Shown piece by piece: positions 1-64,000 of a stretch of DNA of 64,000 nucleotides. A program made the position numbers and the translations under genes. Positions within the stretch are counted from its first letter, which is position 1. Each line of letters opens with the position of its first letter. The stretch spans positions 1 through 64,000 of the forward strand of contig JAIYCV010000023.1 in assembly GCA_027487845.1 (NCBI GenBank). The letters run 5' to 3'. Origin of the DNA: Flammeovirgaceae bacterium (GTDB lineage: Bacteria > Bacteroidota > Bacteroidia > Cytophagales > Cyclobacteriaceae). The notes beneath the pieces were generated by a model that was given only the letters and a program-made list of their open reading frames with translations, had not been told where the DNA came from and did not search any database.

Positions 1-536
1 GATTGCCCGTCATAACGGCTCACTCCACTACCCTGAGTTCCCAACCATAGGGTTCCCGTTTTGTCTTTAAAGCCACATAAAATATCATCCAACGCAAGGC
101 CATCATCGGTGGTGAAGGTGGTAAAATTTCCAACGCCCTGTTGAGCGGTGTTTAGCCCAACTGGAGGAGTTGCGGCAGCCAAGGAGTGAGTAGGCTGCGT
201 AGATGAAAGTGAACCACTTGTAGAGTGGGCGGTATAATCATGGCCTGCCTTGGTTGAAATGGCAACCATTAGGGGCTTAGGCATGTTTTTTAGCAAAATT
301 GCTTTTGGCTTGAGGCTATCGGGTAGATCTGCCAATCGAGTTACACGAGGTAACGCCAAACTGTCTTTTTTAACTGTTTCAACAATCTCTTGTTTGTTTT
401 TTGAACAGGAGGCACAACAGAGTATTACTGCCAAGGGAAAGATAATCTTTGGTAAAGGCAATGAGCCTTTTTGCCCACTATACGCTTGCCTTGGTCGCCA
501 GTTGCTTGCGTTGAAAAAAAATCTATTACAACCCAT
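1..536 (-). CDS. Truncated Reg_prop sensor protein (N-terminal part only)
   Basis: The gene runs off the left edge of the window. About 178 codons are visible. A hydrophobic stretch ending in CCASC followed by SKNK suggests a lipoprotein-type export signal. A Ser/Thr/Pro-rich linker follows, then the start of a two-component regulator propeller: TFTTDDGLALDDI and a blade motif LWLGTQGSGVSRYDG. This fits the same sensor family as the two complete genes that follow at 762-7608, but the transmitter region is not visible. The ATG at 536 leaves an unusually long, charged 30-residue lead before the hydrophobic core and lies inside a segment that is non-coding upstream of the next paralog, so the real start may be further in (for example a TTG). 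Confidence 0.6.
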   Translation of the reverse strand, partial: MGCNRFFFNASNWRPRQAYSGQKGSLPLPKIIFPLAVILCCASCSKNKQEIVETVKKDSLALPRVTRLADLPDSLKPKAILLKNMPKPLMVAISTKAGHDYTAHSTSGSLSSTQPTHSLAAATPPVGLNTAQQGVGNFTTFTTDDGLALDDILCGFKDKTGTLWLGTQGSGVSRYDGQ

Positions 537-615
537 TAGCATCTATTAAAAAACATGGTTAATCAATAATTCCATTCAAAAGCAATTTTACCGCCTAACA
601 GGTTGTCAAAATACA
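513..615. repeat. Diverged copy of upstream segment (copy A)
   Basis: About 100 bp here match 4161-4265 with scattered changes. Both share the block beginning ttaatcaat and attccattcaaaagcaatt. Each copy lies on the 5' side of a minus-strand sensor gene, which suggests the sensor genes were duplicated together with their upstream region. Confidence 0.75.
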
Positions 616-761
616 CTATTTTCGAGCAATTTCTTCTTCTTGAATGCGCAAATTTTCATCTTTATGGCAGCTTCTGCGGCTCAAAACTTGTCCCTACAAA
701 AACTATCCAAGCCAAAATCACAGTTGAGTTCTTTGAACCGGTTTTCAAATTCTTAGTTAAC

Positions 762-3700
762 CTATTTTTCTTTTTTAAAGTAAAGAGTGAAAGTTGTACC
801 TACGCCTACGACACTTTCCACCGAAATCTTTCCGCCCATTGCTTCCAGTTGATTTTTTGCTAAAAATAGCCCCATTCCCTTTCCTTCAATGGCAGGGTGA
901 AAACGAGCATATAAATTAAATAATTTGCTTCCGTGCAACTCCATGTCTATCCCAAGTCCATTGTCGGAGAAATTAATAACTAAATACCCCCCTTCTATTC
1001 GCGCAGTCACCTGTATCACTAATTGCCTAGAAGTGTCTCGATATTTAATTGCGTTATCTAATAACACTAAAAATATGTTTTGAATATATGCTTGTACGGT
1101 TACCACATTACTGCCATCGGTAAAATCAGCTAACACCTTCGCCCCAGATACTAGTATTTCATTCGCCAATGTGTTCTGCGCAAGCGCCAGATCGCTGGCT
1201 AAATCCGTCTCTACGGGCACTAAATTACTATTGCGAATTTCAAGAATGTGAGCCAGATCGCGGACCACAGAGTCTAGCTCATTGGTATTTTCGAGCAATT
1301 TGTCCATCACAAACTTTGTCTCGTTCTCTGCAATAGCACCAGCAGAAACAAGCCTGCCAAGTCCAAGCATGCGCGCTACAGGGCCACGCAAATTGTGAGA
1401 AGCGATAAAAGCAAACTGTTCCAGTTGTTGGTTTTGAACAGTAAGTTCAAGGGTGCGCTTTGCCACTTCGCCTTCAAGGTTCTCATTTTGAGTTGCGAGC
1501 TGCTCACGCTGTGCCAAAATTTCTTCTTGGCTTTGAATCAATTCTTCGTTTTGGGTTGCTATTTCTTCGTTTTGAACTGCTATTTCTTCATTCCTCTCGT
1601 TCAGTTGTTGATTTTTTTGTTGAAGCTCTTTTGTTCTTTGTTCCACCATTTCTTTGAGCTTTCCGTTGGCCCGCCTAATACTTTTTGTGCGCACCCAATA
1701 AATCATAACAACGGCAAGTACAACCGTGATGATCATTAGCCCGCGAAACCACCACGTCATCCACCAAGGTGCCAGTATCACCACCTTTATGCTAATGCCT
1801 TGTTCGTTCCACAATCCGTCATTGTTAGAACCTTTTGCTCGAAAAAAGTATGTGCCCGGATTTAAATTAGTGTAACTCGCGTATCTGCGTGTGCCAGAGT
1901 AAACCCAATTATTATCGAAACCCACCATTTGGTAAGCATATTGATTTTTGTGAGGCAGGGTAAAATCGAGGGCGCTGAATTCAAAACTGAAAAAACTTTG
2001 GTTGTAGGCGAGAACGATTTCTTGAGGCGTTAAGCCATAGTTTACGCTAGTATCAAACACCTTAACGTCCGTAACGACAATGGGGGGCACAATTGAGTTA
2101 TTCTTGATGCTATCAGGAAAAAACGCATTGAAACCATTGAAACCTCCAAAATAAAATTTGCCATCGCCTCCAATGTGAACTGCTGCATTAAATTGATCAC
2201 CCTGTAAACCATCGCTAATATCATAGTTATGAAAGGTAAAGGATTTGGGATTAAATTTGCAGAGCCCCTTGCCGGTACTTAACCAGAAAGTGCCATGAGT
2301 ATCTTCTAAAATGCCGTACACGCTGTTATGGGGCAGTCCGTCTTCGGTAGTAAATGAGGTGAATACTTTTTTTGTAAGATCAAGCCGATTTAGACCTCCT
2401 CCTTTCGTGCCAACCCAAAGGCTACCCGATCGGTCTTGGTAGATACAGTAGACGACATTACTATTTAAGCTACCCTCTTTTTTTGGGTCGTGGGTAAAGC
2501 GTTCAAAAGTTTTGGTTACCGGATCAAATTTATTAAGGCCTCCCTGGTAGGTGCCTATCCAAAGAAATCCCGATTGGTCTTGGTAGATACACGAAACAAA
2601 ATCGTCACTTATACTTGCTGCATTCGCTGGTTGGTGCTTGAAATGCTCAAACGTTTTAGTTGCACGGTCAAACTTATTAAGGCCACCACCTGAAGTGCCC
2701 ACCCAGAGAATGCCTGTACGGTCTTCATAAACAAAAAGAACAGACTTATTGCTTACGCTTTTTGGATTTGCTGGATCGTGGGTAAAATGCTCAAATGACT
2801 TTGTTTTCGGATCAAATTTATTGAGGCCACCATACAGAGTGCCTACCCATAATACGCCTAAGCGATCTTGGATAATAGAAGGAACAGCATTACTGCTTAA
2901 ACTGTTAGGGTTTGCTGGATCGTGGGTAAAACGTTCAAATGACTTTGTGGTTGGATCAAATTTATTTAGGCCGCCACTCACAGTTCCCACCCAAAGTATA
3001 CCTGAGCGGTCTTGGTAGATTGAGTATACACTATTGTCGCTAAGGCTATTCGAATTTCCCGGGGTATTAACGAAATGTTCAAAGGGCTTGGCTTTTGTAT
3101 TAAATTTGTTTAGCCCACCATCGGCCGCACCCACCCAGAGTATTCCTGAACGGTCTTGATAAACACAATACACATACTCATTACTTAGGCTATTAGGGTT
3201 TAATGGATCGTGTTTAGAATGCTTAAATGATTTTGTTTCCAGATCAAGTTTATTGACGCCACCACCATCTGTCCCTATCCAAAGAGTGTTTGAGCCGTCT
3301 TGACAAATCGACCTAACATAGTTATAACTCAGACTGTTGGGGTTTGTTGGATCGTGGGTAAACCGTTCAAATGACTTTGTTGCTGGATCATACCTATTGA
3401 GTCCACCGTACCTAGTTCCAACCCAAAGTGACCCGTTGTTAGCTTGAAAAATTGTAAAAACTTGATTGTCGCTCAGGCTATTCGGATCTTTTGGATCGTG
3501 CATAAAATGCTCAAACGTTTTAGCATTGGGATTAAACCTATATAAGCCGTTCGCTGTACCTATCCAAAGAAAGCCTGCTAGGTCCTGGCTGATCGTTCTG
3601 ACGATTTGCGCACGCAGATCACGAACTTTGTGTGCTGGTAAAATAAATTGTTCAAACGTATTAGTTTCTGGTAAAAACTTGTCTAAACCCTTATCGGTTC

Positions 3701-4136
3701 CTACCCAAATAACACCTTCTTGATCTTGAAAAATGGAGCGCACATCGTTGCTAAGTAGACTATGGGGGTTATTAGAGTTGTGCGTAAAATGTTCAAAGGA
3801 TTTGCTTAAAGGGTCAAATCTATCCAAACCCGCGCCATAAAGACCAATCCAAATAGAACCTCTTCGATCTTCTAAAATCGACCAAATCTCGTTACCGCTA
3901 ATCGAGGTTGAATCTATTGGGTCGTGGCGGTAAACCGAGAAACCATAGCCATCAAAACAATTAAGCCCGTCATCGGTGCCTACCCATAGATAGCCACGCT
4001 TATCACGCAAAATAGCATTTACAGTGCTGTTGGATAACCCTCGTTCAATCGACAAATGCTCAAACCGAATGGGTTGGGCGATTGCGCAAAAAGAAAGCAA
4101 TACGAGCAAAAAAATACGGAATAGTGCAGTGATCAT
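762..4136 (-). CDS. Reg_prop / Y_Y_Y sensor histidine kinase (paralog 1)
   Basis: A 1124-residue membrane sensor kinase. A signal peptide ends near AIAQ. About 13-14 propeller blades follow (residues roughly 25-690), with LWVGT..GGLNKFDP-type signatures about every 47 residues, enough for two seven-bladed propellers. A Y_Y_Y domain (about 728-790), one membrane segment (about 792-815) and a Gln/Glu-rich coiled coil come next. The kinase core has His914 in an SHNLRGP H-box, an N-box LLDNAIKYRD, a G1 box DNGLGID and a G2 box GKGMGLF. Unlike classic hybrid two-component systems of Bacteroidota, the protein ends after the ATPase domain, with no receiver or AraC output. It therefore needs a separate response regulator, which is not visible nearby. 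The ligand is unknown; periplasmic glycans are common for the family. The start is ATG. Confidence 0.9.
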   Translation of the reverse strand: MITALFRIFLLVLLSFCAIAQPIRFEHLSIERGLSNSTVNAILRDKRGYLWVGTDDGLNCFDGYGFSVYRHDPIDSTSISGNEIWSILEDRRGSIWIGLYGAGLDRFDPLSKSFEHFTHNSNNPHSLLSNDVRSIFQDQEGVIWVGTDKGLDKFLPETNTFEQFILPAHKVRDLRAQIVRTISQDLAGFLWIGTANGLYRFNPNAKTFEHFMHDPKDPNSLSDNQVFTIFQANNGSLWVGTRYGGLNRYDPATKSFERFTHDPTNPNSLSYNYVRSICQDGSNTLWIGTDGGGVNKLDLETKSFKHSKHDPLNPNSLSNEYVYCVYQDRSGILWVGAADGGLNKFNTKAKPFEHFVNTPGNSNSLSDNSVYSIYQDRSGILWVGTVSGGLNKFDPTTKSFERFTHDPANPNSLSSNAVPSIIQDRLGVLWVGTLYGGLNKFDPKTKSFEHFTHDPANPKSVSNKSVLFVYEDRTGILWVGTSGGGLNKFDRATKTFEHFKHQPANAASISDDFVSCIYQDQSGFLWIGTYQGGLNKFDPVTKTFERFTHDPKKEGSLNSNVVYCIYQDRSGSLWVGTKGGGLNRLDLTKKVFTSFTTEDGLPHNSVYGILEDTHGTFWLSTGKGLCKFNPKSFTFHNYDISDGLQGDQFNAAVHIGGDGKFYFGGFNGFNAFFPDSIKNNSIVPPIVVTDVKVFDTSVNYGLTPQEIVLAYNQSFFSFEFSALDFTLPHKNQYAYQMVGFDNNWVYSGTRRYASYTNLNPGTYFFRAKGSNNDGLWNEQGISIKVVILAPWWMTWWFRGLMIITVVLAVVMIYWVRTKSIRRANGKLKEMVEQRTKELQQKNQQLNERNEEIAVQNEEIATQNEELIQSQEEILAQREQLATQNENLEGEVAKRTLELTVQNQQLEQFAFIASHNLRGPVARMLGLGRLVSAGAIAENETKFVMDKLLENTNELDSVVRDLAHILEIRNSNLVPVETDLASDLALAQNTLANEILVSGAKVLADFTDGSNVVTVQAYIQNIFLVLLDNAIKYRDTSRQLVIQVTARIEGGYLVINFSDNGLGIDMELHGSKLFNLYARFHPAIEGKGMGLFLAKNQLEAMGGKISVESVVGVGTTFTLYFKKEK

Positions 4137-4160
4137 TGCTGGACAATTTTCATAGTTTAA

Positions 4161-4265
4161 AAAAATCTATCATAACCCAGCAGCATCAGTCAAAAAATAT
4201 GGTTAATCAATGATTCCATTCAAAAGCAATTTTACCGCCCAAACAGATTGTCAAACTATAAAACT
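4161..4265. repeat. Diverged copy of upstream segment (copy B)
   Basis: Counterpart of 513-615. It lies in the 127-bp gap between the two complete sensor kinases, upstream of the 762-4136 gene. No clear TAnnTTTG element was found in it. Confidence 0.75.
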
Positions 4266-7200
4266 ATTTTTCTTGCTTAAAATAAAGAGTGAAAGTTGTA
4301 CCTACACCTACGACACTTTCCACCGAAATCTTTCCGCCCATTACTTCCAGTTGCGTTTTCACTAAAAATAGTCCCATTCCCTTTCCTTCAATCTCAGGGT
4401 GAAAACGAGCATACAAATTAAATAATTTGCCACCATGCTGTTCCGTGTCTATCCCTAGTCCATTATCGGAAAAGTTGACGCATAGGTATCCACGTTCGCT
4501 CCGCGCAGTAACCCTTATCTCTAATTGTTTGTTTAAGTCTCTATATTTAATTGCGTTATCTAGTAAAACTAAAAATATGTTTTGAATATACGCTTGGATG
4601 GTTACCACATTTCTGCCATTGGTAAAATCGGCTAACACCCTCGCACCAGATACAAGTATTTCCTTTGCCAGGGTATTCTGAGCAAGGGCTAGTTCGCTGG
4701 CTAGATCTGTTTCAACAGGCATTAAGTTAGCATTGCGTATTTCAAGGATATGAGCAAGATCAAGAACTACCGTATCTAGCTCGTGTGTGTTTTCGAGTAG
4801 TTTGTCCATCACAAACTTTGTTTCGTTCTCCGCAATAGCACCAGCAGAAACAAGCTTGCCAAGACCAAGCATGCGCGCCACAGGGCCACGCAGGTTGTGA
4901 GACGCGATAAATGCAAACTGCTCGAGTTGTTGGTTTTGAACAGTAAGCTCAAGAGTGCGTTTGGCCACTTCACCTTCTAAATTTTCATTTTGTGAAGCCA
5001 GCTGTTCGCGCTGAGCCAAAATTTCTTCTTGGTTTTGAATCAGTTCTTCGTTTTGAGTGGCTATTTCTTCATTCTTTTCTTGCAACTCCTTAGTTCTCTG
5101 CTCTACGGTTGCCTTAAGCCTTCTATTGGCTTTCCTAATATTAGCAGTGCGTACAAGGTAAATTACTGAAACAAACATAACAAGCAGAACTATCGCAATG
5201 CCCCTAAACCACCACGTCATCCACCAAGGGGGTAATATCACAACTTTTATTTTTATTCCTTGCTCATTCCACAATCCGTCATTATTGGATCCTTTTACGC
5301 GAAAAAAGTAAGTTCCTGGATCCAAATTAGTATAGCTGGCATATCTACGTGTGCCGGAGTAAATCCAGTCTTTATCGAAACCAACCAGTTGATAAGCGTA
5401 TTGATTTTTTTGCGATTGTATGAAATTGAGTGCGCTGAATTCAAAACTAAAAAAGTTTTGATCGTATGAAAGCTCAATATCCTGAGGTACTAAGCCATAG
5501 CCGGTACTCTTTTCAAAGACCTTGAAATCGGTAATCGCAATGGGGGGTATGTAGGGATTATCATTAATGCTATCTGGAAAAAACGCATTGAAACCGTTAC
5601 TGCCCCCAAAATAAAATTTACCATCGCGCCCAATTTGTACAGCCTTACGAAACTCGTCACCTTTCTGTAAACCATCGCTTGCATCAAAATTATGGCAGAA
5701 AAGAGATTTGGGATTAAATTTACAGAGCCCTTTGTTGGTAGTCAACCAAAGGTTGCCGTTAGTATCTTCCAAGATGCCATGTACGCAATCATTGGGCAGT
5801 CCGTCTTTCATGCTATATGTTGTAAATACCATTTTCTCAAGATCAAGCTTATTGAGACCTCCACCCTCAGTGCCAACCCAAAGGCTTCCTGTTCGATCTT
5901 GGTAGATACAGTATACAACATTACTGCTAAGGCTACCCTCATTCTTTGGGTCATGGGTAAAGTGCTCAAAAGTTTTCGTCAATGCGTCAAATTTATTCAG
6001 GCCGCCACCGTAAGTACCAATCCAAAGGAATCCCGATTGGTCTTGGTAGATAGACGTTACAAAATCACTACTTAAACTAGCTGCTTTCTCTGGTTGATGA
6101 AGAAAATGTTCAAATGTATTAGTTGCACGGTCGAATTTATTAAGACCACCACCAAACGTGCCGACCCACAGACTACCTAACTGGTCTTCATAAACACTAA
6201 TAACACGATTATCACTTAGACTTTTCGGATTTGCTGGGTCATGAATAAAGTGCTCAAACAACTTTGTTGCTGGACTAAATTTGTCTAGGCCTCCATCCTG
6301 AGTGCCTACCCATAGCACGCCTAAACGATCTTGAATAACCGAAGGAACATCGTCACCACTAAGACTTTTTGGGTTCGTTGGATCGTGGACAAAACGTTCA
6401 AATGATTTTGTGGTTGGATCAAATTTATTGAGGCCACCACTCACGGTTCCTACCCAAAGCATACCCGAGCGATCTTCGTAAATTGAGTATATACTATTAC
6501 TACTCAGGCTATTCGGATTTTCTGAGACATTTGTAAAATGTTCAAAAGGCTTGGTCTTTGTGTTTAACTTATTTAATCCACCTTCGGCCGAACCCACCCA
6601 GAGTATTCCCGAGCTGTCATTATATAAACAATATACATAATCATTACCTAGACTGTATGGATTTAATGGATCGTGTTTAAAATGCTCAAAAGTTTTCGTT
6701 GCCAGATCAAATTTATTAAGGCCACCTCCATCCGTTCCAATCCAAAGGGTGTTTTTGTTAAAGCGATCTTGGTAAATCGAACTAACATAGTCAGCACCTA
6801 GACTGCTAGGATTTGTTGGATCGTGCAAAAAATGCTGAAATGAGTTTGCTGCAGGATCGTACTTATTGAGTCCGCCATTGATAGTTCCAATCCAGAGTGA
6901 TCCGCTGCCATCTTCAAAAATTGTAAAAACCTGATTGTCGCTCAGGCTATTCGGATCTTTTGGATCGTTCATAAAATGGTCAAAAGTTTTAATCTTGTGA
7001 TCAAATTTATACAATCCATTCGTTGTTCCGAGCCAAAGAAAACCTGCAAGGTCTTGACCGATCGTTCTGACGATTGGTACAGTCAGATCACCAATTTTAT
7101 TTGTTGATAAAGAAATATGTTCAAACGTCTTTGTGCCTACAGAAAACTTGTCCAACCCCTTATCGGTTCCTACCCAAACATTCCCTTCGCGATCCTGAAA

Positions 7201-7608
7201 AATAGAACGAACATCATTGCTGCTTAGAGTCTGTGGTTTATTATTGTTGTGAGCAAAATGCTCAAATTTTTTTGTTACGGGATCAAATTTATCCAAGCCA
7301 CTTGCACCAAAAAGGCCAATCCAAATAATACCCGTGCTATCTTCCAACAGAGACCAAATCTGGTTACCTCCAATTGAAGTTGAATCCTTTGGGTTGTGGC
7401 GATAAACGGAGAATTTATAGCCGTCATAACAATTAAGCCCGTCATCGGTGCCTATCCAAAGGTAGCCTCGTCTATCCTGCAAAATTGTAGTTACTGTGCC
7501 GTGAGATAGCCCCTGCTCAATAGACAAGTGCTCAAACCGAATAGGTTGCGCTATCGCAGCGAAGGAAAGCAGTACAATAGAAAAAATACGAAATACACAC
7601 ACAATCAA
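4264..7608 (-). CDS. Reg_prop / Y_Y_Y sensor histidine kinase (paralog 2)
   Basis: A 1114-residue paralog of the preceding sensor, colinear over its whole length and clearly similar in every domain: signal peptide, 13-14 propeller blades, Y_Y_Y domain, membrane segment, coiled coil, and a kinase core with His904 in SHNLRGP, N-box LLDNAIKYRD, DNGLGID and GKGMGLF. No receiver or DNA-binding domain is attached. The first codon is TTG, and it aligns exactly with the ATG of paralog 1 (MIVCVFRIF against MITALFRIF), which supports this start. The coiled coil is 14 residues shorter than in paralog 1. Blade residues differ more than kinase residues, so the two may sense different ligands while sharing an output (inference). 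Confidence 0.9.
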   Translation of the reverse strand: MIVCVFRIFSIVLLSFAAIAQPIRFEHLSIEQGLSHGTVTTILQDRRGYLWIGTDDGLNCYDGYKFSVYRHNPKDSTSIGGNQIWSLLEDSTGIIWIGLFGASGLDKFDPVTKKFEHFAHNNNKPQTLSSNDVRSIFQDREGNVWVGTDKGLDKFSVGTKTFEHISLSTNKIGDLTVPIVRTIGQDLAGFLWLGTTNGLYKFDHKIKTFDHFMNDPKDPNSLSDNQVFTIFEDGSGSLWIGTINGGLNKYDPAANSFQHFLHDPTNPSSLGADYVSSIYQDRFNKNTLWIGTDGGGLNKFDLATKTFEHFKHDPLNPYSLGNDYVYCLYNDSSGILWVGSAEGGLNKLNTKTKPFEHFTNVSENPNSLSSNSIYSIYEDRSGMLWVGTVSGGLNKFDPTTKSFERFVHDPTNPKSLSGDDVPSVIQDRLGVLWVGTQDGGLDKFSPATKLFEHFIHDPANPKSLSDNRVISVYEDQLGSLWVGTFGGGLNKFDRATNTFEHFLHQPEKAASLSSDFVTSIYQDQSGFLWIGTYGGGLNKFDALTKTFEHFTHDPKNEGSLSSNVVYCIYQDRTGSLWVGTEGGGLNKLDLEKMVFTTYSMKDGLPNDCVHGILEDTNGNLWLTTNKGLCKFNPKSLFCHNFDASDGLQKGDEFRKAVQIGRDGKFYFGGSNGFNAFFPDSINDNPYIPPIAITDFKVFEKSTGYGLVPQDIELSYDQNFFSFEFSALNFIQSQKNQYAYQLVGFDKDWIYSGTRRYASYTNLDPGTYFFRVKGSNNDGLWNEQGIKIKVVILPPWWMTWWFRGIAIVLLVMFVSVIYLVRTANIRKANRRLKATVEQRTKELQEKNEEIATQNEELIQNQEEILAQREQLASQNENLEGEVAKRTLELTVQNQQLEQFAFIASHNLRGPVARMLGLGKLVSAGAIAENETKFVMDKLLENTHELDTVVLDLAHILEIRNANLMPVETDLASELALAQNTLAKEILVSGARVLADFTNGRNVVTIQAYIQNIFLVLLDNAIKYRDLNKQLEIRVTARSERGYLCVNFSDNGLGIDTEQHGGKLFNLYARFHPEIEGKGMGLFLVKTQLEVMGGKISVESVVGVGTTFTLYFKQEK

Positions 7609-7737
7609 AACTAACCAAAGAATTGAAATTATGCACTAGCCAATGTTGTTAACTGCTTTTGTTTCAGATAATCAGTGAGTTATTAATAAGTTTTAATGCC
7701 TAAAAATGACTATTTGTGATTGCTTGGTTACTAACCT

Positions 7738-9966
7738 TTACAAGTTAAGCCAATAAGTGAACTTTACAACGATGGTTCGAAGTTTGGGCTGACCACTTAT
7801 AAACTGAACGTTGTTTCTGATTTCGTCAGTGGCAAAGTAATTATCGGTATACACCAAAAAGAAGTCGGAAACGGGTTTGAAGCGATATTGTAGCCTAGAG
7901 TTTATGTTCACGTTGTTCGCTTGATTGTTGTATTGAACAAAAGTAGTCCAGAATAATTTTCTGGAAAAAGTGAAATCGAAACGCGGACTTAAGATGATTA
8001 GGTTGGCACTTTTATAAGGTGCAGGTAGACTTATCTTGTTTAAACTGAAGTCGAGCGACAAAATCCCGTAAGGTTGTATTCTATAACTCAAAGTGCCATC
8101 TAGGTTTAGTCTTGTACCGTTAAAATAATTGCCTGAACGAGTAGCTAAAAGATAATAAAACTTTTTTCTGGCGTTGGATTGGTAACTCATAATAATGGAG
8201 TTGTAATAATAATCGGAACCCTGCGGCAAATGATAAAGCTTATTCTTAGTCGTATCCGTATTTGTGGGATCGAAAGCACTGAATAGGTAAATATATTCGC
8301 GCCTTGCGCGCGCTGAAAAGAGCGATGTGTTTTGAAAACCTACCCTATACCAGAAATTGATGTCCCAATCGGTTGTCCCAAACGTTTCGTTGCCAACCAT
8401 ATCTGCATCGAAGCCCGGGCCATGGTTGTTGAAGACCTTTGACTTAGGGTACGTGGTGTAGTAAAACTCGGGAGCGACTCTCCTAAAATTTTTGCGAGGT
8501 GTAAACCCTACTTCGTTGTTATAGTTTGCGCCAATGTCTTGGGTCAATAGATTTAACTCCCAACGTGGCGTTTGGTAGGTTATTCTTGCGGAAGCGGCAT
8601 AGGTGCTGTCTTTTTTGTTTTGGTCAAATGACCGATGATAAAATGCTTTGCCCGTCCACTTATTGTCTCGTGAGGCAAGGTTGTAATCGATGCCCACTAG
8701 TCTACTGAATGAATTATAACTAGCATCCGTAACTTTAGCGGCTACAGCATCTTTATTTATGAGAATCATGCCGATGTTCGATCGTGAGAAAACTTTTCGT
8801 TGAACGGCACCCACGGTATAGTTGATAGACGACAAATTGATTGATCGATCTTCTGCGGCTTGCATTGACATTATGCCTACCCGTGTTTTGTTATCTACCT
8901 TACCACTCAATCGGAAGCCACCATAAATTCTATTCTGAATATTTTGGCTTGTGTTAGGATCGCGCGTGACGCCAATACGCCTGGAAAAGAAGGGTCTTGA
9001 ATTGGCGAGACCAAAAGAACCAAACAAATCTGCATTCTCCAGGAAAAATTGTCTTCGCTCAGGGAAGAAAAGTTCGAACCGGCTTAAATTTGTCACCTGT
9101 TGGTCTACTTCTACTTGGCTAAAGTCTGGATTAACGGTAAGGTCTAGATTGAGTGCTGGAGTTACCGCTATTTTGGCATCGCCACCATAATCAAGTTCAC
9201 TTTTTGCCGGTTCTTTTTCAAGAAAATTCTGATTGTTTCGAGCTGCAACAAAAGGAATCAACGACACATTTCCTCCTGGTTTTTCTAATGGCTTGTCCCA
9301 TATAAGTTGCCTGCTAAAAGCAAGATTTATCAAAGGAAAGAACCTTGGAATGGGAGACCACGTAGAACGTTCGGTGTAATAGCTATCGATGCGATAGAAG
9401 TTAATGTTCCAATAATCTAATCCGTGTTTGTATCGAAGGGTGCTAAAGGGAATAGCAAATTCACACACCCATTTGTCGTCTAGTATCTTTGCTTCCGAAT
9501 ACCATTTGTTGTCCCAACTTAACTGTAAGTCGTCTGTTGCGTTACCTCCGTTTGCAACAAGCCCTTCGCGCTGCACGCCAAACGGATTGCTGCCAAACTG
9601 AAATGAGTTGGTTTTATCACTGTAAGTGTCAAATTGAACCACAAAAGAATCATTGGCTTCTCCGCGAAAATCTCTTCGAAGTGAGGGAGTCACATATTTG
9701 CGTGGCCCTAAATTGTGCATTACGGCAAATACATAAATGAATTTGTCATCGTAGGTCATGCGTACTTCCGTTTGTGCTTTCGCATAAGAAGAATCGAACG
9801 GGAAGAATTGTTTAAATCGATCGGCTACTTCTGCGTTGCTCCAATCCGCCTCGTTCATTTGGGCATCGATTTGGATTGTTCCTGTCGCTTTTTTTATATG
9901 CAATCCGGGCAATTGGGCAACTACGCCAGAGCTACAAAGAAGTAAAAGAAGTAAAATTCTGATCAA
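7738..9966 (-). CDS. DUF5916 outer-membrane protein with CBM9-like domain
   Basis: A 742-residue exported protein. The signal peptide is MIRILLLLLLCSSGVVAQ. Residues about 20-225 resemble a family 9 carbohydrate-binding-like beta-sandwich (start IDAQMNEADWSNAE). From about residue 230 to the end lies a DUF5916 region rich in alternating aromatic strands and ending in aromatic-rich KFTYWLNL, as expected for an outer-membrane beta-barrel. The motif DFSQVEVDQQVTNLSRFELF followed by PERRQFF is typical of this family. Function is not established. Position next to Reg_prop sensors suggests surface substrate binding, but no operon link is shown (gap 129 bp). Confidence 0.85.
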   Translation of the reverse strand: MIRILLLLLLCSSGVVAQLPGLHIKKATGTIQIDAQMNEADWSNAEVADRFKQFFPFDSSYAKAQTEVRMTYDDKFIYVFAVMHNLGPRKYVTPSLRRDFRGEANDSFVVQFDTYSDKTNSFQFGSNPFGVQREGLVANGGNATDDLQLSWDNKWYSEAKILDDKWVCEFAIPFSTLRYKHGLDYWNINFYRIDSYYTERSTWSPIPRFFPLINLAFSRQLIWDKPLEKPGGNVSLIPFVAARNNQNFLEKEPAKSELDYGGDAKIAVTPALNLDLTVNPDFSQVEVDQQVTNLSRFELFFPERRQFFLENADLFGSFGLANSRPFFSRRIGVTRDPNTSQNIQNRIYGGFRLSGKVDNKTRVGIMSMQAAEDRSINLSSINYTVGAVQRKVFSRSNIGMILINKDAVAAKVTDASYNSFSRLVGIDYNLASRDNKWTGKAFYHRSFDQNKKDSTYAASARITYQTPRWELNLLTQDIGANYNNEVGFTPRKNFRRVAPEFYYTTYPKSKVFNNHGPGFDADMVGNETFGTTDWDINFWYRVGFQNTSLFSARARREYIYLFSAFDPTNTDTTKNKLYHLPQGSDYYYNSIIMSYQSNARKKFYYLLATRSGNYFNGTRLNLDGTLSYRIQPYGILSLDFSLNKISLPAPYKSANLIILSPRFDFTFSRKLFWTTFVQYNNQANNVNINSRLQYRFKPVSDFFLVYTDNYFATDEIRNNVQFISGQPKLRTIVVKFTYWLNL

Positions 9967-9985
9967 ACGGTTTACGATTAAACGG

Positions 9986-9993
9986 CAAAACTA
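9986..9993 (-). promoter_or_regulatory. Candidate -7 element for the DUF5916 gene
   Basis: On the minus strand this reads TAGTTTTG, matching the Bacteroidota TAnnTTTG -7 consensus, about 20 bases upstream of the ATG at 9966. No convincing TTG -33 element was found at the usual spacing. Confidence 0.4.
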
Positions 9994-10042
9994 AAATAAT
10001 TAGGCAAACCAGTATTTAATAATTGTATAAACGGTATGAGAT

Positions 10043-10774
10043 TCAATGTTTATCTAGGTAAAAATCGCTCGTTAATTCTTTGTATTCGGTAGACCAGTTC
10101 CCACGGTCGTCATACAAAATGAGGTCATCTCTGCGGGTGGGAACGTCTTGATAAGAAAACTCAAATAGCCATCGTTCCTGCGGCTTTGCTCGTTTTGAGA
10201 AAAAAGCAGTTGCTCTGGTAAGGTGTAAGCCAACAGTTTTCGCCATTGCCTGAAACGTGTGACCTTCTTGGGTAGGAAGTACCACACAAAAACGACCTGC
10301 TTTTGTTAGTAGCTCGTTGGTTGCCTTCAGTAAATCAGTATAGTCGAGTGTTTGAGTGTGGCGTGCGCTACTTCTGTTTTTTGATGGTGGAAGAAAACTA
10401 TTGATAAAAAAGGGCGGATTGCTGACAATCAGGTCATAGCCTTGACTCGGCTTGAATTCTTGAATGGACGAATGGATTACTGTGAGTTTAGTGCACCAGG
10501 GTGACTTAGTGAAGTTTTCTTTTGCTTGGTTCGCATCTGCCTCTTCCATTTCTACCGCATCAATTTGAGTGGTTGAAGCCGACCGCTGCGCCAGCATCAT
10601 CGCAATGACGCCTGACCCAGTGCCGATGTCGAGCATACGATTAGAATTAGTTACATCCGCCCAAGCACCGAGTAAAACACCATCGGTGCCCACCTTCATG
10701 GAGCAGTTGCTATCGTCAACAGAAAATTGTTTGAATCGAAACGGAGTCTTTGGTCTTGCCACTAATAAAATCAA
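10043..10774 (-). CDS. trmN: tRNA1(Val) (adenine37-N6)-methyltransferase (TrmN/YfiC type)
   Basis: A 243-residue class I SAM-dependent methyltransferase. The N-terminal FRFKQFSVDD and CSMKVGTDGVLLGAW are hallmarks of the TrmN6/YfiC family. The SAM-binding glycine loop is LDIGTGSGVIAMML and the acidic strand end is AVEMEEADANQA. The catalytic NPPF (SNPPFF) is the N6-adenine methylase signature. In E. coli this enzyme makes m6A37 in tRNA1(Val). The gene starts 3 bases after the stop of the upstream alkB-like gene, so the two are probably co-transcribed. Length matches the family. Confidence 0.88.
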   Translation of the reverse strand: MILLVARPKTPFRFKQFSVDDSNCSMKVGTDGVLLGAWADVTNSNRMLDIGTGSGVIAMMLAQRSASTTQIDAVEMEEADANQAKENFTKSPWCTKLTVIHSSIQEFKPSQGYDLIVSNPPFFINSFLPPSKNRSSARHTQTLDYTDLLKATNELLTKAGRFCVVLPTQEGHTFQAMAKTVGLHLTRATAFFSKRAKPQERWLFEFSYQDVPTRRDDLILYDDRGNWSTEYKELTSDFYLDKH

Positions 10775-10777
10775 GTC

Positions 10778-11860
10778 TTATTTTGATGCACTCGATTTCT
10801 CCCACTGTGATAGCCTCGGATGGATAACGGCAAACCAAGCGGGGGGAATAATTGCAATCATAATCATGGTGGGATACCCAAAGGGCAGTTGCGGGCTTTC
10901 ATCATAATGCTCCAACACTTGATACCGTTTGGAGGCATGTGCATGATGATCGCTGTGCCGTTGTAATTGAAACAAAAAGAAGTTGCTGATCAAATGACTG
11001 GCATTCCAAGAATGAAGTGGATTAACCCGTTCATATTCATTCTTCACTTTTTTACGGACAATTCCGTAGTGCTCAATGTAATTCACCAACTCTAATAACG
11101 TAAATGCAATTATGCTTTGCGCGAAAAAGAAAACGGGTACTTCCCAAACTATTCTTGCCTGCATGTAGCTGAGAATCGCTGTCAACAATCCACAAAACAA
11201 AAATGGGAGTAGGGCAAAAGCAATCATTTGATTAGAGAGGCTAAAAAGTGCCAGGTTTCTATCTTTCAGTCGTTGGGCTTCTAATTTCCAAGCATGGTGG
11301 TATCCAACAAAAACCGATCGCAGCCAAAATGAGTAGAAATTTTCGCCTTTTCTGGCTGTGGCCGGATCTTCAGGCGTGGCCACTTGAACGTGGTGGCCTT
11401 TATTATGCTCAATAAAAAAGTGCATGTAATAAACCGTCATTAAAAGTGCCTTACTATAAAACTGTTCAAGCTTCGATTTTTTATGACCTAACTCGTGTGC
11501 TATTGTAATGCCGATTCCGCCTGTAACCAAGCCCACGCTAAGCGTAAATCCAACCCATTGTACTGAAGTTGTTAAAACGCCCATCGACACCGCATAAGCT
11601 GCCCAACTAACAAAGGCAAGTTGAAGGTATGTCCAAACATAGGTGACGAATCGGTAATAGAATTCTTCTCCCACCACTTTCACTTCCGCTTTGCTTACGT
11701 TCTGTTTATCGATACCCACCCAATAGTCGGCCATGGGAATAAGGATGAAGACCAAAAGTGGTGTTAGCCAATTCCACCCACCTCCTGCATAAAATCCTAC
11801 CATCACTGCAGCTGGCAGCATAAATGCCAAGTAGAAACAAAATTTCTTAATCAAATACAT
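10778..11860 (-). CDS. alkB: Alkane 1-monooxygenase (AlkB-type membrane di-iron hydroxylase)
   Basis: A 360-residue integral membrane protein of the alkane hydroxylase / fatty-acid desaturase superfamily. All diagnostic histidine boxes are present: HELGHK (H122, E123, H126), EHNKGHH (H152, H156, H157) and LQRHSDHH (H302, H305, H306), plus the AlkB signature NYIEHYG (260-266). Several membrane segments surround them. Members oxidise medium-chain alkanes at the terminal carbon with electrons from rubredoxin; no rubredoxin or reductase gene is in this window. It is followed by trmN after 3 bases. Terminal hydroxylation of some other hydrophobic substrate is equally possible, since AlkB-like proteins are common in Bacteroidota. 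Confidence 0.88.
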   Translation of the reverse strand: MYLIKKFCFYLAFMLPAAVMVGFYAGGGWNWLTPLLVFILIPMADYWVGIDKQNVSKAEVKVVGEEFYYRFVTYVWTYLQLAFVSWAAYAVSMGVLTTSVQWVGFTLSVGLVTGGIGITIAHELGHKKSKLEQFYSKALLMTVYYMHFFIEHNKGHHVQVATPEDPATARKGENFYSFWLRSVFVGYHHAWKLEAQRLKDRNLALFSLSNQMIAFALLPFLFCGLLTAILSYMQARIVWEVPVFFFAQSIIAFTLLELVNYIEHYGIVRKKVKNEYERVNPLHSWNASHLISNFFLFQLQRHSDHHAHASKRYQVLEHYDESPQLPFGYPTMIMIAIIPPAWFAVIHPRLSQWEKSSASK

Positions 11861-11976
11861 GCCACTAAAATAATGAATTCAAACGGAATGACAGAATTTT
11901 ATTGTGCGAATATCAGATATTGAAACATATCGTGATTGTTTTCGGATTTTCAAAAAAACTTGTCGATTAATTAAAC

Positions 11977-11984
11977 TATCTTTG
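11977..11984 (+). promoter_or_regulatory. Candidate -7 element for the DEAD-box helicase gene
   Basis: TATCTTTG matches the TAnnTTTG consensus. It lies about 95 bases upstream of the helicase ATG, implying a 5' untranslated region near 90 bases. A TTG occurs 14 bases upstream, shorter than ideal spacing. Confidence 0.5.
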
Positions 11985-12020
11985 TGGCTCACTTAACAAT
12001 TGGTGAAATCTTCGACTCAT

Positions 12021-12040
12021 GTCATTAACGTCCTAATGAC
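12021..12040 (+). promoter_or_regulatory. Hairpin in the helicase 5' leader
   Basis: A perfect 7-bp inverted repeat (GTCATTA / TAATGAC) with a 6-base loop, about 40 bases upstream of the ATG. No T-tract follows, so it is not an intrinsic terminator. It could act in cold- or feedback-regulation of the leader (inference). Confidence 0.5.
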
Positions 12041-12079
12041 CGATTTTGAGATTCCATCTCACAATTTAAACAACAATTA

Positions 12080-13852
12080 ATGAAATCATTTGAAGCCCTG
12101 GGATTATCCGGGGAACTGGTGGAAGCAATCCGCCAATTGGGTTTTGAAACACCCACGCCCATACAGGAACAAGCAATACCTGTTTTGCTAAAAGGAGATA
12201 CCGACCTAGTTGGCCTTGCCCAAACGGGAACTGGAAAAACCGCAGCCTTTGGTCTGCCGTTGGTTAACTTGCTAGACGACAACGATCGATCCACACAAGC
12301 TCTTGTGGTTGCACCTACACGCGAACTAAGTGTTCAGATCACCAGCGATCTTGAACGATTCGCGAAAGGAGTAAAGAATTTTAATATCGTTACCATTTAT
12401 GGTGGGGCTAGTATTAGTGAGCAAATCAGAAAAGTGAGGAAAGGAGCACAGATTATTGTGGCAACTCCAGGCCGCTTGATTGACATGCTCGACAGAAAAG
12501 TGGTAAATCTGTCTACCATTAGATACGTGGTGCTGGACGAAGCCGATGAAATGCTAAACATGGGTTTTAAAGAAGATATCGATTCGATTCTTTCTACCAC
12601 CCCTGAAAGCAAAAACGTTTGGTTGTTCTCTGCTACCATGCCGCGCGAGGTGCGTGAGATTGCCAAGAACTATATGAGCAATCCTGTTGAGCTTACGATG
12701 GGAGAGAGAAATCAAGGCAACGAGAACATCGACCACCAATATATTGTGATTGATGAGCGCGATAAGTATTTGGCGCTGAAGAGAATTGTAGATTATACTC
12801 CCGATATTTTTGGTGTGATTTTTTGTCGCACGAAAATCGATACACAAAAGATTGCCGAGCATTTAATGAAAGACGGTTACAATGCCGATTCGCTTCATGG
12901 CGATTTGACCCAGCAACAGCGCGATCGCGTGATGAGCAGTTTCAAAAATAAAACTCTCCAGCTATTGGTTGCTACCGATGTGGCTGCCCGCGGTATTGAT
13001 GTAAGTGGAATTACCCACGTAGTGCACATGAACATGCCAGACGAAATGGAGTTTTACACCCATAGAAGTGGAAGAACAGCTCGGGCTGGTAAAAAAGGGA
13101 TTTCGTTGGCCATCGTTTCAAAACGCGAGGTAAGTCGCATCAACCAGATTGAAAGAAGTTTGAAGCGCAAGTTTACCAAGATCTTGATCCCGACTGGCGA
13201 TGAAGTGTGCCAGCAAAAATTACTTGACTTGGTTCACAAGATAAAGAAGGTGGAAGTGAATGATGAAGAAATTGATTCATTCTTGCCCGATGTATATCAT
13301 GAATTGAAAGACTTAAGCAAAGAAGATATCATAAAGCGTTTTGCATCCATTGAATTCAACCGTTTCTTAGAATACTATCGCGATGCGAAAGACTTGAACA
13401 GAAATGATCGCTCTGACCGCGGTCCAAGAGCCTATGCTGACGATGATCGATCAGAAGGTGGCTATGGCAATGGCGACCGTATATTTATCAATGTGGGTAA
13501 AATGGATGGCCTTGATAAAGGCACACTGCTTGGATTGATTCTTGACTTTTCGGAGATAAAGAAAGATAAAATTGGTAAGATTGACTTAAAGGGAGCTTAC
13601 TCGTTCTTTGAAGTAGAGAAAGATACTACCGATGAGGTGATGAAAGCTTTTCAGGGTGTTGAACTAAGAGGAAGAAAGGTGAGGTTAGAATTAACTAACG
13701 GAGATCAAGGTCCACGCAGAGAAAGAGAAAGTGCCGAGCCAAAAAGAGATAGACCATGGTCTTCAGGCGGTGGAGCAGGTAGAAGTGGAGCGAGAAGCGG
13801 AGGCAGAGGCGGTGAACGCAGAGAGCAGAGAACTCCCAGAGGCAGATACTAG
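12080..13852 (+). CDS. deaD: DEAD-box ATP-dependent RNA helicase (DeaD/DbpA-like)
   Basis: A 590-residue RNA helicase with every core motif: Q motif FETPTPIQEQ, motif I AQTGTGKT (47-54), PTRELSVQ, TPGRL, DEAD (153-156), SAT (184-186), ATDVAARGIDV and HRSGRTAR (328-335). Residues about 467-540 form a DbpA-type RNA-binding domain (RIFINVGKMDGLDKGTL...). The tail is Arg/Gly-rich (RSGARSGGRGGERREQ). Such enzymes unwind rRNA and mRNA structure in ribosome assembly and cold adaptation. The ATG follows an A-rich leader without Shine-Dalgarno. A convergent terminator lies just downstream. Confidence 0.95.
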   Translation: MKSFEALGLSGELVEAIRQLGFETPTPIQEQAIPVLLKGDTDLVGLAQTGTGKTAAFGLPLVNLLDDNDRSTQALVVAPTRELSVQITSDLERFAKGVKNFNIVTIYGGASISEQIRKVRKGAQIIVATPGRLIDMLDRKVVNLSTIRYVVLDEADEMLNMGFKEDIDSILSTTPESKNVWLFSATMPREVREIAKNYMSNPVELTMGERNQGNENIDHQYIVIDERDKYLALKRIVDYTPDIFGVIFCRTKIDTQKIAEHLMKDGYNADSLHGDLTQQQRDRVMSSFKNKTLQLLVATDVAARGIDVSGITHVVHMNMPDEMEFYTHRSGRTARAGKKGISLAIVSKREVSRINQIERSLKRKFTKILIPTGDEVCQQKLLDLVHKIKKVEVNDEEIDSFLPDVYHELKDLSKEDIIKRFASIEFNRFLEYYRDAKDLNRNDRSDRGPRAYADDDRSEGGYGNGDRIFINVGKMDGLDKGTLLGLILDFSEIKKDKIGKIDLKGAYSFFEVEKDTTDEVMKAFQGVELRGRKVRLELTNGDQGPRRERESAEPKRDRPWSSGGGAGRSGARSGGRGGERREQRTPRGRY

Positions 13853-13874
13853 GCTAATTGGCTTTAGGTTGTAG

Positions 13875-13911
13875 GCTTTAAGCTATTAGATATATACCAA
13901 TAGCTTAAAGC
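13875..13911. terminator. Bidirectional terminator between helicase and tetR genes
   Basis: Perfect 13-bp inverted repeat (gctttaagctatt / aatagcttaaagc) with an 11-base loop, followed by a short T-run. It sits between convergent genes and could serve both. Confidence 0.75.
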
Positions 13912-13936
13912 TTTTAGCTAACAGCTTGAAGCTTTT

Positions 13937-14521
13937 TTATTTTTTCAATCCATTCACAAGCATATCCGCTAATTGCTCACCTAATTCGGTTGGCACAATA
14001 TTGCTTTTAGGATCGTACCATTGAGGCATCCAATTCAAGGAAGAGAACAGCGTCATTACAGCAAGCTTTTTGTCTATGTTTTTTTTGAATTCGCCCTTCT
14101 CCATTCCTTCTTCAATGATGTCTTTGAACCGATTGATGTAGTTGATTCTTAACAATAAAAAATCGCGTAGGTAAGGTTGACTCAAATGCCTATGCTCATT
14201 CATAAACACAGCAGATGCAATTAGGTCTTTGGCCATTACTTGAATGTGGCCTATAATTCCGTTTCTTAATTTTTGGCTAGCATCTCCACCTTGCTTCTCT
14301 ACCTCTTGCAACGATTTTCTGAATTCAGAAGCCATATCAAAACAGAGGCTTTGCAAAATTTCTTCCTTTGATTTTATGTGTGAATATAAACTGGCTGCTT
14401 CAATGCCTAGCATTTGAGCAAGGTCGCGCATGGAAGAGGCAGCGTACCCTTTCTCTCTGAAGAGTTCTGCAGCTTTTCTTATGACTTGCTCTTTGCGCGA
14501 TAAATTTCCAACGGCTTCCAT
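13937..14521 (-). CDS. TetR/AcrR-family transcriptional regulator
   Basis: A 194-residue repressor-type protein. The N-terminal helix-turn-helix covers residues about 9-52 (RKAAELFREKGYAASSMRDLA followed by a recognition helix ending ASLYSHIKSKEEIL). The C-terminal ligand-binding part is all-helical and resembles the TetR_C groups seen in fatty-acid or acyl-CoA regulators, but the effector cannot be told from sequence. The gene is divergent from the small membrane-protein gene at 14578 with a 56-bp gap, making that gene a likely target. Confidence 0.9.
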   Translation of the reverse strand: MEAVGNLSRKEQVIRKAAELFREKGYAASSMRDLAQMLGIEAASLYSHIKSKEEILQSLCFDMASEFRKSLQEVEKQGGDASQKLRNGIIGHIQVMAKDLIASAVFMNEHRHLSQPYLRDFLLLRINYINRFKDIIEEGMEKGEFKKNIDKKLAVMTLFSSLNWMPQWYDPKSNIVPTELGEQLADMLVNGLKK

Positions 14522-14550
14522 AGACTTATAGTTCTGCCAATTTAATTAAT

Positions 14551-14558
14551 TAAATTTG
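14551..14558 (+). promoter_or_regulatory. Candidate -7 element for the membrane-protein gene
   Basis: TAAATTTG matches TAnnTTTG, about 20 bases before the ATG at 14578. It lies in the tetR divergent region, close to an AT-rich palindromic stretch (ttaattaattaa) that could be an operator. Confidence 0.45.
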
Positions 14559-14577
14559 ATAAACAGAAAAGGCGAAA

Positions 14578-15069
14578 ATGAATTTTGGTTCGATTAAGGA
14601 GTATTTCTATCGAGTGCAGGGCTACTGCTTTTTAGTTATGCTGATACCATTGAGTTTGCAGCTGCTTATTCACTTCAAAATCTTGTTTGCTAATAGTTCT
14701 TCAGCGGTGGGCATTGTGAATGAAGAAGTTGCGAATATAACTTTATTTGTACTGCTGGTCGTTGTCCTAACGATTGTTCATTGGTATTCAAAAAGGAGAT
14801 TACTTTCTATTTCGAAAAAACTTGGATTAGGGAGAAAGTTAGATGACTATTTTATACTTACGCTAATTCGAGTCTCCGCGGGAGTGGTGATTTGTTTTGT
14901 TACCATTGGCGTGTACGTAGCTACACAAGTTGACTCTCTGAATATACTTTTCTTTTTATCGTTTGGCTGGATTTTTTTTCAGGTACCTACATCGCGCAAA
15001 ACCTGCAAGGAATTGAGATTAAGAGGAGATGAAAGGGAGATGGTATTTTATAAAAAGGACAAATTCTAG
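14578..15069 (+). CDS. Small integral membrane protein, unknown function
   Basis: A 163-residue protein with four predicted membrane segments (about 15-37, 52-70, 95-115, 118-135) and a basic, charged C-terminal tail. I do not recognise the family. It is divergent from a TetR regulator and separated from the next minus-strand gene by a long-armed inverted repeat. A TetR-controlled membrane function is plausible only by context. Confidence 0.65.
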   Translation: MNFGSIKEYFYRVQGYCFLVMLIPLSLQLLIHFKILFANSSSAVGIVNEEVANITLFVLLVVVLTIVHWYSKRRLLSISKKLGLGRKLDDYFILTLIRVSAGVVICFVTIGVYVATQVDSLNILFFLSFGWIFFQVPTSRKTCKELRLRGDEREMVFYKKDKF

Positions 15070-15084
15070 TAAGATTGAATTTAA

Positions 15085-15140
15085 CATTCAAGGTTCGACA
15101 ACGTTGGTTTACACTAAATTTAGGCCGCGAACCTTGAATG
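15085..15140. terminator. Inverted repeat between convergent genes
   Basis: Perfect 13-bp arms (cattcaaggttcg at 15085-15097 and cgaaccttgaatg at 15128-15140) with a 30-base loop. The position between convergent genes suggests a shared terminator, although a T-tract is weak. Confidence 0.5.
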
Positions 15141-15152
15141 TCTATTCTCAAA

Positions 15153-16226
15153 TTAGAAGGTCACTCCAAAACTTATTGCATTCAACTTGGGCCCTTTGTT
15201 GGTGACAAACAATTCATTCATATCATAGTTGACAAAGAAGTCAATATCATCAAAACCAAACTGCACACGCATTCCATACCGAAGGTTGTTAAGAAAATAG
15301 GAATTTGAATTTTTCTCTACTTGCTCATGTCCTGAACTGTCCTTGATAAGCATCTTTGACCAGCTGGTTAAGCGATAGCCGGCATAAGGGCCAGCGCCAA
15401 TCCTAAACGAGCTTGAATGATTACCACGCGAAGAGAAGTCCACCCGAGAACCATCGAATAGGGTTGTCTTTCTTCGGCCGCGGCCGAAATCAACAACCGG
15501 CACAAAGGAGAAATTGAAATACGAAGCACTCAGTTTACTTTTCAAATGTTCTACGGCACGGGTATCCGCTACGAAAGTTACGGCATCGTCTGTTTTCACT
15601 ACCGAAGTGCTATGCTCCTGAAATTTGAAATTATACCAACTTACACCGAAAGCCCACTCAAGAAACACTGGCCCTGCCACGTGGGTTCTTCTTACCGAGT
15701 TTATTCCCACATACCAGCTGCCCCAGGGGCGTACGCTGTAAAGTGCATTGCTTTGATCCGGAAAATTCCCGTTCGCCAAATAATTATTTGTTCCGATATC
15801 GAAATTGAATGAGTGATACGTATTTCTTCGATTCCAATTGTTGTTAACTACAACAACATTTCGATGCGATTTCTCACCGCGGTTGCCGCTCCGCTCACGA
15901 ACCCATTCGCTCTCTTCACTGGAGGTTTCGTTTGAATTAAGTTCGTTTACTGTCTCCACTTTGGTGGTGTCTTTTAGGTATACCGAAGAAGGCGTAGAAA
16001 GCTTACTCGTATCTTTCTTTTCCAGTTTAACAATCATGTCGTCTAGCAAGGATTGAAAATTGTACTTCTTCAGCGTCTCCAAATCTTTCTTATCTTGAAT
16101 GGCGAAAATGACTTTGCTTGCTTGGCCCACTTTTACCACAAGTGTATCCGCTGGTTTTTTCTGAGCTACCGCTGATAAGTGTATTAAAAGCAGTGCAGGT
16201 ATTATTATTCGTTGCATAAATTTCAT
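15153..16226 (-). CDS. Exported beta-barrel-like protein of the sigma-factor operon
   Basis: A 357-residue protein with a signal peptide (MKFMQRIIIPALLLIHLSA...). A charged Ser/Glu/Arg-rich linker (about 95-135) follows, then a strand-rich C-terminal region (about 150-357) with alternating aromatic residues, ending in F, as in outer-membrane barrels. I do not recognise a named family. The gene is the last of a three-gene unit: its ATG overlaps the stop of the upstream membrane protein by one base (TGATG). It may be the effector or sensory end of the ECF sigma system (inference). Confidence 0.75.
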   Translation of the reverse strand: MKFMQRIIIPALLLIHLSAVAQKKPADTLVVKVGQASKVIFAIQDKKDLETLKKYNFQSLLDDMIVKLEKKDTSKLSTPSSVYLKDTTKVETVNELNSNETSSEESEWVRERSGNRGEKSHRNVVVVNNNWNRRNTYHSFNFDIGTNNYLANGNFPDQSNALYSVRPWGSWYVGINSVRRTHVAGPVFLEWAFGVSWYNFKFQEHSTSVVKTDDAVTFVADTRAVEHLKSKLSASYFNFSFVPVVDFGRGRRKTTLFDGSRVDFSSRGNHSSSFRIGAGPYAGYRLTSWSKMLIKDSSGHEQVEKNSNSYFLNNLRYGMRVQFGFDDIDFFVNYDMNELFVTNKGPKLNAISFGVTF

Positions 16227-16897
16227 CAGTTTTTAGAATTTTTCGTTTTGTCTTTTTTGAAATTGAAAGCAAACAGATCATCTTTTGCTTGTCGTAAATT
16301 AGTGAGCGCGCCATCACTGTGTTTCGCATCGAGAGCAAAGTCAACTACTTTTTGAAGTTTGCTTCGCGAAGCAACTTCTTCTTGTTGATCTGCAACTGAC
16401 TCGAGCGTATATTCTATCACAAGCGGTTTTTCTACTTGTGCGATAATTTCTTTGCTTTCCACGATTACTTCTTTAGCGGGGACTTCGGCCATCTCGGGCT
16501 CAGCAATGGCAACTGCATTAGTAGCGGATTGCACATTCTCCATCGTAACCTTGTCGATGTCCTTGCTTTTGGTCGCCTCTATTAGCGAAAGTTGCTTAGT
16601 TATTCTACTCTTGGAATTTGCCTCGCTAGGTAATTGCTTGACGGATGGAAGTTCTTTCGTTTTAACTTCGGACACTGTAGCCGGCAAAACAACCAACGAC
16701 TTCGCAGAAGGTGAACTAATTTGTTCATAAGCAAACCAACTCAAGCTTGCCAACGCCAGACAAGCGGCTACCCTAAACCACGCGAGGGTTTTGTTTTTTT
16801 TTGTAATTGATGCCTCCACCTTCGCCCAAGCTGTCGAGGAGGGTGCCAAGCTATGATCCTCTAGCTTATTTTTAAAAAGTTCATCTATTGTATTCAT
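16226..16897 (-). CDS. Single-pass membrane protein, probable anti-sigma factor
   Basis: A 223-residue protein with an approximately 40-residue cytoplasmic N-terminus (NTIDELFKNKLEDHSLAPS...), one membrane segment (about 41-58, WFRVAACLALASLSWFAYE) and a periplasmic Glu/Val/Lys-rich region. It has no ZAS or FecR signature that I can see. The start overlaps the ECF sigma stop by four bases (ATGA) and its stop overlaps the next start, so the three proteins are translationally coupled. Topology and position match anti-sigma factors. Confidence 0.7.
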   Translation of the reverse strand: MNTIDELFKNKLEDHSLAPSSTAWAKVEASITKKNKTLAWFRVAACLALASLSWFAYEQISSPSAKSLVVLPATVSEVKTKELPSVKQLPSEANSKSRITKQLSLIEATKSKDIDKVTMENVQSATNAVAIAEPEMAEVPAKEVIVESKEIIAQVEKPLVIEYTLESVADQQEEVASRSKLQKVVDFALDAKHSDGALTNLRQAKDDLFAFNFKKDKTKNSKN

Positions 16898-17469
16898 AGC
16901 TCGTTTATTTTTTTTACTAACTCCCTATTTAAATTGTCGAGTTGTTTTTGAAGCATTGTTCGCGCTCTGCTCAATTGCGATTTGGACGTATTTTCGTTTA
17001 TGCCCAACTGCTCGGCTATTTCTTTGTGCGAATAACCATCGATCGCATAGAGGTTAAACACAATCCGATACCCTGTTGGCAGTTCGCCAATCAATGTCAG
17101 CAAGTCATCGGCTTCAAATTTGGCATCATGAGTATCCATAAGTGCAACCGGGCGAGCCTCCTCCAGGTCGGTTTCTACATACATCGACTTATTTTTGCGA
17201 AGGTAGCTAAGCGATTCATTTACGATAATTCTTCGTATCCACCCTTCAAAACTACCTTCCCCCTTGTATTGGTTTATGCGTTCAAAAAGTTTTGCAAAAG
17301 CGGTAATGAGAACATCTTCCGCTTCCATCTTGTCTTTTATATAGCGGCAGCATAGGGCATACATTTTACCCGAATATTGATGAAACAGTTGTTCTTGAGC
17401 CTGCCTATTTTGCTTTTTGCAGCCTTCAATTACTGTTTCTTCGTTTGCCCGGTAGATTTGCAACTTCAT
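16894..17469 (-). CDS. ECF-family RNA polymerase sigma factor
   Basis: A 191-residue sigma-70 family protein of the extracytoplasmic-function group. Region 2 spans about residues 20-92 (QLFHQYSGKMYALCCRYIKD..., EDVLITAFAKLFERI) and region 4 about 120-175 (YSHKEIAEQLGINENTSKSQLSRAR). It heads an operon with a single-pass membrane protein and an exported barrel-like protein. The overlap of reading frames suggests stoichiometric production with its antagonist. The upstream 336 bp carry no clear housekeeping -7 element on this strand, in keeping with autoregulation (inference). Confidence 0.93.
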   Translation of the reverse strand: MKLQIYRANEETVIEGCKKQNRQAQEQLFHQYSGKMYALCCRYIKDKMEAEDVLITAFAKLFERINQYKGEGSFEGWIRRIIVNESLSYLRKNKSMYVETDLEEARPVALMDTHDAKFEADDLLTLIGELPTGYRIVFNLYAIDGYSHKEIAEQLGINENTSKSQLSRARTMLQKQLDNLNRELVKKINEL

Positions 17470-17805
17470 TTACGTTGATTTCAATAACAAGATGTAGGTT
17501 TTACGCAGCAGGTTGCATGTGGTTTGAAATATTTTGGGTGTTTATGCGCCATTATCATTTAGTTAGTTTGCGCTAAATGTGTTAAGAGAGATTCCTAAAA
17601 TAATCAAAATAGGCACAATTAAGGCTATAGATGATTTCGGGCTCGAATTTAGCGGCTTTACAGCCACCAATTTTTGAGGCAATTTTTTCCTTGTGTTTTG
17701 ATATTTGGAGGTTGTCCAGGGTGGGAAAGGCCAATAGATTCCCTAACAATTTTGTAGAAGAGAAGAGTACTTTGTTACTTTAGAAGAAGAAAAATTAAAT
17801 TAAGT
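17470..17805. other. Divergent intergenic region, ECF sigma / pirin
   Basis: 336 bp without a gene. It must hold both promoters. The only element I noticed is TACTTTG at 17768-17774, a near-match to the -7 consensus ahead of the pirin gene. No strong hairpin or repeat was seen. Confidence 0.4.
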
Positions 17806-18693
17806 ATGTCGAACGTTCAACTTATTATTGAAGAGAGGGCAGTAAGTATTGGCAAGTTTATGGTGGGTAGACTATTGCCATTTCGTCAGAAGCGTATGGT
17901 GGGGCCCTTTATTTACATCGATCATATGGGGCCTGTTGCATTGGGCGAAAATGAAAGCTTTGATGTAGGTCCTCATCCACACATTGGTTTGTCCACGCTT
18001 ACCTTTTTGTTTGAAGGCACTATACAGCATAAAGATACCCTAGGAACTTCCGTTGAAATTCAACCGGGTGAAGTAAATTGGATGACAGCTGGAAGTGGCA
18101 TTGCTCATTCTGAGCGAACACCGCCTCATCTTAGGCACTTGCCAAAGCGTATGCATGGCCTACAGATTTGGGTGGCCTTGCCAAAACACTTAGAACAAAT
18201 GAAACCCGAGTTTTTCCATGTTAGCAAAGAACAGATTCCAACTTGGGTGGACGGTGATCTTAATTATAAACTGATAGCAGGAGAAGCCTTTGGGAGGAAA
18301 TCGCCCGTACCAGTTTATAGTGAATTATTTATGATTGAAATCAAAAGTAAATCGAGGCAACCAGTGAATATAGGTTCAGCCCTTAAAGGTGAAGCAGGCT
18401 TGTATATTTTGGAGGGATCGGTTGAAGCCGATGGTCATACCTATCAACCAAAACAAGTATTGGTTTCGGTAGATAGTTCATTGTGTCAGTTTACGATCAA
18501 CGAAAACACTGCAATTTATATTTTTGGTGGAATACCATTTCCGGAGGAACGTTATATCGATTGGAATTTTGTAGCCACAAATAGACAGTTAATTGAGCAA
18601 GCTAAGGTAAAATGGCAAGAACAAAAGTTTGATAAAATTGAAGGTGAAACTGAATTTATTCCACTACCGCAACCAATTAAACTCAGAGCTTAA
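17806..18693 (+). CDS. Pirin family protein
   Basis: A 295-residue bicupin of the pirin family. The metal ligands sit where they do in human pirin: H57 and H59 (GPHPHIGLST), H101 and E103 (GIAHSERTP). The N-terminal GPFIYIDHMGP is also diagnostic. Bacterial pirins bind iron; some show quercetin 2,3-dioxygenase activity or modulate metabolic enzymes. The gene is convergent with the next one and overlaps it by 11 bp. Confidence 0.93.
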   Translation: MSNVQLIIEERAVSIGKFMVGRLLPFRQKRMVGPFIYIDHMGPVALGENESFDVGPHPHIGLSTLTFLFEGTIQHKDTLGTSVEIQPGEVNWMTAGSGIAHSERTPPHLRHLPKRMHGLQIWVALPKHLEQMKPEFFHVSKEQIPTWVDGDLNYKLIAGEAFGRKSPVPVYSELFMIEIKSKSRQPVNIGSALKGEAGLYILEGSVEADGHTYQPKQVLVSVDSSLCQFTINENTAIYIFGGIPFPEERYIDWNFVATNRQLIEQAKVKWQEQKFDKIEGETEFIPLPQPIKLRA

Positions 18694-19783
18694 AAAAGAT
18701 ATTTTTCTTGTAAAGCCAATAACATAAAAACCATTCGCAAGAAAAAATACAAAGCGAAGTAATAACCAACATCAATTGAGTAGGTACACTCGCAAGCATC
18801 ATCAATCCATTTGTAATGGCACCAACATAGCCATTAAACCAACGGCTTGCAACAATTTCAATGAAGAGATAGATGAAAATAGAATTCATGCCTACAACAG
18901 TAAAAAAGAATAATTTTTGTTTGTGGCCTCTTAGATCGATCCACCAATAACAAATGGCAAGTGCTATTAAACACCAACCTCCTGAAGCAAATGTAAATGA
19001 ACTTGTTGCTATTCGTTTTATAATTGGTGTAATTGTCCAATCCATAAAATAACCTACAGCGAGGCACATAACCCCTGCAACTAGTAATGCATTTATTTTA
19101 TGTGCGTTGTCCTTAGTGTTTAACAAAAGTTTACCTGCTAAAGCACCCCAAATAGTATGAGCCGCTGTGGGTAGGCAATTAATTGCTACCCAGCCACCAT
19201 CGTTAACTTTGTTCATTAATAGCAGGTCGATATAATTACCTACGTTATGTTGATCTACAAATGGTTGGTTAAATCCAGGTAGGTTAGTATAACGATAGAT
19301 AAATTCGGTAAATAAAAGTAACCCTATGCTAATGCCAATTTGCGTTGTGGTCGAAAACCTAAAGATCAAAAAAGCTAATAGTGTAGTAAAAGAGAGTTGC
19401 GTAAGCACATCCCAGAGTTCAAATGACAGGCCTTTTGGCCTAACAGCGTAATCCAACACTCCCCAGAAAAATAAAAGCCCACAGCGCTTGAATATTTTTA
19501 TAAATTGTTTATTCCATGTAATTCCTGCTTCGGTTTGTTTGTGGAGTGATAGAGCCATCGCGGTGCCGGCCATAAACATAAAACCCGGTTGAATAAGATC
19601 CCAAAAACGAAGGCCGTTCCAAGGGTGATGAAAAAATTGGATGAATAAACCTTCAGTAAAAGTGCCTTGGCTTGCTTCAAAAAGGTGTTCAAATAGACTT
19701 GTGCTTTCAAGCACCAGTAAAACCATTATTAATCCCCTAAGGAAATCGAGCGAAAGTAGTCTATCGGGTGGCGTTCTATCCAT
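18683..19783 (-). CDS. HGSNAT-like (DUF5009/DUF1624) membrane protein A
   Basis: A 366-residue polytopic protein with about ten membrane segments. The N-terminal RLLSLDFLRGLIMVLLVLE matches the S-D-hydrophobic-RG start of heparan-alpha-glucosaminide N-acetyltransferase-like proteins, followed by FWDLIQPGFMFMAGTAMALS. In this family a loop histidine carries acetyl across the membrane; the bacterial substrate is unknown. It is divergent from the thioredoxin gene (53 bp) and paralogous to the protein at 20205-21299. Confidence 0.8.
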   Translation of the reverse strand: MDRTPPDRLLSLDFLRGLIMVLLVLESTSLFEHLFEASQGTFTEGLFIQFFHHPWNGLRFWDLIQPGFMFMAGTAMALSLHKQTEAGITWNKQFIKIFKRCGLLFFWGVLDYAVRPKGLSFELWDVLTQLSFTTLLAFLIFRFSTTTQIGISIGLLLFTEFIYRYTNLPGFNQPFVDQHNVGNYIDLLLMNKVNDGGWVAINCLPTAAHTIWGALAGKLLLNTKDNAHKINALLVAGVMCLAVGYFMDWTITPIIKRIATSSFTFASGGWCLIALAICYWWIDLRGHKQKLFFFTVVGMNSIFIYLFIEIVASRWFNGYVGAITNGLMMLASVPTQLMLVITSLCIFSCEWFLCYWLYKKNIFFKL

Positions 19784-19836
19784 GGTTAAAAGTGATAAAG
19801 AACGTATAAAGAACTATTTTAAATAGTAGATTTGTT

Positions 19837-20157
19837 GTGGAGTTAAATAGTAATTATGCCAAGTCTTCCTTTTCTGATTTAATACAAAGCGAAACTCCTA
19901 CCCTTATTGATTTTTCGGCTGAATGTTGCGGCCCCTGTAAAATGATGGCTCCAATATTGGCTGACCTAAAAGCTAAAATGGGTGATACAGCAAGGATCAT
20001 AAAAATTGATATTGATAAAAACCCACAACTTGCTACGTCATACCAAGTACAAAGTGTACCCACCCTTATTCTGTTTAAGGGAAGTAGTTTAATGTGGCGT
20101 CAATCGAGAGTTATCACTGCCGCGCAAATAAAAAAAGCAATAGATCAGTTCGTTTAA
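19837..20157 (+). CDS. Thioredoxin-fold protein with CCGPC active site
   Basis: A 106-residue, full-length thioredoxin. The redox pair is C31-G-P-C34, but the nearly invariant preceding Trp is replaced by Cys30 (ECCGPC). The cis-Pro segment VPTLILFKG and the FSAE strand are normal. The start is GTG at 19837; no in-frame ATG lies before the core, and this start gives the usual thioredoxin length. The next gene begins 47 bases downstream. Likely a cytosolic disulfide reductase or specialised redox partner. Confidence 0.85.
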   Translation: MELNSNYAKSSFSDLIQSETPTLIDFSAECCGPCKMMAPILADLKAKMGDTARIIKIDIDKNPQLATSYQVQSVPTLILFKGSSLMWRQSRVITAAQIKKAIDQFV

Positions 20158-20204
20158 AGCCAACCAAAAATGGTAATTTAAAAAAGGCTTTGTACCTTTC
20201 TTGC

Positions 20205-21299
20205 ATGCAACAAGAACGCTACCTATCCTTAGATGTGCTGCGCGGTATTACCGTAACACTCATGATAATTGTTAACACACCAGGCAATGGCAATACCACT
20301 TTCGCTCCATTGCTCCATGCAGATTGGCATGGCTTTACGCCAACCGATTGGGTGTTCCCCACTTTTATGTTTGTAGTAGGCAACGCTATTAGTTTTACCC
20401 TTGGTAAATACGAAGCCATGGGTAATGCGGATGTATTTAAGAAAATAGTTAAGCGCACATTCATTATTTTTATGCTTGGGTATTTAATGTATTGGTTTCC
20501 ATTTGTAGCTCAAAATGAAGCCGGAGATTACATCTTATCACCTATTGGCAATACCCGTATTTTAGGTGTTTTACAGCGCATTGCCCTTGGCTATTGCTTT
20601 GCTTCATTAATTGTTCATTTCTGGAGAGACCGAGGAGCAATTTATTTTAGCGTACTAGCATTACTCGGTTATTGGGCTGGTATGTACTTGTTTGGCGATT
20701 ATACCTTAACAGGAAACGCGGCACTGCAATTCGATAAATTTTTGTTGGGCGATGCTCATTTGTACCATGGCGAAGGGATAGCGTTCGACCCAGAAGGCGT
20801 TTTAAGTACACTTCCTTCTATTGTAAATGTATTAGCGGGCTACCTGACCGGAAGGTTTATTCAACAAAGGGGAAATAACTATGAAGCAATCGCAAAAATG
20901 ATGATGGTAGGAGCTGTTTTGTTATTCATCGCGCTAAGCTGGAACATGGTTTTCCCAATCAACAAAAAACTTTGGACAAGTTCTTTCGTGCTTTATACTG
21001 TGGGGCTTGACTTGCTAGTATTGTCTATCCTTGTTTACATCATTGACATTGTTAAAATTAGAAGTTGGACTTACTTCTTCGAGGTATTTGGTAAGAATAC
21101 GTTGTTTATCTATTTGGTATCCGAAGTGGGCGTGATACTACTATACTTTTTTGATTGTTATGGTTGGATATTTGACCATGTGTTTTATCCCTTGGCGGGT
21201 GGTTACATGGGGTCGCTACTCTTTGCCGTTAGCTGGATGCTTATCTGTTGGCTAGTAGGCTACGTTCTCGATAAGAAGAAAATCTATATTAAAGTTTGA
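20205..21299 (+). CDS. HGSNAT-like (DUF5009/DUF1624) membrane protein B
   Basis: A 364-residue polytopic membrane protein starting MQQERYLSLDVLRGITVTLM, the family signature, followed by HADWHGFTPTDWVFPTFMF with the His/Asp loop typical of HGSNAT-like acyltransferases. Upstream in-frame codons as far as 20094 overlap the thioredoxin gene and lack homology, so the ATG at 20205 is preferred. Its stop overlaps the next gene's ATG (TGATG). The substrate is unknown; peptidoglycan or glycan acetylation is a guess. Confidence 0.82.
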   Translation: MQQERYLSLDVLRGITVTLMIIVNTPGNGNTTFAPLLHADWHGFTPTDWVFPTFMFVVGNAISFTLGKYEAMGNADVFKKIVKRTFIIFMLGYLMYWFPFVAQNEAGDYILSPIGNTRILGVLQRIALGYCFASLIVHFWRDRGAIYFSVLALLGYWAGMYLFGDYTLTGNAALQFDKFLLGDAHLYHGEGIAFDPEGVLSTLPSIVNVLAGYLTGRFIQQRGNNYEAIAKMMMVGAVLLFIALSWNMVFPINKKLWTSSFVLYTVGLDLLVLSILVYIIDIVKIRSWTYFFEVFGKNTLFIYLVSEVGVILLYFFDCYGWIFDHVFYPLAGGYMGSLLFAVSWMLICWLVGYVLDKKKIYIKV

Positions 21300-21775
21300 T
21301 GAAACGAGATTTTAATTGGGTTATCGACTTTCTCTCCTCGTATTTATCACAACTCAAAAATGAGTATTGGTTTATTGGAAGCAGCAGTTTGTCGCTTCAA
21401 GGAATAGCTGTAGACTTTGCGGATGTTGATTTGCTTACAAGCAGAGAAGACGCAATAGGACTAATGGAACAATTGAAAGGATATAGGGTTTCCTACACAC
21501 CGCCTAACGATAACCGTAAGTATCGATCTAACTTTGCCCGGTTTTTAATTGCTGGTTATGCAGTTGAGGTAATGGGCGATTTGGAGATTAACTATAATGG
21601 CGATTGGGTTCATGTGATGGATACAATTACAAAAACAGAACGAATCACCATAAACCATCACGTGCTGCCTGTTCCATCTCTGCAAGATCAACTAACTATT
21701 TATAAGCTTTTAGATAGAGAGAAAGACATTCATAAGATACAGGGTATATTGGATAAGATGGGAGTGAATGCTTAG
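21299..21775 (+). CDS. Small nucleotidyltransferase-like protein
   Basis: A 158-residue protein resembling minimal nucleotidyltransferases: GSSSLSLQG (about 27-35) and ADVDLLTS supply the G-S and D-x-D elements. Only one acidic pair is obvious, so activity is uncertain. The ATG at 21299 overlaps the preceding stop by one base, indicating translational coupling with the membrane protein. No HEPN partner is adjacent, so a toxin-antitoxin role is not supported. Confidence 0.6.
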   Translation: MKRDFNWVIDFLSSYLSQLKNEYWFIGSSSLSLQGIAVDFADVDLLTSREDAIGLMEQLKGYRVSYTPPNDNRKYRSNFARFLIAGYAVEVMGDLEINYNGDWVHVMDTITKTERITINHHVLPVPSLQDQLTIYKLLDREKDIHKIQGILDKMGVNA

Positions 21776-22097
21776 CTCCTTTCAAAAAATAAGCTACAAA
21801 GACGAACTGAAAATAGAGTAAGAGCCGATCTGTTGCGCTTACCGCTAGCCCATCAGTTGTGATACTTTTTCGTTTAAAGGCCTAAATAGTTATTTAAATT
21901 CGTGCATTCGTGGCAGGTAGGTCATAGTATGTGTTTTTTATACAATTAACACGAATGCACGAATAGAAATAATTGTTGAAGTGCCTCTTTAGGTGAGAAA
22001 AAAGTAGTGTAGGTTATTCGGTTTTTTTGTTTAGCCATTGCCGAAGTTTGCATTCTTAAAATATTCTTTTGTTATTTGCTTAACAAAATATAAGCAA
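21776..22097. other. Intergenic region with dispersed-type inverted repeat
   Basis: 322 bp without a gene, before the first padR. The main feature is the 15-bp inverted repeat described at 21898-21964. The stretch just before the padR ATG is AT-rich (taacaaaatataag), like the one before the second padR. Confidence 0.45.
21898..21964. repeat. 15-bp perfect inverted repeat
   Basis: attcgtgcattcgtg at 21898-21912 and its exact complement cacgaatgcacgaat at 21950-21964, with a 37-base spacer. It lies after the nucleotidyltransferase-like gene and may act as a terminator or be a dispersed repeat. Confidence 0.7.
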
Positions 22098-22424
22098 ATG
22101 GGGAAAGAATATTTAGGCGAATTCGAAGAACTGATCCTTACACTAGTGGCAGTGTTGCAAGAAGATGCCTATGGTGCCGCCATTGCCGAAGAGTTAGAAA
22201 CGCGCGTAAAGCGCGATGCCAACCTTAGCGCCATTCACGTAACATTGTATCGATTAGAAGATAAAGGGTATGTCAAATCCTCTTTTGGAGGATCTACAAA
22301 TGAAAGGGGAGGGAGGCGGAAAAGAGTTTATACCGTAACAAGTGCCGGTATGGCAATGCTTAAGTCAATGAAAGAATCGCGCTTAGAGCTTTGGAAATTG
22401 GTGCCTCAGTTGAAGATAATATAG
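22098..22424 (+). CDS. PadR-family transcriptional regulator 1
   Basis: A 108-residue winged-helix PadR protein (LGEFEELILTLVAVL..., HVTLYRLEDKGYVKS wing, GGRRKRVYTVTSAG). The start at 22098 is chosen because the second padR copy begins at the equivalent MxKEYLGEFEE; an upstream TTG is unlikely. One base separates its stop from the first permease gene, so the pair forms an operon. PadR proteins of this short type usually repress their neighbouring transporter and themselves. Confidence 0.92.
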   Translation: MGKEYLGEFEELILTLVAVLQEDAYGAAIAEELETRVKRDANLSAIHVTLYRLEDKGYVKSSFGGSTNERGGRRKRVYTVTSAGMAMLKSMKESRLELWKLVPQLKII

Positions 22425-22425
22425 A

Positions 22426-25083
22426 ATGAAGGCCACACAATCTTGTTGGCAGATTAGATGCCTCCGTTTGTTTTGCCCCCCGCACCTGCTCGAAGAAATT
22501 GAAGGCGACTTGCTGCAAAAGTTTGAGCGCGATCTTAACCCGCGAGACCGCTATGAGCGGTCTGACGGGTATTGGCGAAGAAGGGCAAAGCGAAGATTGT
22601 TATGGAATGTAATTCGTTTCTTCAGGCCAGGGATAGTTCTCAGAAATAAATTCGCAATCAACCAAAATCAACTTGCTATGTTCAAAAACTATTTTGTCAC
22701 CAGTCTGCGCCATATCCGCAAAAGTAAAGTGAATTTTATCTTTAAGTTGGGCGGGCTGTCATTGGCCATTTTCAGTTTTTTGGCCATCGCCATCTATGTG
22801 GCGTTTCAATTCTCGTTCGACACCTTTCATGATGACTATCAAAACATATATCGTGTAATCTCGCAACGTAAGGAAAATGGGGTGATAGAAAAATATGCCA
22901 TTACCCCGCTTCCACTTGGCCCTGTTCTGCAGCAGCACATTCCAGAGGTAACTTCAATGACTCGCATCCGGTATGCCAACTCAACCTATCTTCGGCTGGA
23001 TAAAGAACTATTTGATTGTGAGGGTCTTTTGGAGGCAGACAGTTCGCTGTTTAATGTATTGAAATTCCGGTTTATCAAAGGAGACCGAACGGCTCTGCAA
23101 AACCCCAATAGCATTGTGCTTACATGTACCATGGCTAATAGGCTCTTTGGTACCACCGATGTTTTGCAACGCACATTGAATATTAATAATAATCCGAATC
23201 TGTATCAGGTCACAGCCGTAATTGAAGATACTGAGCCCAACTCGCAAGTGTTTCTCAAGGCGATCATACCCATCCACGACCAGACTGAATTATCGTCAAT
23301 CAGTATAGCGGACCCGGTAACATTTGTCGATCAAGCAGCAACTCTCTTTGTCCGGCTTTCAAAGCCCATCACGCCAAGCTTCATGAAAAAAGTAGAGGCC
23401 GCGTTAAATCCTTATATTAAAAAATATGATCGCATAGAACATGGATTTGAGGTTTCGTTTCAACCAATAGCGGATGTGTATCTCGGACCGGATTACAGGA
23501 ACAACTATTTCAGAAAGGGCAGCCCGATTTATGTTTATACCTTCTCCGTGTTGGGAATTTTGTTGCTGGTGGTAGCGGGTATCAACTATGTAAATCTTTC
23601 CATTGCCGATTTCGGCAGTCGTTCTCGAGAAACCGGTGTGCGCAAGGTGCTGGGTGCTCGCAATCATCAATTGGTAGCACAAGTAACCATTGAAGCCTTG
23701 TTGTTTAGCATGATGTCCCTAGCTTTGGGAATAGGTCTGCTCTACTTGATGTTTCCCAAAATATCCGAATCACTCGACACTGATTTACGTTTTAGTATGC
23801 TTATGCAACCTAACGTCTTATTAATCGCATTTACGGGACTGATTGGTTTACTCTTCTTCTCCGCCTATTTCCCCGCACGCCAGTTCGCGAGTACAGGAGT
23901 ACTTCAAAACCTAAAATCAAAATCGGGTGGATACAACTCAACACTAAGCCAACTTCTTCTCTTCACACAATTCACTATTTCAGCAGTATGCATTTGCTGC
24001 ACGTTTATGGTTAGTCGGCAAATTTATTTTATTCACAACAAAGAACTAGGATTCGACCGAAAGAACCTGCTTGTGCTCTCCCTGCCTTGGGAGTTTACCG
24101 TAAAGAACATGCAAACCTTTAAACAAGAACTCAAACAAGTTTCAGGTGTAACACATGTGTCGAACAGTTCCTTCCGGATTGGTTCAGGCTACTGGAAAGA
24201 CTGGTATTTTGTAGAACAAGATGGCAATCAGGAGATGAAACAGGTGGAGTTGTTTGAAGTATTCTCGGATGACGAATTGTTCTCAACATTAGGAATAAAG
24301 CTTTTGGAAGGCAGAACCTTCAATGCTAATATTCCTTCGGATAGCGGAGCTGCTTTTATTGTGAATGAATCTGCTGTTCGTGAGTTAGGATGGAAAGAAC
24401 CCATTGGAAAAAGGATCTACACCCACCCTGAAGACAAAGGTAAATGGGACGGAACGATTGTAGGTGTTGTTCAAGACGTTAACATCAGTCCGCTGTATGA
24501 CAAAGTCAAGCCACTTGTTATGCGATTGCCCTGGACGAATGAATACCCAGATGGATTTATTTATGTGCGCTATCAGGGCGATGAGAAATCAGTAGTCAAA
24601 TCAATCGAAGAAAAATATAAAGCTGTTATGCCAGGCTATCCGTTGGCATACAGATTTGTTGATGAATTGTATAACAGTAGGCATGAGAAAGAGAGCAAGG
24701 CTTTCGCTTCACTTCAATTCGGCACGTTGGTGATAATACTGGTCTTTATGTTAGGGATTTTCTCAATGGCAGCTTACATGTCTGTTAAACGGATGAAGGA
24801 ATTTGGCATTCGAAAAGTGTTGGGTGCGTCAGTAACTCAAATCTTCAACTTACACCTCGGCTACTTTGTGAGACTGATGCTTATCTCAAATCTCTTTGCC
24901 TTACCTCTTGCCTACTGGCTAATTAAAAATTGGCTGAGTACGTTCGCTTATCGCACAGAACTTACTTATTTTCCCTTTGCGTTAGTAGGATCAATTTCTT
25001 TCTTTTTAGTGATTATCTCAGGAAGTTTTTCGGCTTGGAAGGCCAGTCGCACAAACCCCGTAGAGGTTATAAAAATGGAGTGA
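22426..25083 (+). CDS. FtsX/MacB-like permease 1 with prefix domain and palindrome insertion
   Basis: An 885-residue duplicated permease. Residues about 14-75 form the cytoplasmic prefix (CPPHLLEEIEGDLLQKF..., RLLWNVIRFFRPGIVLRNKF). Then come MacB-type periplasmic core 1 (about 105-340), FtsX segment 1 (about 375-500), core 2 (about 540-730) and FtsX segment 2 (about 765-885, MKEFGIRKVLGAS). Residues 38-49 (NPRDRYERSDGY) are encoded by a 33-bp palindromic repeat and interrupt the prefix relative to the two sister permeases. No ATPase gene is nearby. Such proteins are thought to export peptides or lipids, or to transmit mechanical force, with an ATPase encoded elsewhere. Confidence 0.88.
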   Translation: MKATQSCWQIRCLRLFCPPHLLEEIEGDLLQKFERDLNPRDRYERSDGYWRRRAKRRLLWNVIRFFRPGIVLRNKFAINQNQLAMFKNYFVTSLRHIRKSKVNFIFKLGGLSLAIFSFLAIAIYVAFQFSFDTFHDDYQNIYRVISQRKENGVIEKYAITPLPLGPVLQQHIPEVTSMTRIRYANSTYLRLDKELFDCEGLLEADSSLFNVLKFRFIKGDRTALQNPNSIVLTCTMANRLFGTTDVLQRTLNINNNPNLYQVTAVIEDTEPNSQVFLKAIIPIHDQTELSSISIADPVTFVDQAATLFVRLSKPITPSFMKKVEAALNPYIKKYDRIEHGFEVSFQPIADVYLGPDYRNNYFRKGSPIYVYTFSVLGILLLVVAGINYVNLSIADFGSRSRETGVRKVLGARNHQLVAQVTIEALLFSMMSLALGIGLLYLMFPKISESLDTDLRFSMLMQPNVLLIAFTGLIGLLFFSAYFPARQFASTGVLQNLKSKSGGYNSTLSQLLLFTQFTISAVCICCTFMVSRQIYFIHNKELGFDRKNLLVLSLPWEFTVKNMQTFKQELKQVSGVTHVSNSSFRIGSGYWKDWYFVEQDGNQEMKQVELFEVFSDDELFSTLGIKLLEGRTFNANIPSDSGAAFIVNESAVRELGWKEPIGKRIYTHPEDKGKWDGTIVGVVQDVNISPLYDKVKPLVMRLPWTNEYPDGFIYVRYQGDEKSVVKSIEEKYKAVMPGYPLAYRFVDELYNSRHEKESKAFASLQFGTLVIILVFMLGIFSMAAYMSVKRMKEFGIRKVLGASVTQIFNLHLGYFVRLMLISNLFALPLAYWLIKNWLSTFAYRTELTYFPFALVGSISFFLVIISGSFSAWKASRTNPVEVIKME
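22538..22570. repeat. Palindromic repeat, copy 1 (inside coding sequence)
   Basis: Arms acccgcgagaccgct / agcggtctgacgggt pair at 13 of 15 positions around a 3-base loop. The element lies in frame in the prefix domain of permease 1. It matches copies at 25182 and 31592. Confidence 0.85.
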
Positions 25084-25098
25084 GATAAAAAGTATTTT

Positions 25099-25220
25099 TC
25101 GTTTGCTCCAAGTTTTCTGCCCACCGCACTTGCTCGAAGAAATTGAAAGCGACTTGCTGCCGAAGTTTGAGCACGACCTTAACCCGTCAGACCGCTACGA
25201 GCGGTCTGACGGGTATTGCC
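25099..25220 (+). pseudogene. Remnant of a permease prefix domain
   Basis: About 120 bp closely match the 5' coding part of permease 1 and read in frame as LLQVFCPPHLLEEIESDLLP, then KFEHDLNPSDRYERSDGY. There is no start codon in place and the similarity stops right after the palindromic repeat, so this is a fragment and not a gene. It lies 15 bases after permease 1 and upstream of padR 2. Confidence 0.8.
25182..25214. repeat. Palindromic repeat, copy 2
   Basis: Perfect 15-bp arms (acccgtcagaccgct / agcggtctgacgggt) around acg. It forms the right boundary of the permease remnant. Confidence 0.9.
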
Positions 25221-25305
25221 CTTCCAAAATAATTCAGCCCATTGCATTCATTTTAGATTTGTAAGAATATTTTTTTATTTCTTTAACAAAATATATACTA
25301 ATGCG

Positions 25306-25313
25306 TATATTTG
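25306..25313 (+). promoter_or_regulatory. Candidate -7 element for padR 2
   Basis: TATATTTG matches TAnnTTTG, 20 bases before the ATG at 25333. The neighbouring AT-rich stretch (atatatacta) may hold the PadR operator. Confidence 0.5.
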
Positions 25314-25332
25314 TATGACAAAGTATATAGAT

Positions 25333-25665
25333 ATGAACAAAGAATACCTAGGTGAGTTTGAAGAATTAGTGCTTACAATGGTGGGAATACTTCAGGAAGA
25401 GGCATATGGAAATGCCATTGTGAACGAAATAAGACAGCGTGTGGGCCGCGAGTCTAACTTAAGCGCGGTGCACGTCACGCTGTATCGGTTGGAAGATAAG
25501 GGGTACGTAAAGTCGAGTATGGGCGGTGCAACCAATGCAAGAGGAGGCAGAAGAAAAAGAATTTTTACCATCACCAACGCAGGGCTCGCAATGCTGCGTT
25601 CCATTAAGGATCAGCAAATGCAATTGTGGAAATTAATACCGCAGTTGAAAATAGTGGGTAGTTAA
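25333..25665 (+). CDS. PadR-family transcriptional regulator 2
   Basis: A 110-residue PadR protein, roughly two-thirds identical by eye to PadR 1, with the same winged-helix core (HVTLYRLEDKGYVKSSMGG, RGGRRKRIFTITNAG). The ATG at 25333 matches the start of PadR 1; more distal in-frame codons read through promoter sequence. The permease that it should precede starts about 690 bases later because an inverted toxin-antitoxin pair lies between them. It probably arose by duplication of the padR 1-permease unit. Confidence 0.92.
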   Translation: MNKEYLGEFEELVLTMVGILQEEAYGNAIVNEIRQRVGRESNLSAVHVTLYRLEDKGYVKSSMGGATNARGGRRKRIFTITNAGLAMLRSIKDQQMQLWKLIPQLKIVGS

Positions 25666-25693
25666 CAATGAGTTTCCTATAGGGGTAAAAAAG

Positions 25694-26098
25694 TTAGAAT
25701 TGATCTAGAAAATCTTTCGGTGAAATGATTGGAATAGTTTCAAATGGATTCAGTTCCCATAAGTCGGGGTCACCCGTAATAATGCAATTGGCTTTGCCAG
25801 AAAGGGCGAGTTCGAGGTACATATCATCTTTAGGATCGCGGCAAGCCTTAATACTATGGAAAGGCGTAATCAATTCACACCTATTGAAATACCTGGATAT
25901 GATTGCAAAGCGAACATCTATGGGGCGAAAGTACTTGTCAAATTTAGTTTTAAGAAGCGTATCAGAAAATTCTCGAAGAGTCTTTGCCGATAAAATCATC
26001 TGGTGGAAATCTTCTGCTACTTTAATTGCTTTTGCAGAAGTACCATTTTTTGAGAGTGCTGCACTGATGAGAACGTTGCAATCAACCACCACTCTCAT
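25694..26098 (-). CDS. PIN-domain toxin (VapC-like)
   Basis: A 134-residue PIN-domain nuclease of the 'putative toxin component' group. The acidic site is complete: D6 (VVVDCNVLIS), a Glu in LREFSDTLL, Asp residues in CRDPKDDMYLELAL and D in ITGDPDLWEL. PIN toxins cleave RNA, commonly tRNA or rRNA. Its ATG directly follows the TAG of the antitoxin gene, a classic toxin-antitoxin arrangement. The pair is inverted relative to the padR/permease genes around it. Confidence 0.9.
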   Translation of the reverse strand: MRVVVDCNVLISAALSKNGTSAKAIKVAEDFHQMILSAKTLREFSDTLLKTKFDKYFRPIDVRFAIISRYFNRCELITPFHSIKACRDPKDDMYLELALSGKANCIITGDPDLWELNPFETIPIISPKDFLDQF

Positions 26099-26308
26099 CT
26101 ATTCATCTTTCAAAAGTTTTTTGAGCAGTTCATCGTTCATGCCTTGTTGTTCGGCCTGCGTAGAAGAGAATGCAAGCAACTCGCTAAGAGACGAAGAATC
26201 AGTCATACGATCTACAAGCAGGCGCAGCATCATTTCTTGTTTTTTCTTCTCAATAGTGTTGAACCTATCTGCCAATTCATCGCTGACTTCTAAAGTAATT
26301 GTTTTCAT
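26099..26308 (-). CDS. Antitoxin partner of the PIN toxin
   Basis: A 69-residue protein with an N-terminal strand (KTITLEVSDELADRFNTI) like ribbon-helix-helix or Phd-type antitoxins and an acidic, helical C-terminus that would cover the toxin. No exact family is recognised. It is immediately upstream of the toxin with no gap, so the two are co-expressed. Confidence 0.8.
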   Translation of the reverse strand: MKTITLEVSDELADRFNTIEKKKQEMMLRLLVDRMTDSSSLSELLAFSSTQAEQQGMNDELLKKLLKDE

Positions 26309-26326
26309 AGCGCATTATCAAGTTAA

Positions 26327-26334
26327 CAAATATA
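26327..26334 (-). promoter_or_regulatory. Candidate -7 element for the toxin-antitoxin operon
   Basis: On the minus strand TATATTTG, about 18 bases upstream of the antitoxin ATG. It lies in the 45-bp gap shared with the start of permease 2, so antitoxin-mediated autoregulation could also affect that side. Confidence 0.45.
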
Positions 26335-26353
26335 ACAAAATCTCTTGCACCTG

Positions 26354-28981
26354 ATGAAATTCCATCCACCAAAATTTCCCCTCCGCTTCCTCGCTTGGTT
26401 TTGCCCGCCAAGCTTGTATGAAAGTATTGAAGGCGATTTGTTAGAACAATTTGAAGAAGACGTGCAAAACCTAGATGTAATAAGGGCGAAGCTGAGATTG
26501 CTACTGAATGTGCTCAGGTTCTTTAGACCAGCGATTTTATTGAGGAATAAGTTTTATGTGGAACTAAATCAAAGTTATATGTATAAAAGCTATTTCAAAA
26601 TTATGGTACGCCATCTGGTGAAGCAAAGGTTCTATTCTACCATCACAATTTTAGGATTGACTGTTGGTATCACGTTCGCTTTGCTCATTGGCATTTTTAT
26701 TTGGGATGAAATGCAAGTGAACACTAGCCTCAAAGACATTGATCGCCTTTACTTGATGGAAACCAAGTATAAAGCCACCGAAGGAAATCAACCTCCGTTT
26801 TTCGTGCCGGCTCTATTGGGTCAACAAGCTATCGAGCAATACCCCACAGTTTTTGAAAAATACTATCGCTTTCGTGATCGCAACATCACTGTTTCTAAAG
26901 GGGACAAACATTTCCGTACACAAAGTATGATTGGCGATTCTACCTTCTTCGAAATGTTCGGGTTCCCCGTTTTGTATGGCAATGCCGCCAATGCGTTGAA
27001 CAGCCCTAACTCCATTGTGATTACCGAAAAAATAGCACGACAGTATTTTAATAGAACAGATGTTGTGGGTGAAACACTAACCTTAAGTACCGAGGTAAGC
27101 GGACAAAAGGAGCATTTGATTACCGCGGTGATAGCCAATGTTCAGAAAAAGAACTCCGTAACAGATTTTATGAATTCAGATGCTCAAGTATTTTTGCCAC
27201 AAGACAGCCGTACAGATTTTAACCTAGGGTTTCAAGACGAGTGGAACACAAGTATCATTACATATATCAAGCTTACTCCACTCGCATCGCCTATTGAAGC
27301 GAAGGCTATCCTCAACAAAATATTGTTGAAGGATGCTCCTAAATCCATCAGCGAAAATAAAATGATTGAACTAAGTCCACTGAAAAATTATTACTTGGTA
27401 ACTAATCATGGAGTCGTTCAAAAGCTTATCGCGTCACTTACCGTAATTGCGCTGTTCATACTGCTGCTTGCTGTGGCTAACTTTATCAATATATCAATTG
27501 CCAATTCCTTTTCCAGGTTGAAAGAAGTAGGCGTGCGCAAAGTGATAGGAGGTGTAAAGAGGCAGGTATTGGTACAATTTATTTCTGAGTCGTTGCTGCT
27601 TGCTATATTTTCTGGCAGTCTAGCGCTGTGTTTTTATGAAATGCTGCGGGGCTATTTCGGTGAGGTTTTGGCTGTATCATTACCGAGCATACTTGAAATG
27701 AATTCTTATTTTTGGTTTGTGGTTGGCATTGGCATATTGCTAATTGGTCTACTGGCCGGGTTTTACCCTTCTCTTTATTTGTCTTCTGCAGAAACTATTG
27801 AATCGCTCAAAGCAAAGTTTAAGTCTGTAAAAGGTATGATCCATTTTTCACGGAGCTTGGTAGGCTTCCAGTTTCTGGTTGCCATTTTTGTTTTAGTAGT
27901 TTCGCTCATTATGTCTCATCAGATTTCCTTTTTCATGGAAGCCGATTTAGGCTACGATAAATCGAACGTATTGATCGTATCGTCTGTTCCACGAATGTGG
28001 ACGGAAGAAGGAATGAATAAAATGGATCAGGCCAAAGAAGAGTTCCTGAAATCGTCAAAAATAAAATCTGTTTCTCTTTCTTGGGGGTCACCTAATTTTC
28101 AATTCGAACCGTTCAGCGCAAATATCAACCTCTCTGGTCAACCTATTGAAAAAGGAGTACTAACCACCCTGGCCGCAGCCGATGAAGATTACGCCAACGT
28201 CTATGGATTGAGAATTTTACAAGGAAAATTTTTCTTTGATGGTACGGAGAATTTTCAAGCGAATCGATTGGTGTTAAATGAATCTGCTCAAAAGGCGTTG
28301 TCTGCAAAAGTTGGGGATAAATTGAAAATACAATTTTCTGATAAAGAGTTTACCGTTGTTGGGGTGGTTAAAGATTTTCATTTTGAATCGATGCGTGAGC
28401 GAGTAAAGCCTGTGGCGTTTACCCATAATCGCGACTTCCAAGCTTTTCGGTTTTTCTCGTTCAAATTAAATCCTGGCAATATTTCTGAATCTATCACTGA
28501 GTTGGAGAACCTTTGGAAGTCGTTGTTTCCAAATGATCCCTTTGTGTATTCATTCAGCGATGAACGATTGGCCATTGCATATCAAACCGAACTTCGGCTT
28601 AAAAAGGCTTCCGCCATTGCCGTTGTCCTAATAATTTTCATTGTATTGACAGGCGTACTGGGTTTGGTTTCATTGAGCGTTGCTAAAAGAAACAAGGAGA
28701 TTGGTATCCGAAAAGTATTGGGTGCTTCGGCTTCAAACATTTTGATTTTGATTTCTCGCGAGTATGCAATTTTGATGGCCTTTTCATTTGCAATAGGTGT
28801 GCCAGTTAGCTACCTGTTTGTTTCGCAGTGGCTAAAGGGTTTTGCTTATCATATGGATTTGAGCGGATGGATGTTTATCATTCCTATGCTTGTTCTTTTT
28901 GGGATAACAACACTCATTGTTTGTGCTCAGTCTTTTAAGACGGCTATGGCCGATCCCGCTAAATCTCTAAAGTATGAATAA
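26354..28981 (+). CDS. FtsX/MacB-like permease 2 with prefix domain
   Basis: An 875-residue protein with the same plan as permease 1: prefix (about 8-70; FCPPSLYESIEGDLLEQFEE), MacB core, FtsX segment (GVRKVIGG), second core and second FtsX segment (NKEIGIRKVLGAS). The ATG at 26354 is chosen over an upstream TTG. The prefix DNA is nearly identical to that of permease 3, although the rest is only distantly related. It overlaps permease 3 by 8 bp, so the two are co-translated and may form a heterodimer (inference). No ATPase is adjacent. Confidence 0.88.
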   Translation: MKFHPPKFPLRFLAWFCPPSLYESIEGDLLEQFEEDVQNLDVIRAKLRLLLNVLRFFRPAILLRNKFYVELNQSYMYKSYFKIMVRHLVKQRFYSTITILGLTVGITFALLIGIFIWDEMQVNTSLKDIDRLYLMETKYKATEGNQPPFFVPALLGQQAIEQYPTVFEKYYRFRDRNITVSKGDKHFRTQSMIGDSTFFEMFGFPVLYGNAANALNSPNSIVITEKIARQYFNRTDVVGETLTLSTEVSGQKEHLITAVIANVQKKNSVTDFMNSDAQVFLPQDSRTDFNLGFQDEWNTSIITYIKLTPLASPIEAKAILNKILLKDAPKSISENKMIELSPLKNYYLVTNHGVVQKLIASLTVIALFILLLAVANFINISIANSFSRLKEVGVRKVIGGVKRQVLVQFISESLLLAIFSGSLALCFYEMLRGYFGEVLAVSLPSILEMNSYFWFVVGIGILLIGLLAGFYPSLYLSSAETIESLKAKFKSVKGMIHFSRSLVGFQFLVAIFVLVVSLIMSHQISFFMEADLGYDKSNVLIVSSVPRMWTEEGMNKMDQAKEEFLKSSKIKSVSLSWGSPNFQFEPFSANINLSGQPIEKGVLTTLAAADEDYANVYGLRILQGKFFFDGTENFQANRLVLNESAQKALSAKVGDKLKIQFSDKEFTVVGVVKDFHFESMRERVKPVAFTHNRDFQAFRFFSFKLNPGNISESITELENLWKSLFPNDPFVYSFSDERLAIAYQTELRLKKASAIAVVLIIFIVLTGVLGLVSLSVAKRNKEIGIRKVLGASASNILILISREYAILMAFSFAIGVPVSYLFVSQWLKGFAYHMDLSGWMFIIPMLVLFGITTLIVCAQSFKTAMADPAKSLKYE

Positions 28982-31577
28982 GCATAAGCCACCTCTCCTC
29001 GCCCTTCGCTTCCTCGCTTGGTTTTGCCCGCCAAGCTTGTACGAAAGCATTGAAGGCGATTTGTTAGAACAGTTTGAAGAAGACGTACAAAACCTAGATG
29101 TAACAAGGGCGAAGCGAAAACTGCTATGGAATGTAATTAAGTTCTTTAGGCCGGGGATTTTATTGAGGAATAAATTTTCAACAAACATAATCGACAATTT
29201 TATGCTATTCAATTACTTTAAAGTGGCTTCGCGCTTAATAATTCGCAACAAAACCTATTCAGCTATTACTGTTTTTGGGTTGGCCTTTGGCCTGTCGAGT
29301 GCCATCCTGCTATTCCTTTGGATACACAAGGAATTTACCTACGATCAGTTTCATACAGATAAAGACAGAATCTTTGTTGCGTGGAATCGTGAATTGGATA
29401 AAGGTCAAATAAACTGTTGGCTTACTACTCCACGTGTTTTAGCACCCACACTTACACAAGAATATTCAGCCATTGAAAGTGCCGTTAGCTATGGTGCATA
29501 TGGCTCGAAACATTTATTCACGGCTGGCGAAAAAAGGGTTGTAAAAAATACTGGTGTGTTTGTTGATGCACCGTTTCTCACCATGTTTTCATTTCCGTTG
29601 TTGAAAGGCGATGCACCAAAAGCATTGACCAACTCCAATTCGATTGTACTGACAGAAAGTTTTGCAAAACAATTGTTTGGCGATAAGGAAGCCTTTGGCG
29701 AAACGTTAACAATTGGTGAATCGGGTTATACTTTTCCTTTTACAATTACTGGTATTTTAAAAGACTTGCCCGACAGCACCGATTTTCGGTTTGACTATCT
29801 TTTGACTTGGGGATTTTTAGAAAGCTTGGGCGAAAAAGATACCCATTGGGGAAATAACTCAGTGAAAACGTATATCAAGTTGAAAGAAGGAGAAAACATA
29901 GATTCCTTTAACCAGACTATAAAAGATACTGCAAAACCACACTTGGAAGCAGGAAGCACCGTAGAGTATTTTGCCTATCCGTTAACCAAGATGCGGTTGT
30001 ACTCGCGATTTGAAAATGGTGTTCAATCTGGAGGCCGCATAACAATTATTCGTATGCTTGGCATACTAGGAGTTTGTTTGGTCGTAATTGCCTGCATCAA
30101 TTTTGTAAATCTCAGCACGGCACGGGCGCAGAAGCGAGCCAAAGAAATTGGAATTCGAAAAGTAACAGGCGCGATGCGCCTCTCGTTGATCGCTCAATTT
30201 TTGTGCGAATCCATCTTGATCGCGTCTTGTGCTGGATTATTTTCTATCCTCATTGTTTACTTTACAATTCCATCTTTCGGTTCATTAGTGAATCAGCCGT
30301 TGACATTGGAATTTGATAATCTCGCTTTCTGGTTAACATTCATCTTGCTCGTGTTGGTCGTTGGAATTTTAGCGGGCGGCTACCCCGCGCTTTATCTTTC
30401 TTCTTTTCAACCGATTCGCGTGCTCACAGGCGCACCAATCACGCGAGCCAGCCGTAATACACTCCGACAAATGCTTGTCGTATCTCAATTTGGATTTGCC
30501 GTGGTGATGATCGTTTCGGTGATCGTTATCCGTAATCAAATTGAATTCGTTCAAAATAGAGAAGCTGGCTATGCCAAAAATGGTCTCATCTATCTTCCTC
30601 TCACAGGTGATTTGGAAAAAAATTATCGCGCTTATAAAAATGAACTCGTTTCATCGGGTGTGGCCACTTCGGTGACAAAAACAAGTGCACCGATAACAGA
30701 ACATTGGAGCAACACAAATGTAATTGAATGGAATGGCAAAGATCCGCTGGACAAGACATCTGTAGAGCGGTTTAATGTAGACGCAGACATTGTCGCCACG
30801 GCAGGCTTGAAAATTGTTCAAGGAAGAGATATTGATCTACTTTTTCCTAATGACTCTACTGCGGTTCTTTTGAATGAAGCTGCTGTGAAACTAATGGGCT
30901 TTAAACAACCCGTTGGCGAAATCATTATTGACAATGACATTGAATGGCACGTAGTAGGTGTAGTAAAAGATTTTGTTTTGGCCTCTCCGTATCAAAAAAT
31001 TTCCCCGATGGTTCTTCAAGGTGGCAAAAAGAAAATGTTTGGTGCTATTCATATTCGCATGAACGCTGATCGTCCCATGCAGCAAAATTTATCTGCAATC
31101 TCAAAACTATTTAAAAAATATAATCCCGCTTATCCATTTGAGTATCATTTTGTGGATGAAGAATACCAATACAAGTTTAATGATCTCCGAACCACTCTCA
31201 CCATAGCAAGCCTTTTTGGTTTCATAGCCATCTTCATTTCATGCCTAGGACTGCTGGGGCTTTCTACGTTTATGATCGAATCGCGCGTAAAAGAAATTAG
31301 CATACGCAAAGTGATGGGTGGTTCCGTCAGCAGTATCGTTAAATTTTTAAGTGTGGATGCCTTGAAGCCAATTGTGGTTGCCATTGTATTATTCAGCCCG
31401 ATGGCATGGTGGGCGATGAACTGGTGGCTGCAATCTTTCGATTACCGCATTTCGCTTGAACTTTGGGTTTTCCTTTTTTCTGGAGCCATTATTTTAACAA
31501 TTGCCTTAATAACGGTAACCTGGCAAACAATAGGTGCAGCGCGCGAAAATCCCGTAAAAAGCTTACGGGCTAATTAG
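28974..31577 (+). CDS. FtsX/MacB-like permease 3 with prefix domain
   Basis: An 867-residue duplicated permease with a prefix (about 11-72), MacB-type core 1, FtsX segment 1 (AKEIGIRKVTGA), core 2 and FtsX segment 2 (VKEISIRKVMGGS). The start overlaps the end of permease 2 by 8 bp. A copy of the palindromic repeat lies 14 bases after its stop. Like its sisters it lacks an ATP-binding partner in the window. Substrate unknown. Confidence 0.88.
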   Translation: MNKHKPPLLALRFLAWFCPPSLYESIEGDLLEQFEEDVQNLDVTRAKRKLLWNVIKFFRPGILLRNKFSTNIIDNFMLFNYFKVASRLIIRNKTYSAITVFGLAFGLSSAILLFLWIHKEFTYDQFHTDKDRIFVAWNRELDKGQINCWLTTPRVLAPTLTQEYSAIESAVSYGAYGSKHLFTAGEKRVVKNTGVFVDAPFLTMFSFPLLKGDAPKALTNSNSIVLTESFAKQLFGDKEAFGETLTIGESGYTFPFTITGILKDLPDSTDFRFDYLLTWGFLESLGEKDTHWGNNSVKTYIKLKEGENIDSFNQTIKDTAKPHLEAGSTVEYFAYPLTKMRLYSRFENGVQSGGRITIIRMLGILGVCLVVIACINFVNLSTARAQKRAKEIGIRKVTGAMRLSLIAQFLCESILIASCAGLFSILIVYFTIPSFGSLVNQPLTLEFDNLAFWLTFILLVLVVGILAGGYPALYLSSFQPIRVLTGAPITRASRNTLRQMLVVSQFGFAVVMIVSVIVIRNQIEFVQNREAGYAKNGLIYLPLTGDLEKNYRAYKNELVSSGVATSVTKTSAPITEHWSNTNVIEWNGKDPLDKTSVERFNVDADIVATAGLKIVQGRDIDLLFPNDSTAVLLNEAAVKLMGFKQPVGEIIIDNDIEWHVVGVVKDFVLASPYQKISPMVLQGGKKKMFGAIHIRMNADRPMQQNLSAISKLFKKYNPAYPFEYHFVDEEYQYKFNDLRTTLTIASLFGFIAIFISCLGLLGLSTFMIESRVKEISIRKVMGGSVSSIVKFLSVDALKPIVVAIVLFSPMAWWAMNWWLQSFDYRISLELWVFLFSGAIILTIALITVTWQTIGAARENPVKSLRAN

Positions 31578-31591
31578 TGTTTAAGTTTTTA

Positions 31592-31624
31592 ACCCGTCAG
31601 ACCGCCTATAGCGGTCTGACGGGT
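31592..31624. repeat. Palindromic repeat, copy 3
   Basis: Perfect 14-bp arms (acccgtcagaccgc / gcggtctgacgggt) around ctata, immediately after permease 3 and just before the 3' end of convergent dnaX. It could double as a transcript end or attenuator. Confidence 0.9.
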
Positions 31625-31637
31625 GGTTGCGAAAATT

Positions 31638-33313
31638 TCAATAATCAGTATCCAACCCTAAACGTTCCTTTAACTCCAATAAGATGGGATTTTTTTCGGC
31701 TAAGTAATCAAACTTTTCTTTGTTGGTGTAAGCCACACGTTTGGTTTCGATGGCTTGCATCACTCCAAAAACATTGATGTTGCTGTTGTTTAGTTTATCG
31801 CGTAAGTAGGCCGTAAGCTGAGTGCGAATGCCTTGCAACAGTGGTTCTTCTACCAAGTTGGCTAACTGTATGGTAATTTTGTTTTCGTTCAGCTCAAAGC
31901 CGCGTGTTAATATACTATATTCACCCGCTTGCGTTTTTTTTAGCTCGGCAAATTCATCCCATACTTTTGTGAGGTCTTCAAGGCGGATGGATTTGTTTAC
32001 GGAAACTTTTTCTTGAACCGCCTCTACTACCCTCTCTTCTGCCTTTGCCGTTGGCTTTAATATGTTTTGAAGATTGAGCGTTGACTTGGGTCTCGCGCTT
32101 TCTTTTGGAACAACTGCTGGAGGTGGAGTTGCTGCGGGTACAGCAATAGATTCAGTTTGTTGCTTTTGCTCAGCCGCAGTGGCTGTAATTTTTGGTAAAG
32201 AGTCTAATTCAATTTTTTTTTTAATCCCTCTGTCGAAAGAGCGGTATCAGAGGACTTTAAAACAGAATTAATATGAGCCATCTTCATCAGTGCCAACTCA
32301 ACGGAGAGGCGTTGGTTTTTGCTAGCCTTAAAATGAATGTCGCACTGATTTGAAATAGTGAGCCAAGAAAGCAGAAGCGAAGGTGACGATGCACGCGCTT
32401 GCGACTGATATTTTTGCTTGGTTGCTTCCGGCACTTCCATCAGACTAATGGTGCGGGCGTCTTGCGATACGAGCAAGTTTCTAAAGTGTTCGCTTAGTCC
32501 TGAAATGAAGTTATGACCGTCAAAACCTTTGCGCAAAATTTCATCTAATAATAAAATGGGCTCTGTTGCACTTTCTGCCAGCAGGCCATCGGTTATTTTA
32601 AAGTAATAATCGTAATCCAGAATGTGCAAGTTGTTAAGCACATCTTTGAAGGTGACTTGTGAACCCGAAGAGAAGGTAACCATCAAGTCGAAGATGGAGA
32701 GACCATCGCGCAAAGCACCATCTGCTTTTTGGGCAATCAAATGCAAAGCTTCTTCCTCTGCCTTTATTCCCTCGCGGTCAGCGACTTTCTTTAGCTGCCT
32801 TGCAATGTCCGAAACCTGAATTCTATTAAAATCAAAAATCTGGCACCGCGAAAGAATGGTAGGAATGACCTTGTGCTTTTCGGTGGTGGCGAGAATAAAA
32901 ATTGCATAGGAGGGAGGTTCTTCTAGCGTCTTCAAAAAAGCATTGAAGGCCGAATTCGATAACATATGAACCTCGTCAATAATATAGACTTTGTACTTTC
33001 CAAATTGAGGTGGATAGCGAACTTGATCAATCAGATTTCGGATGTCTTCAACCGAGTTGTTAGAAGCGGCATCCAACTCGAAGATATTGAGGGAATTGAC
33101 CTCCACTTTCTCTTCAAAGCCATTGATCATGCGCGCCACAATCCGGGCGCAGGTTGTTTTTCCTACTCCCCGAGGGCCACAGAAAAGTAATGCTTGCGCC
33201 AGCTTATTATTGTCAATCGCATTTTTTAGCGTGGTGGTAATGTGCTCTTGCCCAACCACTTCCTCAAAACCGAGTGGCCTATATTTACGCGCTGAAACAA
33301 CGAAGCTTTCCAT
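31638..33313 (-). CDS. dnaX: DNA polymerase III tau/gamma subunit, requires -1 frameshift
   Basis: Clamp-loader ATPase of the replisome. The zero frame from ATG 33313 gives 369 residues with Walker A GPRGVGKT (46-53), DEVH (113-116), the sensor segment ATTEKHKVIPTILSRCQ and the AAA+ lid/collar, then ends at TAG 32204-32206. Two codons before that stop is a run of ten A. In the -1 frame the reading continues for about 190 more residues: a Pro/Lys-rich linker, then a tau-like C-terminal domain (LEDLTKVWDEFAELKKTQ..., ending LGLDTDY). A one-base slip therefore yields a 558-residue tau-like protein, and no slip yields a gamma-like one. The four-Cys zinc module usual after the ATP site is absent. 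A TTG four codons upstream is a less likely start. Confidence 0.88.
32213..32222 (-). other. A10 slippery tract in dnaX
   Basis: On the minus strand the frame reads tta aaa aaa aaa ttg aat tag. The tract contains A-AAA-AAA heptamers suitable for -1 ribosomal slippage or transcriptional slippage. An AGAGGGA motif lies two bases upstream of the tt-A10 block, and a small cagcc/ggctg hairpin follows about 40 bases later. Confidence 0.75.
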
Positions 33314-33987
33314 TTGAGCTGGCAAATTAATACCAAATCAGTCAACAACGCTGTAAATGGGATAAAAAATAGTCAATAGTTTCACTAGATATCAACCCAG
33401 ATGCCAAGTAGCCTTAACACAATAAAGAAACTGTTGATCTTTAGGGGTTATTGGCAATCAGGGCACTTCTCAAACCAAGCCTTGGTTAGTGTTTCCGTTG
33501 CAGTATTTCCTTGCAATGCTGATCATCTATTTAGTGCAGCCGAGTAGGATGGCCAAATGAGCAACACTCATCCCTGTTTTTTCCCGCAATTGAAATGGAT
33601 AAACTTTGGTAGCCATGCGTTTGTGAACGAATTTGTTGTGAACAAAAAAAGTTCACACTAAAAGCGTTCACAAGTAAAATGTTCACAGGTGGTAAAAATT
33701 GCCACTGTGGTAGTATAAAATGGACGTTTTAGCCGCAACGCATAGCCGCCTTTTTTTAGGCTATTTTGGAAACATAAGCGAAACAAGTATTTTAACCGTT
33801 GCAAATAGGAACGTGATGAACCTCCATAGCGCCAACAAAAAATAAGAGGTAAACGTTGGCTTGTAGGCCGGTAAATCAAAAATAACAGCCATTTATGGAG
33901 TAAAGCCAGCCAAAAAATGGAGGTAAACAGTGATTTTATGGCGGTAATGAACAAGGTGGCAGCATTCCGCGTTCGACCCAAAATGAA
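33314..33987. other. Intergenic region upstream of dnaX, with GTGAAC cluster
   Basis: 674 bp with no convincing gene. A 107-codon minus-strand frame at 33658-33981 has basic, low-complexity content, no recognisable domain, and begins in sequence that looks like repeat material. Near 33622-33687 is a dense cluster of GTGAAC/GTTCAC hexamers. The rest may be decayed mobile or accessory DNA. Confidence 0.5.
33622..33687. repeat. Nested inverted GTGAAC/GTTCAC cluster
   Basis: Five hexamers within 66 bp: two GTGAAC then, after seven A, three GTTCAC. The outer arms ttgtgaacg / cgttcacaa (33622-33630 and 33666-33674) are perfect, so the block can form a cruciform or bind a dimeric regulator at several sites. 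Confidence 0.7.
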
Positions 33988-34588
33988 ATGAGAACAATTA
34001 TATTGATTTTTATTTTGTTATTCTCATGCTCAGCACCCGAGTATAAGACGTGTGAATTTATGACAACCGACAACGAGCTAAAACTATATCACGACATCCT
34101 AACTGAACTCATCGAGCAACATTTTCTTAATAGTTTTTTAGCAAAAGTATCGGGAGAATTAGAAGGTAAGTATCCAGCAATATTGGACTTCTCCGACACA
34201 GCTGCTTTTCGAAAAGATCAAGACATCGATTTTCTCACGACATCGAAAGCAGAACCAAAATATTAGAACGACATTAAAGCCTTTTTTTTTTTTTTTTTCT
34301 TCAAGATGGAAGGCTGTAGCAGATACTATTGCCAAGTCTCAGACCAAATATACTAGCAAGAGTTTTAAACTTTGTACTTCAAAACTTGTGGCATGCGAAC
34401 GTTTTAATGAATCGGACATTGGTGTGGTAAGCTTATCAAAAGTATTCATGAACGACAAAAGAGATCAAGGACTTTTGTATTATGAGTTTACTTGCGGAGG
34501 AAAATGCGGCATGGGCGAAATAGTCCTCGTTCAATATATCAAAAAGCGGTGGACGATAAAGAAAGCACTGAATTTATGGATATCGTGA
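33988..34588 (+). pseudogene. Frameshifted small lipoprotein gene with T17 tract
   Basis: The first part (33988-34266, 92 codons) starts with a lipoprotein signal (MRTIILIFILLFSCSAPEYK). The second part is open in another frame to a stop at 34586-34588 and ends EFTCGGKCGMGEIVLVQYIKKRW... The second frame is open back through a run of 17 T (34282-34298) and past the first stop. One shift between about 34230 and 34300 would join them into a single protein of roughly 200 residues. Family unknown. It is either a broken gene, a phase-variable one, or an assembly error at the homopolymer. Confidence 0.6.
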
Positions 34589-34600
34589 GATCGAACTACT

Positions 34601-34720
34601 GCCGACACTGTGCTTATGCACTAGCGGGGTGACGTGTTGATATTTCGTTTTGTTTTCTTAATTTCGTTCTGCTTGTGGGACAGGACGCAGTTTCAAAATC
34701 CCGCCCGATCGCAAATATAA
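34601..34720 (+). repeat. Cassette-type intergenic repeat, copy 1
   Basis: Begins 12 bases after the lipoprotein-gene stop. Conserved blocks: gcttatgca, tagcggggtgacgtgttg, cgttttgtttt, and cgcagttt followed by aatcccg. Outer arms CGGGGT / ATCCCG and an inner hairpin CGTTCTG / CAGGACG can fold. Closely matches copy 2 (37985) and copy 3 (38791). Confidence 0.8.
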
Positions 34721-34827
34721 ACTTAAGTGCAAGGCGGTTGGACACGAAAAACATAACTAGAAATTTACAAAAAATCGTTTTCAAATGATTTAAAGATAGA
34801 AAACGTAAATGCAGAAACTAATAGCAA

Positions 34828-35328
34828 ATGAATAGACTCGAGAAATTGTATAACGACTGGACAAGAATGAGGCCGTTGAAATTTATTCTTGTAACTACAC
34901 TTTTGACAATCATTCTGACTATACCAATTGCAATTGGATTGGAAATAATTGGAGTTCAGGAGGGGGAAATCGGACGACCAAATTTCGAAAAGTATGGTAT
35001 TACTTTAACTTTATTACTTGTGGTAATTATCAGTCCGATTATCGAGACATTCCTTGGACAGGTTTTACCTATTTATCTAACAAATAGACTGCTGAAAACA
35101 AAGGCCAAGCTAATTGGCATAGCTATGTCGACAACTCTATTCTCTCTATTTCACCTGGGATATAGTATCTGGTACTCAATTTTAATAATACCCTTGGCCG
35201 CATTATTGGCAATGACATATGTGATTTTTCAAGACCGGAAAGAATCTAGTTATTGGATGACAACTTCGGTGCATGCTTTGAGAAACTTGATTGCCATATT
35301 ATTTACACTTGGAGAAAAAATTAAATAA
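34828..35328 (+). CDS. CPBP (CAAX-protease/bacteriocin-processing) family-like membrane protein
   Basis: A 166-residue protein with four to five membrane segments. The order ISPIIETFLGQ, FSLFHLGYS and SVHALRNL fits the three CPBP/Abi motifs (EExxxR, FxxxH, HxxxN/B). The second Glu of motif 1 is Thr and its Arg is missing, so catalysis is doubtful. Homologs act as intramembrane proteases in processing, immunity or defence. It stands between copy 1 of the cassette-type repeat and a 226-bp gap, and has no operon partner. Confidence 0.65.
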   Translation: MNRLEKLYNDWTRMRPLKFILVTTLLTIILTIPIAIGLEIIGVQEGEIGRPNFEKYGITLTLLLVVIISPIIETFLGQVLPIYLTNRLLKTKAKLIGIAMSTTLFSLFHLGYSIWYSILIIPLAALLAMTYVIFQDRKESSYWMTTSVHALRNLIAILFTLGEKIK

Positions 35329-35439
35329 TACTAAAGATGGATTGTTGACCTGGAATATTCTCCGTTTGACCTAAATTTAACTTTCGATAAGCCCTTCACA
35401 AATCAAATTCATTTTCGCGGACAGTAACAGACGACTTAT

Positions 35440-35486
35440 AAAATGTCTCATCCTAAAATAGGTTTACACGAATTAACGTGTAAACA
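35440..35486. repeat. Possible solo insertion-sequence end with hairpin
   Basis: The stretch TGTCTCATCCTAAAATAGG runs into a perfect 9-bp inverted repeat (gtttacacg 35462-35470 / cgtgtaaac 35477-35485). The TGTCTCAT... motif resembles terminal sequences I associate with Bacteroidota insertion sequences, but there is no transposase here. Confidence 0.35.
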
Positions 35487-35554
35487 AGTACAAAATGGCA
35501 GGGTGCCATGCCAACTATAAAAGGGGCGTTAGTTTAGTAGTTGAAAATAACATG

Positions 35555-35983
35555 CTAAACCCTTTCAGTTAAACTTTTTTTGTAGTTCCTCATCACATCT
35601 TTTACGAAAGCATCCGTCTTTTCTTTAGTCATTTTAGCGAGTGCTTTTTGTTCAGGCATTACATCGCAGTATTTTCCACCCCATAACAAAATCTCCATTA
35701 TAATGGGATATACATCTATACCCTTTTGAGTTAATTTATATTTAAATTTTGATTTACTTCCGACAAAAATTTCTTTAGTGATCAGTCCTTCATTTTCTAA
35801 AACTACCAACTTATCTGCTAACACATTTGTAGCAATACCTTCCTCCATTTTTAACAAATCTCCATACGTTTCTTTGCCGAAATAAACTAAATCTCTAATA
35901 ATTAACAGCGACCATTTATCCCCAAAAACATCCAGTGATTGAGATACACCACAGGTCGATCTCGTCCTTTTTATGCCTACCAT
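35555..35983 (-). CDS. HxlR-family transcriptional regulator
   Basis: A 142-residue winged-helix regulator. The N-terminal RSTCGVSQSLDVFGDKWSLLI contains the conserved Cys and the GxKWxLLI helix of the HxlR family; the wing is SKFKYKLTQKG. HxlR proteins with an N-terminal Cys often sense aldehydes, quinones or oxidants. The gene is divergent from a decayed dehydrogenase, ohr and a VOC gene, which are therefore its probable targets. Confidence 0.92.
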   Translation of the reverse strand: MVGIKRTRSTCGVSQSLDVFGDKWSLLIIRDLVYFGKETYGDLLKMEEGIATNVLADKLVVLENEGLITKEIFVGSKSKFKYKLTQKGIDVYPIIMEILLWGGKYCDVMPEQKALAKMTKEKTDAFVKDVMRNYKKSLTERV

Positions 35984-36001
35984 AAAAATTATTTTTTATT
36001 T

Positions 36002-36053
36002 ACTTGCAAATTACAACTAAACACTTTTACATTTGTACTTGTAAATAGCAAGT
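36002..36053. promoter_or_regulatory. Candidate HxlR operator and plus-strand promoter
   Basis: Contains a TTG (36004-36006), 21 bases, then TACATTTG (36028-36035), a good -33/-7 pair reading rightward. Overlapping and following it is ACTTG-N7-CAAGT (36037-36053), and ACTTGyAAAT occurs twice (36002 and 36037). The palindrome placement at the start site suits repression by the divergent HxlR protein. Confidence 0.6.
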
Positions 36054-36104
36054 GCAAAAGTAATCAAATTAAAAACAAATTAAAAACGATTTAAAAATCA
36101 AAAA

Positions 36105-36262
36105 ATGAGTAGGCAGAAAGTTTTAATCACTAGCGCAAGCTCAGGTTCGCCTTTATTTCAGCAATAACGCTGGCCGAAGATGGTCGGACGGTATTCGCAA
36201 CAATGCGAGATGTGAATGGCAAAAACAAAGCGAACCAGAGAACAACTGTTGCAGTGGGCTAA
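36105..36262 (+). pseudogene. Decayed short-chain dehydrogenase (SDR) remnant
   Basis: Starts MSRQKVLITSASSG, the Rossmann beta-alpha of an SDR, then hits a stop. In a shifted frame it resumes as ITLAEDGRTVFATMRDVNGK, followed by NKANQ, the next SDR segment, and then ends. Only about 50 of the roughly 250 residues remain, with the glycine motif damaged. It sits where HxlR-controlled SDR genes are usually found. Confidence 0.75.
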
Positions 36263-36331
36263 ACATAATAGTGTTGCAGTTTAAAATAAAAATTCGATCT
36301 CAAGTAAAATAATAATTAAACAAAAATTAAA

Positions 36332-36748
36332 ATGGAAAAATTGTATGAAGCAGAAGTAACCACGTTAGCAGGTCGTAACGGTCACGCACAATCATCGGAT
36401 GGTTTATTGGATGTCGATGTCAGATTTCCCAAAGAAATGGGAGGAGCTGGTAACGCTACCAATCCCGAGCAATTATTTGCGGCAGCTTGGTCGGCTTGTT
36501 TTGGTACGAGTGTAACAATTGCTGCGGGAATCGAAAAAGTTAAAATTGGAGAAGTGTTGGTAACTGCTAAAATTGGTGTATTACATGATAGCGGTAATTT
36601 TGATCTTGGGGCCCATCTTCTGGTTAAAATAAATGATGTAGACTACGATACTGCTAGAAAACTGGTAGAAGCCACTAAATCAATTTGTTCGTATTCAAAA
36701 GCAACAAAAGGAAATATTAACACGGTTTATGAAGTTGTAGCAAATTAA
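36332..36748 (+). CDS. ohr: Organic hydroperoxide resistance protein (Ohr/OsmC family)
   Basis: A 138-residue Ohr-type thiol peroxidase. Both catalytic cysteines are present: C56 (AAWSACFGTS) and C119 (KSICSYSKATKGN). R15 and E46, expected near the active site, are also in place. Ohr reduces fatty-acid and other organic peroxides with lipoylated proteins. It lies downstream of the HxlR-type promoter region and 46 bases before a VOC gene, suggesting an oxidant- or electrophile-response unit. Confidence 0.9.
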   Translation: MEKLYEAEVTTLAGRNGHAQSSDGLLDVDVRFPKEMGGAGNATNPEQLFAAAWSACFGTSVTIAAGIEKVKIGEVLVTAKIGVLHDSGNFDLGAHLLVKINDVDYDTARKLVEATKSICSYSKATKGNINTVYEVVAN

Positions 36749-36794
36749 TTAAAAACGATCAAAACAATAATCACTCAAATAAATTTTAATAAAC

Positions 36795-37160
36795 ATGGTA
36801 ACTACTCTAAATTGGTTTGAAATACCAGCTACAGATTTCGAAAGAGCAAAGACTTTTTATGCAAAAGTTTTAGATGTTCAAATTCATGACGACCCTAACA
36901 GGCAATATGCCTATTTACCGTCTGATCCACAAAAAGGTGGATTTGGCGGAGCAATTGGCTTTGGTGAAAACTTTGTCCCTGCAATGACTGGCACAACTAT
37001 TTACCTAGATGGCGGAAATGACCTTTCAGTTCCATTAGGCAGAGTAGAAAGTGCTGGTGGAAAAGTCATTCTACCGAAGACTGCTATTGGTGGCAACGGC
37101 TTTATTGCACTCTTTATTGATACAGAAGGAAACAAAGTTGGATTTCATTCAATGGGATAG
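36795..37160 (+). CDS. VOC-superfamily (glyoxalase-like) protein
   Basis: A 121-residue protein with two beta-alpha-beta-beta-beta units typical of the vicinal oxygen chelate fold: LNWFEIPATDFERAKTFYAKV at the N-terminus and LGRVESAGGKVILPKT...FIDTEGNKVGFHSM at the C-terminus. The substrate is unknown; small members act in glyoxal, antibiotic or electrophile detoxification. It follows ohr closely and probably shares its promoter. Confidence 0.88.
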   Translation: MVTTLNWFEIPATDFERAKTFYAKVLDVQIHDDPNRQYAYLPSDPQKGGFGGAIGFGENFVPAMTGTTIYLDGGNDLSVPLGRVESAGGKVILPKTAIGGNGFIALFIDTEGNKVGFHSMG

Positions 37161-37331
37161 TTCAGAGTTCTCCCGTAGCTTTTTAAAATTGCTGATAGAA
37201 GTGTTATCATTGATATTTCTATCAGCTTTGAGCTATATCCATGAACAAAGAATCGCAAACATTCACGTTAGCCGCTATTTTTCGGAGGCCACGTTCAAGA
37301 AAATATCGACAGAGAAAAATTTAAAAGACAA

Positions 37332-37982
37332 TTGGAGAAGAAAGGAAATCTTTTGGTGTTGACTCCGATTTTCGGGTGCGTACTTTTTATTGTTCTTTAC
37401 TTTGTTGCGACACTTTTTTATCCTGGAGGTTCACAGGTTGACCCAGACTCTATTGGTTTTAGTTGGACGGATAACTATTGGTGCAACTTACTAAACGACT
37501 ATGCCATTAATGGACAACCCAATCCTGCTAAACCAATAGCCATTGCAGGAATGTGTGTTCTTTGCTTGACGCTTTCATTTTTTTGGTTACTATTTCCAAA
37601 TCACGTTAATATTAGAAAACCCATCGGACTGTTAATCCAAATTTCTGGTATTCTGGCAATGACAATTTCATTATTTCTGTTTACGACTATCGACCATGAC
37701 TTAATAACAAATCTTGCGTCAGTCTTCGGACTTATTGCCGCGACCGGGACATTTATCGGGCTTTTCAAGGCCAAATGGTATGGCCTCTTTGCATTTGGAC
37801 TTCTTAATATACTTCTTGTAGGACTGAATAATTATGTTTATTACAACAAAGGACTTATTGGCTATTTGCCAATAATTCAAAAAATTAGTTTTGTGACATT
37901 CTTAGTTTGGATTTGTTCCATTGACATTAAAATTTATCGCGTGACATTAACGATACTTAGAGCAAGAAAAAATAGCCGCTAA
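37332..37982 (+). CDS. Polytopic membrane protein, unknown function
   Basis: A 216-residue protein with about six membrane segments and a conserved-looking periplasmic loop (YPGGSQVDPDSIGFSWTDNYWCNLL). The plan recalls DUF998-type proteins but I cannot assign it firmly. The start is uncertain: TTG at 37332 is the first usable codon, but the frame stays open upstream to 37272 (…NIDREKFKRQLEKKG), so an N-terminal piece may be missing. A cassette-type repeat begins 2 bases after the stop. Confidence 0.6.
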   Translation: MEKKGNLLVLTPIFGCVLFIVLYFVATLFYPGGSQVDPDSIGFSWTDNYWCNLLNDYAINGQPNPAKPIAIAGMCVLCLTLSFFWLLFPNHVNIRKPIGLLIQISGILAMTISLFLFTTIDHDLITNLASVFGLIAATGTFIGLFKAKWYGLFAFGLLNILLVGLNNYVYYNKGLIGYLPIIQKISFVTFLVWICSIDIKIYRVTLTILRARKNSR

Positions 37983-37984
37983 AA

Positions 37985-38092
37985 CTGCTTATGTAATAGC
38001 GGGGTGACGTGTTGAATTTTCGTTTTGTTTTCATAATTTCGTTCTGCTTGTGAGGCAGGACGCAGTTTAAAATCCCGTCCGATCACAAATAT
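37985..38092 (+). repeat. Cassette-type intergenic repeat, copy 2
   Basis: Nearly identical in blocks to copy 1. Inner hairpin CGTTCTGC / GCAGGACG with loop ttgtgag, outer arms CGGGGT / ATCCCG. Lies immediately 3' of the membrane-protein gene and in the same orientation. Confidence 0.85.
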
Positions 38093-38227
38093 TGACGTGG
38101 CAGTAATTGGCCGGCTCCGTGGAGAGTTGAGCGTTAGTTAATGATGTTGATTAAAAAATAAGGAGCGAGTTTATTTCTGTGGACGTTTCGACTTGGTAGC
38201 GAATTTTTATTCGTGGAATTAACAGAA

Positions 38228-38752
38228 ATGAGAGGAAATAGAGGACTGAATTCAAGAACCAAGCAACAGATGGAAATTAGTGGAGTCGAATTGGATAGCA
38301 TAATTGAAGAATTGAATAAGGTCAAACCTGTTTCTAATAGAGAATTAAATGATCCTGACGACTCCAGATTTACTGAGATTGAAAAAGACTTTTTTAAAAA
38401 ATTTAAACCAGAATATTCTTTGATTATTTACGGATCACTTGCGCCAAATGGCCCCAACCATTCTGTCATTGAACATATCAAAGGAGAATACAAAAAAGCA
38501 AAAGTCAAAGGCAAGTTAGAAAACAAGGGTTGGGGCGCTGAATTAGGTTTTCTCGGGTTTAGACACGCGAGTATTGAAGAGCAGACTGAAATTGCAGGTA
38601 TTGTTCTTTTTTCAGAAGAGCTAGTAGAAAATTGGCTACGCCTAGACGACTTTGAAGGAACTGGATACAGACGCGTACTGGCCAAGTATGAATTGGACAC
38701 TGGAGAAATTGGAGTTGGAAACATTTATGCTATTAACGAGGACAACCATTGA
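38228..38752 (+). CDS. Gamma-glutamylcyclotransferase / AIG2-like protein
   Basis: A protein of about 174 residues. Residues about 60-170 carry the GGCT-like fold: LIIYGSLAPNGPNHSVIEHI (the YGSL substrate loop), GKLENKGWGAELGF and WLRLDDFEGTGYRRVLA, where the Glu of the FEG segment is the expected catalytic acid. An approximately 55-residue charged N-terminal extension has no clear fold. The ATG at 38228 is used; GTG 38213 or ATG 38270 are possible. It is flanked by cassette-type repeats on both sides. Confidence 0.75.
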   Translation: MRGNRGLNSRTKQQMEISGVELDSIIEELNKVKPVSNRELNDPDDSRFTEIEKDFFKKFKPEYSLIIYGSLAPNGPNHSVIEHIKGEYKKAKVKGKLENKGWGAELGFLGFRHASIEEQTEIAGIVLFSEELVENWLRLDDFEGTGYRRVLAKYELDTGEIGVGNIYAINEDNH

Positions 38753-38790
38753 GACCGAAAAAAATATCATGACAGAAGTCCAACTACTAC

Positions 38791-38920
38791 CAACACTATG
38801 CTTATGCATAGCGGGGTAACGTGTTGACTTTTCGTTTTGTTTTCATAATTTCACCTTGCAACGTGTGACAGTGACGCGCTTTAAAAGCCTGAGCCGTCAT
38901 AAACATAAATGTTAGCGGGC
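38791..38920 (+). repeat. Cassette-type intergenic repeat, copy 3
   Basis: Shares ctatgcttatgcatag (its own small palindrome), gcggggtaacgtgttga and cgttttgttttcataattt with copies 1 and 2, then diverges in the second half. It ends near aaatgttagcggg, in the gap before the next membrane-protein gene. Confidence 0.75.
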
Positions 38921-39002
38921 ATTCTAAAACGACAATGCAAACAGACAAATCGAACATATAAACATAGAAATTTTGACAGCAAACATTTTAACTTTTTAGC
39001 CT

Positions 39003-39407
39003 ATGACAAGTAACAAATTAACCTGCATAAATATCTTGGTTGTCATTTCAGTATTGGCTACAATATTCCATGTATTGATATTAGTAAGGGTAATTCCTTA
39101 TGAAATAGCTTGGGGTGGAAGATTAAAAACCGTTGAAGAAATGTATGTTTTTGAAACTATTTCCATTTTGATAAATTCTTTTTTCATTTTTATACTATTT
39201 CAAAAAGGAGAATACATACGTTATTTCTTGGGGAAGAAGACAGTAAACCTATTTTTATGGATTTTCTTTACAATTTTTGCTTTAAACACTATTGGTAATG
39301 TATTTGCCAAAACGAACTTTGAAAAATATCTCGCAATAGTAACTTTGTTAAACTCAATTTTAATTTGGGCAATTAATAAACCACTTGGGAATAAATTATC
39401 TAATTGA
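39003..39407 (+). CDS. Small four-helix membrane protein, unknown function
   Basis: A 134-residue protein with four membrane segments (about 9-30, 48-66, 82-100, 108-124) and short loops. I do not recognise the family. AT-rich codon use and position between a cassette-type repeat and a serine hydrolase gene (15-base gap) suggest an acquired gene, possibly co-transcribed with the hydrolase. Confidence 0.6.
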   Translation: MTSNKLTCINILVVISVLATIFHVLILVRVIPYEIAWGGRLKTVEEMYVFETISILINSFFIFILFQKGEYIRYFLGKKTVNLFLWIFFTIFALNTIGNVFAKTNFEKYLAIVTLLNSILIWAINKPLGNKLSN

Positions 39408-39422
39408 TGTGTTAATCTTAAT

Positions 39423-40505
39423 ATGAAAATAATTTTGAGGTCTTTTACAATTTTTTTATTACATTTAGTATTAATCTCAAGTTGCAGTAAAAATGATGAT
39501 GTTGATCAACCAACACCCTCTGATTCTATGTTTTTCCCTTCCAATACAAATTCTACTTGGGAAACTAAAACGCTTTCAAGTTTGGGGTGGAATCAAAACG
39601 CAGTTCAACCATTGAAGGATTTTCTTACACAGAAAAACACAAAGTCTTTTATGATACTTGTGAATGGAAGAATTGTAATGGAAGAATATTATAATGGTCA
39701 TTCTGTAAGCACTACTTGGGAATGGAATAGTGCAGGTAAAACTTTAGTAGCCACAACAACGGGAATTGCACAACAAGAAGGGTTACTGAATATTAATAAC
39801 AAAGCATCTGATTATATCGGAACGGATTGGACAAGTATGCCATTGGCAAAGGAAGACTTGATTTCTGTAAGACATTTACTAACAATGACAGCAGGCAATG
39901 ATGATACAAAACAATATGTTATTAAACCCAACTTAACTTATGTTGCAGACGCAGGAACTCGGTGGGCGTACAGTAATATTTTTCAAAAATTGACTAATGT
40001 TGTTGCCACTGCAAGCAATAAAACTTTTGAAACTTATTTTAACGAAAAATTAAAAAGTAAAATTGGAATGGATGGATTTTGGAATTTCGGAACAATCTTT
40101 ACCATTTACCACAGTACAACCAGAAGTATGGCAAGGTTTGGTCTATTGGCATTGAATAAAGGGAAATGGAATAGCGAACAAGTTATAAATGAAACCTTTT
40201 TTAATGAGAGTATTTCAACATCTCAAAATATCAATGCTTCTTATGGATATTTATGGTGGTTAAATGGAAAAACTAGTTTTATGATTCCAGGTGAGCAAAC
40301 AGTTTACAAGGGTTACTTGGTTCCAAATGCGCCTGCTGATATGTATTCAGCTATGGGAGCAAACGACCAAAGAATTTATGTAATCCCAAGTAAAAAAATG
40401 GTGGTTATAAGAATGGGAGATGCGTCTGACCCTGCAAATCCAAATTTTGCTGTTTCAGGTTTTGACAACGAGCTTTGGGGCAAAATAAACGCTCTCATAA
40501 ATTAA
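39423..40505 (+). CDS. Lipoprotein serine hydrolase, class C beta-lactamase fold
   Basis: A 360-residue lipoprotein (signal ending LISSC, Cys21) of the serine beta-lactamase / DD-peptidase superfamily. The catalytic SxxK is SAGK in WNSAGKTLVATTT and the YxN is YSN in WAYSNIFQ; RHLLTMTAG and YGYLWWLNG are also typical of family S12 esterase-type members. A clear KTG triad is not seen, so an esterase or peptidase role is more likely than antibiotic hydrolysis. It is followed by a second type of foldable repeat. Confidence 0.85.
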   Translation: MKIILRSFTIFLLHLVLISSCSKNDDVDQPTPSDSMFFPSNTNSTWETKTLSSLGWNQNAVQPLKDFLTQKNTKSFMILVNGRIVMEEYYNGHSVSTTWEWNSAGKTLVATTTGIAQQEGLLNINNKASDYIGTDWTSMPLAKEDLISVRHLLTMTAGNDDTKQYVIKPNLTYVADAGTRWAYSNIFQKLTNVVATASNKTFETYFNEKLKSKIGMDGFWNFGTIFTIYHSTTRSMARFGLLALNKGKWNSEQVINETFFNESISTSQNINASYGYLWWLNGKTSFMIPGEQTVYKGYLVPNAPADMYSAMGANDQRIYVIPSKKMVVIRMGDASDPANPNFAVSGFDNELWGKINALIN

Positions 40506-40525
40506 ACACTTCTAAAAATAACGAA

Positions 40526-40645
40526 CCGATAACATCGGTTTGGCAATATGGCGGGTGCAGTGCTTCTATGATAGTTTAGTACAAAGTTCAAGTTCAGTTT
40601 TTTAATTGAACATTCGTGCTAAAAATCCGCCACTTCGCAAAGCCG
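40526..40645 (+). repeat. Second-type foldable intergenic repeat
   Basis: Starts with the small palindrome CCGAT-aac-ATCGG. tttggcaatatggcggg near its start pairs imperfectly with tccgccacttcgcaaagcc near its end, leaving bulges. It lies 20 bases after the serine-hydrolase stop and ends just before the chimeric DUF4062 gene. Confidence 0.6.
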
Positions 40646-40687
40646 AGAATCGTTGTGAGCAACCCCTCTAGAAGAAATTGGTATCTT

Positions 40688-41494
40688 ATGAAAAGAAAAC
40701 TTCAAATTTTTGTATCATCAACTTATAGCGATTTGAAAGGTGAAAGACAAGCAGCTGTTGAAGCAATATTAAGGTCTGGGAACATACCAGCTGGTATGGA
40801 ACTTTTTGCGGCAGGCAGTGCGCTACTTATTGTTCCGAAAGCTTCTCAGTTGTGGCAGCAAAAAGCAATGCCGCTTTTCAAACAAAAAAAGTATGAACTC
40901 GGCATGCCCTTTTTAGATAGCGCTGTAAAATATGATAAAACCAATCACTGGCTCGAATACCGAGCATTTATGAAATGTATTTTCCAGAAATCATATAGGG
41001 CAGCTATCAATGACTTTAACCTAGCTATAAAGAAAAATGGCAATTCATGGGTTATGGATCACTCGTATGTATTCTACAAAGGTCTATGCTATCTGCAACT
41101 GAATAAGTTGGACTCTGCTGAGTTTCTTTTTAAAAAGGAAATGGAGCAAGAAATAAAGGATTGCAAGGAAGCCCACTATTTGCATTGGTTTTACATGGGA
41201 GTGCTGCAACACGAACAAGAGAAATATGCTGAAGCGATCACTAGTTTTGACAACAGTCTCCGTCAAAATTCTCAATTTAGCGATGCGCAATATTATAAAG
41301 CTGTTTGCCTTTTTGAATTGAAACAAATAAACCAAGCACTTGACGTTTTGAATCAAGCAAAAGAAAATTTAAAAGCTGGTTACACCCTTAATGAAGACAA
41401 CGCTATTTATGAGGCATACCCATATCAGATTAATAAAGTCATGATCAACGCCACGATAGATGGCTATAGAGATGAATTAAGTCAGAAAAAATAG
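40688..41494 (+). CDS. Chimeric DUF4062-fragment / TPR protein
   Basis: A 268-residue protein. Residues 1-44 (KLQIFVSSTYSDLKGERQAA..., IPAGMELFAAGS) are the first half of a DUF4062 domain, cut where homologs would continue with a W-x-x-I-K segment. From about residue 55 the rest is tetratricopeptide-like: KKYELGMPFLDSAVKYD, YRAAINDFNLAIKK, KLDSAEFLFKKEM, KYAEAITSFDNSLRQ, QINQALDVLNQAKEN. The ATG at 40688 is used, because upstream codons fall in the repeat. This looks like a fusion of two unrelated gene pieces; whether it is functional is unknown. Confidence 0.7.
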   Translation: MKRKLQIFVSSTYSDLKGERQAAVEAILRSGNIPAGMELFAAGSALLIVPKASQLWQQKAMPLFKQKKYELGMPFLDSAVKYDKTNHWLEYRAFMKCIFQKSYRAAINDFNLAIKKNGNSWVMDHSYVFYKGLCYLQLNKLDSAEFLFKKEMEQEIKDCKEAHYLHWFYMGVLQHEQEKYAEAITSFDNSLRQNSQFSDAQYYKAVCLFELKQINQALDVLNQAKENLKAGYTLNEDNAIYEAYPYQINKVMINATIDGYRDELSQKK

Positions 41495-41544
41495 TTGTTT
41501 CAGAGATACCATAACAGTATATTGAATCGATAAACCATTCATTC

Positions 41545-42384
41545 ATGAAGAAAATTATTCTTGCCTCCTTGGTTGTATTGTCTTTTCAAGGATTCGCGCA
41601 AAAGCCTTTGTACACTTTTCCGTTTGGTATTCAGACCTATACCTTCCGCAAAAGTTTCCCCAATGGTGTTGCGGCCACACTTGACTCGATCAAGAATATG
41701 GGGTTCACCGAAGTGGAAGGAATGATGGGCAAGGTGTCAGCCGAAGAATTTAAAAAACTATGTAAAGAACGGGGGCTTGATATTCCTTCAACAGGAACTG
41801 GATACGAAGATTTAGTGAAAGACCCGCAATCGGTTGCCAATACGGCTAAAACGTTGGGTTCATCGTTTGTGATGTGCGCGTGGATACCCCATGAATATGG
41901 AAAGTTTAATTTAGAAAACGCAAAAAAGGCTGTTACTGATTTTAACGCAGCTGGCAACGTGTTAAAGCAAAATGGAATTACGTTTTGTTACCATGTGCAT
42001 GGATACGAGTTTCAACCTTATGAAAAGGGGACACTGCTGGATTATATCATTCAAAATACCAACCCGGAATACGTTTCTTTCGAGATGGATATTTTGTGGA
42101 CACATTTCGGTGGTGGAGATCCTGTTGCGTTGTTAAAGAAGTATGGCAACCGCTGGAAGTTGTTGCATGTAAAAGATTTGAAGAAAGGTGTTCGCAAAGA
42201 TTTAACAGGTGGCACTTCGCAAGAAAATGACGTTGCGCTCGGTACTGGCGAAATTAATGTGGCAGCGGTTATACGCGAAGCAAAGAAGATCGGCATCAAG
42301 CATTATTTTATTGAAGATGAAAGTAGCCGCGTAAATACGCAGGTGCCTCAAAGTATAGCTTATCTCAAAAGTTTGAAGGAATAA
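41545..42384 (+). CDS. Secreted sugar phosphate isomerase/epimerase-like TIM-barrel protein
   Basis: A 279-residue protein with a signal peptide (MKKIILASLVVLSFQGFAQ). The barrel shows the AP-endonuclease-2-like layout: GIQTYTFRK, EVEGMMGK, FCYHVHGYEF, SFEMDILWTHFGGG, LLHVKDLK and HYFIEDESS, which supply His, Asp and Glu metal ligands. Exported members of this family are common in Bacteroidota and are linked to sugar or keto-sugar metabolism, but substrates are mostly unknown. The next plus-strand gene follows after 52 bases. Confidence 0.87.
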   Translation: MKKIILASLVVLSFQGFAQKPLYTFPFGIQTYTFRKSFPNGVAATLDSIKNMGFTEVEGMMGKVSAEEFKKLCKERGLDIPSTGTGYEDLVKDPQSVANTAKTLGSSFVMCAWIPHEYGKFNLENAKKAVTDFNAAGNVLKQNGITFCYHVHGYEFQPYEKGTLLDYIIQNTNPEYVSFEMDILWTHFGGGDPVALLKKYGNRWKLLHVKDLKKGVRKDLTGGTSQENDVALGTGEINVAAVIREAKKIGIKHYFIEDESSRVNTQVPQSIAYLKSLKE

Positions 42385-42436
42385 ATTGAATTGTTTATAC
42401 GCTTATCCTGCCTTCATTAAATAGCAGTCAACTATT

Positions 42437-43699
42437 ATGAAAAAGGGTATTGTCATTTTTGCTGTCATACTTATAAATGTGTATTCTTTTTCGCAGGATT
42501 TTAGAAAGCCATTAATCGAGGCAATGAATGCGTACAAGCAGAACGATTATGCGCTGTTTTATGATAAGATAAAAGAGGCACATGAATTCCATCCATATCA
42601 TCAGGGAATACTTTATCAATTCGGAATAGCCGCTGCACTTACCAATAGGTCGGATGAAGCCATTCAGAAATTAAAGCAGGCCATACTTATCAATGCTGAT
42701 TTTGATTTGTTTAATCCTGATGTACACTCATTGAAAGAGTTAGATGCCTTCAAAAAACTTTTGACACTTCAGAAAGAAAGCCAAAAGCTAATATTAAATT
42801 CTGATACTTCCTTTGTTTTGAAAGACAGAACGCTTCATGTGGAGGGAATTGATTACAGTAAATCAAATCAGACCTTTTATTTTGGAAGTATACATAAGCG
42901 AAAAATTATTCAGGTTACTAAGGATGGAAAAGTAAGTGACTTCTGTTCTTCAGGCTTTGAAGGTATGACAAGCATATTTGGTGTGAAGGTTGATGAAAAG
43001 AGAAACCTGCTTTGGGCCTGTTCATCACCTATGGAGGAAATGGAAAACTATGATACGTTATCAACATCTTATGTCTACAAATTTGAGATGAGCTCGGGCA
43101 AGCTTTTGAAGAGATATGAAACGCCAGCTGATATTAAGAACTGTATCTTTGGAGACCTACTGTTGGATGAAGCCGGTACTGTTTTTATTTCTGACAGTAA
43201 GAACAATCTCATCCTTACTGTTACTGGTAAGTCCGAAAAGATAGAGCGGTATTTTGATGCAAAGGAATTTTGGAATATTCAAGGCCTGGCTTTGACACCT
43301 GACAGCAAATTTATGTTCATAGCAGATTACATCAAAGGCATTTTTAGGTTAGACCTAATAACGAAAGAACTTAAAACGATTATTAACACACTCGATGTTT
43401 CATTGAAAGGTATTGATGGTTTATATTTTTATCATAACTCATTGATTGCAATTCAAAATGGAGTTGCTCCGCTTCGTTGTTCACGCTATTATCTTAATCA
43501 AAATCTGGATGCGATTAGTGATTTTAAAATCATAGATAGGAAACACCCAGCCTATAATGAACCAACGCTTGGAGTGATTGTTGACAACCTGTTCTTTTAC
43601 ATTGCCAATAGCCAATGGGGCGGCTATACCAACGATCATCAACTAAATCCAGAGACCAAACTTCAGGATATCGTCATCTTGAAATCTTCATTGAAGTGA
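42437..43699 (+). CDS. Exported TPR plus beta-propeller (SMP-30-like) protein
   Basis: A 420-residue protein with a signal peptide ending YSFSQ. Residues about 20-115 are TPR-like (MNAYKQNDYALFYDKIKEAHEFHP..., SDEAIQKLKQAILIN). Residues about 125-420 form repeated strands of a six-bladed propeller similar to SMP-30/gluconolactonase or NHL proteins (GSIHKRKIIQVTKDGKVSDF, TVFISDSKNNLILTVT, FMFIADYIKGIFRLDL). The metal residues needed for lactonase activity are not evident, so a binding role is possible. Confidence 0.75.
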   Translation: MKKGIVIFAVILINVYSFSQDFRKPLIEAMNAYKQNDYALFYDKIKEAHEFHPYHQGILYQFGIAAALTNRSDEAIQKLKQAILINADFDLFNPDVHSLKELDAFKKLLTLQKESQKLILNSDTSFVLKDRTLHVEGIDYSKSNQTFYFGSIHKRKIIQVTKDGKVSDFCSSGFEGMTSIFGVKVDEKRNLLWACSSPMEEMENYDTLSTSYVYKFEMSSGKLLKRYETPADIKNCIFGDLLLDEAGTVFISDSKNNLILTVTGKSEKIERYFDAKEFWNIQGLALTPDSKFMFIADYIKGIFRLDLITKELKTIINTLDVSLKGIDGLYFYHNSLIAIQNGVAPLRCSRYYLNQNLDAISDFKIIDRKHPAYNEPTLGVIVDNLFFYIANSQWGGYTNDHQLNPETKLQDIVILKSSLK

Positions 43700-43704
43700 A
43701 GAAA

Positions 43705-45021
43705 TTACTTTTTTTTATCGACTGAAATCCTTTCGTTTGTTAATCTAAACAAAAGAACGGCTGTTCGTTTTGCTTGTATAGTTATGGTACGCGGATCAGC
43801 CGTTTCATTTACAGTATGACCACCGGATGAGCCAAGGCCTAAGCCATCCATTGCCATATCCACATATTCTGCGGTAAACGATATATCGGCAGCACCTGCT
43901 TTGCGCGGATGCACTGCCACTACTTCACCAAATCCTAAATCTTTACTCACTTGCGTGAAATAGCTGAGAAGCTTGAAATTGCCATCTGTTGGAGCGAGGG
44001 GCGGATAACCTTCTGTAAATGTAATCTCTGCATGCGTCTGAGGACGGTTCTTACCCACAATAGTTGTCATCGTCTCTTGCGTTTTTTTAAGTTGCTCCGG
44101 TGACATGGCTCGGATGTCTCCCGTAACGATGGCCTCTTTTGCAACAATATTGTTTTTTCCTGATGCAGTGCCACTATCCAAATCGTTGTCGTGTGTTACT
44201 ACAGCTCCGGCCAGCATTACTCCCGGATTGAAAGTCAAATTTGTTTCGTTGGACAGCGCTTCGTAAAAACTGTTGATAATTCGCGAAGCTTCATAGATAG
44301 CACCAGCGCCAATTTTTTCTGTAAAAATTTGTGATGAATGGGCTGGTACACCTGTTATCTTTAGCTCCCAGCCAGAAGAACTTCTTCTTGAAACAACGGC
44401 AGTCCTCGGGTCGCCAGCACCGTCTTCAAAGCCAATGGCAATGTCGGCCGCCTTGGCTGCCTCAACTAAATCATATCGCGACAGACTTAAGGGTTTGCCA
44501 CTCAACTCTTCATCGCCCGTCATGACAACAATTATGCTCATGTCTTTTAACAACCCGGCATCTTGCAATGCTTGCAGCGATTGAATGATAACTACATCTC
44601 CTCCTTTCATGTCTCCCACACCCGGGCCAGTCATGGTAGAGTCGTTTAGCAACGTGAATTTCTGAAACGGGCTCGCGAGTTCAAAAACAGTATCAAGGTG
44701 ACCAATTAATAAAATCGTTTTTCCTTTGCCTTTGTGTTCGGCTATTAAATGCCCCGAACGTCCGAAAGGTTTTCCATCCACCCATTTTGTTTGAAATCCT
44801 AATGCATCCAATCTAGATCTAAAGATTTGCCCCACCTTATAGACACCGTCAAAGTTCATAGAGCCACTGTTTATGTTCACCACTTGCTCTAACAAGTTAA
44901 GTGCCCCTTGGCGGTGGTTGTCAACGGAACTTGCGATTTTTTTTTCGATCTTGCTTAGCTGGGCGAGAGAAGGAGCGCTGGCTAGTAAAATCAAAATGAA
45001 AGATATGCTTAGAGATTTCAT
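43705..45021 (-). CDS. Exported M20-family metallopeptidase (carboxypeptidase G2-like)
   Basis: A 438-residue zinc exopeptidase. The start is ATG 45021 (MKSLSISFILILLASAPSLA), because longer frames run into the promoter of the divergent gene. Zinc ligands and catalytic residues are visible: GHLDTVF, GPGVGDMKGG, TGDEELSG and the C-terminal SGGHTVNETAD. The dimerisation insert (SSGWELKITGVPAHSS) is normal. Related enzymes release C-terminal glutamate or act on small peptides in the periplasm. Confidence 0.9.
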   Translation of the reverse strand: MKSLSISFILILLASAPSLAQLSKIEKKIASSVDNHRQGALNLLEQVVNINSGSMNFDGVYKVGQIFRSRLDALGFQTKWVDGKPFGRSGHLIAEHKGKGKTILLIGHLDTVFELASPFQKFTLLNDSTMTGPGVGDMKGGDVVIIQSLQALQDAGLLKDMSIIVVMTGDEELSGKPLSLSRYDLVEAAKAADIAIGFEDGAGDPRTAVVSRRSSSGWELKITGVPAHSSQIFTEKIGAGAIYEASRIINSFYEALSNETNLTFNPGVMLAGAVVTHDNDLDSGTASGKNNIVAKEAIVTGDIRAMSPEQLKKTQETMTTIVGKNRPQTHAEITFTEGYPPLAPTDGNFKLLSYFTQVSKDLGFGEVVAVHPRKAGAADISFTAEYVDMAMDGLGLGSSGGHTVNETADPRTITIQAKRTAVLLFRLTNERISVDKKK

Positions 45022-45103
45022 AATACAGATTTGTGTTGCTAGATAGCAATTATTTTTTTCATTAAAAGATGTTAACCACATTACTTTGCGTACCTTGATA
45101 GGT

Positions 45104-45874
45104 ATGAAAAAAGTAACATCGTTTCTGGTTCTCAATACGGTTTTGTTCGCATTGGTGATCGTAATAAATACACTTGCCAACGCGCTGCCAATAAATGGAT
45201 TAAACACAGGCCAACTATCAGATAGGTATCCCAGTTTGTTTACCCCGGCTGGATTTACGTTCTCAGTTTGGGGTATTTTGTATTTGCTTCAGTTGAGTTT
45301 TGTGATACTCCAATTTTGGATCAAACAAGAGAGCTATTTCAAACCACTTTCGCAATGGTTTTGGGTTTCCTGTTTAGCTAACCTAACATGGATTTTGATG
45401 TGGCATTATCTTTTCACGCTCGGTTCTGTTCTGGTTATGCTTTTATTACTGTATTCGTTGGCTAGAATATTCGTGTTGTTGCATGCTGAACGAATGAAAT
45501 CGTGGCAGGAGGAAGTATTTGTGAAGTTGACTTTTACCTTCTACTTATCTTGGATTTGTGTAGCCACCATCGCCAACATAGCAACCCTATTGATTGACTT
45601 AAAATGGGAGGGAGGTTTTTTATCACCAGAGTATTGGACGTTATTAATGATTTTGATTGCAGCTGGTGTAGGTTTATTTATATCTTTCAAATTCAAAGAG
45701 CCTTTTTTTCTTTTGATCTTGATGTGGGCATTCTTTGGAATTTATAGCAAGTGGAATGGCACCGAGCATAAGTTAATTGCTACCGTATCCAGAATTGCTA
45801 TGGTTGTGTTAGGGACTATTTTTACAAAGCTGCTTTTAGATAGATTAAAAATGGCCAAGCGAAACATGCAGTAA
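45104..45874 (+). CDS. TspO/MBR-like tryptophan-rich membrane protein
   Basis: A 256-residue membrane protein with seven or more hydrophobic segments. LFTPAGFTFSVWGILYLLQL is the TspO/MBR signature seen in Bacteroidota 'tryptophan-rich sensory protein' genes; the protein is longer than classic TspO (about 160 residues). The ATG at 45104 is preferred to a TTG at 45086. TspO-type proteins bind porphyrins or cholesterol-like ligands; the role here is unknown. Confidence 0.75.
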   Translation: MKKVTSFLVLNTVLFALVIVINTLANALPINGLNTGQLSDRYPSLFTPAGFTFSVWGILYLLQLSFVILQFWIKQESYFKPLSQWFWVSCLANLTWILMWHYLFTLGSVLVMLLLLYSLARIFVLLHAERMKSWQEEVFVKLTFTFYLSWICVATIANIATLLIDLKWEGGFLSPEYWTLLMILIAAGVGLFISFKFKEPFFLLILMWAFFGIYSKWNGTEHKLIATVSRIAMVVLGTIFTKLLLDRLKMAKRNMQ

Positions 45875-46047
45875 AAGCAGACTAAATCAGACCTACAGGT
45901 GTTCCCAATTCTGTATTTTTATTCCCGATAAGGGATAAAATTGAACGTAATCACCAAATAAAAGGCAGAAAATACCTTCTTTCTGACTCAATGCGCTGGT
46001 TTCGGTGGGCTGCAAAGACACGGCATCAAGATTGGTAAGTTGGTCGG

Positions 46048-47313
46048 ATGAACTTTATCGTTAACACATTTTTTCGTCTCCTATATTTTTTCATTTCTGT
46101 CTTTACTGTGCTTAGCGTAGAAGGAAAAATAAACACCGATTCGACTTCGCAAGGTACACTTTCAATCGATGGTAGAGCCATAATGGAACAACCTTTGGAG
46201 CTTTCCTTTGTTTGGGAATTTTACCCAAATCAGCTTCTCACGGGTCAACAAATGGACAGTGTTGGGGTTTCCAATTTTATTGATATGCCTAAATGGTGGC
46301 AAAATGATAATGAAAACCCCGTTGTTGAGTTCGCTTCTTACCGATTAAAAGTGTTTACCGAACCTATTGCAGAAAAAGAACTTGCATTGACTATGCCAGA
46401 CGTTTACTGTTCGTATGATCTTTGGGTTAATGGCAATCTCGTTGGCAGTAACGGTAAGGTGGGTACATCGCGCAATTCTGCGTTGCCCCAATGGAAACCG
46501 AACACGTATTCATTTAAGCATAACAACGACACGCTTGAGATTATCATCCACATTTCAAATTTTTACCATCATCGTACTGGTATAAGTAGGCCCATTTTAC
46601 TTGGCAGCACTAAGCAATTGTTCGAAAGGAGAAGTTATGTTGAAACTGCAAACACGCTGTTACTCGGCACCGTAGGAATTTTGTTTTTTTTGGGTGCTTT
46701 CTACTTTGTCCGTAAGAAAGAGATCCCTTATCTGTTTTACGCCCTACTATGCGTTTCGTGGATGATTCGGGCAGCTTTTTCTAATCACTATCAAATAGTC
46801 CAATGGTTTCCAGGTATCGACTGGTTTTTAGTAGTGCGTGCAGAATACATTGGCATTTATCTTTCTACGCTATTTGGTTTTTTGCTTCTTTGCACCTTGT
46901 TTCCCAAGGATGTAAACCGAGCGTTTCGCAATCTTTTTATTTTAATTTGCGTCTGTTTTACGTTGTTTACGATCTTTTTTGCGCCAAGAATATTTACTGC
47001 CTATATCCAATTTTATTTAGGACTTAGTTCTTTTTTGCTCCTATTCATTTTAATAATTGTGTTTAGGGCATATATAAAAAGAAGGCAGGGATCTCTTTTT
47101 ACTTTGTTTACCGCCATATCGCTTGCAGGGGCTTTTGGCTACGTCATCTTATCGTTTGAAGGTTTATTTCAACTCAACGAGTTGTTGTTCGATTTAATCT
47201 TTATAGTTCAGTTTATATTGCTGCTGATCGCTGTTTCAAGAAGACTAAAATGGATAGGCACAGATAAAGACGACTATGATAAAATGACTTTTGATAACTA
47301 TGTAAGTAAGTAG
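46048..47313 (+). CDS. 7TM-DISM receptor without an output domain
   Basis: A 421-residue protein. A signal segment is followed by a jelly-roll-like extracellular domain (about 40-190; LSFVWEFYPNQLL, YDLWVNGNLVGSNGKVG, NDTLEIIIHISNFYHHRTG), the 7TMR-DISM extracellular type. Then come seven membrane helices (about 200-400). Only about 18 cytoplasmic residues remain after the last helix, so the usual kinase or cyclase output is absent. It probably signals through a partner protein. The stop lies 17 bases from the end of convergent purL. Confidence 0.85.
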   Translation: MNFIVNTFFRLLYFFISVFTVLSVEGKINTDSTSQGTLSIDGRAIMEQPLELSFVWEFYPNQLLTGQQMDSVGVSNFIDMPKWWQNDNENPVVEFASYRLKVFTEPIAEKELALTMPDVYCSYDLWVNGNLVGSNGKVGTSRNSALPQWKPNTYSFKHNNDTLEIIIHISNFYHHRTGISRPILLGSTKQLFERRSYVETANTLLLGTVGILFFLGAFYFVRKKEIPYLFYALLCVSWMIRAAFSNHYQIVQWFPGIDWFLVVRAEYIGIYLSTLFGFLLLCTLFPKDVNRAFRNLFILICVCFTLFTIFFAPRIFTAYIQFYLGLSSFLLLFILIIVFRAYIKRRQGSLFTLFTAISLAGAFGYVILSFEGLFQLNELLFDLIFIVQFILLLIAVSRRLKWIGTDKDDYDKMTFDNYVSK

Positions 47314-47330
47314 TCTTTGCCGAGGTGCAA

Positions 47331-50300
47331 TCAGTTATTGATTTTGTGATTGACCCACTCTCTTGCATTTACAAAAGCTTCTATCCAAGGGCCTACTTCG
47401 TCCTCTTGTTTTGAACGAGTATAATAGGGCCAATTCCAAGGAAATAATGTGCGTTCGATATGAGGCATAATAGCTAGATGCCTCCCATCTGTTGAAGTCA
47501 GCGCAGCTACAGCAAAGTCTGAATCGTTAGGGTTACCAGGATATTCAGGATAAGTAAATGTTGCCGCTATGGCATAGTTTGTTTGATCTTTTAACTTGAA
47601 CATCCCCTCGCCATGAGCAAGCCAAACACCAAGTCGTGAACCCTCATAAGAAGAAAGCATAACGGAGTTGTTCTTAGGTACATCAATGGTAATGAAGGTG
47701 GATTCAAATTTACCAGAGCCGTTATGATGCATTTTTGGATGTTCAGCCATTGGTTTTTCGCGATAGACTAACCCCAATTCCATCATCAATTGACATCCAT
47801 TACAAACACCTAAACTCAGCGTGTCAGGCCGTGCATAGAAATTATCGAGAGCCGCCTTGGCTTTTTCATTATAAAGAAACGCACCGGCCCAACCTTTTGC
47901 TGAACCTAGCACATCGGAGTTGGAGAAGCCACCGACAAATACAATCATGTTTACGCCACTCAAATCTTCACGGCCTGAGACGAGGTCGGTCATGTGCACA
48001 TCTTTAACATCAAAGCCAGCTAAGTAAAGTGTGTACGCCATTTCACGATCACCGTTTACACCCTTCTCCCGAATAATGGCAGCTTTTATTCCGGAGGGAG
48101 TTCTCCGTTTCGCGTCAATACCATAGGTGCTAAACTTGCCTTCAAAGCGGGATTGAAATTTATATGACAATGTTTGCCTGAAAATATTTTCCTTTCTCAA
48201 TTCAGCATGGCCTTTGGTGCGCTGTAGTTTATCGAGTAGATAGGATGTGCGAAACCAACTTGCTCGCAAGGATTCAAGATTCACGATTTTAGGTTCAATG
48301 TTTTGAATTTCTAATTTTGAGTCTTGAATTACATTGCCAATAACTAAAAAGTCAATTCCTATTAATGCTCCTTCAACTGCTTCAACATCATCTACCTGAA
48401 TCACAACTCCCGGTCGTTCACTGAAAAGAACTTTGATGAGATCTTCGCCTAATCCCGCAAGGTTAACATTCAACCCGATGTTGGGTGTTGGGAAACACAT
48501 TTCCAATAAGGTGGTGACCAATCCACCGGCAGAGATATCGTGACCCGCAAGTATTAACGATGAATTGATTAATTGCTGAACCGCTTTAAAGCACGCAGCA
48601 AAGTAATTTGAATCTTTAATAGTAGGAGAGACTTGCCCTAGCGCGTTTACTACTTGCCCGAAGCTGCTGCCACCAAGTGTTAATTCATCTTTGGAGAAAT
48701 CGATGTAGATAAGTTTAGAACCAACGATAGGTTTTATGTCGGGTGAAATTGTTTTACGAATATCCGAAACTTCGGCTACGGCCGAAATGATAACCGTACC
48801 AGGCGAATAAACCACTTCTCCTTTCGGATACCTTTGTGTCATGGAAAGTGAGTCCTTTCCGGTTGGGATGTTAATGCCCAATTCAATTGCAAATTGACTT
48901 ACCGCTTCTACCGCTTCATACAACCTGGCGTTTTCGCCTTCGTTTTTAGCAGGCCACATCCAGTTGGCACTTAACGATACGCCTTTCAATCCATACGTCA
49001 AGGGTGCCCACACTAAGTTGGTTAACGATTCAGCGATTGCCAGCTTGCTTCCTGCGGTTGGACTTATCAAAGCCGCTGCTGGTGCGTGACCGATGGCTGT
49101 GGCTATTCCTTTGTTGCTCAAAAAATCCAACGCCATTACTGATACATTATTCAGAGGCAGTTGAATTTCACCACACGTTTGTTGTGTGGCAACTTTTCCG
49201 CTTACCGATCTATCGACTTTGTTGGTAAGCCAATCTTTACACGCAACTGATTCTAGTTGCAATACTTGATGCAGATACTCTTCCAGTTTCGAAGCATCGT
49301 ATTTTATTTCTTCGAAATTCGATTTTGCGGTAGTATCGGTGATGATCGTTTTGGGCGATGAACCAAAAAGATTGCTTACTTCCAAGTCTACTGGCTTAGC
49401 ACCCGTTTTTGTATCCACGAAAGTGAAACGTTGGTCGCCAGTGGCGTTGCCGATAAGATAAAAGGGAGCGCGCTCGCGTTCAGAAACAATGCGCAACGTC
49501 TCAACATCTTTATGATGAATAGCAATGCCCATGCGCTCTTGCGATTCATTGCTAATGGTTTCTTTGTATGATAAAGTTGGGTCGCCAATGGGTAACTTAT
49601 CAATCTCGATTTTACCACCGGTGTCTTCCAATAATTCAGTAAAACAATTTAAATGACCACCCGCTCCATGGTCATGAATTGAGACTATTGAGTTGTGATT
49701 GTTTTCTACCATCGCACGGATGGCGTTCATCACACGTTTTTGCATTTCGGGATTGGAGCGTTGGATGGCATTGAGTTCAAGTGCATTGCCAAACTCGCCT
49801 GTAGTTACGGACGACACAGCAGCACCGCCCATGCCAATTCTGTAGTTATCACCACCCAATAAAACAATGGCATCGCCTGCTTGAAGTTTTTCTTTCTGGC
49901 TGTCTTTTTCTTTACCAAAGCCAATGCCACCGGCCTGCATAATTACTTTGTCGAAGCCAAATTTTTTGCCGTTTTCAAAATGCTCGAAGGTTAACACGCT
50001 TCCGCAGATGAGAGGCTGACCAAATTTATTGCCGAAGTCGCTGGCACCGTCTGATGCCTTTATTAGTATTTCAGCAGGGGTCTGGTACAACCACTTTCTA
50101 GCTTCAAATTTTTCTTCCCACGTTCTGCCTTCGGCTAAGCGCGGATAGCTTGTAACATATACCGCTGTTCCCGCCAACGGAAGAGAGCCCTTTCCTCCTG
50201 CAAGGCGATCGCGAATTTCTCCACCCGAGCCAGTGGCTGCACCGTTAAAAGGTTCTACCGTGGTAGGAAAATTATGTGTTTCCGCTTTAAGCGAAATAAC

Positions 50301-51020
50301 CGAATCGATGTCTTGAATTTCGAAGAAGTCGGGGATGTCTTGACGAGCAGGGGCAAACTGTTCGATGGTTGGTCCTTTAATGAAAGCTACATTGTCTTTG
50401 TAAGCAGATACGATGTAGTTAGGATTTTCTTTTGATGTTTTTTTGATTAACTGAAAAAGGGTGGATTCCTTTTCTTTTCCATCGATCACGAACGTGCCGT
50501 TGAAGATTTTATGGCGACAGTGTTCTGAGTTTACTTGCGAGAAGCCAAACACTTCGCTATCTGTCAACTTGCGACCTAGCTTTTTGCTTACGCTCTCCAA
50601 GTAAGTTATTTCCACTTCACTTAACGCCAATCCTTCTTTTTCGCTGTAGGTTTTAATATCCTCAATTTCAAGGATGGGCTCGGGTTGGTGGTCGATGGTG
50701 TAAAGATGCTGATCCAGCGAAGTATATAAGCGTTGCAGCATGGGGTCATGTGCGGCTTTCTCATCTGTTACCTCAAAGAATTCTTCCATTCGGCCAATTC
50801 CGCTAATTCCCATGGTTTGGGTAATTTCCACGGCATTGGTGCTCCAGGGGCTTACCATTTCCTTTCGCGGGCCGACAAAAAAGCCCAAAACGGTTCTGCT
50901 TTTCATGGGTTTTGCCCCACCAAAAAGCCAAACTAGCTTTTGAACGTCCTCTTCAGAAAATGGAGTTGCAGCCCCAACCCCGTAGATGAGGTTTGGTTCG
51001 GTGCGAAAAAAAAGTATCAT
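47331..51020 (-). CDS. purL: Phosphoribosylformylglycinamidine synthase (single-chain PurL)
   Basis: A 1229-residue purine-biosynthesis enzyme that makes FGAM from FGAR, glutamine and ATP. Features in order: N-terminal FGAR-binding region, synthase core with AETHNFPTTVEPFNGAATG and GGEIRDR, second AIR-synthase-like half, and a C-terminal class I glutamine amidotransferase with the nucleophile in GVCNGCQLMMEL and the His/Glu pair in MPHIERTLFPW. Length fits the large single-chain form. It is a core gene separating the accessory patches. Confidence 0.97.
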   Translation of the reverse strand: MILFFRTEPNLIYGVGAATPFSEEDVQKLVWLFGGAKPMKSRTVLGFFVGPRKEMVSPWSTNAVEITQTMGISGIGRMEEFFEVTDEKAAHDPMLQRLYTSLDQHLYTIDHQPEPILEIEDIKTYSEKEGLALSEVEITYLESVSKKLGRKLTDSEVFGFSQVNSEHCRHKIFNGTFVIDGKEKESTLFQLIKKTSKENPNYIVSAYKDNVAFIKGPTIEQFAPARQDIPDFFEIQDIDSVISLKAETHNFPTTVEPFNGAATGSGGEIRDRLAGGKGSLPLAGTAVYVTSYPRLAEGRTWEEKFEARKWLYQTPAEILIKASDGASDFGNKFGQPLICGSVLTFEHFENGKKFGFDKVIMQAGGIGFGKEKDSQKEKLQAGDAIVLLGGDNYRIGMGGAAVSSVTTGEFGNALELNAIQRSNPEMQKRVMNAIRAMVENNHNSIVSIHDHGAGGHLNCFTELLEDTGGKIEIDKLPIGDPTLSYKETISNESQERMGIAIHHKDVETLRIVSERERAPFYLIGNATGDQRFTFVDTKTGAKPVDLEVSNLFGSSPKTIITDTTAKSNFEEIKYDASKLEEYLHQVLQLESVACKDWLTNKVDRSVSGKVATQQTCGEIQLPLNNVSVMALDFLSNKGIATAIGHAPAAALISPTAGSKLAIAESLTNLVWAPLTYGLKGVSLSANWMWPAKNEGENARLYEAVEAVSQFAIELGINIPTGKDSLSMTQRYPKGEVVYSPGTVIISAVAEVSDIRKTISPDIKPIVGSKLIYIDFSKDELTLGGSSFGQVVNALGQVSPTIKDSNYFAACFKAVQQLINSSLILAGHDISAGGLVTTLLEMCFPTPNIGLNVNLAGLGEDLIKVLFSERPGVVIQVDDVEAVEGALIGIDFLVIGNVIQDSKLEIQNIEPKIVNLESLRASWFRTSYLLDKLQRTKGHAELRKENIFRQTLSYKFQSRFEGKFSTYGIDAKRRTPSGIKAAIIREKGVNGDREMAYTLYLAGFDVKDVHMTDLVSGREDLSGVNMIVFVGGFSNSDVLGSAKGWAGAFLYNEKAKAALDNFYARPDTLSLGVCNGCQLMMELGLVYREKPMAEHPKMHHNGSGKFESTFITIDVPKNNSVMLSSYEGSRLGVWLAHGEGMFKLKDQTNYAIAATFTYPEYPGNPNDSDFAVAALTSTDGRHLAIMPHIERTLFPWNWPYYTRSKQEDEVGPWIEAFVNAREWVNHKINN

Positions 51021-51046
51021 GGGATGCGATCAGGTGAATGAAGGCG

Positions 51047-51054
51047 CAAAAATA
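51047..51054 (-). promoter_or_regulatory. Candidate -7 element for purL
   Basis: On the minus strand TATTTTTG fits TAnnTTTG, about 27 bases upstream of the purL ATG. No -33 TTG at standard spacing was found. No purine riboswitch-like structure is evident. Confidence 0.45.
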
Positions 51055-51300
51055 AGGGTATTTATGGAAGAATGAAGGGAAAATGGAGGGGAATTCGTAT
51101 TGCAAAAGAGATAAAAAAACACCTGTTGCTTGCTTTCGGAATATGGGAAAACGCCAAAATACTCCTTACATGTGCAACGAAAATTATTTACGCCTTTTAC
51201 TGATTGTTTTTTTCAGTCAAACTGATTTCGTAATGAGGTTGATGGTAACCCACAAAAACTTCCGACCGGCATAAGCAAATTGTGCCCAGTTATTGCTCTG

Positions 51301-51723
51301 TCAAACGTGGGGTATTGGTTCAACAGCCAATTTGTTTCCATGCGTGTCGATATAAGTTACAGTCATCTCAAGCATATGAGTTGTCCACCTTTCTACCCCA
51401 GCACTTGCCGCTTGATTGCAGAATGTCGGATAGTCAGTTTGCCCTTGTTGATGAATTTGGATTGCATGTTTTAGCTTGTCTGGCGAACCATTATTGTCTA
51501 CAGCCAGTGAAGCATATTTATGCTCTCCATTGACAGCGAAGCCATTCGTGCCGAAGTAAGTTGTTCGTCCGTCTTCAACAAAATTGTCGTAATAAGTAAC
51601 ACCAATTTTTTTTAGGTCTTGCACAAGTTGCGGAAAGTCAGCACCGCTCCGTACTTTTTTAAAGGCTTCGTGGATGTCGTCAAGAGTAAATGTGTTGTCG
51701 CCATTTCTCATATTCATTTTCAT
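51301..51723 (-). CDS. DUF1398 family protein
   Basis: A 140-residue soluble protein matching the DUF1398 (YbcV-like) pattern: FTLDDIHEAFKKVRSGADFP, GVTYYDNFVEDGRTTYFG and the C-terminal AGVERWTTHMLEMTVTYID. Function is unknown; relatives are often in mobile DNA. It is the distal gene of a minus-strand accessory patch whose other members are each followed by a repeat. Confidence 0.8.
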   Translation of the reverse strand: MKMNMRNGDNTFTLDDIHEAFKKVRSGADFPQLVQDLKKIGVTYYDNFVEDGRTTYFGTNGFAVNGEHKYASLAVDNNGSPDKLKHAIQIHQQGQTDYPTFCNQAASAGVERWTTHMLEMTVTYIDTHGNKLAVEPIPHV

Positions 51724-51775
51724 TTAAGTCGTTAGTTAGTCGCCCAAAAAAATCGGCATTACAATTTGTGCTGAT

Positions 51776-51866
51776 GCTAGCAGCGGGATTTTGGAACTAA
51801 CTGCAATCCCAGCACGAAGCCTACCAAAGATAACAAAACGTTGAAACACACCTCAACCCCGCCTAG
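51776..51866 (-). repeat. Cassette-type intergenic repeat, copy 4 (minus orientation)
   Basis: Read on the minus strand it has the blocks of copies 1 and 2 in the same order: taggcggggttg, cgttttgtt, cttcgtgctgg, gcagtt and aaaatcccgc. It lies 3' of the 51898-52629 gene, so orientation relative to the gene is conserved. Confidence 0.7.
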
Positions 51867-51897
51867 CGAAAATACCCCCAGTTGTGGGCAGCAATTT

Positions 51898-52629
51898 TTA
51901 GTTTGCTTCTCTTCTTTGTTTGTTAGTGCTTTCAATTATTTCATCAAGAGCCTCTTTGATTTTGCTATCAGAGGTTTCTCTCTCACGAATACAAATGTCC
52001 AATACTTTTTGATGCCGAATTGAATTGCTAATCAACGACCATTTAGCCGATCCCGCAGTTGCCACATCAAAATAGTTCTTTGAATTTAAGTCGGACAATT
52101 TGCTAATTATTTTTTTGATACTCTCTTCATTACCCGTTACAAAGAAGTCAGTCCAAAGCATGTCCAAATGCTCTGGATGACTTATTGAGTCCGTCCAAAT
52201 ATTAATAAATTTTTCGGCTCGCAATCTATCAAAAGCTGCATGGTATTTCTTTGGGTTATCTTGATTTAAAAATTCATCTAAAAGCGCTATACTAAAGTCC
52301 GTATGAATCTGCCAAAGGGTAAGACCAAAAGAATAGATAAGTTCCTCGTCATGGGTATTTCCTATTTTTTTATAAAAAGTCAGCTGCGAAATTGTGTCCG
52401 TTCTCAATGCCGAAGAGAAGAATGCAATTATCATCGTGTTATTTCCCGCTTTTGTAATTTTCTTATTGTGAACTCCATAATTAAAAGCGTTAAATAAAAG
52501 ATAAGGCTCTGGATTTCTATAATAACTCATCATCCAAGCTTCGTAGTCGTCAAGGTTCTTAAACTTTTTAGGTTGCCCAAATGAACAAACGATCAGGGCC
52601 AAAAAAAGTATTGTTAAAACTATTTTCAT
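51898..52629 (-). CDS. Secreted helical protein, unknown function
   Basis: A 243-residue protein. The ATG at 52629 gives a clean signal peptide (MKIVLTILFLALIVCSFGQ). The mature part is mostly helical with many charged residues and no motif I recognise. It lies between two cassette-type repeats and next to the metallo-beta-lactamase gene, in the same orientation. Confidence 0.6.
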   Translation of the reverse strand: MKIVLTILFLALIVCSFGQPKKFKNLDDYEAWMMSYYRNPEPYLLFNAFNYGVHNKKITKAGNNTMIIAFFSSALRTDTISQLTFYKKIGNTHDEELIYSFGLTLWQIHTDFSIALLDEFLNQDNPKKYHAAFDRLRAEKFINIWTDSISHPEHLDMLWTDFFVTGNEESIKKIISKLSDLNSKNYFDVATAGSAKWSLISNSIRHQKVLDICIRERETSDSKIKEALDEIIESTNKQRREAN

Positions 52630-52661
52630 AAAATTTTTGCCAACAATTAAGCTCATGTCAG

Positions 52662-52696
52662 TAGCGGGAGTTTAAAACTGTGCTCTTTCCCCGCTA
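52662..52696 (-). repeat. Cassette-type repeat, copy 5 (short form)
   Basis: Perfect arms tagcggg (52662-52668) and cccgcta (52690-52696), with agtttaaaac-like filling as in the other copies. It lies 3' of the metallo-beta-lactamase gene. Confidence 0.6.
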
Positions 52697-52816
52697 ACTT
52701 TCAACTTATTATTGGAAGATAATTAAAAACCTTCGTGCCGTCCAAAGTAATAAATATAAATAAAGAACTACAAACTTCAATGAAGCACTGTTCCGCCCGC
52801 TTAAAATAAGCGTTTG

Positions 52817-53554
52817 TTAGCGGCCGTTTTTCCTTTTCAGCTTTCCTGCCAATTTGATTGAATGTTTTAACGAGTTTATATTGTCCCAATCGCTATGCGA
52901 TAGGATGATAAATTTCGGGTCAGTGCATTTTTTCTGAACCCTTATGAGCGAAGTTTCATATTCTTTAACATTCGCATCGCCTAAGTAACCTAAATTTTCA
53001 GCGTCTGCCCCTTTAATCAAACACCCACCGTATAGTATTTTCTCTTTGCTAAACCAAACAATAATATTGTCTGCTGTGTGCCCTTCCCCTGGGTAGTAAG
53101 TTTCAAATGAATATTGTCCCGAATTAAAGACCGTGTCCTTTGCAATTAAAAATTCAGACCTTTTTTTATTGTTCTTTTTGCTTAGCTCATCAGTTAGAAA
53201 GGTTGTGTACGTTTTAATTCCTTTTTGTTTGTAATATTCAAGTCCCTCGGTTTTGTCGCTGTGCCAATGTGTTGCAATGCACATGGTCACGTTTTTTTCG
53301 TGCCTAAATTTGATGCTATCAAGCAAAGGTTGAAATTGCGTGGTGTCCCACGGTGTGTCAAGCAAAACAACACCATCGTCTGTAAGGAGATACATTCCAT
53401 TCGCTGGTGTTTGATTGCCTTCATAAGTGTTATATGTAGTATAAATGTAAAAGTCTCCTGTTAAGTGTGAGATTTTAAGTTTCAGTTTTTCTGTCTGTCC
53501 GAAAATATTGGCTAACGGAAAAACAAATGTCATTGTTAAAATAAGTGTGCGCAT
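52817..53554 (-). CDS. Subclass B1 metallo-beta-lactamase
   Basis: A 245-residue exported zinc hydrolase with signal peptide MRTLILTMTFVFPLANIFGQ. All subclass B1 zinc ligands are present: H96, H98 and D100 in THWHSDKTEG, H159 in GEGHTADN, C178 in YGGCLIK and H220 in LSHSDW. K181 after the Cys and the NLGYLGDANVKEYETSL segment are also B1 features. Length matches chromosomal Bacteroidota enzymes. The enzyme would hydrolyse beta-lactams in the periplasm; activity is not proven. It lies in a patch of accessory genes with cassette-type repeats. Confidence 0.9.
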   Translation of the reverse strand: MRTLILTMTFVFPLANIFGQTEKLKLKISHLTGDFYIYTTYNTYEGNQTPANGMYLLTDDGVVLLDTPWDTTQFQPLLDSIKFRHEKNVTMCIATHWHSDKTEGLEYYKQKGIKTYTTFLTDELSKKNNKKRSEFLIAKDTVFNSGQYSFETYYPGEGHTADNIIVWFSKEKILYGGCLIKGADAENLGYLGDANVKEYETSLIRVQKKCTDPKFIILSHSDWDNINSLKHSIKLAGKLKRKNGR

Positions 53555-53782
53555 GCTGTTTCTTATCTTTTTGATTGAATTATGTCTGTGGTCTTAAGTT
53601 AATGTTTTTATCTCTTAAAGGTGCAAATTCCCTATAAATCGTCAAAAGGACTTTAACTTCCTTTAAGCTTTTGGTACTTCACTCATTGACTGGCAATACA
53701 ATTGCGGAAAAAATATTGGGAAAAACGGGTAAAAAAAATTGCCCGCATATAGGCTGCGGAGACAACATTACTTTTGACACGT

Positions 53783-54613
53783 TCATGGTGACAAAACGGT
53801 GTTAGATAAATATTTAATTTTCATAATTTCCACACTATTCCGTATCAAATCATTATGCCCAGCTTCCAGTATAAATAGCTCTTTGTTAACTAATTTATCC
53901 AGCAGTAGCTTCATGTTTTCGGCAACAATTACTTTATCAAATTTGCCTACAATCATAGTAACCGGAATGCCCTGTTTATTGATTAAGTAGGAGAGCGCAT
54001 CAAGCTCTACTTTCATGTGCCGGAAAAATACCCATGAATTATACACTTGTTCTCGTTTCTCTTCTGTGTTCATCTGGTTCTCCACAAAACGAATAATGCC
54101 CTTGTCAACCAGATTTAACTTTCGCGCCATTTTTATCAGCCAAAAAAAGCGGGCTGGTTTTTTAATCATACTGTTAAATAAACTTCGCGTGGCTACCGGA
54201 TAAGTAGCCAGGCTATACCAAAGGCTCGTTTTAATTCCATCGGGCGCCAGTAAGAACAGTTGTTTTACCCTTTCGGGGAAACATTCCAGCGTGACCATAG
54301 CAAATTTGCCTCCGAGGCTAAATCCGGCAACGGCAAACTCTTTCAGGCCTTCTTGTTTCAAAAACACGTCCATAATATGTTTCCATTCGCTTTTTTCTAA
54401 TGGGTCATTCTCTTGCCAGCTGCTTTTGCCATGAAAGAAAAGATCGAAGGAATAGAGCGTAAATGTTTCGCTTAAGGTTGGCGTCCAGTCATGAAATATG
54501 CCCGCATGCTGGCCAAACCCATGAAAGAGCAGGAGGGGAGTTGGCCCGGATCCACTCGTCACGTAATGCAATCGACTGTTTTTGTATTTAATAGTCTTTC
54601 CAGAATCAATCAT
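53783..54613 (-). CDS. Alpha/beta hydrolase
   Basis: A 276-residue alpha/beta-hydrolase fold protein. The oxyanion segment is LLFHGFGQ, the nucleophile elbow GFSLGG, the acid VGKFDKV and the catalytic His in EAGHNDLI. It has no signal peptide. The substrate is unknown; similarity to small-ester or lyso-lipid hydrolases is general. It is divergent from the ECF sigma gene, with 111 bases between their starts. Confidence 0.88.
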   Translation of the reverse strand: MIDSGKTIKYKNSRLHYVTSGSGPTPLLLFHGFGQHAGIFHDWTPTLSETFTLYSFDLFFHGKSSWQENDPLEKSEWKHIMDVFLKQEGLKEFAVAGFSLGGKFAMVTLECFPERVKQLFLLAPDGIKTSLWYSLATYPVATRSLFNSMIKKPARFFWLIKMARKLNLVDKGIIRFVENQMNTEEKREQVYNSWVFFRHMKVELDALSYLINKQGIPVTMIVGKFDKVIVAENMKLLLDKLVNKELFILEAGHNDLIRNSVEIMKIKYLSNTVLSP

Positions 54614-54724
54614 TCAGACAAATATGGTGAAAATCAAAATTTTGGAACTAACTAGTTTTTTTTCAAGTTGCTACAATATTCCCAACCCAAGGCTCGACTA
54701 TCCTTTTGTAAAGCAAGCAGGGCC

Positions 54725-55291
54725 ATGGACTTAATCATGCAAGAACTAAAAACAAACACCTTTCTCAACGAGAAGGACAAATTATTAGGATTCATCCGCA
54801 GTAGGGTATCGACTGTGGAGGAAGCGGAGGATATACTTCAGGATGTTTTTTATCAGTTTGTTGCAGGTTTCGAAACCATTGAATCGATCGATCGGGTAAC
54901 CTCCTGGCTTTACAGCGTGGCGCGCAATAAAATTATTGATCGCTATAGAAGAGATGCTGCACGGCCAAAACGAACCGACTTTGAGTTGGCGGCAGGCAAA
55001 GATGACGATGCACCTTTAACGCTTCAAGATATCCTCCCCGACTTTGACAATACTCCGGAGTCAACTTTGTTACGGGAAGCTATTTGGGACGAGATTACGG
55101 ATGCATTGGCAGAGTTACCTCGCGAGCAGCGTATGATTTTTATCCAAAATGAAATGGAGGAAAAGAGTTTCAGGGAGATATCAGAAGAAACTGGTCTCTC
55201 TATTAACACACTTCTTTCGAGAAAGCGCTACGCCATATTAGCCTTGCGCAAGCGGTTGCAGAAGTTCTATGACGATGTAGTGAGCGATTGA
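54725..55291 (+). CDS. ECF-family sigma factor (second)
   Basis: A 188-residue sigma factor. Region 2 covers about 10-75 (STVEEAEDILQDVFYQFVAGF, VTSWLYSVARNKIIDRYRR) and region 4 about 125-180 (REQRMIFIQNEMEEKSFREIS followed by GLSINTLLSRKRYAI). The ATG at 54725 is chosen; an upstream TTG at 54668 would add 19 residues without homology. A short membrane protein follows after 74 bases, in the place where an anti-sigma factor would be expected. Confidence 0.92.
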   Translation: MDLIMQELKTNTFLNEKDKLLGFIRSRVSTVEEAEDILQDVFYQFVAGFETIESIDRVTSWLYSVARNKIIDRYRRDAARPKRTDFELAAGKDDDAPLTLQDILPDFDNTPESTLLREAIWDEITDALAELPREQRMIFIQNEMEEKSFREISEETGLSINTLLSRKRYAILALRKRLQKFYDDVVSD

Positions 55292-55365
55292 AAATTCAAA
55301 AAGTTCAAATTCAAAATCAAAGAATTTGAATGCTATTGACTTATAACTATTAACGAATTAAAAAA

Positions 55366-55698
55366 ATGAAAAAGGTATTGTGGATTGGGGGGATGATGGT
55401 GTTGGGCGTTGCGTTTGTAGCATTGCTGGGGTCGGTAACCATGGGGTTGTGGAATTGGTTAGTGCCGGAATTGTTTGCCGGCCCCACCATCACATTTTGG
55501 CAAGCGTTGGGATTATTTATACTGAGTAAGATTTTATTTAGTGGCTTTGGTAAAGGCGGAAGCCATCGCAGTGGCCCCTGGAAAAACTACTGGAAAGAAA
55601 AATGGAGCGGCATGACACCCGAAGAACGTGAAACGTTTAAAAGAAAAATGAAGGACAAATGGTGCTCACCTTCGCAAGCTCGATCGGAGCAGGAGTAA
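55366..55698 (+). CDS. Two-helix membrane protein downstream of ECF sigma
   Basis: A 110-residue protein with two membrane segments (about 5-26 and 43-60) and a basic cytoplasmic tail with an EERETFKRKMKDKW amphipathic helix. It resembles small proteins that accompany ECF sigma genes in Bacteroidota. A regulatory role for the sigma factor is inferred from position. A strong terminator begins 9 bases after the stop. Confidence 0.65.
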   Translation: MKKVLWIGGMMVLGVAFVALLGSVTMGLWNWLVPELFAGPTITFWQALGLFILSKILFSGFGKGGSHRSGPWKNYWKEKWSGMTPEERETFKRKMKDKWCSPSQARSEQE

Positions 55699-55706
55699 TC
55701 CAAGTG

Positions 55707-55743
55707 AAAAAAAGGATAAATGAGAAATTGTTTATCCTTTTTT
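55707..55743 (+). terminator. Intrinsic terminator after the sigma operon
   Basis: aaaaaaggataaa and tttatcctttttt pair almost perfectly around a 10-base loop (55721-55730), and the 3' arm ends in a T-run. Confidence 0.8.
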
Positions 55744-55937
55744 ATTTAAACTATCATTTGATCGATTGGAAATCTTTGCCGCGGAAGAGAAAAAATGATT
55801 TCAATCGGTTTCGGAAAGGAATCAAAAAATTATGTAAAAAATAAATCAACGAAATCGGAACTATAACGAAAAATTAACGTTCTGAAAACCGAAGAAACTT
55901 TTAACTAAACAAAAGTTTCCATAGTTTCGCCCCCGTT

Positions 55938-56546
55938 ATGGAAGAAGTAAACAGCAAAGAGAAAATCCTGATCGAATCGGAAGCACTCTTTATGAAGTTC
56001 GGGGTAAGAAGTGTTTCTATGGACGATATTGCCCGGCACCTTTCCGTTTCGAAGAAAACCCTTTATCAGCATTTTGCAGATAAAGACGAACTAGTAACCA
56101 TGATGGCTCAACGCCACATGAAGCAGGATAAAGAAACGTTTGAGGCAATTTCAAAGCAATCAAAAAACGCCATTGATGAGTTGGTGAAGATTTCTGAGCT
56201 AATGAAGCGCGATTTACAAGACATGAACCCGTCTTTGCTTTTCGATCTTCAGAAATTTCACACCAAAGCCTGGAACGTCTGGCTAGACTACCGGGATAAC
56301 TACGTTAGGAAATCGGTGGTAAGAAACCTAAAACAAGGAATTGAAGAAGGCTATTTCAGGGAGGAGCTCAACCCGGAAATAATTGCTACGCTAAGAATAG
56401 AAGGCCTTGAGCTCGGCTTCGACACAAAAAAGTTTCCGCAAGGTAAATTCAATTTTAGTGAAGTACAGCTTCATATTTTCAACCATTTTATTTACGGGCT
56501 GCTTACCGATAAAGGAAAAAAGCTTTATGAAAAATATAAAAGTTAA
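55938..56546 (+). CDS. TetR-family regulator of the efflux operon
   Basis: A 202-residue TetR protein; the helix-turn-helix is at about 8-52 (SMDDIARHLSVSKKTLYQHFADK). It begins the TolC/MFP/RND gene set in the same orientation (39-base gap to the TolC gene), so it is probably co-transcribed and autoregulating, an arrangement common in Bacteroidota. A near -7 element (TAGTTTCG) lies about 16 bases before the ATG. Confidence 0.92.
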   Translation: MEEVNSKEKILIESEALFMKFGVRSVSMDDIARHLSVSKKTLYQHFADKDELVTMMAQRHMKQDKETFEAISKQSKNAIDELVKISELMKRDLQDMNPSLLFDLQKFHTKAWNVWLDYRDNYVRKSVVRNLKQGIEEGYFREELNPEIIATLRIEGLELGFDTKKFPQGKFNFSEVQLHIFNHFIYGLLTDKGKKLYEKYKS

Positions 56547-56585
56547 AATAACGTCAACCAATAAAATAATACCACCCAACTATTT

Positions 56586-58031
56586 ATGAAACGATTATAC
56601 GTGTTTGTTTTTTACCTCTGTTTACCTGCGCTGATGTTAGCGCAAAATGCCCCCGCGCCAGCCAGTGCCACCGTCTTTACGCTGGAGCAGTGCGTTCAAT
56701 ATGCGCTGGAAAATTCTAATTCCATCAAGAATTCAGTAATTGATCAACAAATTGCTGCTGCGAAGGTTAAAGAAACCATCGGTATTGGCCTGCCTCAGAT
56801 TGATGGAAATTTTGGTATCAATGACAATACAAAACTTCAAAGGTTTTTCGCAACCTATACTGGAACCGGAGGATTCTTAGGTGATCTTAGTGGTGTTCCT
56901 GGAATTAAATTGGGTGATGTTGTCGCAGCTCCTAACTTTTTCCAACTCCCGGTTAATTCAGCGGCAACTGTATCGGTTAGTCAATTGATTTTTAACGGAT
57001 CGTATTTAGTTGGTTTACAAGCTTCAAATACCTTCAAAGAATTGTCCGTAAAACAGGCGGTTCAAACCAAAGAGCAGACTATAGAACAAACTACCAAAGC
57101 TTTTTATTCTGCTCTGATCAATCGCGAACGTATGAAGTTATTCACTAACAATATCGCCCGTGTTGATTCGCTTTTGAGAAATACAACGGCACTTAATAAA
57201 AACGGATTTGCTGAAGAAATTGATGTGGATAGAATTCAAGTTTCACTTAATAACTTGATTACTGAACGCGATAAATTTGAAAGACTGCAACAGCTTAGTG
57301 TTGAGTTATTGAAGTTTCAAATGAATTACCCGATGGAGCAATTGTTGGAGGTTAAGGGCGACCTTTCGGCTTTAAATTCAGGAGTGGATATAAATGGTTA
57401 CTTGAAAGATTTAGATTACAAAAACCGTCCGGATTACCAAGTGTTAGAGACAAACCAAAAGCTACAAAAACTTACCTTAAAGAATAAGTATGCCTCAGGA
57501 ATGCCCATTTTAAGTGCTTCCGCTAATTTAGGGTATGGCACACAGTCGCCAACAATAGGAGGGCTCTTCTCGACAAATACCGCTATTGAGGATTTTGGAA
57601 CGATCGGACCTGATAAGTGGTACGGTCAGGTGGCGTTTGGTGTTAATCTACACATTCCAATTTTCAGTGGTTTGCAAAGAACATATCAAGTTCAACAAGA
57701 AAAGCTCAATCTTCAAAAGATTGATAATAGCTTCAAGATTTTAAAATCTAGTATTGATTTGCAGATCAAGCAATCGGTCATAAGTTATCAAAACAGCCTG
57801 CAGGCACTTGAATCCCAAAAACGAAATATGACGCTGGCTGAAAAAGTGGCGCGTGTTACTAAGATAAAATATGGTCAGGGTGTTGGCTCAAATCTGGAAG
57901 TTGTGGATGCTGAGTCCTCGCTCAAAGAATCTCAAATAAATTACTACAGTGCTTTGTACGATGTGCTTGTTGCAAAAGTAGACATGGACAAAGCCTTTGG
58001 TAAACTCGTGCAAAATACTCCTTCAAAATAA
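56586..58031 (+). CDS. TolC-family outer-membrane efflux channel
   Basis: A 481-residue outer-membrane factor with signal peptide MKRLYVFVFYLCLPALMLAQ. It has the duplicated OEP pattern: FTLEQCVQYALENSNSIKNS near the start, long helical hairpins, and YGQGVGSNLEVVDAESSLKE in the second repeat. It forms the exit duct for the adaptor and pump encoded downstream (25-base gap). Confidence 0.93.
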   Translation: MKRLYVFVFYLCLPALMLAQNAPAPASATVFTLEQCVQYALENSNSIKNSVIDQQIAAAKVKETIGIGLPQIDGNFGINDNTKLQRFFATYTGTGGFLGDLSGVPGIKLGDVVAAPNFFQLPVNSAATVSVSQLIFNGSYLVGLQASNTFKELSVKQAVQTKEQTIEQTTKAFYSALINRERMKLFTNNIARVDSLLRNTTALNKNGFAEEIDVDRIQVSLNNLITERDKFERLQQLSVELLKFQMNYPMEQLLEVKGDLSALNSGVDINGYLKDLDYKNRPDYQVLETNQKLQKLTLKNKYASGMPILSASANLGYGTQSPTIGGLFSTNTAIEDFGTIGPDKWYGQVAFGVNLHIPIFSGLQRTYQVQQEKLNLQKIDNSFKILKSSIDLQIKQSVISYQNSLQALESQKRNMTLAEKVARVTKIKYGQGVGSNLEVVDAESSLKESQINYYSALYDVLVAKVDMDKAFGKLVQNTPSK

Positions 58032-58056
58032 TTCCCAATTTCAAATCTAATAACCA

Positions 58057-59169
58057 ATGAAAAATAAAATTTACTCAACGATGTTTATTGCTGCTATCGC
58101 GCTGATAGTAGCTGCGTGCGGAAAACCCGATCCTAAAGCCCAACTAGAAAAGTTAAGAGCGGAGCAAGCTTCGTTAGCAAAACAAATAGCAGAGCTTGAG
58201 AAAACAGTTACTCCCGATTCAATTAAAGTGAAGTTAAAGGAGATCGCTGTGGCCGAAGTAAAACCTCAAAAATTTGATCATTTCGTGCAAACACAAGGAA
58301 TGATTGAAGCAGTCGATAACATTATGGTGAGCGCAAAATCGGCTGGAGTTTTAACCCAAGTTTTCGTTAGAGAAGGCGATGCGGTGTTGAAAGGGCAAAC
58401 ACTTGCTCAAATTGACAACTCACTCGTGCTTCGCGGTATCGAAGAACTTAAATCTGGACTTGAATTGGCAAAGACTGTTTTTGACCGCCAAAAAAATCTA
58501 TGGGATCAAAAGATTGGAACAGAGATTCAATACTTGCAAGCAAAAAACAATAAGGAGAGCACTGAAAGGAGACTGGCAACATTGAATGAACAATTAGAGA
58601 TGTCAAAGATGAAGTCTCCGATCACGGGTACGATAGATGCCGTTAATATTAAGATTGGTGAGAACGTTGCCCCTGGTGTTCCTGCATTTAGGGTAATCAA
58701 TACTAATGATCTAAAAATTACTTCGAAAATTTCGGAAGCGTATGTGAACAACATAAAGAAAGGCGATCGTGTTCTTATCTCATTGTCGGATGCGGATAGA
58801 AAGTTTGATGCAAAGGTTACGTTCGTTGGGCGTAATATCGACCAGCTCACTCGCTCGTTCCCAATTGAAGTGAAGGTGCCTTCTGCAACTGATTTGAGAC
58901 CTAACATGACGGCCGTAATCCAAGTTATTTTTCATTCTGAGCCAGCTGCATTGTGCGTTCCCATCAACCTGGTCCAAGATGTAAACGGTCAAAAAGTGGT
59001 GTACGTAGCAGAGATGGATGGAGGAAAATTAGTGGCACGCAAACGAGTAGTGGAGGTTGTTGGAGTTTACAATAACCTGGCGCAGCTCAAAACAGGTGTA
59101 AAGGCCGGTGATAAAGTAATCACTGTCGGCTACCAAGGATTGAATGATGGTGAATTAGTTAAAATTTAA
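58057..59169 (+). CDS. RND efflux periplasmic adaptor (MFP) lipoprotein
   Basis: A 370-residue membrane-fusion protein. The lipobox is LIVAAC (Cys21). A coiled coil follows (LEKLRAEQASLAKQIAELEK), then lipoyl-like halves (VSAKSAGVLTQVFVREGDAV and KMKSPITGTIDAVNIKIGENV), a beta-barrel and the membrane-proximal domain (VGVYNNLAQLKTGVKAGDKV). It links the RND pump to the TolC-type channel. Confidence 0.93.
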   Translation: MKNKIYSTMFIAAIALIVAACGKPDPKAQLEKLRAEQASLAKQIAELEKTVTPDSIKVKLKEIAVAEVKPQKFDHFVQTQGMIEAVDNIMVSAKSAGVLTQVFVREGDAVLKGQTLAQIDNSLVLRGIEELKSGLELAKTVFDRQKNLWDQKIGTEIQYLQAKNNKESTERRLATLNEQLEMSKMKSPITGTIDAVNIKIGENVAPGVPAFRVINTNDLKITSKISEAYVNNIKKGDRVLISLSDADRKFDAKVTFVGRNIDQLTRSFPIEVKVPSATDLRPNMTAVIQVIFHSEPAALCVPINLVQDVNGQKVVYVAEMDGGKLVARKRVVEVVGVYNNLAQLKTGVKAGDKVITVGYQGLNDGELVKI

Positions 59170-59245
59170 AGAAGTATTGAGACGTGAGACTGGAGATGTG
59201 AGATTAATCCATCTCAAATCTCACATCTCAAATCTCTCATCTTAA
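59170..59245. repeat. TGAGA-type tandem/inverted repeat in the efflux operon
   Basis: Composed of degenerate gagatgtgaga / atctcaaatctc units. gagatgtgaga (59193-59203) and tctcacatctc (59219-59229) form a perfect 11-bp stem with a 15-base loop, in the only sizeable gap between adaptor and pump genes. Confidence 0.7.
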
Positions 59246-59255
59246 ATAATAAAAA

Positions 59256-62200
59256 ATGAAAGACTTAGAAAAAGAATTTAAACCCACCAGTTGGTCGATT
59301 GACAACAAGGTGGTGATTTACGTGGCGACTGTGTTCATCTGCCTGGCAGGTATTATGACTTACAACAGTCTACCGAAAGAAAATTTTCCTGAGGTAGTGT
59401 TCCCGCAGATATTTGTTTCTACCGTGTATCCGGGAGCGTCTCCATCAGACGTAGAAAATTTGGTTTCAAAGGAAATTGAAAAGCAGGTGAAATCTATCGC
59501 GGGTGTTAAGAAGATCACCAGCAATTCAGTTCAGGATTTCTCCAATGTGATTATTGAATTCCAAACGGATGTTGAAGTAAAAGAAGCAAAGCGCGAAGTG
59601 AAAGAAGCTGTCGATCGCGCCAAGCCAAGCCTTCCGTCAGCTTTGTTGGATGATCCTCAAGTAATTGATATCGACATTTCAGAACAGCCTATCATGTTTA
59701 TTAACCTGTCGGGCGATTATGATTTACAGACGTTGAAGAAGTTTTCTGAGCAAATGCAAGATCGCATTGAAGCGCTAACAGAAATTAGAAGGGTTGATAT
59801 AGTGGGCGCACTGGATCGTGAGATTCAAATCAATGTGGATATCTATAAAGCTGCTTTAGCGGGCGTGAGCCTTGACGATATCAGTGGTGCCATTGGGTAC
59901 GAAAACAGAATTGTTTCAGGAGGTCAGTTGGCGATAGGCGGAATGAAACGTTCGTTAAGTGTAAATGGCGAGTATCTTGACGCAGAACAAATTGGTAATA
60001 CTGTTATCGGGTCAATTAAAGGCGGTAAAATTTATTTGAAAGACGTTGCCGAAGTTATTGACACCCACAAAGAACAAGAGAGCTATGCACGCTTGGACAA
60101 AAAGAATGTAATTACGCTGAACGTTGTTAAAAGAGGCGGTGAAAATTTAATTAATGCTTCGGATCAGATTAATGAAATCGTAAAAGATTTTCAAAATAAC
60201 ATCTTGCCTCCTGGCGCCAAGATTACCATTACGGGCGATCAATCTGAAACAACGCGCACCACGCTGGATGATTTAATTAATACAATCATTATCGGATTTG
60301 TGTTGGTAACAATAATACTCATGTTCTTCATGGGAGCAACCAATGCCATCTTTGTGGGGCTGTCGGTTCCTATTTCTTCGTTTATCGCATTCCTAATGTT
60401 CCCTACATTAGGATTTACTCTTAACTTAATGACCTTGTTTTCATTTCTACTTGCGCTTGGCATTGTTGTAGATGATGCGATTGTGGTGATTGAGAATACA
60501 CATAGAGTTTTTGATAACGGCAAAGTACCTATTCGCAAGGCCGCTAAGATTGCTGCCGGAGAAGTGTTCTTGCCGGTGTTCTCAGGAACGATGGTTGTGC
60601 TTGCACCTTTTGTTCCGCTAGCCTTCTGGCCAGGCGTAATTGGTAGCTTCATGGTATTTCTTCCAATCACTTTGATTGTGGCTTTGCTTGCATCGCTGTT
60701 AGTAGCGTATATCATCAATCCAGTGTTTGCTGCTGATTTCATGACCGTTCATGATCATGATCACAGTCGTAAGAAATTTACCAAAGGGTATCAAATCACA
60801 GCAGTAATTTTTATTGCGTTGGCTGCAGTATGGTATTTAACAGGCTCTTTTGCACTTGGAAATTTCACGCTGTTCTTACTAGCACTCTATTCACTTTACC
60901 GATTTGTGTTGGAGGAAGTGATTTCCAATTTCCAAACCTACGGATGGCCAAAAGTTCAGAATGGTTACAAAAACATGATCAGCTGGTGCTTACACGGCTG
61001 GAGGCCAGCGTTAGTATTTGGTGGAGTTATCTTTTTATTCATATTCTCGATTTGGTTTACAGACTATCGCAAACCCCCAGTAGTTTTCTTTCCGAAAGGA
61101 GATCCTAACTTTATATACACATACATACGGCTGCCAATCGGCACTGACCAACGTGTGACGGATTCCATCACAAGCATTGTTGAGGACAAAGTCTTTGAAG
61201 TAATTGGTAAAAATAATAGAATCGTTGAATCCATTATTTCAAACGTGGCCATCGGTGCTTCTGAAGATCCATTTGGAGGGACAAATGCTCAGCCACATTT
61301 GGGTAAGGTGTCGGTGGCGTTTGTTAAGTTTGCTGAGCGCGATGGCCAGTCATCCAAAGTATATTTAGATAAAATTAGAAATGCGGTAAAGAGTATTCCA
61401 GGTGCTATTATTTCGGTAGATCAGGAAGCTGGTGGACCGCCATCTGGAAAGCCTGTTAACATAGAGGTTGCGGGCGAAAATTTTGACGTGTTGATTGCTA
61501 CTTCCAATCGTCTAAAAAGGTATTTGGATTCATTGCAGATACCTGGCATTGAAGAATTGAAATCTGACTTTCAAAGCGATAAGCCCGAAATTGCGATTAA
61601 CATTGACCGTGAAAAAGCGAATCGCGAAGGTATATCAACGTTGCAGATTGGTGGCGCGTTACGAACTGCTATCTATGGATCGGAGATTTCAAGATTTCGT
61701 GATTTGAATGACGACTATCCAATTCAATTGCGTCTAAAAGAAAGTCAGCGAAATGATATAAACACATTGATCAATTTACCTATTACTTTCCGCGATATGG
61801 CCACTGGCGGACAAGTGCGGCAAGTGCCTCTTTCGTCAATAGCGAAAATAGGCTATACGAATAGTTATGCAGGTATCAAACGTATCGACCAAAAACGTGT
61901 GATATCCATTTCATCAAATGTGCTTACCGGTGCTAATCCAAATGAAATAGTAGCTGCAATTCAAGAGAGCTTAGCATCCTTTGATAAGCCAGATGAAGTT
62001 AGTATTAAGATGACAGGTGAACAAGAAAATCAAAAGGAAACAACCGATTTCCTTGGAGTAGCTGCGATGGTTGCCTTTGGTTTGATATTTATGATTTTGG
62101 TTATTCAATTTAACTCAACAAGTAAGCCGCTCATTATCATGGCTGAGATTCTTTTCAGTATCATAGGGGTATTAATCGGGTTCTCCCTTTTCAAAATGGA

Positions 62201-62654
62201 AATATCGATTGTCATGTCAGGTGTTGGTGTGTTGGCTTTGGCAGGAATTGTAGTCCGCAATGGAATTCTACTAGTTGAATTTACCGATTTATTGATTGCA
62301 CAAGGGATGGAGTTGAAACCCGCAATTATTGAAGCTGCAAAAACTCGTATGACTCCAGTGTTGCTGACAGCGATGGCAGCAACGCTTGGATTGATTCCGT
62401 TGGCGGTAGGTTTCAACATTAACTTCGTAACGCTGTTCTCGGAATTTAACCCTCATATTTTCTTTGGTGGCGATAACGTTGCCTTCTGGGGACCGCTTTC
62501 TTGGACGATGATCTTCGGGTTGATTTTTGGTACTTTTTTAACCCTGTTTTTAGTTCCTGTTATGTACCTGTTCGTTGCTAAGATAAAAGACCGTGTATAC
62601 AAGAGGAAACCAGTTCTTCATTCGTCCGACAATTCTTCGATAGTTGTAAGTTAA
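59256..62654 (+). CDS. RND-family efflux pump (HAE1-like)
   Basis: A 1132-residue proton-driven inner-membrane pump. The proton-relay pair is D406/D407 in GIVVDDAIVVIEN. The first porter half has YPGASPSDVENLVSKEIEKQ and the second GIVVRNGILLVEF. Compared with AcrB there is extra sequence at about residues 505-565, with a His/Asp-rich loop (HDHDH) and two additional hydrophobic segments before TM7. It is the final efflux component; a terminator follows. Substrates are not predictable from sequence. Confidence 0.93.
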   Translation: MKDLEKEFKPTSWSIDNKVVIYVATVFICLAGIMTYNSLPKENFPEVVFPQIFVSTVYPGASPSDVENLVSKEIEKQVKSIAGVKKITSNSVQDFSNVIIEFQTDVEVKEAKREVKEAVDRAKPSLPSALLDDPQVIDIDISEQPIMFINLSGDYDLQTLKKFSEQMQDRIEALTEIRRVDIVGALDREIQINVDIYKAALAGVSLDDISGAIGYENRIVSGGQLAIGGMKRSLSVNGEYLDAEQIGNTVIGSIKGGKIYLKDVAEVIDTHKEQESYARLDKKNVITLNVVKRGGENLINASDQINEIVKDFQNNILPPGAKITITGDQSETTRTTLDDLINTIIIGFVLVTIILMFFMGATNAIFVGLSVPISSFIAFLMFPTLGFTLNLMTLFSFLLALGIVVDDAIVVIENTHRVFDNGKVPIRKAAKIAAGEVFLPVFSGTMVVLAPFVPLAFWPGVIGSFMVFLPITLIVALLASLLVAYIINPVFAADFMTVHDHDHSRKKFTKGYQITAVIFIALAAVWYLTGSFALGNFTLFLLALYSLYRFVLEEVISNFQTYGWPKVQNGYKNMISWCLHGWRPALVFGGVIFLFIFSIWFTDYRKPPVVFFPKGDPNFIYTYIRLPIGTDQRVTDSITSIVEDKVFEVIGKNNRIVESIISNVAIGASEDPFGGTNAQPHLGKVSVAFVKFAERDGQSSKVYLDKIRNAVKSIPGAIISVDQEAGGPPSGKPVNIEVAGENFDVLIATSNRLKRYLDSLQIPGIEELKSDFQSDKPEIAINIDREKANREGISTLQIGGALRTAIYGSEISRFRDLNDDYPIQLRLKESQRNDINTLINLPITFRDMATGGQVRQVPLSSIAKIGYTNSYAGIKRIDQKRVISISSNVLTGANPNEIVAAIQESLASFDKPDEVSIKMTGEQENQKETTDFLGVAAMVAFGLIFMILVIQFNSTSKPLIIMAEILFSIIGVLIGFSLFKMEISIVMSGVGVLALAGIVVRNGILLVEFTDLLIAQGMELKPAIIEAAKTRMTPVLLTAMAATLGLIPLAVGFNINFVTLFSEFNPHIFFGGDNVAFWGPLSWTMIFGLIFGTFLTLFLVPVMYLFVAKIKDRVYKRKPVLHSSDNSSIVVS

Positions 62655-62662
62655 ACTCTATG

Positions 62663-62700
62663 TTAATTGCCCCGCCTAAAACGGGGCAATTAATTTTCTT
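62663..62700 (+). terminator. Intrinsic terminator after the RND gene
   Basis: Perfect 12-bp stem (ttaattgccccg / cggggcaattaa) with a 7-base loop, followed by ttttctt. It lies immediately upstream of the metallophosphoesterase ATG. Confidence 0.88.
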
Positions 62701-62703
62701 ATT

Positions 62704-63951
62704 ATGAATCGTTTACTTCCTGTTTTAATTTTCACGGTTTTTTTCCTGCTTGTCGATTTATATTTATTTCAAGCGGTAATTAATGTAAGCAAGAGCTGGT
62801 CAAACACATGGCGGTCGGCTACCCGCTATGGTTTTTGGATACCGACTGTCATCAGTATACTTGCTTTGTTGTGGTGGGCATTTGGAGATCCGTATCGCTA
62901 CAGTGCTGGAACTCGCAACTGGATTATTACAGGATTGGTGGCCACGTACTTCTCAAAAGTGTTTGGCATTCTGTTTTTGTTTGTCGATGATTTACAACGC
63001 GGCTTTCGCTGGATTGTGAGCTTATTTTATAAAGGCTCGACACCCGATTTAACGGGAGATACGATTAGCAGGTCGGAATTTTTGTCGAAGGTAGCCTTAG
63101 CTGCAACTGCGATTCCATTTGGCACCATGACATTTGGAATTATTACCGGAGCGCATGACTATCGCGTAAAGCGAGTTACAGTTGACCTACCTAACCTCCC
63201 AAAGAGTTTTGACGGCCTAACAATAGGTCACGTATCCGATATCCACTCAGGGAGCTTTTGGAATAAAACCGCGGTTCAAGGCGGTGTTGACATGATGCTA
63301 GGTGAAAAGCCCGATGTGATTTTTTTTACCGGGGATTTGGTGAACAATGAAACATCGGAGGTAAAGGACTACATCCCGGTTTTTGAAAGGCTTAAAGCTC
63401 CACTCGGGGTTTATTCAGTAACGGGCAATCACGACTATGGTGATTATAAAACATGGGATTCGAGGGAGGCGAAAGCTAAAAATTTTCAAGACCTGATTCA
63501 TGCGCATAAATTATTAGGCTTCGATCTGTTGATGAATGAACATAAGTTTCTTCAGCAAGGAAACGATAAGATAGCCATCATAGGAAATGAGAATTGGGGC
63601 GGAGGGAGGTTTCCGAAATACGGAAAACTAGATCAAGCATATGCGGGCACGGAAGAAGCATCGGTTAAACTTTTGTTATCACATGACCCAAGTCATTGGG
63701 ATATGCAAGTACGTCCGACCCATCCAGACATTGATTTGATGTTTGCAGGCCACACCCATGGATTTCAATTCGGTGTTGAGATAGGAAATATCAAATGGAG
63801 CCCTTCGCAATATGTTTACAAGCAATGGGCCGGGCTTTATCAGGAAGGAAATCAATATCTGTACGTCAACCGTGGTTTCGGATATTTGGGCTATCCAGGT
63901 AGAATTGGCATGCCGCCCGAGTTGACAATAATTAAATTAAAGACAAGTTAA
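62704..63951 (+). CDS. Membrane-anchored metallophosphoesterase (YkuE-like)
   Basis: A 415-residue protein with about four N-terminal membrane segments (residues 1-150) and a calcineurin-like domain with all metal motifs: HVSDIHSGS, FFTGDLVNNE, VTGNHDYGDY, LLLSHDPSHW and FAGHTHGFQFG. Family members dephosphorylate lipids such as UDP-diacylglucosamine or undecaprenyl derivatives, but this one cannot be assigned further. It begins 3 bases after the terminator, so its promoter is unclear; readthrough or an internal promoter is possible. The stop codon overlaps that of the next gene. Confidence 0.9.
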   Translation: MNRLLPVLIFTVFFLLVDLYLFQAVINVSKSWSNTWRSATRYGFWIPTVISILALLWWAFGDPYRYSAGTRNWIITGLVATYFSKVFGILFLFVDDLQRGFRWIVSLFYKGSTPDLTGDTISRSEFLSKVALAATAIPFGTMTFGIITGAHDYRVKRVTVDLPNLPKSFDGLTIGHVSDIHSGSFWNKTAVQGGVDMMLGEKPDVIFFTGDLVNNETSEVKDYIPVFERLKAPLGVYSVTGNHDYGDYKTWDSREAKAKNFQDLIHAHKLLGFDLLMNEHKFLQQGNDKIAIIGNENWGGGRFPKYGKLDQAYAGTEEASVKLLLSHDPSHWDMQVRPTHPDIDLMFAGHTHGFQFGVEIGNIKWSPSQYVYKQWAGLYQEGNQYLYVNRGFGYLGYPGRIGMPPELTIIKLKTS

Positions 63952-64000
63952 CCCGCCAATGCCAAATAACTGCTTGGCGCTTTGCCTGTAATCTTTTTAA
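63948..64000 (-). CDS. C-terminal tail of an AraC-type regulator (partial)
   Basis: Only the last 17 codons are in the window. They read KKITGKAPSSYLALAG before the stop, which matches the end of AraC/XylS DNA-binding domains (F-K-x-x-x-G-x-x-P-S-x-Y). The stop overlaps that of the convergent metallophosphoesterase gene. The rest lies beyond the right edge. Confidence 0.55.
   Translation of the reverse strand, partial: KKITGKAPSSYLALAG

Follow-up and report, generated by a model that had tools for sequence, protein, structure and literature searches.

Introduction

The dnaX gene gives rise to two clamp-loader subunits in several bacteria, and the closest described systems differ in how the second product arises. 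In Escherichia coli, the ribosome shifts to -1 at A_AAA_AAG, whereas in Thermus thermophilus the slippage is transcriptional and occurs on a run of nine A (PMC5009743, PMC3711429, PMC1088944). A further arrangement is the two-ORF dnaX, in which recoding is needed to make tau. Antonov et al. (2013; PMC3711429) reported 17 such genes from 12 genera, all of the -1 kind. Nine two-ORF dnaX genes carry an A10 run, for which transcriptional realignment was proposed; in the available text of that paper, the dnaX cluster itself has one direction only. A single-nucleotide change can swap the roles, as noted in PMC5009743.

Other sources say little about this site. PMC3971599, in the portion available, merely scores dnaX as present or absent, and PMC6847099 does not mention the gene. 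The literature available to us contained no account of slippage in a dnaX gene of Bacteroidota, but the nine A10 genes, whose names are given in Supplementary Figure S3 of PMC3711429, may include some.

Here we describe the dnaX gene of a member of the Bacteroidota, located in the 64,000-nucleotide stretch of DNA that was analysed (hereafter the window). A first-pass annotation had suggested programmed slippage at an A run, possibly by RNA polymerase, giving gamma-like and tau-like products, and comparison with related genes supports such a reading.

Results

Layout of the dnaX locus

The dnaX gene of the window lies on the minus strand, as do all of its features given below. The zero frame (32204..33313) starts at 33313 and encodes a gamma-like product of 369 residues, which comprises the AAA+ core, the lid and domain III and ends in LKKKLN. 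Its stop lies two codons past a run of exactly ten A (32213..32222, T10 on the plus strand), and the sequence directly 3' of the run is TTGAATTAG. This zero-frame stop, a TAG at 32204..32206, is 9 nt 3' of the run. The +1 frame stops at once too, at a TGA (32209..32211) 4 nt 3' of the run, so that both non-tau frames terminate at the site. The -1 frame is open across the junction and runs for 190 codons (31641..32210), through a linker and a C-terminal domain, up to a TGA at 31638..31640. These coordinates confirm the earlier description of a 369-residue zero frame and of a -1 frame that continues for about 190 residues and ends normally.

Profile searches match both parts to DnaX families. 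On the zero-frame product, Pfam places DNA_pol3_delta2 (E 1.8e-35), DNAX_ATPase_lid (E 1.3e-12) and DNA_pol3_gamma3 (E 8.7e-6), and the NCBIfam family TIGR02397 matches with E 2.1e-113. A second NCBIfam family, PRK14971, covers both pieces: its first 367 positions match the zero-frame product (E 4.3e-190, 633.6 bits), and positions 426-613 of 614 match the -1 part (E 9.2e-22, 77.6 bits). The curated cut-off of 685 bits is above the score of either piece taken singly. The zero-frame product falls below it because the later positions of the profile have no counterpart there.

Runs of ten or more A are rare in the 4.5 Mb genome to which the window belongs. The 68 overlapping pattern matches correspond to 21 places, 20 of which were inspected, the other one being on contig C42.

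DnaX cores are known with a cysteine zinc module. We notice that the core in the window (33050-33160) seems to be without it, with no Cys cluster after the P-loop. In the match to solved DnaX chains, the window's protein is approximately 13 residues the shorter.

The arrangement is shared by the genus and by named relatives

A dnaX search of 39 genomes returned 22 same-genus loci, namely the window's own and those of 21 of 24 relatives. In the relatives G001, G010 and G021, the matches reached just about 1e-12 to 1e-14, which is the level of other AAA+ genes, and no dnaX locus was assigned. In 20 of the 22 loci, the window included, an A10 or A11 run is combined with the early stop and with a tau part in frame -1 (18 with A10, 2 with A11). 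The alignment of relatives that the first-pass annotation had called for thus shows the A run and the early stop to be conserved. The remaining two loci have tau in frame 0, one with A9 (L012) and the other with A8 plus an N (L016), and their other frames stop 3 and 11 nt after the run. Among the 20, the locus of one metagenome-assembled genome (MAG), L017, has a tau frame that stops after 148 codons, near its end. A conserved last motif follows just after this stop in another frame, which points to a further break of the frame or to a fault in the assembly.

Comparison with named relatives puts the window within the Cytophagales, close to Parachryseolinea and Pseudochryseolinea. Overall, 80 named loci were reduced to 75 by duplicate removal, and tau was located in 73. 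A run with tau in -1 is present in 53 of these and a run with tau in frame 0 in 19; the last one, L054, is of the -1 type without a run of nine. Named loci of the -1 type belong to Algoriphagus, Belliella, Roseivirga, Fulvivirga, Echinicola and Lunatimonas, and those of the frame-0 type to Dyadobacter, Rhabdobacter and Sphingobacterium. Siphonobacter displays both types, A10 versus A9. The window's own arrangement also occurs in named isolates, which represent the first four of these -1 genera together with Parachryseolinea and Pseudochryseolinea. In L054, A7 is followed by GAAG, close to the A_AAA_AAG site of E. coli; this locus is on a MAG contig with a title coverage of 3.8 and is possibly an error.

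A long A run and paired stops across the class

The survey was enlarged by 178 genomes drawn evenly from the phylum, 58 genomes of one genus with a +1 gene, and 144 genomes of the class, of which part was inspected. In the 58-genome set, 56 genomes gave a match and 30 new loci were taken. After duplicates were dropped (L113 and five others), 324 loci were classified, with tau located in 317 and no tau located in 7. Two loci needed separate treatment. L208, in which the frame is broken 3' of the run, enters the 317 as a -1 gene and is left out of the tree, the Bacteroidia counts and the counts on initiation and tau openness. L231, also within the 317, carries Ns at the site and does not count as +1. 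Short-frame genes were fetched first, so the phase shares among the fetched loci are not prevalences.

Within 150 nt after domain III, a run of nine or more A is present in 280 of the 317 loci; of 3041 control windows taken elsewhere in these genes, 15 have one. Such a run occurs in 250 of the 270 tau-located Bacteroidia loci, and in 29 of 45 loci from other classes of the phylum, which had been selected in part because their frames are short. Stops in both non-tau frames follow within 30 nt in 270 of the 280 run-bearing genes, compared with 24% of 3890 control points, and in 277 of the 280 the more distant of the two lies closer than the median for control points of that gene. A10 is the commonest run length in phases 0 and -1, and runs of 7-8 A are rare (8 of 317 loci).

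Selection for lysine was considered as the cause of the run. In run-bearing Bacteroidia genes, other Lys-Lys-Lys stretches are nearly always broken by AAG (102/105), with AAA-AAA-AAA in only 3 of 105, and the run of the slip site falls in all three codon phases. The run is therefore kept as nucleotides rather than as lysines, and the lysine explanation is rejected. Across the genes compared, what is conserved is the nucleotide run together with the paired stops.

The run is missing from a minority of genes. Bacteroidia loci without a run of nine make up 18 of 148 tau-frame-0 genes (one of them L016, with A8 plus an N) versus 2 of 122 shift-needing genes (Fisher p 0.0008, relatedness not corrected for). 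The two -1 genes without such a run are L054, with its A7, and L291, which has none. The first-pass annotation had counted against slippage any relatives that have a single uninterrupted frame and lack the homopolymer. Such genes do occur, in 18 of 270 Bacteroidia loci, and we read this minority as losses in genes that can do without a shift.

The tau frame has switched repeatedly

In the 280 run-bearing genes, the tau frame is 0 in 145, -1 in 130 and +1 in 5; the share of -1 genes (130/317) is raised by the fetching of short-frame genes first and by the inclusion of L208. On a FastTree tree of the core, from which the run was excluded, no fewer than 37 phase changes are required for the 279 run-bearing genes, as against a mean of 96 and a minimum of 84 when the phases are shuffled. 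For A10 genes only, there are 23 changes for 222 genes, versus a shuffled mean of 76. These figures reveal that the phase is inherited, yet often switches.

Some of the switches consist of one A more or less, as in the pairs L174/L178 and L094/L103. The genes L174 (A9) and L178 (A10) are near-identical, with a tree distance of 0.006. Other switches result from indels beside an unchanged A10 (L129/L130, L167/L176), and a miscount of the run cannot explain these. The +1 genes are L125, L230, L276, L278 and L284. L125 (A10, +1) and its neighbour L207 (A11, frame 0) differ at both edges of the run, and in L125 a TAG follows directly after the run. Two of the five +1 genes have A12, for which a miscount is conceivable.

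Constraint and predicted structure of the tau part

In all 134 shift-needing genes with a run (L208 set aside), no stop interrupts the tau frame between the run and its entry into the C-terminal domain. The dN/dS ratio is approximately 0.16 in the tau C-terminal domain, with just 2 usable pairs; the linker gives 0.67 from 54 pairs and the core 0.02 from 5. Judged by the open frame and these codon comparisons, the tau part is under constraint. In the window, the assignment of this part also draws on its match to the tail of PRK14971 and on its predicted structure, in which the block-mean pLDDT is 81-98 from about residue 71 on.

The tau C-terminal domain gave no significant match to the PDB by sequence and none by Foldseek, where E. 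coli tau chains stood at ranks 4 and 5. In a VIA fold comparison the Z was middling, and E. coli tau chains were absent among the 50 matches listed, an absence that carries no weight against the assignment.

Long A/T tracts and neighbouring open frames

The assembly contains A/T tracts of 17, one of them of 20, inside open frames: one in the window (34282-34298), and others at C11:14320, C25:8516, C33:290990 and C39:105619. For the gene with the C11 tract, presumably an M23-like peptidase by its look, relatives carry ordinary codons at this place without a change in length. This single tract therefore looks artefactual, and the A17-A20 tracts as a group may be assembly artefacts. The dnaX run is free of this doubt because relatives share it, but the number of A it has in this genome depends on the assembly.

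Next to the T17 tract of the window, a lipoprotein-like ORF of 92 residues (33988-34266) ends just before the tract, and a 141-codon open frame spans it in another frame. The region 33988-34590 is possibly one gene disturbed by the tract. Elsewhere in the window, two long ORFs that are adjacent and overlap (26345-28981 and 28974-31577) share a near-identical N-terminal stretch, LRFLAWFCPPSLYESIEGDLLEQFEEDVQNLDV. They resemble duplicated permease-type genes.

Discussion

Slippage of RNA polymerase as the favoured reading

We propose that dnaX of the window is a programmed slippage gene, mainly transcriptional, that gives a gamma-like and a tau-like product, and we put the probability of this reading at roughly three in four. 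Slippage as such, its mostly transcriptional nature and the making of both proteins are what we infer from the comparison of genes. In this mechanism, RNA polymerase would slip on the ten-A run and produce mRNAs with differing numbers of A. Those keeping ten A, or shifted to +1, would end within 9 nt past the run and yield the 369-residue clamp-loader subunit. Those with one extra A, or with two fewer, would be read into the -1 frame and yield a tau-like subunit of about 558 residues by arithmetic. The DNA-level frame of tau would matter little, because slippage would fill all three frames. Relatives have moved tau among 0, -1 and +1 and have retained the run together with stops in both other frames.

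Three features lead us to favour RNA polymerase: the length of the run is around 10 rather than 7, stops lie in both other frames, and the direction is not conserved. The last of these, among orthologues, serves as a criterion for transcriptional slippage in PMC3711429, as far as its available text goes.

With less assurance, we lean towards a broader view of dnaX in Bacteroidia as a phase-free gene. Its A10 run would be old, slippage on it would fill three frames, and the tau frame would drift among 0, -1 and +1 in dozens of switches with the run and the non-tau stops kept. The loss of SD recognition may explain the use of the polymerase instead of an SD-stimulated ribosomal route.

Ribosomal frameshifting and its stimulators

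The rival that survives best is -1 ribosomal frameshifting on A_AAA_AAA, which would make tau in the window and gamma in the frame-0 relatives, as in E. coli dnaX. We consider it unlikely as the main source of the second product. The A10 run includes this heptamer, and 275 of the 280 run-bearing genes are of phase 0 or -1, both of which could be served by a -1 shift, so ribosomal slippage could contribute in these genes. In the 2016 review PMC5009743, dnaX genes of the reversed type are discussed as cases of ribosomal frameshifting, and one Chlorobium is named whose stimulators resemble those of E. coli. However, the heptamer needs only seven A, whereas runs of 7-8 A are rare and ten is commonest, and the five +1 genes call for a shift of another kind. 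A ribosomal route also gives no reason for the stop in the third frame. At the window site the run is followed by TTG, so that the E. coli heptamer A_AAA_AAG is absent and A_AAA_AAA alone is present.

Stimulators bear on the same rival. The first-pass annotation had pointed to an AGAGGGA motif just 5' of the run and to a hairpin 3' of it, and both are there: the SD-like motif at 32225..32231, reading from 32231 to 32225 on the minus strand, and a small hairpin, CAGCC-ACTGC-GGCTG, at 32171..32185, 27 nt 3' of the run. Their conservation did not hold up. Among 35 genes of the genus and its near kin, hand-picked from the -1 genes with L017 and L024 left out, 8 have an SD-like motif 5' of the run. 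Overall, 39 of 280 genes have one, versus 154 of 5040 control points. The 60 nt 3' of the window's run have an unremarkable folding z of -0.97, which lends the hairpin no supported function. Over the survey, the mean z of this segment is -0.43 at the site versus -0.07 to -0.23 at controls, with 10.7% of sites and 4-6% of controls below -2.

Across the 280 run-bearing genes we found neither a conserved 5' SD-like motif nor a conserved 3' hairpin, and the two are not supported as general stimulators. Since folding is slightly stronger and SD-like motifs are commoner than at controls, we keep in view that ribosomal stimulators may act in a minority of genes. In the available parts of two further reports, Bacteroidia ribosomes are described as not recognising SD sequences (PMC9976891), and prfB frameshifting as weak and inefficient in Flavobacterium johnsoniae (PMC12421855); both speak against the ribosomal route.

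Separate initiation, phase variation and sequence error

Two overlapping ORFs at the DNA level could also represent a split gene, with gamma and a separately initiated C-terminal protein made with no slippage. Starts for such a protein are scarce. A tau-frame ATG near the junction is present in 4 of the 134 shift-needing genes and any ATG, GTG or TTG in 28 of 134, the window having none, and frame-0 relatives hold the same domains in one open frame. Separate initiation is thus very improbable, and we reject it.

We give just as little credence to phase variation, in which replication slippage would toggle cells between gamma-only and tau-making states. Run length and phase do vary between near-identical genes, as L174 and L178 demonstrate. 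Over long times, however, the phase is stable, with 37 changes in 279 genes compared with about 96 after shuffling, and exactly A10 is found in 222 of the 279 runs. Moreover, tau is expected to be essential, and a third-frame stop would be useless to such a switch.

Least credible of all is a homopolymer miscount in sequencing or assembly, or a pseudogene, which we reject: homopolymers are error-prone and this assembly has odd A17 and A20 tracts elsewhere, but the layout is shared by 20 of the 22 same-genus loci and by named isolates from six genera, and the tau frame stays open into the C-terminal domain in every one of the 134 shift-needing genes with a run.

Meaning of dnaX slippage in the class

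If polymerase slippage is indeed at work, the long clamp-loader subunit would depend on it in about a quarter of the class (33 of 142 matched genomes of the even class draw, by hand count). Single-frame annotation would then show such dnaX genes as broken or shortened. The repeated switching of phase with the run kept amounts to a natural experiment in which the transcriptional and the ribosomal mechanism can be told apart. A related question is whether gamma is wanted in these bacteria, for the site is kept in most genes and lost in some with tau in frame 0.

Comparison with known systems

The first-pass annotation had likened this gene to dnaX of E. coli and of Thermus. The likeness stands for the proposed slippage and fails for polarity, because tau is the zero-frame product there and gamma is the zero-frame product here. 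In E. coli, a single dnaX gene yields these two kinds of protein (PMC5009743, PMC3711429). In addition to its reversed polarity, the window differs from the E. coli gene in having a ten-A run instead of A6G, with no conserved SD motif and a weak 3' folding signal across the relatives.

In Blochmannia vafer and B. floridanus, a homopolymer breaks the dnaX frame and transcriptional slippage was proposed to give tau, as we propose for the window (PMC3017870). The Blochmannia break is, in contrast, located within the part specific to tau, past the slip site of the E. coli type, and belongs to eroding endosymbiont genomes. The available text of that paper holds no description of paired stops making gamma.

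The T. thermophilus gene shares with the window a long run (at least nine A) and stops in both non-tau frames (PMC5009743, PMC1088944). Its polarity, opposite to that of the window, is found in 145 of the 280 run-bearing relatives, which are Thermus-like in this respect.

The closest match is the two-ORF dnaX with A10, which is already known since 2013 (PMC3711429). As in the window, gamma is in frame 0 and ends just past the poly-A, tau is in -1, and the arrangement is conserved in orthologues. While the 17 genes in the available text of that work are all -1, our survey finds tau in three phases, with a third-frame stop as a systematic feature. Apparently new, as features that we did not find in print, are the breadth of the arrangement in Bacteroidia, the repeated switching of phase including +1, and the systematic third-frame stop.
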